DNA of 39,373 nucleotides from positions 1 through 39,373 of the forward strand of contig CAMHIV010000003.1 of assembly GCA_946185185.1 (NCBI GenBank), given 5' to 3'. The notes beneath the pieces were generated by a model. The model was not told the DNA's origin. It saw nothing but the letters and a program-made list of their open reading frames with translations, and ran no database searches. Of the stretch, positions 1-39,373 are shown one piece after another. Made by a program: the position numbers and the translations under genes. Each line of letters begins with the position of its first letter. The stretch's first letter is position 1. The DNA is from an uncultured Treponema sp. (GTDB lineage Bacteria > Spirochaetota > Spirochaetia > Treponematales > Treponemataceae).

Positions 1-1
1 A

Positions 2-2362
<2,361 letters not shown>

Positions 2363-2422
2363 TAACCACCGAAAATTGTAACTAGTTTGAGCTAAAATGT
2401 TTTTTTAAGTATACGAGGTAAA

Positions 2423-3658
2423 ATGATGTTCAAAAAAATTGCTCTTTCTGTTGTCTTTGCTTTTTGTGCCTTGAACGGATTTTCAAAAGCAAAGGAAGCT
2501 TATGTTCCTCAAATTCAGGAAAACGTAAAGTTGAATAAATATAACCGCCAGTTGGGTTATCAATTGATTAACGAAGGTGAAACTGTAGCCTTTGTTTTTG
2601 ACGCGCCAACTTGGAAAATACAACGACCTCAACGAGTTTTTATTTCGGGAAGCTTTAACGGATGGACAAAAAAATCCGGCGCCTGGGAAATGGCAAAAAT
2701 CAAAGATACGTTTTTTATGCTCGAAGTTGCAAAAAATGATTTGCTTATTCCTGGAGATTCCGGCTATCCGGAATATAAGTTTATTGTTCATGCAGAAATT
2801 CCATACAAAGAAACTGTTTGTGGCAAAGAACTTGTCCGCTACAAAAATGAAGTGATTGAACTGGAAGCCGTTTCAAGCGTTCCAGGTTATAGACTTTTGG
2901 GAAATAACCTTATTTTGTTCCCGGAAGATAATCCGGAAAAGGTTGAAGAAGCCGAAAGAATTATTTCAAAGGCAAAAAAACTTAAGGAATACAATCTTTC
3001 TGATGAAGCAGATGTTGCCGCATTAACAAATTTCCGCCTGGTTCCAAAAACAACAAATCTTTACCGAGGATATCATCCTTATAAGATTTCAAAACCAAAG
3101 CTGGATACCGAAAAAAGTAGAATTGATTATGTCCGTATGCTTTTGCGCCAGAAAGGCATAAAAACAATTATTACTCTTTCCGGGGATGAAACTCTTGAAG
3201 ACGGAAAAGAACAGCTTCCTGTGTTTATTACAGATATCCGTCGAAATAAAAGCCAGCTGTTCCTGGAACCCAAATATAACACTGTTTACTACGAAAGCGA
3301 AAGAAAAGAATTTGGAACTATGGTTGCAGAAATCGTTCGCTACATAAACGAACATGATGGCCCATATTACGTTCACGATCGCCTGGGAATTGATCAGACT
3401 GGTGTTGTGTGCGCAATTCTTTCGTCTTTTTGCGGGGCCAACTGGAACGAAATTGCGGAAGACTATCAAAAATCAAATGAAATGCAGATAAAAGAATATC
3501 GTGATGCAAATCTTTTGAAATATTCATTGGAAAAAATTGCTGGAATTCAAATAGATGATGGAAGCGATATGAAAAAACTGCTTTCACAATATTTTATTGA
3601 CCGAAAATTACTTTCCGGACAGGAAATAGAAATACTGGCTAAAAAATTGAACCAGTAA
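2423..3658 (+). CDS. Secreted protein with CBM48/glycogen-binding-like N-terminal domain and degenerate dual-specificity/tyrosine phosphatase-like C-terminal domain
   Basis: Signal peptide MMFKKIALSVVFAFCALNGFSKA; RVFISGSFNGWTKKSGAWEM...YPEYKFIV (CBM48-like); LYRGYHPYK...GIKTIITLSG and VHDRLGIDQTG aligned to the PTP signature HCxxGxxR. Confidence 0.7.
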   Translation: MMFKKIALSVVFAFCALNGFSKAKEAYVPQIQENVKLNKYNRQLGYQLINEGETVAFVFDAPTWKIQRPQRVFISGSFNGWTKKSGAWEMAKIKDTFFMLEVAKNDLLIPGDSGYPEYKFIVHAEIPYKETVCGKELVRYKNEVIELEAVSSVPGYRLLGNNLILFPEDNPEKVEEAERIISKAKKLKEYNLSDEADVAALTNFRLVPKTTNLYRGYHPYKISKPKLDTEKSRIDYVRMLLRQKGIKTIITLSGDETLEDGKEQLPVFITDIRRNKSQLFLEPKYNTVYYESERKEFGTMVAEIVRYINEHDGPYYVHDRLGIDQTGVVCAILSSFCGANWNEIAEDYQKSNEMQIKEYRDANLLKYSLEKIAGIQIDDGSDMKKLLSQYFIDRKLLSGQEIEILAKKLNQ

Positions 3659-3663
3659 AAAAT

Positions 3664-3714
3664 AGGCTGCCATAATTCAATCCAGCTTGTAAGGATTGAT
3701 TGGCAGCCTTTTTT
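3664..3714. terminator. Hairpin terminator, probably bidirectional, between convergent genes
   Basis: AGGCTGCCA...CAATCC / GGATTG...TGGCAGCCT followed by TTTTTT. Confidence 0.8.
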
Positions 3715-3733
3715 ATGGCGTTTAATTTTAAAC

Positions 3734-4057
3734 TTATTTCTTAGCTTTTGTTGTTACAACAACAGAGTTGTCTGCATTTGAGTATGGAGCTGGAATGTAT
3801 TTGTCAGCCTGCCAGTCATTTTCCCATTTGTAACCATCGATTAAATAACGGAACTGATATTCTTTATCTGCATCGAGTTCAATTTTTACAGAGAATGAAC
3901 CGTCCTTGCCCTTCTTTAAAGGAGTGTCTGTGCTGCTCCAACTATTAAAATCTCCTGCAATATTTACAGTTTTTGCTCCCTGAGCAGCTTCTGCAGAAAC
4001 AGTGAATGTTACATTGCATTTTGTCTTATCTTTTGAAAACGTTTTTTTAAGTGACAT
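3734..4057 (-). CDS. Small stand-alone CBM48/isoamylase N-terminal (glycogen-recognition)-like protein
   Basis: KTVNIAGDFNSWSSTDTPLKKGKDGSFSVKIELDADKEYQFRYLIDGYKWENDWQADKYIPAPYSNADNSVV is a classic CBM48 pattern. Confidence 0.8.
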   Translation of the reverse strand: MSLKKTFSKDKTKCNVTFTVSAEAAQGAKTVNIAGDFNSWSSTDTPLKKGKDGSFSVKIELDADKEYQFRYLIDGYKWENDWQADKYIPAPYSNADNSVVVTTKAKK

Positions 4058-4247
4058 ACTTTTATCTCCTCACATTATGAACTGCGATTTTTTTTACAAA
4101 TACAATGGAGATTATACTGCAATACATTAAAAATGTAAAACTATTTTAATTTCCTACTAAATTTATAAGAAATTTCTATTGCGAGCGATAAATTTCTATT
4201 GAAGTTATTGGAGTTTTAGAGTATTTTACATTAACACAAGTAAATCT

Positions 4248-4314
4248 GCCGTTGATTTATCCAACTTGCAAACGGCCGTCTTTTTTGAAAAGGCGAAAAT
4301 CTGCTAAAGAGGAG
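4248..4314 (+). promoter_or_regulatory. SAM-II-class riboswitch upstream of metK
   Basis: P1 GCCGTT/AACGGC enclosing a 17-nt loop GATTTATCCAACTTGCA (SAM-II reference as recalled: GAUUUAACCGUAUUGCA), downstream AAAATCTGCTAAAGAGG (reference GAUAAAUGUAGCUAAAAAGG); the 3' segment contains the metK Shine-Dalgarno; extra 8-bp hairpin at 4277-4295. Confidence 0.85.
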
Positions 4315-4322
4315 TTCCAACT

Positions 4323-5534
4323 ATGGAAATTTTCCCATCAAAATCAAATCATTATCTTTTTACATCTGAATCAGTAGGAGAAGGTCATCCGGACAAACTT
4401 TGTGACCAGATTAGCGACGCAATTCTTGACGCCTGCCTTGCACTTGATCCTAATGCTCATGTTGCCTGCGAAACTTTTGCAACAACAGATTTCGTTCTCA
4501 TTGGTGGAGAAATTAGTTTTACAAAAGATGCAAAACAGAATTCAAAAATCATTCGCAAGAATGCCGAAAAAATTGCAAGAAAAGTTGCAGCTGATATCGG
4601 TTACACAAGCCGTGACATCGGTCTTGATGCAAAGAAATTTAAATTCGTAAACAAGCTTCATGCACAGTCAGCAGATATCAACCAGGGTGTTGTAGGTTCA
4701 GGACTTGCAGAATACAAAGGACAGCAGGGTGCCGGAGACCAGGGAATGATGTTCGGTTTTGCCTGCAATGAAACTCCAGAGCTTATGCCAGCTCCTGTTT
4801 TCTATGCACACAAAATCCTTCGCGCTGCAACAGTTTTGCGAAAGACTGGAAAAATTGAATGGCTTCGCCCGGATGCAAAAAGCCAGGTTACAATTGAATA
4901 CGACGGCTACAAACCGCTTCGAATTGATACAGTTGTAGTTTCTCACCAGCATGCTGACGGCGTTACATATGACGAAATTAAAAAGACAATTATTGAACAG
5001 ATTATCAAACCTGTTCTTGAACCAACTGGACTTCTTGATGAAAATACAAAGTATTACATCAACCCAACTGGAAAATTTGTAATCGGTGGCCCAGATGGAG
5101 ACGCTGGTCTTACAGGTCGAAAAATAATCGTTGATACATACGGTGGAATGGGACGCCATGGTGGTGGTGCATTTAGTGGAAAGGATCCTTCAAAGGTTGA
5201 CCGCTCTGCAGCATACATGGCCCGCTACATTGCAAAAAATATTGTTGCAGCAGATTTGTCTGAACGTGCTGAAGTTCAGCTTGCATATGCAATCGGTGTT
5301 CCATATCCGGTTTCAATCATGGTAGAAACTTTCGGAACAGAAAAGGTTGCAGTAAGCAAAATCGAAGCTGCTGTAAAGAAGGTTTTTGATTGTACTCCAG
5401 CGGGAATCAGCGAAACATTAAAACTTCGCCGTCCTATTTATCAGCCAACTGCAACTTATGGTCACTTTGGCCGCACAGAATTCCCTTGGGAACAGACTGA
5501 TAAAGTTGAGGAATTAAAAGCAAACGTAAAATAA
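4323..5534 (+). CDS. metK: S-adenosylmethionine synthetase
   Basis: [76 protein letters not shown]. Confidence 0.97.
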
Positions 5535-6175
5535 TGAAATTACTTTCTGCGGCACAGGTTGCGGAGGTTTTTGAACGATTCAAAGCTCAAAATCCTGAGC
5601 CAAAACCGGAATTAAATTATTTTTCGCCGTACACGCTTTTAGTGGCAGTAATGCTTAGTGCACAAACCACTGATAAGCGTGTAAATCAGGTTACAAAAGA
5701 GTTATTTGCTCTTGCTGATACGCCGGAAAAAATGAGTTCGTTGCCGCAGGAAACAGTTTCTGAAATAATCCGCCCGATAGGGCTCACTTCAATAAAAAGC
5801 CGGAATGTTATTGCATTGAGCAAAAAATTATGCGAAGATTTTGACGGAAAAGTTCCGGCTACCCGCGAAGAATTAATGACCTTGCCAGGAGTTGGCAGAA
5901 AAACCGCAAACGTCGTTCTTAATGTTGTTTTTTCACAGCCAACAATGCCAGTTGATACTCATCTTCTAAGGATATGTCCTAAAATTGGACTTGCAGAGGG
6001 AATGACTCCAGAAGCAGTGGAAAAAAGCCTTTTGAAACGGATTCCAGGCGAGTATTTGCTTCATGCGCATCACTGGTTAATTCTACATGGCCGATATGTG
6101 TGTACTGCAAAAAATCCAGACTGCAAAAATTGTATAATCAGCGATATTTGTCTTTTTCAAAACAAGGGGAACTAA
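5534..6175 (+). CDS. nth: Endonuclease III
   Basis: HhH LPGVGRKTANVV, VDTHLLRI, C-x6-C-x2-C-x5-C iron-sulfur motif CTAKNPDCKNCIISDIC. Confidence 0.93.
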   Translation: MKLLSAAQVAEVFERFKAQNPEPKPELNYFSPYTLLVAVMLSAQTTDKRVNQVTKELFALADTPEKMSSLPQETVSEIIRPIGLTSIKSRNVIALSKKLCEDFDGKVPATREELMTLPGVGRKTANVVLNVVFSQPTMPVDTHLLRICPKIGLAEGMTPEAVEKSLLKRIPGEYLLHAHHWLILHGRYVCTAKNPDCKNCIISDICLFQNKGN

Positions 6176-7045
6176 ATGGAAGAGTGTTCAACAATTCATG
6201 ATGCTGCAGCCAATGCCGCAAATCAAACAATTTTAAAGGTTTCGGCCTACTGGTGTGATTTTGCAAAAAACTTGTTTACATGGGAAAACCTTTTCAAGTT
6301 TATAGGGACTGCAGTCATTCTGGTTGTGACAGGTGTGATTTTTGTTTTTGTAAAACGGGCAATCAAAAAAATACCGGAAAAACGTCTTTCAATTCATCAT
6401 TCGATGCTGATTCGAAAGCTTGTAAACTATATTTTCTACATAATCGTACTTATTCAGATTTTGGCTCTATTTGGCGTAAAGCTTAGCGCTCTGTGGGGAG
6501 CTGCTGGAATTGCGGGTGTTGCCCTAGGTTTTGCAGCTCAAACTTCAGTAAGCAATCTTATCAGTGGCATTTTTGTTCTTGGCGACAAAGCCATGAAGGT
6601 TGGAGATGTAATCGTTGTAAATGGAATTACAGGAATCGTTGATTCTATCGGACTTTTGAGCATAAAGATTCACACTCTTGATAATCAGATGGTGCGCATT
6701 CCAAATTCTGTAATTATCAATTCGAATTTCCAGAACAACAGTTTTTTCCCGATTCGGCGTTTTTTGTTCGAAGTATCGGTTGCCTATTCAACAGACATGG
6801 AAAAAGCTTTGGAAGTTCTTCTTTCTGTTCCTGCTACTTGTTCAACGGCCCTGACTGTCCCTGAACCCAAAGCCTGGTTTGACGGATTTTTGGACAGCGG
6901 AATAAAAATGACTCTTGCCGTTTGGTGCAAAACTTCCGACTTAATTCCTACAAAAAATTCAATTTACATGGGAATTAAAAAGGCATTTGATGCAGCCGGA
7001 ATCGAAATTCCATTTAACCGTATGGATGTTACAATCAGGAACTAA
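6176..7045 (+). CDS. mscS: Small-conductance mechanosensitive channel (MscS family)
   Basis: LWGAAGIAGVALGFAAQTSVSNLISGIFVLGDKAMKVGDVIVVNGITGIVDSIGLLSIKIHTLDNQMVRIPNSVI. Confidence 0.92.
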   Translation: MEECSTIHDAAANAANQTILKVSAYWCDFAKNLFTWENLFKFIGTAVILVVTGVIFVFVKRAIKKIPEKRLSIHHSMLIRKLVNYIFYIIVLIQILALFGVKLSALWGAAGIAGVALGFAAQTSVSNLISGIFVLGDKAMKVGDVIVVNGITGIVDSIGLLSIKIHTLDNQMVRIPNSVIINSNFQNNSFFPIRRFLFEVSVAYSTDMEKALEVLLSVPATCSTALTVPEPKAWFDGFLDSGIKMTLAVWCKTSDLIPTKNSIYMGIKKAFDAAGIEIPFNRMDVTIRN

Positions 7046-7048
7046 CTT

Positions 7049-7996
7049 ATGGAACAAAAGGTAAAATCTTCAAAAAACAAAACAATAGATTTTTCTGTTG
7101 AAGATGGACGGGAATATCTGAACCGATGCATCAAAGCAGAACCAGAAAAGCCATATTCTTTGGAAGAAATAACTGATAACATTTTGCTCGGAAAAAGTCT
7201 TTCGATATTGCCAAATCTTCCCCGGGGTTTTGTAGATCTATTGATTGCAGATCCGCCGTACAATATTGATAAACAGTTTGGTTCCTATAATTTTCATCAG
7301 TTGGATTACGAAGAATACGAAAGATACACAGAAATGTGGATTTCGGCTGTTGAACCCATTTTAAAACCAAATGCTTCAATCTATATATGCTGTGACTGGA
7401 AAAGCTCTTCTGCAATCGAAAGAGTTTTGAGCCGTCATTTTGCAGTGCGGAATCGAATTACCTGGCAGCGCGAAAAAGGGCGCGGTGCAATGCATAACTG
7501 GAAAAATGCCATGGAAGACATCTGGTTTGCAACCGTTCAAAAAAATGACGATTTTACGTTCAACTTGGGTGCAGTAAAACAGCGACGAAAGGTAATTGCG
7601 CCATATAAAATTGAAGGAAAGCCAAAGGATTGGGAAGAAACCGAAGACGGTAAATTCAGAAATACATTCCCTTCGAACTTTTGGGACGATATTTCTGTGC
7701 CCTATTGGTCGATGGCGGAAAATACAGCCCACCCCACTCAAAAACCGGAAAAACTGCTTGCAAAACTGATTCTTGCAAGTTCAAATCCTGGTGAAATGGT
7801 TTTTGATCCGTTTATGGGAAGTGGTTCTACAGCTGTTACTGCAAAAAAATTAGGAAGGCATTTTTCCGGCATCGAAATGAATGAACAGTATTGCGCCTGG
7901 GCACAAAAACGCCTCGAAATGGCAGATACAGATAAATCCATTCAAGGCTATTCCGACGGCGTTTTCTGGGAACGAAACACAAAGGCGTTTCAGTAA
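7049..7996 (+). CDS. Site-specific DNA methyltransferase (adenine, beta-class motif order)
   Basis: Motif IV LLIADPPYN precedes motif I FDPFMGSGSTAVTAKKLGRHFSGIE; HPTQKP. Confidence 0.9.
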   Translation: MEQKVKSSKNKTIDFSVEDGREYLNRCIKAEPEKPYSLEEITDNILLGKSLSILPNLPRGFVDLLIADPPYNIDKQFGSYNFHQLDYEEYERYTEMWISAVEPILKPNASIYICCDWKSSSAIERVLSRHFAVRNRITWQREKGRGAMHNWKNAMEDIWFATVQKNDDFTFNLGAVKQRRKVIAPYKIEGKPKDWEETEDGKFRNTFPSNFWDDISVPYWSMAENTAHPTQKPEKLLAKLILASSNPGEMVFDPFMGSGSTAVTAKKLGRHFSGIEMNEQYCAWAQKRLEMADTDKSIQGYSDGVFWERNTKAFQ

Positions 7997-9775
7997 TTAG
8001 TTTTCAGTGCTTTCTTCTGTGGTTTCAGATTCTTCGGTTGTTTCTGGAACAATATTTTTGTATACAAGCCGGATATTTTCAACTTCTGACTTATGGCGAG
8101 ACTTAAGAAGGAGTGATTTTGTGTCGCCCTGGTAAATGTAACCAGAAGAATTGTAAGTCTCGAAACGATAGTCGCTTCTGAATGGAATATCGTAAATGTA
8201 AATTGACTTAAATTGTTCGATTCCGTTCAAAATCAAGTAATGTGAATACGAAAGCGGGAATGTAATTGAAACAGTGATTGTTCCTGCGTTGTCGTTTGCG
8301 TAAGTAACTTTTTCTGCACAAGTCCAAACCCATACAACCTGTCCGTTATCAAATGCAAGTATTTCAAAGTGTGGAAGATATGTATTTCCATGAACAACGA
8401 TTGGATAGATTTCACCCAAAGTGTGAAGATCGAATGAAGCGTTTTCTTTAAGATAAGAATTGATAATCAAACGGCCGGCGCAGATATAACTCTGGTTATC
8501 TATTGCTGTACCGTAGCGCAGTAATGCATCTCCGGCAAGAACTGCCTGAACTACAGAAAGGAAAGTACCCTTTTCGCTCAAAGTGATGATGTTTGAATCA
8601 AAGGTACAAGCGCCTTCAATTTTGTTTACACATTTAGGGAGTGCATCGCGCAATGAATTTGCAAGTTCAGGATTTTTCTGTGAAAGTTCGTTGTATACAT
8701 TAAGAATTGAAGCAGCCTGCTGAACAGAAAGAGTTTCAAAATCAGCGGCACAGGTTCGTGCAAATAAGCTTGCAATTGCCTGTGACCCCGGATGCATGCA
8801 CATGTAGTCGGCGATGAATTTTGTAGAGTAAATGTCGTAGCTATCTGTTTCGTTTGCACGGGCAATGAGATTTGCGTATGAGTTAAGCTGCAGTTGAAGG
8901 GCTTCGTTAACCTTTGTCAAAGTGTCAAAGAAAGGTGAAGAAAGGAATGTTCGTGAAGAACTCTTCTTGAAGCTTGCAGGAACAGCATCCAATGCTTCGT
9001 TGTAGCGGCCTCGTTCTGCCATTGTTGCAACATAAGAAACGGTTTCCTGTTCTTCGATAACAGTTCCGTTTGTCTGCGACTGATTGAATGCCGAAATCAA
9101 ATTGTTTTTCAGGTTATTTATAGTGCTTTCGTAAGCGCCCTGACTCGCTGTTTCAAGAGCAAGTGTCATATCGTAAGAGAAAGCGCGGGATTTGTTGTAG
9201 TAAACGTAAGAAGCAAAACGCTCTTTCTGTGTGAAGGTCACGCGATTAGAATCGATGTCACTTGCCGAAAGCTCCCAGTCTGTGTGCTTGGTTGAAATCT
9301 GAAGGCGTGTATCGCTCATAGAATTCATTGTTGCGCCTGCGGCAAAACCATACGGAATAGAAAATTCTGTTACATTTTTTGGCATGATTACTTCGATTGA
9401 AAGCTGAGCCTTTGGTGTTTCATCGCTGACAGAAAAACATACGGTAATGTCGTCAGAAAAATGAAGTCGGCATGAAAGTGGAGAAATCTTTTCCCAGGAA
9501 ACAAGGCTTACGTCTTTTACTTTGAGATTTACGCGTGCTCTTGCAGGTTTTTCATCACTTCCTGAAAAAGTAATTCCATTGAACATCAATGAAAATTTAT
9601 TTTTAAGGCTTTTTGAATCATTTTCGCCAAGAGATTCCAAAAGAGATATATGGAGATTTCCGAATTTTTCTGAAATAATCAAATCATTCTTAAACTGGAG
9701 TATAAAAATGCCGAGAATCAAAACGGCATAAATTATTAAAAGTGTGAGTGACTTTCTTAATATTTGTGTAAACAT
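7997..9775 (-). CDS. Membrane-anchored periplasmic protein of unknown function (start trimmed to MFTQILRK)
   Basis: Single N-terminal TM (LTLLIIYAVLILGIFIL), long soluble region, low-complexity C-terminus TTEESETTEESTEN; no family recognised by eye. Confidence 0.6.
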   Translation of the reverse strand: MFTQILRKSLTLLIIYAVLILGIFILQFKNDLIISEKFGNLHISLLESLGENDSKSLKNKFSLMFNGITFSGSDEKPARARVNLKVKDVSLVSWEKISPLSCRLHFSDDITVCFSVSDETPKAQLSIEVIMPKNVTEFSIPYGFAAGATMNSMSDTRLQISTKHTDWELSASDIDSNRVTFTQKERFASYVYYNKSRAFSYDMTLALETASQGAYESTINNLKNNLISAFNQSQTNGTVIEEQETVSYVATMAERGRYNEALDAVPASFKKSSSRTFLSSPFFDTLTKVNEALQLQLNSYANLIARANETDSYDIYSTKFIADYMCMHPGSQAIASLFARTCAADFETLSVQQAASILNVYNELSQKNPELANSLRDALPKCVNKIEGACTFDSNIITLSEKGTFLSVVQAVLAGDALLRYGTAIDNQSYICAGRLIINSYLKENASFDLHTLGEIYPIVVHGNTYLPHFEILAFDNGQVVWVWTCAEKVTYANDNAGTITVSITFPLSYSHYLILNGIEQFKSIYIYDIPFRSDYRFETYNSSGYIYQGDTKSLLLKSRHKSEVENIRLVYKNIVPETTEESETTEESTEN

Positions 9776-9836
9776 CTTAAATTCTAGTTTAATGATTGGG
9801 TGGATTTCAATCAACTGTATAAAAATTGGGGTAAAA

Positions 9837-11198
9837 ATGAAAACAAAATTATTCTTAGTTGCGATGATTCTTGCTTTCGCTGTAAACAGGGGAGCATTTA
9901 CAATTAATGCGCAGACAATAAGTTTTGCAGAAAAATTACAGTCTTACTTGGAAAAAGATGACATTAATGGGGCAATAAAGCTTTATGATACAATTCCTGC
10001 AAATCTTGCAAACGATGTAGATCTTAAGCTTTTGCATGCATCTCTTTTGATTTCTGTAAACCGACTTGCAGAAGCTGGTGCAATTACAAAAAGCCTGATG
10101 GATTCTGGAAATTCTTCTATTGATGTTTTGGAAATGAACGCAGAAATTGCGATGGCTGGAAAAAATAAAACAGAAATTGCAAACTCGGTGAAAACTTTGC
10201 TTGATTTGGATCCGTATAATCCAGTTGCGAATAATATTTTGGGAAATCAACAGGCTTTGCGAAAAAAGTATAAACTCGCTTTGGGTTACTACAAAAAATC
10301 ACTTGTACGGGATTCGCAGAACGAAGAAGCGCTTTTTGGCTGCGGGCAGATGAATTATTATCTTGGAAATATCAGGGATTCACGCGAAAATTTCGAAGCA
10401 CTCTTAAAATACCGTCCAAATGAAAGCCAGGCATATCTTTATCTTGGAAAACTTTGTGCAGAAGATGAAAAATATCTTGATGCAATTAAGAACGTAAACA
10501 AGGCAATTGAATTGAATCCGAATAATTCTGATTACTGGATTGATTTGGGGCAGTATCAGCGAAATACAGGAAAATTTGATGATGCCGAAAAATCATGGAC
10601 TCGCGCAATAGAACTGGAACCAAATTATTTCTTGGGCTATACCTACCGCGCCGGGCTTTATGATGAACAGAATAAAATTGAGCTTGCTCTTAAGGATTAT
10701 CACAAGATTGTGGAAACAAATCCAAAATACTATTTTGCTTTCGAAGAAATCGGAATTTTGGAATTCCATATGAAAAACTGGGCTGTAGCACGGGAATATT
10801 TTATGAAGGCAAACGCGATAAATTCTTCAACTGCTTATCAGCTCATGGTTCTTGCAACTTATCTTATGGAAAATAATTCTTTTGAAGCAAAGAAAATGGC
10901 AGAGGCATACATTAAGGCCGGTAACAAACAGGATATGAATTTTGCAAAGTCTATCGATTACAGTATGATTCGTCTTTATAAGGATCAGGGACCTGTCGGC
11001 TTGGAAAATTCTATTGCAAAGGAACTTGAAAAAATTACTGACAAAAATAAGCGCGGTAAAATGATGTATTATTTTGCCCTTTATTTTGAAATGAGAAATC
11101 ATCCGGAAGTTTCTGCAGATTATTACAATAAAATTACAAAAATGCAGACTCCGATGTTTTTTGAATATCGACTTGCAGAATGGGCTTTGCAGCAGTAA
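9837..11198 (+). CDS. TPR-repeat protein, exported (start trimmed to MKTKLFLVAM)
   Basis: Signal peptide; repeated TPR motifs (AYLYLGKLCAEDEKYLDAIKNVNKAIELNPNNSDYWIDLGQYQRNTGKFDDAEKSWTRAIELEPN). Confidence 0.85.
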   Translation: MKTKLFLVAMILAFAVNRGAFTINAQTISFAEKLQSYLEKDDINGAIKLYDTIPANLANDVDLKLLHASLLISVNRLAEAGAITKSLMDSGNSSIDVLEMNAEIAMAGKNKTEIANSVKTLLDLDPYNPVANNILGNQQALRKKYKLALGYYKKSLVRDSQNEEALFGCGQMNYYLGNIRDSRENFEALLKYRPNESQAYLYLGKLCAEDEKYLDAIKNVNKAIELNPNNSDYWIDLGQYQRNTGKFDDAEKSWTRAIELEPNYFLGYTYRAGLYDEQNKIELALKDYHKIVETNPKYYFAFEEIGILEFHMKNWAVAREYFMKANAINSSTAYQLMVLATYLMENNSFEAKKMAEAYIKAGNKQDMNFAKSIDYSMIRLYKDQGPVGLENSIAKELEKITDKNKRGKMMYYFALYFEMRNHPEVSADYYNKITKMQTPMFFEYRLAEWALQQ

Positions 11199-11224
11199 TT
11201 GCTTATTGAACAACAGGAATAATT

Positions 11225-12433
11225 ATGTCTCAGACTCAGAAAATATTTGAAAAAAATGGAAGAAAAATCACTCTTATCGGAACTGCTCATATTTCCAAAG
11301 AAAGTATTGAAGAAGTAAAAAATACAATTTGCGAAATAAAGCCGGATTCTGTTGCCGTTGAATTGGACGAAAAAAGAGCTGATTCAATAAAAAATCCGGA
11401 AAAATATCGGGAGCTGGACATAATTAAGGTTCTTCGAAAAAACGAAGGATTTTTACTTCTTGCAAATCTTGTTATGGCTTCATTTCAAAAACGGATGGGT
11501 AGTAATGTCGGAATTAATCCCGGCGAAGAAATGATTTGCGCCATGAACACAGCAAATGAACTTGGAATTCCGGTACATCTTGTTGATCGCCCGGTACAGA
11601 CAACTTTTAAGAGGGCATGGGCAAAAAGTTCTGGTTCCGGCAAGGTAAATCTGCTTTCTGCTTTATTTGCAAGCAGTTTTTCTAATGAAAAGATTTCTCA
11701 GGAAGAAGTAGAAAACCTCAAAAAATCTTCAGAAATGGATTCCATGATGAATGAACTTGCAGAGGCAATGCCCGCTGTAAAACAGGTTCTTATCGATGAA
11801 CGCGATGAATTTATTGCCTGCCGCGTCTGGAATTGTCTTGGTTCAAATACAGTTGCTGTAATTGGTGCGGGGCACATGGAAGGCGTTTTTGCGCAGCTTG
11901 AAAAAATTGCTTCCGGTGAAAAAACTGCTGATACGACCGAAATTGAAAAGGTACCGCCAAAAAAACTGAGTTCCAAAATTGCAGTGTGGTTAATCCCTGC
12001 TGTTATCATTGCGCTTATTGCATACGGTTTTTATCTCGGCGGAAAAGATGTTGGGCAAAAAATGGTTTTGGGCTGGATTTTGTGGAACGGTATTCTTTCG
12101 GCCCTGGGGGCAATAATTGCCGGCGCACATCCGCTTACAGTTCTGGTTTCATTCGTTGGAGCTCCGGTTACTTCGCTTTGTCCGTTTATCGGGGTTGGTT
12201 TTGTTGCCGGCGCTGTTCAGGCACTTGTAAAAAAGCCACAGGTTCGGGATTTAGAAAACCTTTCTGACGAAGCTGGTTCAATAAAAGGTTTTTACCGCAA
12301 CAAACTTTTAAGAGTTCTGCTGGTATTTGTACTTTCTTCACTTGGAAGTTCAGCGGGGACATTTGTTGCCGGCGCTGGAATCGTAGTGAATTTTTCGGCT
12401 CTGATTTCTAGAATTTTCAGCGGTTTGAAGTAA
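11225..12433 (+). CDS. TraB/PrgY-family protein with C-terminal membrane domain
   Basis: KITLIGTAHISKESIEEVKNTICEIKPDSVAVELDEKRADSI; C-terminal multi-TM region. Confidence 0.88.
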   Translation: MSQTQKIFEKNGRKITLIGTAHISKESIEEVKNTICEIKPDSVAVELDEKRADSIKNPEKYRELDIIKVLRKNEGFLLLANLVMASFQKRMGSNVGINPGEEMICAMNTANELGIPVHLVDRPVQTTFKRAWAKSSGSGKVNLLSALFASSFSNEKISQEEVENLKKSSEMDSMMNELAEAMPAVKQVLIDERDEFIACRVWNCLGSNTVAVIGAGHMEGVFAQLEKIASGEKTADTTEIEKVPPKKLSSKIAVWLIPAVIIALIAYGFYLGGKDVGQKMVLGWILWNGILSALGAIIAGAHPLTVLVSFVGAPVTSLCPFIGVGFVAGAVQALVKKPQVRDLENLSDEAGSIKGFYRNKLLRVLLVFVLSSLGSSAGTFVAGAGIVVNFSALISRIFSGLK

Positions 12434-12464
12434 CTTTTTATATATTCCGTTTTTTATTGCTTGT

Positions 12465-13928
12465 ATGAAGAAACTGATTTTTGCGCTGCTTCTTGCCTGT
12501 TTTTTTTCTTTGCTGGGGGCAGAACCAAAACTTGAAAACTATCTTATGAATGATCTGGAACTTCAGCGGCTTGCTCTGGAGTTTCAAAAAAGTCAGCTTT
12601 CTTCAAAAAAAACTTCGATAGAAAATGGAATAAACATCGAACTTTCTTCCGGTACAGCAAGATTTACTTTCAGTGACGACGGAAACAGTGTTTCGATTTC
12701 TCCTTCCGTAAAATTTTCTGCACCACAGGCTTCAAATCTTTCGCTTTCGGCAAGTTCTTCAATAAAAATCACGGATGGCGAAAATAATTCTTCAGATACT
12801 TCGATTTCTATGGGAATAGATTTAGTTTCTTCTTCAATGCTGAATCGCAAAATAGCACTAAAAAAGTCAGAGCGTTCAGAGCTTGAAGCAAAACGTGCTT
12901 TTCAAAATCGTGCACTGGAAGCAGAAAAGGAATTTTATACAGAACTTAAAAACTTGTTTTCTTCCGCAAGTTCAATCGTTTCTAAGCAGAAGGATTTGTA
13001 TGACGATTCAATAAGCCTCGATGAAATTAAAGCAAAGGGCTATTCAAAATCTTCTTCAAAATATCGTCAGGCAGAAATGAAAGTTCATTCTGACAAGCAT
13101 GAAGTGGAAACTCTCATAAAAAAGCTGGAACATGACTGTGCAGTTTTTGCTGCAAAATGTGGAATTGAGTTTGAATCGGGATCAAATCCAAAGGATTTTT
13201 TACCTTCAGAAATTTTGGAGAGCCGGCCGGTTGATATTCTTTCCTTCAAAAAAAGCGATTACATAAAAATTGAAAATGCAAATTATGCTCACGATTTAGC
13301 AGAATTGGAACGAAAAGCCGACCGTGATTTTACATTGACTGCAAATGGCGGCTACACATTAAAAAATTCAAATACAAGTTTTACCAGTTCCACAACGACA
13401 GAAAATGGCAAAACTACGACCGTAAGTTCAGAAAAGTCTGATACTGTGGATGTCGGATTAAACGCAAGCTGGAAAGGTATTTCACTTGGAGCAGGTGTAA
13501 ATATTCCTCTGAATTCAGAAACAAATCCGGTTTATTCAGTTTCTGCAACTTTAAAGCCAAATACCTTTAGAACTCGCAAAATTGAAAAGAAAACTTCGCT
13601 TTTGACAGAAGAACAGGAAATGATTGCGATTCAATCAGCGGAAGAAGATTATGAAACAAATGTGGTTGATAAACAGACGGAACTGGAATCAATTCTCTGG
13701 TCGAAAAAAACAAATTCCGAAACTTTTGCCCTATGGGAAGAGCTTGAAAACGATGAAAAAAAATGGTTTGACGCAGGTATCGTAAAAGAAAGTGAATATC
13801 TGAATGCTTTTGCAAACAAGGAATTATACCGGCTGAAAATGCTGATAAATAATATAGAATTGATAATTTATAACGCTTCTACAAAATTACTTTTTTGTCG
13901 GGATTATGAATTTAATGCCGTTAAGTGA
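12465..13928 (+). CDS. TolC-like outer membrane efflux protein
   Basis: Signal peptide; two long coiled/helical halves; upstream of HlyD/MacB genes. Confidence 0.65.
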   Translation: MKKLIFALLLACFFSLLGAEPKLENYLMNDLELQRLALEFQKSQLSSKKTSIENGINIELSSGTARFTFSDDGNSVSISPSVKFSAPQASNLSLSASSSIKITDGENNSSDTSISMGIDLVSSSMLNRKIALKKSERSELEAKRAFQNRALEAEKEFYTELKNLFSSASSIVSKQKDLYDDSISLDEIKAKGYSKSSSKYRQAEMKVHSDKHEVETLIKKLEHDCAVFAAKCGIEFESGSNPKDFLPSEILESRPVDILSFKKSDYIKIENANYAHDLAELERKADRDFTLTANGGYTLKNSNTSFTSSTTTENGKTTTVSSEKSDTVDVGLNASWKGISLGAGVNIPLNSETNPVYSVSATLKPNTFRTRKIEKKTSLLTEEQEMIAIQSAEEDYETNVVDKQTELESILWSKKTNSETFALWEELENDEKKWFDAGIVKESEYLNAFANKELYRLKMLINNIELIIYNASTKLLFCRDYEFNAVK

Positions 13929-13930
13929 GC

Positions 13931-13986
13931 GGTGGTTGAGGCTCTCGAAACCACCAATAAAGGTCATTTCGACGAGCTCAATGACC
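13931..13986. repeat. Two adjacent short palindromes sharing a TTGAG..TCGAAA-type core
   Basis: GGTGGTT-gaggctctcga-AACCACC (13931-13955) and GGTCATT-tcgacgagctc-AATGACC (13962-13986). Confidence 0.75.
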
Positions 13987-14037
13987 GTAAGTCAATGTCA
14001 TTGGAGTATGAGTTTTTAGAAGGATAGCAGGTGACAT

Positions 14038-15075
14038 ATGAATAAAAAGCAAAAAATTAAATTGATAATTGCAGGTCTAATTTTCCTGTTTGTGGTAATT
14101 GTAACACTTGTAGTTGTAAAAAGACTTCTTACTAAAAATGAATTGGATTCCACGGTTTATCAGGTAAAAAAGGAAACCTATGAAAACTGCATAGAAATTG
14201 CAGGAACTGTTTCTGCCGCGGAAGAACAGACTCTTCAGGCTCTGGGGGACGGCACTGTACTTGGTGTTTATGTGAAAAAAGGCGATAAGCTGAAAAAAGG
14301 CGATTTGATAATTCAGCTGGATGCCACAGAACAGGAATATAATCTGGCAAAACTGGATTACGATATGGCATCCACAAAAATTTCCGGTTCGAAAAAGGAA
14401 TATGAACTTCAGCAAAAGCAGCGCCTTTCGCTTTTGCGCAAAATTGAAGACAGAAAAGTAACTGCAACTTTTGACGGAATCATCGCCGATCTGGATGTTT
14501 CTGTAGGAGACTCTCTTGAAGCAAAGGATTCTGTCGGAACTCTGGTGAATATCGATTATCTTACGGCAGAAGTTGAAATTGCGGAAACAGATGTTTCAAA
14601 ATTAAAAGTTGGTCAAAAGGTTGATTTTACCTTCCCTGCGTATAGCGGCGAAACAATTCAGGGGTATGTAGTAAGCTGGCCGGCAATCGGTGAAGTAACA
14701 AGTCGTGGGGCAACAATCGTAAAAGCTAAAATCCGAATCGATGAATTTCCGGAAGAAATTTTGCCGAATTATTCGTTTACTGGAAAAATCCAGATTACAG
14801 ATCCGATAGAAAATATCGTTGTAGAAAAATATGCGGTTGCTTACGAAAATCACGAGGCTTATGTTGTAACAGCAGGCGGCAAGCGCATAGATGTAAAAGT
14901 TCAGCCTTATGGACGAACCTATGTAAAAGTTCTTGAAGGCTTGAGTGGCGGTGAAGTCTTAAAAGCTCAGAGTAAGTCGGAAGTTTCAGGAATGAACAGA
15001 ATGCGTCCGGGGGCTGGAAACATGAAGAATGATCCAAAAATGGGTGCGGGCGGTCCACCTCCGGGAGGATTTTAA
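14038..15075 (+). CDS. RND/MacA-like periplasmic adaptor (HlyD family)
   Basis: N-terminal TM, lipoyl-like GTVLGVYVKKGDKLKKGDLIIQLD, ATFDGIIADLDVSVGDSL, Gly/Pro-rich tail. Confidence 0.88.
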   Translation: MNKKQKIKLIIAGLIFLFVVIVTLVVVKRLLTKNELDSTVYQVKKETYENCIEIAGTVSAAEEQTLQALGDGTVLGVYVKKGDKLKKGDLIIQLDATEQEYNLAKLDYDMASTKISGSKKEYELQQKQRLSLLRKIEDRKVTATFDGIIADLDVSVGDSLEAKDSVGTLVNIDYLTAEVEIAETDVSKLKVGQKVDFTFPAYSGETIQGYVVSWPAIGEVTSRGATIVKAKIRIDEFPEEILPNYSFTGKIQITDPIENIVVEKYAVAYENHEAYVVTAGGKRIDVKVQPYGRTYVKVLEGLSGGEVLKAQSKSEVSGMNRMRPGAGNMKNDPKMGAGGPPPGGF

Positions 15076-15076
15076 T

Positions 15077-15784
15077 ATGGCTGAAAAATCAGATGAAAAA
15101 TCCGTCATTTACATGGAAAACGTAAAAAAAATATACCAGATGGGAGAAGAACAGGTTTTTGCTCTCAGAGAAATTAGTTTTGACATCAAAAAGGGCGAAT
15201 TCGTTTCGATAATGGGACCGTCCGGCTCTGGAAAATCCACCTGCATGAATATGATTGGTTGTCTTGACCGCCCGACTTCTGGAATTGTAAAAATCGGCGG
15301 AAAAAACACTTCCTCGATGAGCGAAAAAGAACTTGCAGTTTTGCGCAATAAAATAATCGGCTTTGTTTTTCAGCAATATCATCTGCTTTCTGGATTGAGC
15401 GTTTTGGAAAATGTAATGCTTCCTCTAAGATACATGGGCTTGGAAAAACACAAACGCATACCGCTTGCCATTGAAGCCCTTGAAAAAGTACAGCTTTCAG
15501 ACCGAATGAATCATCGTCCGCATGAACTTTCTGGCGGACAAAAGCAACGGGCTGCAATTGCAAGAGCCATGGTAACTTCACCGGATATAATTCTTGCCGA
15601 CGAGCCTACCGGTGCCTTGGATAGCAAAACTGGCAAAGCAGTAATGGAATTGTTTCGTAAAATAAATCAAAACGGAACAACTGTTGTAATCGTAACCCAT
15701 GATCCGGGAATTGGAGAAAGTGCCGACCGATGCATTCGAATTTTAGATGGCAATATTCAAAGCGATGAAAAACTGAGAGGGTAG
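15077..15784 (+). CDS. MacB/LolD-type ABC transporter ATPase (start trimmed to MAEKSDEK)
   Basis: Walker [10 protein letters not shown], signature LSGGQKQR, Walker [13 protein letters not shown]. Confidence 0.95.
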
Positions 15785-15785
15785 T

Positions 15786-16979
15786 ATGTTTGAAGATTTT
15801 ATTGATGCTCTTTCAAATTTCAGACGGAATAAAACACGTACTCTTCTTTCGCTTTTAGGAGTGATAATCGGAGTTGCTTCTGTAATCGTAATTACCAGCA
15901 TGGGTTCAAGTTCTACTCAACAGGTGAAGGACACTTTTGGCTCATGCGGAGTTGATGTGGTGAGCGTTTCTACCGGTTTTATGCGTCGCAAAAGAGATGC
16001 TGTAACAATTACCTTTGATGAAGCCTTCCGGGAAAACCTTTTTGGTGCTGTAAAAAATATAAAGCAAATCTGGTATAAAAATTCTTTGAACGCAACAGTG
16101 TCTTACGGTGAAACAAGTTCAACTGTAAACTGCTCCGCTGTGGAAACCGGTTACCTGGAAATGTACGGTATAAATCTGGAATACGGGCGCTACATAAATG
16201 TAACAGACGATCAGGAAGGAACCCAAAAAATTATTCTTGGGCATACAATTGCACAGGCTTTGTTTCCGGCTGGCGACGGCGAAGGAAAAATGGTTCTGGT
16301 TACAACAAATAACATTTCTTTCGCCTTTGAAGTAATTGGTGTACTGGTAGAAAATTCCAGTGGTATGGAACAGACGGATAATGCGGCTTTTATTCCTCGT
16401 GGTTTTTACGCAAAAAAAATCAGTCCGAATCCAGCCGCTTCAACAGTGATGGTTCAGGCTGTTTCTGCTGAAAAAGCTGTGGAGCTGGTTTCCACTTTGG
16501 AAACTTATTGCGAAAAGCTTACTGGAACTTCTTATTCAGTAAATGTAATGAGCATGCAGACGTTGATTAATCAGATAAATTCGATTACCACAACCATGAG
16601 TGTGATGTTGAGTGCAATCGCTGCAATTTCGCTTTTAGTCGGCGGAATCGGAATTATGAATATAATGATTGTAACTGTTACAGAGCGCAGGCAGGAAATC
16701 GGAATCCGTAAGGCTCTCGGTGCCAGTCCGGCAGATATACGCCGGCAGTTTTTAATTGAATCAGCATCAATAACACTAATTGGCGGGGGTGTTGGCATTT
16801 TTCTTGGAATTGTTATAAGTCTTGCAGTTGAATATGTGAGGTCGCTTTCCTATGTAATAAGTTGGCCTGCATGCGTGATTGCCTTTATATTTTCTGTATT
16901 CGTAGGCATATTCTTCGGCCTGAACCCCGCCGCTCGTGCCGCAAAACTGGATCCAGTACTAGCACTGGCGGGTGAATAA
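15786..16979 (+). CDS. MacB-like ABC transporter permease (FtsX/MacB_PCD)
   Basis: NFRRNKTRTLLSLLGVIIGVASVIVITSMG; VGGIGIMNIMIVTVTERRQEIGIRKALGASPADIRRQFLIES. Confidence 0.94.
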   Translation: MFEDFIDALSNFRRNKTRTLLSLLGVIIGVASVIVITSMGSSSTQQVKDTFGSCGVDVVSVSTGFMRRKRDAVTITFDEAFRENLFGAVKNIKQIWYKNSLNATVSYGETSSTVNCSAVETGYLEMYGINLEYGRYINVTDDQEGTQKIILGHTIAQALFPAGDGEGKMVLVTTNNISFAFEVIGVLVENSSGMEQTDNAAFIPRGFYAKKISPNPAASTVMVQAVSAEKAVELVSTLETYCEKLTGTSYSVNVMSMQTLINQINSITTTMSVMLSAIAAISLLVGGIGIMNIMIVTVTERRQEIGIRKALGASPADIRRQFLIESASITLIGGGVGIFLGIVISLAVEYVRSLSYVISWPACVIAFIFSVFVGIFFGLNPAARAAKLDPVLALAGE

Positions 16980-17003
16980 TATGTTGAACGACGAGTTGGA
17001 AAG

Positions 17004-17194
17004 ATTAATTAAAAATGGCGGGAGGGAGTAGAGCGATGAATAAAAACACTCTGTTAGTGAGCAAAACTTCGTTTTGCTTGCTAGTTTTTGCATGCAAAAA
17101 CTAGCGGTAACGGTGGTATAATTACTAACTAGAGTAAAAATTACAACCGTTACACATTCCACTCAATGCTCCCTCGCGCCATTTTAATTAATTT
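17004..17194. repeat. ~190 bp inverted-repeat-bounded structured element (MITE-like or structured RNA)
   Basis: Outer arms ATTAATTAAAAATGGCGGGAGGGAG / (rc) ATTAATTAAAATGGCGCGAGGGAG; internal hairpin GCAAAAC-TTC-GTTTTGC, 26-nt perfect palindrome GCTAGTTTTTGCATGCAAAAACTAGC, GTAACGGT/ACCGTTAC. Confidence 0.7.
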
Positions 17195-17251
17195 TTTGCA
17201 ATCTCGGTGTTCGCATTTTTAATTATGTTTTTGAACACTCGGCATTCAACA

Positions 17252-18562
17252 TTATTTGTTTTCCAGCGCTCGGATACGGTCTATCAGGGTTGGATGATCG
17301 TAGTTCCAGAACACATAGAGTTTTGGCGGGAGCAGTTCGCTCAGGTTTTCGCTGTTCAGTTTTATCAGACCGGAAATAAGGGCGTCCGGACTTCCTGTAA
17401 GCTTTGCAGAGAAGGCGTCGGCCTGGTATTCGTCGCGGCGTGAAAGTGAACTTGTAAGTGGTGAAAGCAATTCAGAAATTGAACCGGCAACCAGATTTGC
17501 CAGGAATAAGCCGATAAACTGAATTGATTCAACAGGGATTGCGGCTACTGCAAAACCGAAGCCCGTATAAATTGCTGTGTGCTGGGCGATAAAGAAAAGC
17601 AAATATGTAAGTGCACACATAATTGGAATTAGCACAATGAATCTTCGGATAATGTGATGAAGTTTATAGTGACCAAGCTCGTGTCCAAGAACGGCAACAA
17701 GTTCGTCTGTGGTCAGCTGTTTAATGAGTGTATCGTACAAAACTATGCGCTTAGATTTTCCAAATCCCCCGAAATATGCGTTGGAGTGGCCGCTTCGTTT
17801 TGATGCATCCATTACGAAAATTCCGCTGGCTTTGAAACCAAGATTTTCCATGAGCTGAGAAATCTTTGTCTTAAGTTCACCGTCTTCCAGTGGAGTGAAT
17901 TTGTTGAACATAGGTGCGATTACAAGAGGGTATAAAACCTGCATAATCAGTGTGAACGCAAATACAACGCAAACAAGCAAAATCCACCAGGTTTTAACGA
18001 AGAAGGTTAAAACTGCGATTACAACAGCCATCAAAACGATTCCAAGAATTCCTGAAACTAAGGTTGATTTTACTTGATCTACGAGCCAGAGTTTAAAAGT
18101 CATTTTTGAAAAACCGAATTTCTTTTCGATTATAAATTCGTGAATCAAATCAAACGGAATTGAAAGAATGGAAGATGGTATCCCAATTAAAAAGAAAAAT
18201 AGCAGGGAACACAAATAAGTGCTCAAAAATCCATTCGGAAAACCAGTGTAACGGCATACAACATTGAACATCCATGGATAAAATCCACTGAATACCAGAA
18301 TGAATGTAAGTACAGTTGAACTTAAAGATTTCGGAATCCACAAATAATACTTTGCGTTTTCGTAGGCACTTATTTTTGCAAGCTTTTCACGGTCAAAAAC
18401 TTCTGCGGCAGAAAACTTTTCCAGTTCGGCAGGTAATTTTCCCCCGTTTTTTATTCGTGCGCGAAAATCAACAAATTCCAAAAACTGATTGATTAAAAAG
18501 GTAAGAACGGTTCCGATTATAAAAATCTGAACAAAAATATTTGATAAAACAACTTTCGTCAT
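17252..18562 (-). CDS. M48 family Ste24-like (CAAX prenyl protease 1-type) metallopeptidase
   Basis: HELGHYKLHH zinc motif; SNAYFGGFGKSKRIVLYDTLIKQLTTDELVAVLGHELGHYK; multiple TM segments. Confidence 0.93.
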   Translation of the reverse strand: MTKVVLSNIFVQIFIIGTVLTFLINQFLEFVDFRARIKNGGKLPAELEKFSAAEVFDREKLAKISAYENAKYYLWIPKSLSSTVLTFILVFSGFYPWMFNVVCRYTGFPNGFLSTYLCSLLFFFLIGIPSSILSIPFDLIHEFIIEKKFGFSKMTFKLWLVDQVKSTLVSGILGIVLMAVVIAVLTFFVKTWWILLVCVVFAFTLIMQVLYPLVIAPMFNKFTPLEDGELKTKISQLMENLGFKASGIFVMDASKRSGHSNAYFGGFGKSKRIVLYDTLIKQLTTDELVAVLGHELGHYKLHHIIRRFIVLIPIMCALTYLLFFIAQHTAIYTGFGFAVAAIPVESIQFIGLFLANLVAGSISELLSPLTSSLSRRDEYQADAFSAKLTGSPDALISGLIKLNSENLSELLPPKLYVFWNYDHPTLIDRIRALENK

Positions 18563-18589
18563 AATCGAAGTTTAGCACAATTGAATTAA

Positions 18590-18648
18590 AAGGTCGAATG
18601 TCGGGTTTTATAATTTTTATGGATTTTCAAAACCCGTCCTTCGATCTT
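18590..18648. repeat. Imperfect 20-nt inverted repeat in a divergent intergenic region
   Basis: AAGGTCGAATGTCGGGTTTT (18590-18609) versus reverse complement of 18629-18648 AAGATCGAAGGACGGGTTTT, 17/20 identical. Confidence 0.7.
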
Positions 18649-18708
18649 ATAGTTTATTGCTATAACTTAGCATAAAAAACTTGTATTAGAACAAAAAACT
18701 GGAATCTT

Positions 18709-18818
18709 ATATAACCTACATATCGGCGGTTGAACGGGTGGCGAAAGCTGCTGCATAACTTGCTGCCGGAATATTTAATTAGGTTCCCTAAAGGTGAGGG
18801 GAACAGGTGAGGTTATAT
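18709..18818 (+). promoter_or_regulatory. Structured leader upstream of metQ (candidate cis-regulatory RNA)
   Basis: 9-bp closing helix ATATAACCT/AGGTTATAT; internal stem CGGCGGT/GCTGCCG containing a GAAA-capped hairpin; GTTCCCT/GGGGAAC hairpin; SD overlaps the 3' closing strand. Confidence 0.55.
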
Positions 18819-18819
18819 T

Positions 18820-19650
18820 ATGAAGAAAAATGTTTTTGCGAAAATTGGTGGTTTGGCAATAGGTCTTGCATTGTTTTCAGGATTTTTTACTTCTTGTGGA
18901 AAATCTAGTGAAAATCTTATTCGCGTTGGTGTATGTGCAGGTCCATACGGAGATATGTTTGTAGAAGCTATTCAGCCTGAACTTGAAAAGAAAGGGTATA
19001 AGGTAAAGATTGTTGAATTTTCTGACTATGTTCAGCCAAACAATGCTCTTGCAGAAAAAGAAATTGATGTAAATGCATTTCAGCATTCAACATATCTTAA
19101 AAAGTTCTCAAAAGATCACAACTTGGATTTGCAGTATTTGACAGAAATTCCAACTGCTGCAATGGCAATCTTTTCTGCTAAATACGAATCGATTGCAGCT
19201 TTGCCAGAAGGAAGCGTAATTGCAATTCCAAACGATGATACAAACCTTGCACGCGCAATTCGTGTTCTTGCTCAGACTGGTGCCGTTAAGATTGATCCAA
19301 AAATCGATGCAAGTAAAGCAACTGTTAAGGATATTGCAGTAAACGACAAGCACTTTACATTCAAAGAAGTAAATGCAGAAATCCTTCCAAGCGTTTTGGA
19401 CAGTGTTGGAGCTGCTATTATAAACGGAAACTACGCAATGAGCGCAGGTCTTAAACTTAGCGATGCAGTTTACAATGAACAGCTTCAGGCTGGTTACTTC
19501 AATGTAATCGCTGTTCGCACAGAAGATGTAGAAAAGGATTTCTCTAAGGAAATCTACAATATTGTACACTCTGACGGATTCAGAAAAGTAATTGAAAATC
19601 CAAAAGGTCAGTATGTAGCATTTGGACGTCCTGTAGACTATAACAAATAA
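18820..19650 (+). CDS. metQ: Methionine ABC transporter substrate-binding lipoprotein (NlpA family)
   Basis: Lipobox GFFTSC; GPYGDMF..., DVNAFQHSTYLKKF, ALPEGSVIAIPNDDTNLARAIRVL. Confidence 0.95.
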   Translation: MKKNVFAKIGGLAIGLALFSGFFTSCGKSSENLIRVGVCAGPYGDMFVEAIQPELEKKGYKVKIVEFSDYVQPNNALAEKEIDVNAFQHSTYLKKFSKDHNLDLQYLTEIPTAAMAIFSAKYESIAALPEGSVIAIPNDDTNLARAIRVLAQTGAVKIDPKIDASKATVKDIAVNDKHFTFKEVNAEILPSVLDSVGAAIINGNYAMSAGLKLSDAVYNEQLQAGYFNVIAVRTEDVEKDFSKEIYNIVHSDGFRKVIENPKGQYVAFGRPVDYNK

Positions 19651-19680
19651 AATTTAAAAACAGTTTTTAATCCATGTTAA

Positions 19681-19720
19681 TGTGAAGGACTGAAATATGT
19701 CCTTCACAACTTGTTTTTTT
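19681..19720 (+). terminator. Intra-operon hairpin + T-run between metQ and metN
   Basis: TGTGAAGGAC-tgaaatat-GTCCTTCACA followed shortly by TTTTTTTT. Confidence 0.75.
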
Positions 19721-19731
19721 TGGAGTTGTGA

Positions 19732-20739
19732 ATGATTCAGTTCAATAATGTTAGCGTTAGCTTTAAGGATGGAAAGAAACCTGTAAATGCTGTTAAAAAT
19801 GTAACTTTTGCAATTGAAGAAAAGGACATTTTCGGCATTGCGGGTGGGAGTGGTGCTGGTAAAAGTACTCTTTTGAGGACAATAAACCAGCTTCAGAAGA
19901 TTACAGATGGTGATGTAATTGTAAATGGAAAAGCCGTAAAAGAGCTTAAACATAAGGAACTTCATGATTTGCGCCGCAATGTGGGCATGATTTTCCAGCA
20001 TTTTAATCTGGCAGAAAGCAAGACTGTTTATGAAAATATAGCGTTTAGTCTTGAAGATGCAGGATGGAAAAAAGAAGATATCGAAAAGAGAGTTGCAGAA
20101 CTCCTCGAATTCGTAAAGATTTCTGAAAAAAGGGATGTATACCCGGCAAAGCTTTCCGGCGGGCAGAAACAGCGTGTAGCAATTGCCAGAGCTCTTGCAA
20201 ATAATACTAAGATTCTTTTGTGTGACGAGCCTACCAGTGCTCTTGATGCAGAAACCACTAATTCAGTATTAAAACTTCTGCGCGAAGTAAATGAAAAACT
20301 GGGTGTTACTATTGTAATTATTACTCACGAACTTGATGTAATTAAATCAATCTGTAACAAAGTTGCAGTAATGCGTAACGGTGAAGTTGTTGAGCTTGGA
20401 GATGTATACGAAGTATTTACAAATCCAAAGCATGAATTTACTAAGGAACTTTTGAGCCACGGTCAGAACTTTAAGCTGCCGGAAGAAGTAGTTCATAATG
20501 TAAAAGGTGACATTTATAAACTTACATATAAAGGCGATGGTGCTACAGAAAGCATCCTTTCGCAGGTTACAGCTGAGCATAAAGTGCAGTTCAATATCCT
20601 TCATGGAAAAATTGAATACATAAGCTCAAGACCATTGGGAATTCTTTTTGTTAATTTCAGCGGTGATGAAAAGTCTGTTCAGTCTGTTATTGATGAACTG
20701 AAAACAAAGATTTTTAAGCTTGAAAAATACGAACACTAA
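19732..20739 (+). CDS. metN: Methionine ABC transporter ATP-binding protein with C-terminal NIL-like domain
   Basis: Walker [37 protein letters not shown]-terminal NIL-like ~80 aa. Confidence 0.95.
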   Translation: MIQFNNVSVSFKDGKKPVNAVKNVTFAIEEKDIFGIAGGSGAGKSTLLRTINQLQKITDGDVIVNGKAVKELKHKELHDLRRNVGMIFQHFNLAESKTVYENIAFSLEDAGWKKEDIEKRVAELLEFVKISEKRDVYPAKLSGGQKQRVAIARALANNTKILLCDEPTSALDAETTNSVLKLLREVNEKLGVTIVIITHELDVIKSICNKVAVMRNGEVVELGDVYEVFTNPKHEFTKELLSHGQNFKLPEEVVHNVKGDIYKLTYKGDGATESILSQVTAEHKVQFNILHGKIEYISSRPLGILFVNFSGDEKSVQSVIDELKTKIFKLEKYEH

Positions 20740-20766
20740 TTTATAAGTCGTAAATCAGGAGGCACT

Positions 20767-21429
20767 ATGTTACAGAGCATATTTAAGGTAAAAGGCGATA
20801 TTCTTGCTTCGTTGGGGCAGACATTCTATATGGTAGTGATTTCGGTTGTAATCGGAATTATTTTTGGAACATTAATCGGGCTTGTTCTGTATACGACAGA
20901 AAATCCTCTCTTTGTGCGCAAGAGAATAGTAAACAGAATTGTTGGAGCCATTATTAATGTGGTTCAGTCGGTTCCGTTTTTGATTCTGATGGTTCTTCTT
21001 CTTCCACTTTCTAAGCTGGTTGTAGGGACAAAAATCGGTTCAAAAGCTGTTCTTGTACCCCTTAGTATCGCTGCAGTTGCATTTTTTGCACGTCTTAGCG
21101 AAGCCAGTTTTACGGATGTTTCAAAGGGAGTTATAGAAGCATTTATTTCTACAGGTGCAAGTAAGGCCAAGGTTATTGTTAAGATTCTTATTCCGGAGGC
21201 TTTGCCATCTTTGGTAAGAAATATTACAGTAACAACTGTTGCAATTCTTGGGTTTTCAGCAATGGCAGGACTTGTTGGCGGCGGAGGACTAGGAGATCTT
21301 GCGTACCGTTATGGGTATCAGCGCTATCAGAGCGAAATCATGATTATATGTGTACTTATTTTGATTGTTCTGGTACAGGGCATTCAGGCATTGGGAGAAT
21401 GGGGAGTTAAAAAAGTAAGTAAAAAATAA
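20767..21429 (+). CDS. metI: Methionine ABC transporter permease
   Basis: GLVLYTTENPLF, NVVQSVPFLILMVLLLPLSKLVVGTKIGSKA, GLVGGGGLGDLAYRYGYQRYQSEIM. Confidence 0.95.
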   Translation: MLQSIFKVKGDILASLGQTFYMVVISVVIGIIFGTLIGLVLYTTENPLFVRKRIVNRIVGAIINVVQSVPFLILMVLLLPLSKLVVGTKIGSKAVLVPLSIAAVAFFARLSEASFTDVSKGVIEAFISTGASKAKVIVKILIPEALPSLVRNITVTTVAILGFSAMAGLVGGGGLGDLAYRYGYQRYQSEIMIICVLILIVLVQGIQALGEWGVKKVSKK

Positions 21430-21461
21430 CACGATAAGTATTTTCGTGAGAAACAATCATG

Positions 21462-21489
21462 TTGACATCTCCATATTTGGATTTAGAAT
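21462..21489 (+). promoter_or_regulatory. Predicted sigma70-type promoter of the chemotaxis gene
   Basis: TTGACA-N16-TAGAAT; flanked by inverted repeat CATCTCCATA (21466-21475)/TATGGAGATG (21508-21517). Confidence 0.5.
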
Positions 21490-21522
21490 AAAATTTACTA
21501 GATACACTATGGAGATGGCTTT

Positions 21523-23615
21523 ATGATACACATTGGTATAAAAAAGATTGGAACTAAATTAATCCTAGCATTTTCTGCAATCGTTCTTTTTTCCGTATTC
21601 ATGGTTTCGGTACCTATTCTAACAAGACAGATTGCAGCCGTTAAAGAAAACACAAGAATTACTGCGACAGATCAGATGGAATCTGCCCGACTTGCCGTTG
21701 AAACCTTCCTTGCAAAACCTTATTGCTTTGTAAAAGATACTTCCCTTTATGTAAAGCGAGCAAGACTTCAACTTGAACAAACACAAAAAGACTTTGAAAC
21801 CCTTGTAGACGGTGACCCTTCCATAATTTGTCTTTATTACGCAGACGAAGTCCCTATGAACAAAGGAGGACTGTTCTATTCAGGTGATGGCTGGGTTCCA
21901 GATAGTGATTACGATAAGTATTCAAGAGACTGGTTCAAAGATTCGATGAATAAGAAGGGTGTGCTTCTTACAGAACCTTATGTCGATGAAACTACAAAGG
22001 AACTTGTAACAACTGTAAGTACTGCAGTTTATCGTGATAATGGTTCATTTGCTGGTGTTGTAGGCGTTGATATTTTCTTAAAAACTTTGAACTCCCTTGT
22101 AGATGCAATCAAGCTTACAGAAGGTGGAAAATCATATATTCTCGACATGAATGGTTATACCTTACAAATGATGATTTGAGCAAGGTTTGCAGCGCAAATT
22201 TCTTTGAAGATTATTCAATTCTTGCAAATTACAAAAACCGCTTAAACAGTGAAGTATTTGTAGAAACAAATGCAGTTGGCGGTTATTACATTGCTTCTCA
22301 GGTTGTAAGTAAAGATGCCGGTTGGGTTTTAGTTACTGTCGGAAGGTCTGCCGAATTGTTTAAATCTTTGCGTCAGAGCATGGTTTTGATTGCAATTATG
22401 GCAGTTATTACGGTTATAATTTCATTGGGTCTGGCATTTGTTGTTTCTTCCCGAATTGTAAATCCTATTACAATAGTTGATAAAACTATAAATGGAATTG
22501 CAAGTGGTAATGCGGATTTGACCAAACGAATTGAAGTTACCTCGCGAGACGAAATTGGTAGTCTTGTAGGCGGATTTAATAGTTTTGCGGAAAAACTTCA
22601 GTCGATTATCAGTGAGGTAAAAGATTCCAAAGAAGAGCTTAGAGAAGCCGGTGATTTGATGACTTCTAATGCGCAGGACACTGCAGCTTCTATTACCCAA
22701 ATCATTGCAAACATCGAAAGCATGAATTCACAGATTGGAAATCAGTCAAAGAGTGTAGATCAGACAGCAGCGGCCGTAAATGAAATTGCTTCTAACATTG
22801 AATCTTTGGAAAAAATGATTGAAACACAGTCCAGCGGAGTAACACAGGCTTCTGCTGCCGTTGAAGAAATGATTGGAAACATTAGTTCTGTAAACCAGTC
22901 TGTTGAAAAAATGGCAGCATCGTTTAAGGATTTGGAAACAAATACTCAAAGTGGAATTAATAAGCAGCAGGCTGTAGATGAACAGATTAAGAGTATTGAA
23001 CAGCAGTCAAGTATGCTTCAGGAAGCAAATGCTGCGATTTCTTCTATTGCGGAACAGACAAATCTTCTTGCTATGAACGCCGCAATCGAAGCTGCTCATG
23101 CAGGTGAAGCTGGAAAAGGTTTTGCGGTTGTTGCCGATGAAATTCGAAAGCTTTCTGAAACTTCTACACAGCAGTCAAAGACAATTGGTGAACAGTTGAA
23201 TAATATTCAGAATTCGATTGTAACCGTAGTTCAGGCTTCTGCTGATTCAAATCAGGCGTTCTCATCTGTTTCTCAGCAGATCAGTGATACTGATGAACTT
23301 ATTACTCAGATTAAATCTGCTATGCAGGAACAGCAGGAAGGTTCAAAACAGATTACAGATGCACTTCATTGTATGAATGACAGTACTTCCGAAGTACGCA
23401 CTGCTGCTACAGAAATGAACGAAGGTAACAGAATGATTTTGAATGAAGTTACCGCTTTGCAGGAATTTACCCGCGCCATGAAAGGCAGTATGGAAGAAAT
23501 GTCGATTGGTGCCGAAAAGATTAACGAAACTGGAGCTTCTTTAAGTACAATTTCAAGTTCTGTAAAAGATTCAATCGATAAGATTGGCGATCAGATTGAT
23601 CAGTTTAGAGTTTAA
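21523..23615 (+). pseudogene. Methyl-accepting chemotaxis protein (dCache-like sensor + HAMP + MA domain), split by a -1 frameshift near 22160
   Basis: ORF 21523-22179 ends in ...[13 protein letters not shown]; the continuation ...[18 protein letters not shown]... lies in the adjacent frame; MA domain [37 protein letters not shown]. Confidence 0.85.
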
Positions 23616-23657
23616 ACTTTTCGTAAAATTGCGTTCCTGGTGTGATTCATTTCATTA

Positions 23658-23686
23658 TTGAACACAACGCTATTATATCGTATAGT
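23658..23686 (+). promoter_or_regulatory. Predicted sigma70-type promoter of the APE-like cluster
   Basis: TTGAAC-N17-TATAGT immediately upstream of the first cluster gene; ACAACGC (23664-23670)/GCGTTGT (23699-23705) inverted repeat around the -10. Confidence 0.5.
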
Positions 23687-23716
23687 TTTGAAATAATTGC
23701 GTTGTTTTAAGGTGAT

Positions 23717-24841
23717 ATGATGGATTCTTCATTTTTCGATTATGATAAATTTAAACGGGACGATATTCGTGCTGTTGATGCAAAATTTGAAGCAAATAAA
23801 ATTGCATTTGCGCCAATGTGCTATCAGGCAATCCGCACAATGATTGAACTCGGTCTTCTTCAGGCAATTGAAGATGCCGGTGACGACGGAATAAACCGCA
23901 CAGAACTGGCAAAAAAGGCCGGTATTTCTGAATACGGCGCAGGCGTTCTCTGCGAAATGGCACTTGGAATGAACGTAATCAAGCTCAGTCAGGATTCAGT
24001 TTCAGGTTCACCGGACAAAGAAAAGTTCACACTTGGAAAAATCGGCTGGATGCTACTTGAAGATGACCTTACAAAAGTAAATTTCTGGTTTACAAACGAC
24101 ATCTGCTACGAAGGTGCCTGGAAATTAAAGGAATCAATCGTAAACGGAAAGCCGGAAGGACTTAAGGTTTTCGGCGACCAGTGGACTACAGTTTACGAAG
24201 CACTTTCAACACTCCCTGAAAAAGCAAAAAAATCCTGGTTTGAATTCGACCACTTTTACAGCGACATCGCTTTCCCGGAAGCACTTCCAATCGTATTTGC
24301 AGAAAAACCAAAAACAATGATAGATATCGGCGGAAACACAGCAAAATGGTCTATCAGCTGTTGCCGCTACAATCCTGATGTAAAAATGACAATCGTGGAT
24401 TTACCTGGCCAGACTGCTGTTGCAGAAAAAAATGCCGCAGCCGCAGGTTTTGCAGACAGAATCGGCTTCTGCACAGGAAATGTTCTCGATGAAACAACAA
24501 AGCTTCCGTCTAGCCCAGATGCAGTTTGGATGAGCCAGTTTCTGGACTGCTTCAGCCTTCATCAGATTACAAAAATCTTAAAGAAAGTGTACGCTGCGGC
24601 AACTCCAGAAACCAACGTATATGTTCTTGAACCCCTCTGGGATAAGCAGCATTTTGAAGCGTCGTCGTATTCGCTTATGGCAACTTCGCTTTACTTCACC
24701 TGTATTGCAAACGGAAACAGCAAAATGTACCGCTACGAAGAACTTGTAAATGCCATTGGTGAAGCGGGCTTTGAACTTAAAACTGCTCACCACAATTTGG
24801 GAAGCAATGCCTACAGCCTCCTGGTATTCAGAAAGAAATAA
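23717..24841 (+). CDS. SAM-dependent O-methyltransferase-like protein (Methyltransf_2 type), first gene of the APE-like cluster
   Basis: N-terminal winged-helix-like region; TMIDIGGNTAKWSISCCRYNPDVKMTIVDLPGQ SAM-binding motif. Confidence 0.85.
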   Translation: MMDSSFFDYDKFKRDDIRAVDAKFEANKIAFAPMCYQAIRTMIELGLLQAIEDAGDDGINRTELAKKAGISEYGAGVLCEMALGMNVIKLSQDSVSGSPDKEKFTLGKIGWMLLEDDLTKVNFWFTNDICYEGAWKLKESIVNGKPEGLKVFGDQWTTVYEALSTLPEKAKKSWFEFDHFYSDIAFPEALPIVFAEKPKTMIDIGGNTAKWSISCCRYNPDVKMTIVDLPGQTAVAEKNAAAAGFADRIGFCTGNVLDETTKLPSSPDAVWMSQFLDCFSLHQITKILKKVYAAATPETNVYVLEPLWDKQHFEASSYSLMATSLYFTCIANGNSKMYRYEELVNAIGEAGFELKTAHHNLGSNAYSLLVFRKK

Positions 24842-25461
24842 TGTCAAAGATTTATATATCAAACTTACACACATGGAACGCCTCCCCTGAAAATCCAAAG
24901 GAAAAGCCTAAGCTGGAATTTGCCGACCCGCTTTTTAAGCGCCGTTTGAGCCAGATTACCCGCATGACCATTCAGGTGGTACACGACTTAATCGAAGAAG
25001 TTCCAGAAGCCGCCCAGTACAAGCAGGTTTTTGTTTCATTCCGCGGTGAAATTGAACGGGAATTTACAATCAATAGAGGAATCATCGAAGATTCCGAAAT
25101 TCTTCCGGCTGGCTTCAGCCTTTCGGTTTTTAATACACCGATTGCAGCTGCCAGTCTTTCCCTTGGATTAAAAGCAGGCTATTCTGTAATTTATCCAGGC
25201 AAGTCTAATTTTAAGGACGGGCTTCTGGGCGCCGCAGCTCCTGTTCTTTCTGGAAGCGAAGAAAAAATAATCCTTGTTTACGCGGATGAATATGTCCCGG
25301 ACGAATACGGTTTACTTAAGCCGGGAATGAATGCTGGTTCTGCATTTGCCTGTATCATAAGTGCCGTTGATATAAAAGAATCTGTGTCAGTTGATTTGAA
25401 TGATTCAACTTTTGCAGAAGGACTAAATCCTGAAAAATTTATAAAATTGTTTAAAGGGTAA
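24841..25461 (+). CDS. Beta-ketoacyl synthase N-terminal-like protein (Ketoacyl-synt_2 type), no catalytic Cys apparent
   Basis: ILPAGFSLSVFNTPIAAASLSLGLKAGYSVIYPGKSNFKDGLLGAAAPVLSGSEEKIILVYADEY; 206 aa. Confidence 0.78.
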   Translation: MSKIYISNLHTWNASPENPKEKPKLEFADPLFKRRLSQITRMTIQVVHDLIEEVPEAAQYKQVFVSFRGEIEREFTINRGIIEDSEILPAGFSLSVFNTPIAAASLSLGLKAGYSVIYPGKSNFKDGLLGAAAPVLSGSEEKIILVYADEYVPDEYGLLKPGMNAGSAFACIISAVDIKESVSVDLNDSTFAEGLNPEKFIKLFKG

Positions 25462-25464
25462 AAT

Positions 25465-26340
25465 ATGGCTAAGGAATCAAAAGAAGAAATTAAACAGAAG
25501 TACAATCATGATGAACTCCCGCCGGTAAAATGGTACCGCTTTCCGTTGTGGTGCTATCAGTGTTTTGTAAAATTGTTTTGTTATGTTTTCTTTGGAACTG
25601 GAAGTGTAGTTCTTGCGCTGCTTATTTTTCCATGGATAAGAGTCTTTCATCACGATAAGGAAACTTTTCAGATTAAGGCGCGTGAATTTGTTTCTGCTTC
25701 TTTCAGAATGTTTGCAAATGTTATGCGTGCAACAGGTGCGCTTTCTTTACTCGTTTCAAAAGAAGAACGGGCTAGATTCCGAAATATTCATGGAAAAATT
25801 ATTATCGCAAATCATCCTTCTATGCTTGATTTCGTTTTTATTATGTCACTTGTTCCAAATGCAAACTGTATTGTACGCGGCGGACTTGCAAATACTGTGC
25901 TCGGTGGTGTTATCCGCCAGTGTTATATTGTAAATACCCTCGATTTTGACGAGCTTTGCAGACTTTGCAAACAGACAATTGATGAAGGAAATAACGTAAT
26001 TATCTTCCCTGAAGGAACACGAACTCCGCGTCATGGCAAAAATCCTTATAAAAAAGGTGCTGCTCGGATTGCATATTATTCAAAATGCGATGTTCAGCCT
26101 GTTTTGGTTGGTGGAAACGATAAATATGGTCTTGGAAAACATGATCCGTTCTGGAGTTATAATCACACAGAACGTTATATTTACGATTTTTCACTTTTGC
26201 CGGAAATTAAAATTGATGAGTATAAAGATTTAACAGAAACAATTGCAGCAAAGAGACTTACTTCTAAAATGGAAGAAGTTTTGTATGCAGCTGTTCGTGA
26301 AAATGATACTAAATATGTAACAAATCGTGATAAGGAATAA
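25465..26340 (+). CDS. 1-acylglycerol-3-phosphate acyltransferase-like (PlsC) protein
   Basis: NHPSMLD (HX4D) and FPEGTRTPRHGKNPYKKGAARIAYYS. Confidence 0.9.
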   Translation: MAKESKEEIKQKYNHDELPPVKWYRFPLWCYQCFVKLFCYVFFGTGSVVLALLIFPWIRVFHHDKETFQIKAREFVSASFRMFANVMRATGALSLLVSKEERARFRNIHGKIIIANHPSMLDFVFIMSLVPNANCIVRGGLANTVLGGVIRQCYIVNTLDFDELCRLCKQTIDEGNNVIIFPEGTRTPRHGKNPYKKGAARIAYYSKCDVQPVLVGGNDKYGLGKHDPFWSYNHTERYIYDFSLLPEIKIDEYKDLTETIAAKRLTSKMEEVLYAAVRENDTKYVTNRDKE

Positions 26341-26442
26341 ATCGTTCTCAAGAGTTTTGCGTGTTGATTTTTTTAGTATAGTTTTATAAAATAAAATCCC
26401 AGTGTTTAAAAATGGGCTGAGCGATTGTTTTTATGGGAGTTC

Positions 26443-26703
26443 ATGGTGGACGAACTTAAAAAAGAGATTAAAGAAGTTATTATTTCTACTCTTCAGTTAG
26501 AAGATATTAAGCCGGAAAATATTGTTGACTCTGAGCCACTGTTTGGAGATGGTCTTGGACTAGATTCTATTGATGCATTGGAATTGGGCGTGGGTCTTAA
26601 AAAACATTTTGGTGTAAAATTTTCTTCTGATAGTGCAGATAATAAAAAGCATTTTGCATCGGTTGATGCTTTGGCTGAATATATTAATCAGGTAAGAGGT
26701 TAA
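26443..26703 (+). CDS. Acyl carrier protein 1 of the APE-like cluster (start trimmed to MVDELKKE)
   Basis: LFGDGLGLDSIDALELGVGLKKHFGV phosphopantetheine site. Confidence 0.9.
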   Translation: MVDELKKEIKEVIISTLQLEDIKPENIVDSEPLFGDGLGLDSIDALELGVGLKKHFGVKFSSDSADNKKHFASVDALAEYINQVRG

Positions 26704-26706
26704 ATT

Positions 26707-26954
26707 ATGTCTAAAGACGAAATTTTTGGAAAGCTCAAGGTATTCTTGTTTCTGAATTTGAAATTGATGAGGATTCTATTACTCCAGAAGCAACTTTGTT
26801 TGACGATTTGGAACTTGACTCAATCGATTCAATTGACTTGATTCAGAAAATGAAGGAATTCATGCCAGCTGGTACTAAATTTGATCCTGCAATTTTCAAG
26901 ACAGTTAAGACTGTTCAGGACGTTGTAGAAGCTCTTGTACCTTACATGGCATAA
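26707..26954 (+). pseudogene. Acyl carrier protein 2, interrupted by an apparent 1-nt deletion near 26739
   Basis: ATG at 26707 gives MSKDEIFGKLK, then the +1 frame gives (G)ILVSEFEIDEDSITPEATLFDDLELDSIDSIDLIQKMKEF...VVEALVPYMA*. Missing from the ORF track because of the shift. Confidence 0.87.
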
Positions 26955-26964
26955 CAAAGGATTA

Positions 26965-28968
26965 ATGAAAAGGTTCTTTAGAGTTCTTTTTTATATCGTT
27001 GCGGCAATCTATCCGGTGCTTGTGTTTACAATGCTTGTTGTATTCAAGTTGCCGGTTCGGATATTGTCGCTTTGTGTGGTTGCCCTTGCGTTTGCATTCT
27101 TTTTGAGTGCTACCGGCAGCCGCAATTCTGACGCTGAATCAGAAAAAAAAGCGCTGGACTGGCGGCCTATGCTGAGTTCCGCGCTTTTTTTATTGGCAGG
27201 AATTTTTTGTTTTGCGTTTAATTCAAAAATCTTCCTGAAGTTATATTCTGTTGCAATTTCCGCAACGCTTTTATGTGTTTTTGGTTCTTCGCTTTTTTTC
27301 AAGCCGAATATTATTTTTCGTTTTGCGTGTTTGAGCGATAAAAGCATAAAAGGTTCTTCTTTTGAAAATCAAGTTAACGGATATTGCCGGAAAGTAACGA
27401 TTGTCTGGTGTGCTTTTTTTATAATTAATGGTTCGATTTCTGCATTTACGTCACTGCATGATTTTGGCTCTGACGTTCTGAATGATAAAATCTGGTCTGC
27501 CTATAATGGCGGAATTTCATATATTTTAATGGGACTGCTTTTTACAGTTGAATTTATCGTAAGAAAAATGGTGGATAAAAAAATGACAAAAGCTTTTTCT
27601 TTTACAAAGTTTACGGCTGATTCTAGAAAAGATGATTACGTTCTGTGTTATGAAAATGTGTGGTCGGATAAAAAATATAAGACCTGGAAAGATTTTCTTG
27701 TTGATTCTGCAAAGATGCGCGCTTTTATTTCAAAAAATCCAAATGACGACTGGATTCTTCATTGTGAAGATTACTGGTATTTTTTGTGCACTTTTGTTGC
27801 TCTTTTGCAGTGTAATAAACGAATTTTGCTGACACAGAATATTTCTGAAAGCTTTATCGAGGAAATAAAAACTCCTGGTGTAGAATTTTTAACAGATCAG
27901 AATGCGCCGGATTCAACTTCGATTGCGGATTTAATTGAAAACAGTGAAACTCCTGATGAAAAATTTATTCGCAATCTTCCTGTATTAAATGCAGATGAAA
28001 CCCGGATTTTGATGTATACAAGCGGGTCAACCGGAAAGCCAAAAGCTGTTCCACAGCGAATGACAGAATTTGAAGCTGATAATGCATTTATTATTTCAAA
28101 ATGGGCGAAAGAATTCACTTCAAGAAAACTGGTAACTACGGTTAGCCAGCACCACATTTATGGATTCTTATTCGGTTCATCTCTGCCGTTTACCCTTGGA
28201 GTTCCGTTCCGCCGCACAAGAGTTACTTTCCCGGAAGAATTTGAAACATTAAACGACGAAGAATACATGATAATTGCAACTCCAGCTTTTTTGAAAAGAA
28301 CAATTGAAGTTGAAGAAAAATTACCGCTTAAAAACCCATGGATTTTTACAAGCGGCGGAGCCTGTACTCCGGAAGTTGCTTCCCGCACAGAAACTGTGTT
28401 TGGCTTCTGCCCGCTGGAAGTTTATGGTTCAACAGAAACAAGTGGAATTGCTTACCGCCAGCAGAATAAGGACGGGCTCAAATTTACTCCGTTTGACAAT
28501 GCAAAATTGTGGCTCGGTGATGACGGTTGTTTGCGTATTGTTTCACCGTACATCAAAAATCCGGAAGGCTTTGCGACTGCAGACCTTGCAGAATTTTTTG
28601 AAGACGGCAGATTCATTTTGAAAGGGCGTTCAGATTCAATTGTAAAAATAGAAGAAAAACGCATTTCTACGACAGAAGTTGAAAATCGTTTGCTCGAAAG
28701 CGGGCTTGTTTCGGATGTAAAAGTAGTTGCTTTGCAGAATGAAATTCGTCAGTACCTTGCAGCTGCAATCGTTCTTAATGCGGAAGGTAAGAAAAAATTT
28801 GTCGATACAGAAAAATATCTTATCAATCGCTGGTTCCACGACTTTTTGATGCAGTTCTTTGAAAATGTTGTTCTTCCAAAAAAGTGGCGATTTGTTGATG
28901 CGCTCCCGGTTGATGTTCAGGGTAAAAAGCATAAAGATGAAATAATTGCCATGTTTAATGCTGAATAG
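26965..28968 (+). CDS. Fusion of a COG4648-like membrane domain and an AMP-forming acyl/aryl-ACP ligase
   Basis: ~200 aa multi-TM N-terminus; YTSGSTGKPKAVPQRM AMP-binding motif, EVYGSTETSGIAYRQ, GRSDSIVKIEEKRIS. Confidence 0.87.
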   Translation: MKRFFRVLFYIVAAIYPVLVFTMLVVFKLPVRILSLCVVALAFAFFLSATGSRNSDAESEKKALDWRPMLSSALFLLAGIFCFAFNSKIFLKLYSVAISATLLCVFGSSLFFKPNIIFRFACLSDKSIKGSSFENQVNGYCRKVTIVWCAFFIINGSISAFTSLHDFGSDVLNDKIWSAYNGGISYILMGLLFTVEFIVRKMVDKKMTKAFSFTKFTADSRKDDYVLCYENVWSDKKYKTWKDFLVDSAKMRAFISKNPNDDWILHCEDYWYFLCTFVALLQCNKRILLTQNISESFIEEIKTPGVEFLTDQNAPDSTSIADLIENSETPDEKFIRNLPVLNADETRILMYTSGSTGKPKAVPQRMTEFEADNAFIISKWAKEFTSRKLVTTVSQHHIYGFLFGSSLPFTLGVPFRRTRVTFPEEFETLNDEEYMIIATPAFLKRTIEVEEKLPLKNPWIFTSGGACTPEVASRTETVFGFCPLEVYGSTETSGIAYRQQNKDGLKFTPFDNAKLWLGDDGCLRIVSPYIKNPEGFATADLAEFFEDGRFILKGRSDSIVKIEEKRISTTEVENRLLESGLVSDVKVVALQNEIRQYLAAAIVLNAEGKKKFVDTEKYLINRWFHDFLMQFFENVVLPKKWRFVDALPVDVQGKKHKDEIIAMFNAE

Positions 28969-29028
28969 GTAGTGGCGCTCTGGATTGAGTTTGTCGAAAG
29001 CACATGATATTATACATGAGAGGATTTT

Positions 29029-29397
29029 ATGAGTCAGAATTTGCACGATATCAAAGATGAAAAAGTAGTTTTAAAAGAAGAAAATAAGGTAAGTCTTGAA
29101 TTTGTTATTCCGTCTACAAGTGATTTTTTCGACGGCCATTTTCCGGAATTCAAGCTTCTTCCTGCTGTTGCACAGTTTGAAGTAATTACTCGTTTTTCTA
29201 GAAAATATTTTGGCACACAGCGCTATGTTCCTAATATCAAAAGAATTAAGTTTTCTGCACCAATTTTGCCGGATTCAAAAATCAAATTGGATTTGGAATA
29301 TAAAGTAGAAAAAGGAACTGTTTCGTTTAATATGGCAGACAGCACAGATAGTGCACATGTTTATTCTTCTGGTTCTTTTGCAGTTTTGCCGGAATAA
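29029..29397 (+). CDS. ApeI-like 3-hydroxyacyl-ACP dehydratase (hotdog)
   Basis: FFDGHFPEFKLLPAVAQFEVITRFSRKYFG...IKRIKFSAPILPDSKIKLDLEYK. Confidence 0.85.
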   Translation: MSQNLHDIKDEKVVLKEENKVSLEFVIPSTSDFFDGHFPEFKLLPAVAQFEVITRFSRKYFGTQRYVPNIKRIKFSAPILPDSKIKLDLEYKVEKGTVSFNMADSTDSAHVYSSGSFAVLPE

Positions 29398-30158
29398 TGA
29401 TGTTGAAATACGGATTTGTAATTCCTGTTTATAATCATGGTGCTACTCTTGAAACGGTTGTAAAGAATCTTTTGGTTTACAAACTCCCAATGATTGTTGT
29501 TGATGATGGGAATGACCAGAAGAATAAAGCTTTTATTCGCGATGTTGAAGAAAAATATCCGCTGGTGACTGTTGTTACCCGTGCAAAAAATGGCGGAAAA
29601 GGTAAGGCTATGTGCGATGGTGTGCGAAAAGCATACGAAATGGGTCTTACTCACATTTTGCAGATTGATTCAGATGGTCAGCACGATACAGAAAGAGTTG
29701 CGCATTTTTTGCAGAAATCACAGGAAAATCCAGAAGCCGTAATTTGCGGCTATCCTGAGTACGCTGCTGATGCACCTTCTCATCGGGTAAATGGCCGAAA
29801 AATTGCTAATAACTGGATTCATATTGTTTGTCTTTCAAACGAAATTGAAGATGCGATGATTGGCTTCCGTATTTATCCGGTTTTGCCTTACTACAAGATT
29901 TTGAAGCATCACGCAATAATTGACGCCCGCATGGGTTACGATATCGATATTCTTGTGCATTTAAGCTGGGGTGGAGTAAAAATTGTTTCTGAGTCTGTAA
30001 AAGTCAGCTATCCGCTTGATGGGGTTTCGAATTTCCGAATGGTTCGCGATAATATTCGTATTGCTATGACTTATACGCGACTCTGTATTGGAATGATTAT
30101 TCGCTTGCCTTTACTTGTATGTCGGAATATAAAACGAGGTTACGGTGAAAAAGCCTGA
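29397..30158 (+). CDS. Family 2 glycosyltransferase
   Basis: GFVIPVYNHGATLETVVKNLL, VVDDGNDQ, NGGKGKAMCDGVRKA, ILQIDSDGQHD. Confidence 0.92.
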   Translation: MMLKYGFVIPVYNHGATLETVVKNLLVYKLPMIVVDDGNDQKNKAFIRDVEEKYPLVTVVTRAKNGGKGKAMCDGVRKAYEMGLTHILQIDSDGQHDTERVAHFLQKSQENPEAVICGYPEYAADAPSHRVNGRKIANNWIHIVCLSNEIEDAMIGFRIYPVLPYYKILKHHAIIDARMGYDIDILVHLSWGGVKIVSESVKVSYPLDGVSNFRMVRDNIRIAMTYTRLCIGMIIRLPLLVCRNIKRGYGEKA

Positions 30159-31131
30159 AACAGAAGAAGAAAAACTTCACTGGGCGGACGAAAAAGAGGT
30201 AATTTCTTCTAATAAGCCGCTTTTATTTTTACTCAGATTATTTAAAATTTTTCCAACAAGAATTGTTCTTCTGTTGATTTATCCGGTTGGCTTTTTCTTT
30301 TTTGCGTTCTCAAAGCGGGCTCGTCAGGAATCTTTGAATTTTCAAAAGGTACTTTTTGAATATACCGATGGAAAAATTCCTAAGAAAATCAGTGCTTACA
30401 GACAGATTGTTTCCTTCAGTCTTTGTGTTTTGGAAAAAATGGAAGGCTGGCTTGGAAAATTTGAATACGACAACTTGATTTTGCATGACGATGATTTGCC
30501 AGAATTAAAGAATCAGCTTGAAAATGGGAAAGGCGCTGTAATTATTTGCTCGCATTTGGGAAATATTGAACTTTTGAGAAGTCTTTCCAGTTTTGGTGAA
30601 CATGGTGTCAGCCGGGAAATAACTGTAACTACGATAATGGAATTAAAATCTACTGAGCAGTTTAATAAAACTCTTCAGGAAATCAATCCTAATGTAGCCT
30701 TTAATGTTATCGATCCAACTGATATCGGGCCGGATACAATCTGCAAATTGCAGGAACAGATTGAAAAAGGCGGATTGGTTGTAATTGCCGGGGATCGCAC
30801 CAGTGCACGTACCCGCGATCGCTTTTTGCGCGAAAAGTTTTTGGGGCGGGATGCAGATTTTCCTTACGGCGTATTTTTAATTGCATTGTTGCTTAAATTT
30901 CCTGTTTATTATTGTTTTGGATTGAGAACGAAGAGCGCAACTGTAAATCCAAAATATAATATGTTTGTAGAACGTTCCAAAGTTGATTTGAATTGTGCCC
31001 GCGGAAAACGTGAAGAAAGCATAAAAGCTCTGTGTCATGAGTTTGTTGAAAAACTTGAAAAGTATACGCTTCAATTTCCGGACCAATGGTATAATTTTTA
31101 CAATTTTTGGTTACTAAATGAGGAAATGTAG
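30145..31131 (+). CDS. LpxL/HtrB-like lipid acyltransferase (GTG start, 14-nt overlap with the GT2 gene)
   Basis: VIICSHLGNIELLRSLS, VVIAGDRTSARTRDRFLREKFLGRDADFPYGVFLIALLLKFPVYYCF. Confidence 0.87.
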   Translation: MKKPETEEEKLHWADEKEVISSNKPLLFLLRLFKIFPTRIVLLLIYPVGFFFFAFSKRARQESLNFQKVLFEYTDGKIPKKISAYRQIVSFSLCVLEKMEGWLGKFEYDNLILHDDDLPELKNQLENGKGAVIICSHLGNIELLRSLSSFGEHGVSREITVTTIMELKSTEQFNKTLQEINPNVAFNVIDPTDIGPDTICKLQEQIEKGGLVVIAGDRTSARTRDRFLREKFLGRDADFPYGVFLIALLLKFPVYYCFGLRTKSATVNPKYNMFVERSKVDLNCARGKREESIKALCHEFVEKLEKYTLQFPDQWYNFYNFWLLNEEM

Positions 31132-31152
31132 TTTTTAAATTAGGATAGAAAT

Positions 31153-31590
31153 ATGGTGAAAGATTTTTATATAGCAGACGAAAAAAAAGTTACTGCAGAA
31201 TTTTTTGATGTTGATGCAATGAATGTTGTCTGGCATGGAAATTATGTAAAATTTATGGAAGTGGCACGCTGTTCTCTTTTGGATAAAATCGGATACGGCT
31301 ATAAGGAAATGGTAAAGGACGGTTATGCTTATCCGGTAACTTCTATAAACTTGAAATATGTAAAATCTGTTTATTTTGCGGATACTGTAAACATAAAGAC
31401 ATATTTGGTAGAATATGAAAATTGCATAAAAATTAAATATGAAATTTTTAATGAAAACGGAGAACTCTGTACAAAAGCGGAATCAACGCAGATGGCGCTG
31501 AAACTGGATACAAAGGAATCATGTTTTGAATGCTCGCCTGCATTTGTTCAGAGAGTTGAAAAAATATTAAAAGACGAAGGAAAACTATAA
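31153..31590 (+). CDS. 4HBT-type acyl-CoA/ACP thioesterase
   Basis: FFDVDAMNVVWHGNYVKFMEVARCSLLDKIGYGYKEM. Confidence 0.9.
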   Translation: MVKDFYIADEKKVTAEFFDVDAMNVVWHGNYVKFMEVARCSLLDKIGYGYKEMVKDGYAYPVTSINLKYVKSVYFADTVNIKTYLVEYENCIKIKYEIFNENGELCTKAESTQMALKLDTKESCFECSPAFVQRVEKILKDEGKL

Positions 31591-32210
31591 TGAAAAGAAT
31601 ATTATTGGCTGTAATTTCGGCTCTTTTTTTGATTGGTGCTGCGAATGCTGAAACTTTTGATTCTGTCTGTGCAAATCTTTCAAAGCATCCGAATATGACC
31701 GGTGATTTTTCACAGGTAAAAACAATCACGGCTGTTAACCGAAATATGAAATCTATCGGAACCTTTATTTTCAGCCTTGATGGAATTATGTGGAAAACAG
31801 AAAAGCCGTTTCCTTCAACAATGGTTGTAGGAATGACAAGTGTTGTTCAGACTTTAGCAAACGGCAAACAGACTGTGATTGACGCTTCTTCAAATCAGAT
31901 TTTCACCAGCATTTCTACAACACTAAGTGCAATGTTCAGTGGAAATTCAGAAACTTTGAAAAATAATTTTAACGTAAAATTTTCAGAAGCTGGTTCAACC
32001 TGGAAGGCTTTGCTTACTCCAAAAGATGAATCTGTTGCAAAAATTTTAACTTCTCTTGAAATTAGCGGAAATTGTTCGTCTTCCTTTGCTGATTTGAATT
32101 CAATCGTAATGTCAGAAGCAAGTGGCGATAAGATTTCTTATTCATTTACAAATCAAAAATATCCAAAGGAACTTTCGGCTGATGAAAAGGCTTACTTCAC
32201 TGCAAAATAA
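31590..32210 (+). CDS. LolA-like outer membrane lipoprotein carrier protein
   Basis: Signal peptide; MTGDFSQVKTITAVNRNMKSIGTFIFSLDGIMWKTEKPFPSTMVV. Confidence 0.85.
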   Translation: MKRILLAVISALFLIGAANAETFDSVCANLSKHPNMTGDFSQVKTITAVNRNMKSIGTFIFSLDGIMWKTEKPFPSTMVVGMTSVVQTLANGKQTVIDASSNQIFTSISTTLSAMFSGNSETLKNNFNVKFSEAGSTWKALLTPKDESVAKILTSLEISGNCSSSFADLNSIVMSEASGDKISYSFTNQKYPKELSADEKAYFTAK

Positions 32211-34557
32211 AACTTTTTTGAAAATCTGGATAGCTTTCCATGCGCTTGTACTGGTGGCTTTTGCAATAATGCTTTCTGTGAAGAAGGGTATTGTTGTTGA
32301 CGTTGACCTTTTTAATATGCTTCCAAAGGCAGAACTTGGAAAGGCCTTGAACGATGCAGACGATAAATTGACGGAAGTTACCGGACAGAATGTTTTTATT
32401 CTTGTTTCGAATCCAGATTTTAAAGAAGCAAAGAAAGTTGCAGAACAGGTTTACGAAAAACTTAATGGTAGTCCAAAGTTCAAATCAATTTCTCTTTACC
32501 AGGATACAGAATCATTTGGCGCGATTCTAAATTTTATCGATAGTTACAAGTATAACCTTTTGGATTCGAAAACAGTCGAAGAATTGAATGAAGATGGCGG
32601 TGCAGAAATCTTTGCTCAGGATGCACTTTCTAAGGCTTACGGGGCATTTACAATAACTTCTCTTGAAAACTTGGAACATGATCCGTTTATGCTTGCAGAG
32701 CATGGACTTTTGAATTACCTGAATCAGCTGCAGGAAAGCGGAACAAAAATGTCGCTTAAGGACGAAGTCCTTGCAAGTGAAGTTGATGGCCGCTGGTACA
32801 TAATGGTTCGCGGAGTTTTGAGCAAAGAAGGCTCGGCTTTGGCAAGCAAAGAAAATGCGGTTGTTCAGATTCATGAGGTTTGTGACCCGCTGGAAACTGA
32901 AGATACTCGTTTTATTTATTCCGGAATTCCATTCCACAGCTATAAAAGTTCGACAAACGCTACAAAAGAAATATCTTTGATTTCAACAGTTTCGCTGATA
33001 GTTGTTCTTGTAATTCTTCTTTTGATTTTCCGCCATGTTTTGCCGATTTTTTTCAGCGTGGCTTCAATTTTGTGTTCAAGTATTACTGCTGTTCTGGCAA
33101 CTCTTGCGATATTCGGAAAAATGCATATTCTTACCATGCTATTTGGAACATCACTTATCGGTTCCTGCATAGATTACAGTTTGCATTATTTCATTAACTG
33201 GAAGGCAAATGATGCCTGCCACAAAGGATTTCAGGTTAGAAATCATCTTTTTAAAGGGCTTTCACTTTCGTTAGTTTCAACACTAATTTGTTATTTTATT
33301 TTGATTTTTGCGCCGTTCAATCTTTTAAAGCAGATGGCAGTTTTTAGTATCAGTGGAATTTTCAGTTCGTTCCTTTCTGTAATTTGTATTTATCCGTTTG
33401 TCAGAATGCCGGAAAAAGAACGAGAAATTAAGTATCTGAAATACTATTCAACTCCAAGCTGGTATAACAAAAAGTTTGTCGGAAGAGTTGTAATAACAGT
33501 AATGTTTGTAGTTTCTATTGGAATTATTTTAATTTTCCACAAGAACGTAAAAATTGAAAATGATTTGAGCCGCCTTTATAAAAAAGAAGGGCGCGAAATG
33601 ACTGATGAAATTGAAGCCGCAAAGGTGTTGCAGTACAGTCCAAGCGGCTGGTTCATCGTAAGTGGTGCAACTCCGGAAGAAACTTTACAGAATGAAGAAA
33701 AAATTGCAGGAAAGCTTAGAACAATGAATGCTGGAAAAGAAAAAGGCGGATTTGTGTGCACTTCGGCTTATATTCCTTCGGTAAAATCGCAGAAAGAATC
33801 CCGCATGGCTGTAGAAAAATTGCTTCCGCTTGCTGCTGAACAGTTTGAATATCTTGGTTACGATAATCCGGATACACTTGCAGGCGCTTTGAAAAAGGAT
33901 TTTAATTCTTCTGCTGAAAATTTTATTGAAATCGGAAAAAATGTTCCTGAATATCTTTTAGGTGCAATTTCTTCTGCCTGGCTTGGTGAAATTGATGGAA
34001 AATTCTATTCGGTAATTCTTCCGGTGAGTGTAACGGACTTTGATGGCTATAAAGCGCTTGCTGACGGCGAAAATGTTTTCTTTATCAGCAAGGTAAAATC
34101 TATGAATGAAGACTTGAATAAGCTTTCTTCGATGATTTTAAAACTTTTTGCAGTGGTCTATGTTCTGCTTTTTGTAATATTAAAATTCTTCTATTCATTA
34201 AAGCAGACCTGCAAGATTATTTCGGTTCCGCTTTTAATAATTCTTTGGACAGCAGCAATTTTTGCAATTTCTGGAATCTATTTTGAATTCTTTTCAATAA
34301 CAGGTTTGATTTTGGTATTCGGTCTTGGATTGGACTACGTAATTTATATGATAGAAAATGAAAAACGCAAGGACGAATCAGAAAATGCAAAGCTTGAACC
34401 TTTTGCAATTGCACTTTCCTTTGTGACTACAGCTGTTTCTTTCGGAGCATTGGCGCTAAGTAAATTTGTTCCGGTTCACATGATTGGACTTGCGATTTTT
34501 ATAGGTCTAACGACAGCATTTGTAAGCACATTCTTTTACACTCGGGCAGAATTTTAA
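32182..34557 (+). CDS. MMPL-family transporter (start trimmed to MKRLTSLQ)
   Basis: Two RND-like 5-TM halves; FGTSLIGSCIDYSLHYFINWK and VFGLGLDYVIYMIEN motifs. Confidence 0.9.
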   Translation: MKRLTSLQNKTFLKIWIAFHALVLVAFAIMLSVKKGIVVDVDLFNMLPKAELGKALNDADDKLTEVTGQNVFILVSNPDFKEAKKVAEQVYEKLNGSPKFKSISLYQDTESFGAILNFIDSYKYNLLDSKTVEELNEDGGAEIFAQDALSKAYGAFTITSLENLEHDPFMLAEHGLLNYLNQLQESGTKMSLKDEVLASEVDGRWYIMVRGVLSKEGSALASKENAVVQIHEVCDPLETEDTRFIYSGIPFHSYKSSTNATKEISLISTVSLIVVLVILLLIFRHVLPIFFSVASILCSSITAVLATLAIFGKMHILTMLFGTSLIGSCIDYSLHYFINWKANDACHKGFQVRNHLFKGLSLSLVSTLICYFILIFAPFNLLKQMAVFSISGIFSSFLSVICIYPFVRMPEKEREIKYLKYYSTPSWYNKKFVGRVVITVMFVVSIGIILIFHKNVKIENDLSRLYKKEGREMTDEIEAAKVLQYSPSGWFIVSGATPEETLQNEEKIAGKLRTMNAGKEKGGFVCTSAYIPSVKSQKESRMAVEKLLPLAAEQFEYLGYDNPDTLAGALKKDFNSSAENFIEIGKNVPEYLLGAISSAWLGEIDGKFYSVILPVSVTDFDGYKALADGENVFFISKVKSMNEDLNKLSSMILKLFAVVYVLLFVILKFFYSLKQTCKIISVPLLIILWTAAIFAISGIYFEFFSITGLILVFGLGLDYVIYMIENEKRKDESENAKLEPFAIALSFVTTAVSFGALALSKFVPVHMIGLAIFIGLTTAFVSTFFYTRAEF

Positions 34558-34558
34558 T

Positions 34559-34640
34559 AGAATAAATGCCGAGGTGTCGGAGTAATAATTAAACTGTTAG
34601 CCAGTTTAAATGCATTTCTCATAAACCCGGCATTCATTCT
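34559..34640. repeat. 82-bp intergenic element bounded by imperfect 15-nt inverted repeats
   Basis: AGAATAAATGCCGAG / rc AGAATGAATGCCGGG; inner hairpin TAAACTG-TTAGC-CAGTTTA. Confidence 0.65.
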
Positions 34641-34686
34641 ATAAATTGACTTAATACCTATTTCTATCTAAAATGGTTTACAAAAT

Positions 34687-35301
34687 ATGAATAAATGTCA
34701 GAATAAGGGTGTACTGTTTGTTCTGCTGATTTTGCTTGTTTTTGGATTTGCAGGCTGTACTAGCACAAAAGTTATAACGGAATCTAGTGTTTCTCCTATC
34801 TATATTACGAATGTAAAAAAATTCTATCTGCTTCCTCCTGCGTGTATTGAAAATGATATTGATAAGCAGCAGCTTTTGATTGCGAATTTTAGTGGAAATA
34901 CATTCCAGATGCTGGCATATCTTAAGGCAGATAAAAAAGGCATTTTCCTTTCACTTTTCAATGATTTTGGAACCGGCATGGGAAATTTGACTTATGATGG
35001 AATCGATGTCCATTTTGATTCTTCAATTTTTCCGGAAAATTTAAAAGCCGAATACATAGTTGCCGATTTACAGTTTGCCTATTATTCGGTGGACGAAATA
35101 AACAATGCTTTAAAGACAATCGGAATGTATATGGAAGTTGAAAAAACTGAAGACGGAGAAATCCGCTCGATTTTGAGTAATTCAATTCTTCCGATGATGA
35201 ATTCGCGAACAATCGAAGTTATTAAAAAAGAAAAATCCTGCACTTTGATTCAGAATATTCTTCGCGGCTACGACTATTATTTGCAGGAGGCTGAAGAATG
35301 A
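34687..35301 (+). CDS. DUF3261-like lipoprotein of APE-type clusters
   Basis: Lipobox LVFGFAGC; QLLIANFSGNTFQMLAYLKADKKGIFLSLFNDFGTGMGNLTYDG; position between MMPL and KS. Confidence 0.75.
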   Translation: MNKCQNKGVLFVLLILLVFGFAGCTSTKVITESSVSPIYITNVKKFYLLPPACIENDIDKQQLLIANFSGNTFQMLAYLKADKKGIFLSLFNDFGTGMGNLTYDGIDVHFDSSIFPENLKAEYIVADLQFAYYSVDEINNALKTIGMYMEVEKTEDGEIRSILSNSILPMMNSRTIEVIKKEKSCTLIQNILRGYDYYLQEAEE

Positions 35302-36500
35302 GTATTTTTTTGTCTTCCCCGGCAGTTTTCTGTTGCTGCGCCAAAAATGCGTCTGAATTGTGGGAATCCGTTATTTCTGGAAATCGTAATGGAATCCGGC
35401 GTGTTACTGCGCTGAATGAAAAAGAATTTTATGCTGCACGCATCGATGATTCACTTTTGAAAGAAAAATCTTCTGCGCGTTATGATATGCGAATTATTCG
35501 TATCGAAGAAAAATGCATCGCGCAGCTAGCTGGAAAAATTGAAGCAGCAAAAAAATGCTTCGGCGCAAAAAAAATCGGCGTTTGTGTGGGCTCTTGCGAC
35601 AACGGAACAGAATTTTCAATCGCGGGGCACAGGGAATACTTTAAGAATGGCAATTTTGCTTCTGACTATACTTTGGAAATGCAGGGTGCAGATTATGTTG
35701 CCTCATATATAAGTGAAGCTTTTGGTATTTCTGGTCCATGCATGACTTTTAGCACAGCCTGTTCTTCTAGTGCAGGTGCAATAATCAAAGCGGCAGAACT
35801 TGTGCGCGCCGGAATTTGCGATGCGGTGATTGCAGGTGGAGTAGATATTGCAAGTGACACAACTTTACTGGGCTTTGATTCCCTGGAAGCTGTTTCTTCA
35901 GAAATGACAAATCCATTTAGTAAAAATCGCCATGGTATTACTCTTGGTGATGCAGCGGCGTTCTTTTTGGTAAGCCGCGAAGATTTTGACAAAAATGGTA
36001 TTGAACTTTTGGGATATGGCGAAAGTGCAGATGCTTATCACATGACAAGTCCGGATCCAAGTGGGAATGGCGCTATGCGTGCTATGAAACAGGCATTGAA
36101 ATATGCCGCTCTTAATCCGGATCAAATTGATTATGTAAATCTGCATGGAACAGGCACTCGATTTAACGATTTGATGGAAGGCCGGGCAATGCAGTCTGTA
36201 TTTGGTGAATATAAGGTACCGTGCAGCACGACAAAACCTATGACTGGTCATACTCTTGGAGCAGCCGGCGCGTTGGAAGCAGCGGTTTGTTATCAGACAA
36301 TTATTAATAACCGAGGTTCGGAAAATTGTGCAAAGTATCCGCTTCAAATCTGGGATAACGAACAGGATCCTGAAATTCCAGTTCTGGCTCTTACTGACAA
36401 AAATTATAAAGCCGGCGGAAAGCCAATAAAAATCTGTATGAGTAATTCATTTGCGTTTGGCGGTTCAAATGCAAGTTTAATTTTGGGAACAAGGGAATAA
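35298..36500 (+). CDS. Beta-ketoacyl-ACP synthase (FabB/FabF-like; complete Cys-His-His)
   Basis: FSTACSSSAGAI, LHGTGTRFND, TKPMTGHTLGAAGALEA, SNSFAFGGSNAS. Confidence 0.93.
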   Translation: MSIFLSSPAVFCCCAKNASELWESVISGNRNGIRRVTALNEKEFYAARIDDSLLKEKSSARYDMRIIRIEEKCIAQLAGKIEAAKKCFGAKKIGVCVGSCDNGTEFSIAGHREYFKNGNFASDYTLEMQGADYVASYISEAFGISGPCMTFSTACSSSAGAIIKAAELVRAGICDAVIAGGVDIASDTTLLGFDSLEAVSSEMTNPFSKNRHGITLGDAAAFFLVSREDFDKNGIELLGYGESADAYHMTSPDPSGNGAMRAMKQALKYAALNPDQIDYVNLHGTGTRFNDLMEGRAMQSVFGEYKVPCSTTKPMTGHTLGAAGALEAAVCYQTIINNRGSENCAKYPLQIWDNEQDPEIPVLALTDKNYKAGGKPIKICMSNSFAFGGSNASLILGTRE

Positions 36501-36503
36501 ATT

Positions 36504-37004
36504 ATGAGCGTAAATTTTCAATCGACAAAAAGAACTGATTATATTTCCTGGGATGAATATTTTATGGGAGTTGCGATTCTTGCTGCAAAGCGTTCAAAGG
36601 ATCCAAATACTCAGGTTGGTGCGTGCATAGTTGACCAGAATAATATTATTCTTTCAACCGGTTACAATGGTTTTCCATACGGCTGTTCGGATGATGTTTA
36701 TCCCTGGGCAAGAAACGGTGATGACTCAAAGTACAGCTATGTTGTTCATGCCGAATTAAATGCTATACTTAATGCACGCGGAAAAGATTTAACTGGTGCA
36801 AAAATTTATGTGGATTTGTTTCCGTGCAATGAATGCGCAAAAGCTATAATTCAAAGCGGAATAAAGGAAGTAATTTATCTTTACGATAAATATGCTACCG
36901 AAAAAGCGACGCTGGCATCAAAAAAAATGTTGACTTCAGCTGGAATAAAAATGACAAAGCTTGAAGTCAGCTGCAAAAAAATTGAAATTAGTTTTGAACA
37001 CTAA
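36504..37004 (+). CDS. dCMP/cytidine deaminase family protein
   Basis: HAELNAILNARGKDLTGAKIYVDLFPCNECAKAIIQSGI zinc site HAE...PCxxC. Confidence 0.93.
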   Translation: MSVNFQSTKRTDYISWDEYFMGVAILAAKRSKDPNTQVGACIVDQNNIILSTGYNGFPYGCSDDVYPWARNGDDSKYSYVVHAELNAILNARGKDLTGAKIYVDLFPCNECAKAIIQSGIKEVIYLYDKYATEKATLASKKMLTSAGIKMTKLEVSCKKIEISFEH

Positions 37005-37017
37005 AATAGGGGGCTAT

Positions 37018-37524
37018 ATGGCAGAAGTAGAAGCAAAAAATGTAGGACAGTTTATTGATCATGACGAACTGATAAACTATCTTCCGCACAAAGGAAAGAT
37101 GTTCCTGCTTAGTCGTGTAACTCAGCATGATGTTGATAATCACACAATTACAAGTGAATACGACATTACTGAAAACTGCATTTTTTATGAAGAAGAATTT
37201 GATGGAGTTCCAACTTGGGCAGGTTTTGAACTTATGGCTCAGGGTGTATCTGCTCTTACAGGTATTACAAATAAAATAAAGGGCAGAACTCCTCTTCCTG
37301 GAATGATTTTGAGCGTAGTTGATTTTAAGGCGTCTGTAGGATTCTTTAAAGCTGGAACAACAGTTCAGATGAAGATTGCGGAAGATTACCGTGATGAAGA
37401 AACTCATACTTACCGATATATTTGCTCGATTTTTGAAGCTGTAGGCGATGCAGAACCAGCTGCAACTGCAAAAATCACAGTAATGGAAACCGAAGACATG
37501 GCAGGAATGTTTAAGACTGCATAA
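37018..37524 (+). CDS. ApeP-like 3-hydroxyacyl-ACP dehydratase (hotdog; start trimmed to MAEVEAKN)
   Basis: LINYLPHKGKMFLLSRVTQHDVDNHTITSEYDIT...PTWAGFELMAQGVSALTGI. Confidence 0.87.
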   Translation: MAEVEAKNVGQFIDHDELINYLPHKGKMFLLSRVTQHDVDNHTITSEYDITENCIFYEEEFDGVPTWAGFELMAQGVSALTGITNKIKGRTPLPGMILSVVDFKASVGFFKAGTTVQMKIAEDYRDEETHTYRYICSIFEAVGDAEPAATAKITVMETEDMAGMFKTA

Positions 37525-37555
37525 TAGTTGATAAGAAAAAAATAGGAGAAAAAAA

Positions 37556-38320
37556 ATGGCAAACGAAGACAAAAAAGTATTGATTACCGGTGCATCTGGC
37601 GGACTTGGTCGTGCCTGTGCTGTTGAAGCTGCAAAGGCCGGATATTATGTAATCTGCCACTACAATGGAAGCAAAGCTAAGGCAGAAGAAACAATGCGTC
37701 TTGTAGAAGAAGCTGGCGGAAAAGGTGAACTTATTCAGTTTAATGTAAGCGACCGCGCAGACTGCAAGGCAAAACTTGACGAACTTACTGCAAAACTTTC
37801 TGCAAACGGAGAAATCCTTTGGGGAATTATCAATAACGCAGGTATTACCCGCGACAACACTTTCGTAGGTCTTGAAGACAGCGACTGGGATGCTGTAATC
37901 CACACAAACCTGGACAGCTTCTACAATGTTCTTAAGCCACTTGTAATGACAATGGCAAGCCGCAAGAATAAGCGCGGTGGACGTATCATTACAGTTGCTT
38001 CTGTTTCTGGTATCATCGGAAACCGCGGACAGACAAACTATTCTGCTAGTAAGGGTGGAATCATCGCTGCAACAAAGGCTCTTGCAGTTGAACTTGCAGG
38101 CCGCAACGTAACTTGTAACGTAATTGCTCCTGGTGCAATCGAAACAGAAATGACTGCAAACATCATTCCAGAAGCAAAAGAAATCATGCTCAGCACAATC
38201 CCAATGAAGCGCATGGGTCAGCCAGAAGAAATCGGTGCAACAGCCGTATTCTTGCTCAGCGAAGGCGCAAGCTATATTACAAGACAGGTAATCACTGTTG
38301 ACGGTGGTATGGTAGGGTAA
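37556..38320 (+). CDS. fabG: 3-oxoacyl-ACP reductase (FabG/SDR; ApeQ-like)
   Basis: VLITGASGGLGRACAVEAAKAG, NNAGITRDNTF, YSASKGGIIAATKALAVELAGRNVTCNVIAPGAIETEMT, TVDGGMVG. Confidence 0.95.
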   Translation: MANEDKKVLITGASGGLGRACAVEAAKAGYYVICHYNGSKAKAEETMRLVEEAGGKGELIQFNVSDRADCKAKLDELTAKLSANGEILWGIINNAGITRDNTFVGLEDSDWDAVIHTNLDSFYNVLKPLVMTMASRKNKRGGRIITVASVSGIIGNRGQTNYSASKGGIIAATKALAVELAGRNVTCNVIAPGAIETEMTANIIPEAKEIMLSTIPMKRMGQPEEIGATAVFLLSEGASYITRQVITVDGGMVG

Positions 38321-38328
38321 AGAATTGC

Positions 38329-38353
38329 GGTGGTTGAGCTTGTCGAAACCACC
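38329..38353. repeat. Copy of the short TTGAGCTTGTCGAAA-core palindrome
   Basis: GGTGGTT-gagcttgtcga-AACCACC; matches the element at 13931-13955. Confidence 0.75.
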
Positions 38354-38436
38354 TCTCGATTCGTAAGTGCAAAAAGGAAACAACAATCGTCGGTTGTTTT
38401 GAGATTCTCGATGACCGATGAAATTTCTTTACGATG

Positions 38437-38473
38437 CGGCAGCTTAATTTTTAATTGGGCTGTCGTTTTTTTT
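38437..38473 (+). terminator. Rho-independent terminator at the end of the APE-like cluster
   Basis: CGGCAGC...GCTGTCG followed by TTTTTTTT. Confidence 0.8.
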
Positions 38474-38539
38474 ATTAAAAGCTGAGTAAATGTAGATGCT
38501 TCTCCAAAAAAATTGGGAGCGCTATACTTAATTCGATAT

Positions 38540-38563
38540 TTTCCCGTTCGGGAAAGTTATACT
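38540..38563 (+). promoter_or_regulatory. Probable hipBA operator/promoter
   Basis: TTTCCCG-TT-CGGGAAA inverted repeat directly upstream of a TATACT -10-like box, 6 nt before ATG. Confidence 0.55.
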
Positions 38564-38569
38564 GTTGAT

Positions 38570-38791
38570 ATGAGAATAATTTCTGTTGAATCAATATCAG
38601 AAGCAGTCAAGACACGCCGAAAACAGCTGGGACTTACTCAATCAGAAACAGTCGCAATGTGTAATGTTGGAGCCCGTTTTTTCTCAGAACTTGAAAACGG
38701 AAAAGAAACTTTACAGATGAATAAAGTGCTTCACTGTCTTGAAATGCTTGGGATAAATCTCTATGCGGTAAATCGGGAAGATGATAAATGA
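38570..38791 (+). CDS. hipB: HipB-like XRE-family antitoxin/regulator (start trimmed to MRIISVES)
   Basis: Helix-turn-helix AVKTRRKQLGLTQSETVAMCNVGARFFSELENGKETLQMNKVLHCLEMLGI; ATGA overlap with hipA. Confidence 0.87.
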   Translation: MRIISVESISEAVKTRRKQLGLTQSETVAMCNVGARFFSELENGKETLQMNKVLHCLEMLGINLYAVNREDDK

Positions 38792-39373
38792 AACTGAACG
38801 TATTCTTTGGAAATAAAAAAGCAGGATCTCTTGAATCAACAGAAAATCGCGGAGTAATTTTTGTTTATGATGAAAATTATTTAAATGATAAAAACTCAGT
38901 TCCTCTTTCTGCTTCACTTCCTTTGCAAAAAGAGGAATTTCCTCAAAAGCAATGCATCCCTTTTTTCTCAGGACTTTTGCCAGAAGAAGATTCGCGGAAA
39001 AAAATTGCTGACTATCTACATATTTCTGAAACCAGTACTCTGAAATTACTTGAAGCATTAGGTGGAGAATGTGCAGGTGTCATTTCAATTTTGAGTGAAG
39101 ATGATTCATTTTCAAAAGAAACAAGTTATAAACTTGATTCAAATAACTATGAGCTTTTGAACGATAACAGGCTTTCGGAGTTTATCGAAAAAATGAATAC
39201 CCGGCCGCTTATTAAGGCAGATGATAAGTTACGGCTTTCTCTTGCAGGAGCTCAGGAAAAACTCGCGCTTGCAAAAATCAATGGAGAATGGTATTTACCA
39301 TTGAACGGTGCTCCTTCAACCCATATTTTAAAACCCGCACGAACAGGCAGTCTTTCTTCCCTTGCGCAAAATG
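38788..39373 (+). CDS. hipA: HipA-like Ser/Thr kinase toxin, N-terminal part, truncated by window edge (not in ORF track)
   Basis: MKLNVFFGNKKAGSLESTENRGVIFVYDENYLNDKNSVPLSASLPLQKEEFPQ...FFSGLLPEEDSRKKIADYL...LGGECAGVISI...LSLAGAQEKLALAKINGEWYLPLNGAPSTHILKPA. Confidence 0.92.
   Translation, partial: MKLNVFFGNKKAGSLESTENRGVIFVYDENYLNDKNSVPLSASLPLQKEEFPQKQCIPFFSGLLPEEDSRKKIADYLHISETSTLKLLEALGGECAGVISILSEDDSFSKETSYKLDSNNYELLNDNRLSEFIEKMNTRPLIKADDKLRLSLAGAQEKLALAKINGEWYLPLNGAPSTHILKPARTGSLSSLAQN

Follow-up and report, generated by a model that had tools for sequence, protein, structure and literature searches.

The window, the whole stretch of 39,373 nucleotides analysed here from an uncultured Treponema sp. 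(GCA_946185185.1, contig CAMHIV010000003.1), contains a metQNI operon preceded by a structured leader at 18709-18818. The best NCBIfam matches for the three genes are MetQ, MetN and MetI, with scores under the NCBIfam cut-offs. The promoter, leader and genes comprise the following features:

18648..18664, + strand: MET-box-like palindrome TATAGTTTATTGCTATA, where a LysR-type regulator probably binds; a perfect TATAG-N7-CTATA with its centre about 66 nt before the predicted start
18672..18689, + strand: second promoter box ATAAAAAACTTGTATTAG, a probable second regulator contact near -43; conserved in copies from the same genome and in genomes of the genus
18709..18717, + strand: P1 5' strand ATATAACCT, complementary to the ribosome-binding site, with covariation across 19 genes
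18710..18715, + strand: -10 hexamer TATAAC, which doubles as the bulk of the P1 5' (anti-SD) strand; located a constant 23 nt downstream of TTGTAT across the promoter class, with or without P1
18722, + strand: predicted transcription start, an A, 7 nt past TATAAC, placed from promoter geometry
18724..18768, + strand: hairpin H1, made up of P2 (18724-18730/18762-18768) and P3 (18737-18742/18747-18752) with a GAAA loop; from the fold and covariation
18730..18734, + strand: conserved internal-loop strand TTGAA; GGTTGA is identical in 7/7 H1 copies
18754..18762, + strand: conserved internal-loop strand CATAACTTG; ATAACTTGC is identical in 7/7 copies
18783..18804, + strand: hairpin P4 (18783-18789/18798-18804), with an SD-like AAAGGTGA in its loop; from the fold and comparison of copies
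18805..18819, + strand: ribosome-binding site and P1 3' strand (AGGTTATAT, 18810-18818)
18820..19650, + strand: metQ, methionine ABC transporter substrate-binding lipoprotein (NlpA lipoprotein; Pfam PF03180, E 4.8e-72)
19732-20739, after metQ: metN (ABC + NIL)
20767-21429, after metN: metI (MetI-like)

Beyond metI, a methyl-accepting chemotaxis-like protein (21523-23615) is broken into two overlapping open frames (21523-22179 and 22176-23615), each in a different reading frame, by a frameshift or an assembly error. The same genome also has a second, diverged metQNI operon (L170, G000:C60, 400-3087), at which the promoter box is present and the structured leader is absent.

The initial annotation described the leader as a translation-controlling aptamer, and its structural description was borne out. 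The strands ATATAACCT (18709-18717) and AGGTTATAT (18810-18818) form a perfect 9-bp inverted repeat with 92 nt between them, and the octamer AGGTGAGG does occur at both 18792 and 18805. The minimum free energy fold of 18709-18818 returned this closing helix (P1) along with the inner hairpins that had been claimed, namely P2 (CGGCGGT/GCUGCCG), the GAAA-capped P3 and P4 (GUUCCCU/GGGGAAC). Overlap of P1 with the metQ ribosome-binding site was likewise found, as the P1 3' strand covers the end of the SD sequence. The energy of the fold was -38.1 kcal/mol compared to -26.2 +/- 3.3 for shuffled sequences (z -3.65), and none of 200 shuffles folded as well. By eye, the leader had also been found to match no SAM-I/II/III, cobalamin, TPP or THF consensus, and no Rfam family reached its gathering score anywhere in the window (SAM, SAH, cobalamin, THF and T-box classes included); when the search was extended to E=10 the leader was still unmatched, and unrelated microRNA and sRNA matches fell only outside it. 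A DNA similarity search of the leader across the genus returned short chance matches only, and a literature search did not find a Treponema metQ riboswitch. The architecture is more than chance, as it recurs at other genes with covariation, and both P1 and H1 covary among related Treponema leaders. The leader is real, conserved and unmatched in Rfam, and the riboswitch label is not established.

We also examined the promoter into which P1 extends. Its elements come in a constant order (TATAG-N7-CTATA, the TTGTATTAG box, a fixed 23-nt gap and TATAAC), and the box that reads ATAAAAAACTTGTATTAG here is, in other genes, half of a palindrome, CTAATACAA-AAC-TTGTATTAG. The pair TTGTAT-23 nt-TATAAC was found in 66 places in 196 genomes of the genus, compared to about 14 for a reversed control. 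Of 58 promoters in the class, 50 have TATAG-N7-CTATA with two mismatches at most (about 5 in a shuffled control), and in nearly all it lies 28-29 nt before the next box. A distal CTATAAC was considered as the -10 element of a second promoter and rejected, since it is half of the MET-box-like palindrome. Both the geometry and the palindrome hold in genes without P1 as well. Because genes lacking both P1 and H1 keep this spacing, TATAAC is most simply a -10 element. Therefore, from the promoter geometry, the normal mRNA is predicted to begin near 18722, about 5 nt past the end of the P1 5' strand; by eye, many members of the class have an A after a pyrimidine at this position. The predicted position comes close to what the initial annotation had named as counting against its own reading, a start after 18717. 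LysR-type activators usually bind near -66. Two LysR-type proteins are encoded in the same genome, and we infer that the regulator of this promoter class is LysR-type.

Genes behind the class promoter make up a sulfur/methionine regulon and encode MetQ, MetN, SsuA-like and SsuB-like proteins and family-3 binding proteins, as well as an O-acetylhomoserine sulfhydrylase-like enzyme, a class I aminotransferase and a 2-oxoacid oxidoreductase, several of these names being given from sequence alone. At L170 (7675-10699), a three-gene 2-oxoacid:ferredoxin oxidoreductase-like cluster with the palindromic box CTAATACAAAACTTGTATTAG seems to be a member of the sulfur regulon, and genes of this type were noted in G158, G005, G131 and G079. 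The porin-like protein of the regulon (L153, 671-1708, minus strand; L188, 1634-2704; L194) was named from its signal peptide-like start and general look, and the L188 copy had no Pfam or NCBIfam match. A second palindrome, CTACT-N5-AGTAGG (e.g. TATAACCTAGTATAATACTAGGTTATA), comes right after TATAAC at L283, L298, L301, L310, L318 and other loci; it overlaps the predicted start in many regulon promoters and has the look of a repressor operator. A similar element is seen in metQ promoters without the first boxes.

The complementarity between the -10 strand and the ribosome-binding site was evaluated in three ways. Over 55 distinct promoters, not selected on P1 beyond the earlier close relatives added to the set, -10 strands taken together paired more strongly with their own ribosome-binding sites than with swapped ones, and 62 of 50,000 shuffles did as well. 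When shuffling was confined within families, using 19 genes of four families, 70 of 50,000 were as good. Column counts over 19 genes found 91.8% of P1 cells paired and both partners altered in 5 of the 9 pairs, and none of 500 shuffles equalled this in pairing and covariation score, although this set was partly chosen for having P1 and its orthologues are not independent, so that the significance is not exact. Pairing of CCT with AGG is trivial from any SD sequence, and the flanking pairs alone are informative. Compensatory changes were found in metQ (AAAUC/GAUUU and AAAC/GUUU), ssuA (AUAUAACCU/AGGUUAUAU, GUAUAACCU/AGGUUAUAC and GUAUAAAC/GUUUAUAU), cystine-type genes (AUAUACC/GGUAUAU) and porins (UUCAC/GUGAG versus UUCAA/UUGAG), such that the covariation spans all four kinds of gene, leaders without H1 included. 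Among the clearest individual examples are TATAAAC/GTTTATA in metQ of G163 and ssuA of G025, TATAAATC/GATTTAT in metQ of G141, TATACC/GGTATA in the cystine-type gene of G104 and GTATAACCT/AGGTTATAC in ssuA of G158. At least nine leaders (three metQ, two ssuA-like and four cystine-type) have P1 with compensatory changes and no H1; because P1 is kept in these leaders, it is more than a helix that closes an H1 aptamer.

The ribosome-binding site might simply be a generic one. AGGTTAT precedes ATG in 42 places in the genome (control, 19), which is common enough, but the inspected genes outside the class have no promoter boxes and this account was rejected; among 30 AGGTTAT places inspected in two genomes, the sequence faced a matching -10 element only in members of the promoter class. 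It is unlikely, though less so than the other alternatives considered below, that the -10 element matches the ribosome-binding site by coincidence, through AT-rich spacers passed down within gene families, with H1 and P4 serving only as a 5' stabiliser or ribosome standby site. In every copy, the start of H1 would be about 2 nt from the predicted 5' end, which fits such a role, the AGG/CCT core is trivially common to SD and operator sequences, and the genes upstream are frequently divergent. However, the permutation and column tests argue against coincidence, as do the several compensatory pairs that lie beyond AGG/CCT.

Leaders of metQ in related Treponema share this layout, and copies of H1 were sought there, then by pattern search and then with covariance models. 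The simple pattern GTTGAA..CATAACTTG gave mostly chance matches, many of them coding, and recovered the second copy in the window's own genome and the ssuA-like copy. Seven full copies were found: at metQ in the window genome, G032 and G158, at the gene for an SsuA-like binding protein in G158, and at the porin-like gene in the window genome, G158 and G055. A second covariance model (R2) run over 274 genomes of the family returned the same seven, with only weak further matches. The motif is thus confined to 4 of the 274 genomes, all in one genus; no further copy was seen in other genera of the family, and two weak matches that were inspected sit in apparently coding sequence. Over the seven copies, 93% of H1 cells (P2 and P3) are paired and 6 of 14 pairs have changed on both sides, a result equalled by none of 500 shuffles, and the internal loop is nearly invariant. 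H1 is a new conserved RNA hairpin, which may be an aptamer or just as well a hairpin of another kind. The P4 stem differs in each copy around an SD-like, purine loop (AAAGGUGA, CAGGAGU, ACGGGUGU, AAGGGAA and CAAGGAGAA among the copies); CsrA was considered for these loops, some of which are GGA-like, whereas the window, G158 metQ and others have GGU or GGG. In G105 metQ and the G092 porin, P2 is kept and the conserved loop lost, the latter leader also retaining P2-P3-P4-like stems. In our preferred reading, H1 and P4 form a structure apart from P1, particular to this clade and located where the normal mRNA begins, perhaps as a stabiliser or protein-binding site.

Within CATAACTTG, the loop segment AUAACUU could pair with the ribosome-binding site AGGUUAU, a possible pseudoknot read from the sequence, and possible roles for H1 are those of 5' stabiliser, protein site or switch operating through this pairing. 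It is improbable, in our estimation, that H1 regulates the normal mRNA in such a way, with the SD sequence freed when the internal loop is bound by a protein, a small RNA or a metabolite. Loop and ribosome-binding site are both invariant in all seven copies, the G055 porin has lost P1 and has a longer match (UAUAACUU/AGGUUAUA), and regulation of this kind would be compatible with a promoter-embedded anti-SD strand. However, because both sides are invariant, the pairing is beyond covariation testing; it is also outside ViennaRNA scoring, and by a rough estimate a 7-bp match with one G-U pair would be expected about 2% of the time.

The aptamer proposal of the initial annotation must be divided. 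A structured leader without an Rfam family, pairing of the SD sequence within P1, covariation and an internal loop that is conserved and recurs all find support; P1 as the switching helix does not, because its 5' strand serves as the -10 hexamer in a class of promoters whose geometry is fixed, some leaders keep P1 but have no H1, and the genes that have H1 belong to one transcription-factor regulon. A new translational riboswitch, in which H1 or a three-way junction would bind a sulfur metabolite (methionine, SAM or cysteine) and the ligand would stabilise P1 to close the SD sequence, accordingly seems doubtful, even though H1 is shared by metQ, ssuA-like and porin genes, its loop is invariant and P2 covaries, P1 folds together with H1 and P4 as a three-way junction, and known families are not matched. 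Besides the origin of the P1 5' strand in the -10 hexamer and the leaders that retain P1 alone, the restriction of H1 to just four genomes and the loss of the loop in two leaders that retain P2 weigh against it, and the transcription-factor regulon already covers these genes and supplies a sensor. More doubtful still is a narrow riboswitch class of rumen Treponema with H1 as its aptamer, sensing a sulfur metabolite and controlling translation of the metQ, ssuA-like and porin genes through pairing of AUAACUU with the ribosome-binding site.

We give about an even chance to the explanation that we prefer, that P1 is a promoter-embedded anti-SD strand that masks the SD sequence only in transcripts begun upstream. 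The -10 hexamer TATAAC with its flank is the reverse complement of the gene's own ribosome-binding site. Transcripts from the regulated promoter, with their predicted start at 18722, would not include the -10 strand and would have a mostly free SD sequence, while those started upstream would carry it, fold P1 over the SD sequence and be poorly translated. Folding of leaders with P1 is consistent with this masking effect: the probability of an unpaired SD sequence was 0-0.3 for RNAs that include the -10 strand and about 0.3-0.95 for RNAs beginning at the predicted start. Masking would be kept on genes for exported proteins (MetQ, SsuA-like and cystine-type binding proteins, and porin), and the arrangement seems closer to proofreading of the start site than to a riboswitch that senses a metabolite. 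However, divergent genes outnumber co-directional ones upstream of promoters with P1 (about 8 vs. 5, taking the longest open frame), and the gene upstream of the metQ promoter in the window runs the opposite way. Read-through from co-directional upstream genes is thus unsupported as the selective reason. In addition, the porins of G092 (L193) and G055 (L194) retain the ribosome-binding site GAGGTTATATG with -10-like sequences TAGAAA/TAGATA that do not match it, and have lost P1. If the promoter-embedded anti-SD strand is correct, bacteria use a promoter's own -10 element as an anti-SD sequence, so that an exported-protein gene is translated only from a correctly started mRNA. An apparent riboswitch closing helix may, as a caution, sit partly within a promoter.

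The leader resembles the translational SAM riboswitches (SAM-II, SAM-III/SMK, SAM-V and SAM-VI) in that an SD sequence is paired in a methionine-related leader. Unlike these, it has no Rfam match, the 5' strand of P1 is inside the promoter, and porin and sulfonate-type genes are included. The promoter resembles those of the streptococcal methionine regulon, in which the MET box TATAGTTTnAAACTATA is bound by the LysR-type regulator MtaR/CmhR (PMC2627894, PMC5359408); TATAG-N7-CTATA has the same spacing and lies upstream of metQ and sulfur genes. In Treponema, however, the box is followed by a second box and by the complementarity between -10 element and ribosome-binding site, and the regulator is a predicted one. 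The likeness for P1 is with phage T4 genes e, soc, 49 and the intron gene I-TevI, where a strand of the late promoter masks the ribosome-binding site in early transcripts (PMC3014915, PMC2988022). In both systems, the 5' strand of a helix is written into the promoter, and this helix masks, or in Treponema is predicted to mask, the ribosome-binding site only in upstream-started transcripts, the T4 late promoter being TATAAATA and the Treponema element TATAAC (PMC3014915, PMC2988022). As at T4 gene e, the predicted masking helix shares its 5' strand with a promoter element (TATAAC, 23 nt from TTGTAT) and the SD-containing helix is kept by compensatory changes. Unlike T4, the Treponema case concerns a regulon on a bacterial chromosome: its activator is predicted to be LysR-type, its genes are several and unrelated, and in one clade the leaders are long and structured. 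If our preferred reading is correct, it would be a chromosomal-regulon case of the logic known from phage T4 late genes, with a clear signature that would allow other genomes to be searched by sequence.
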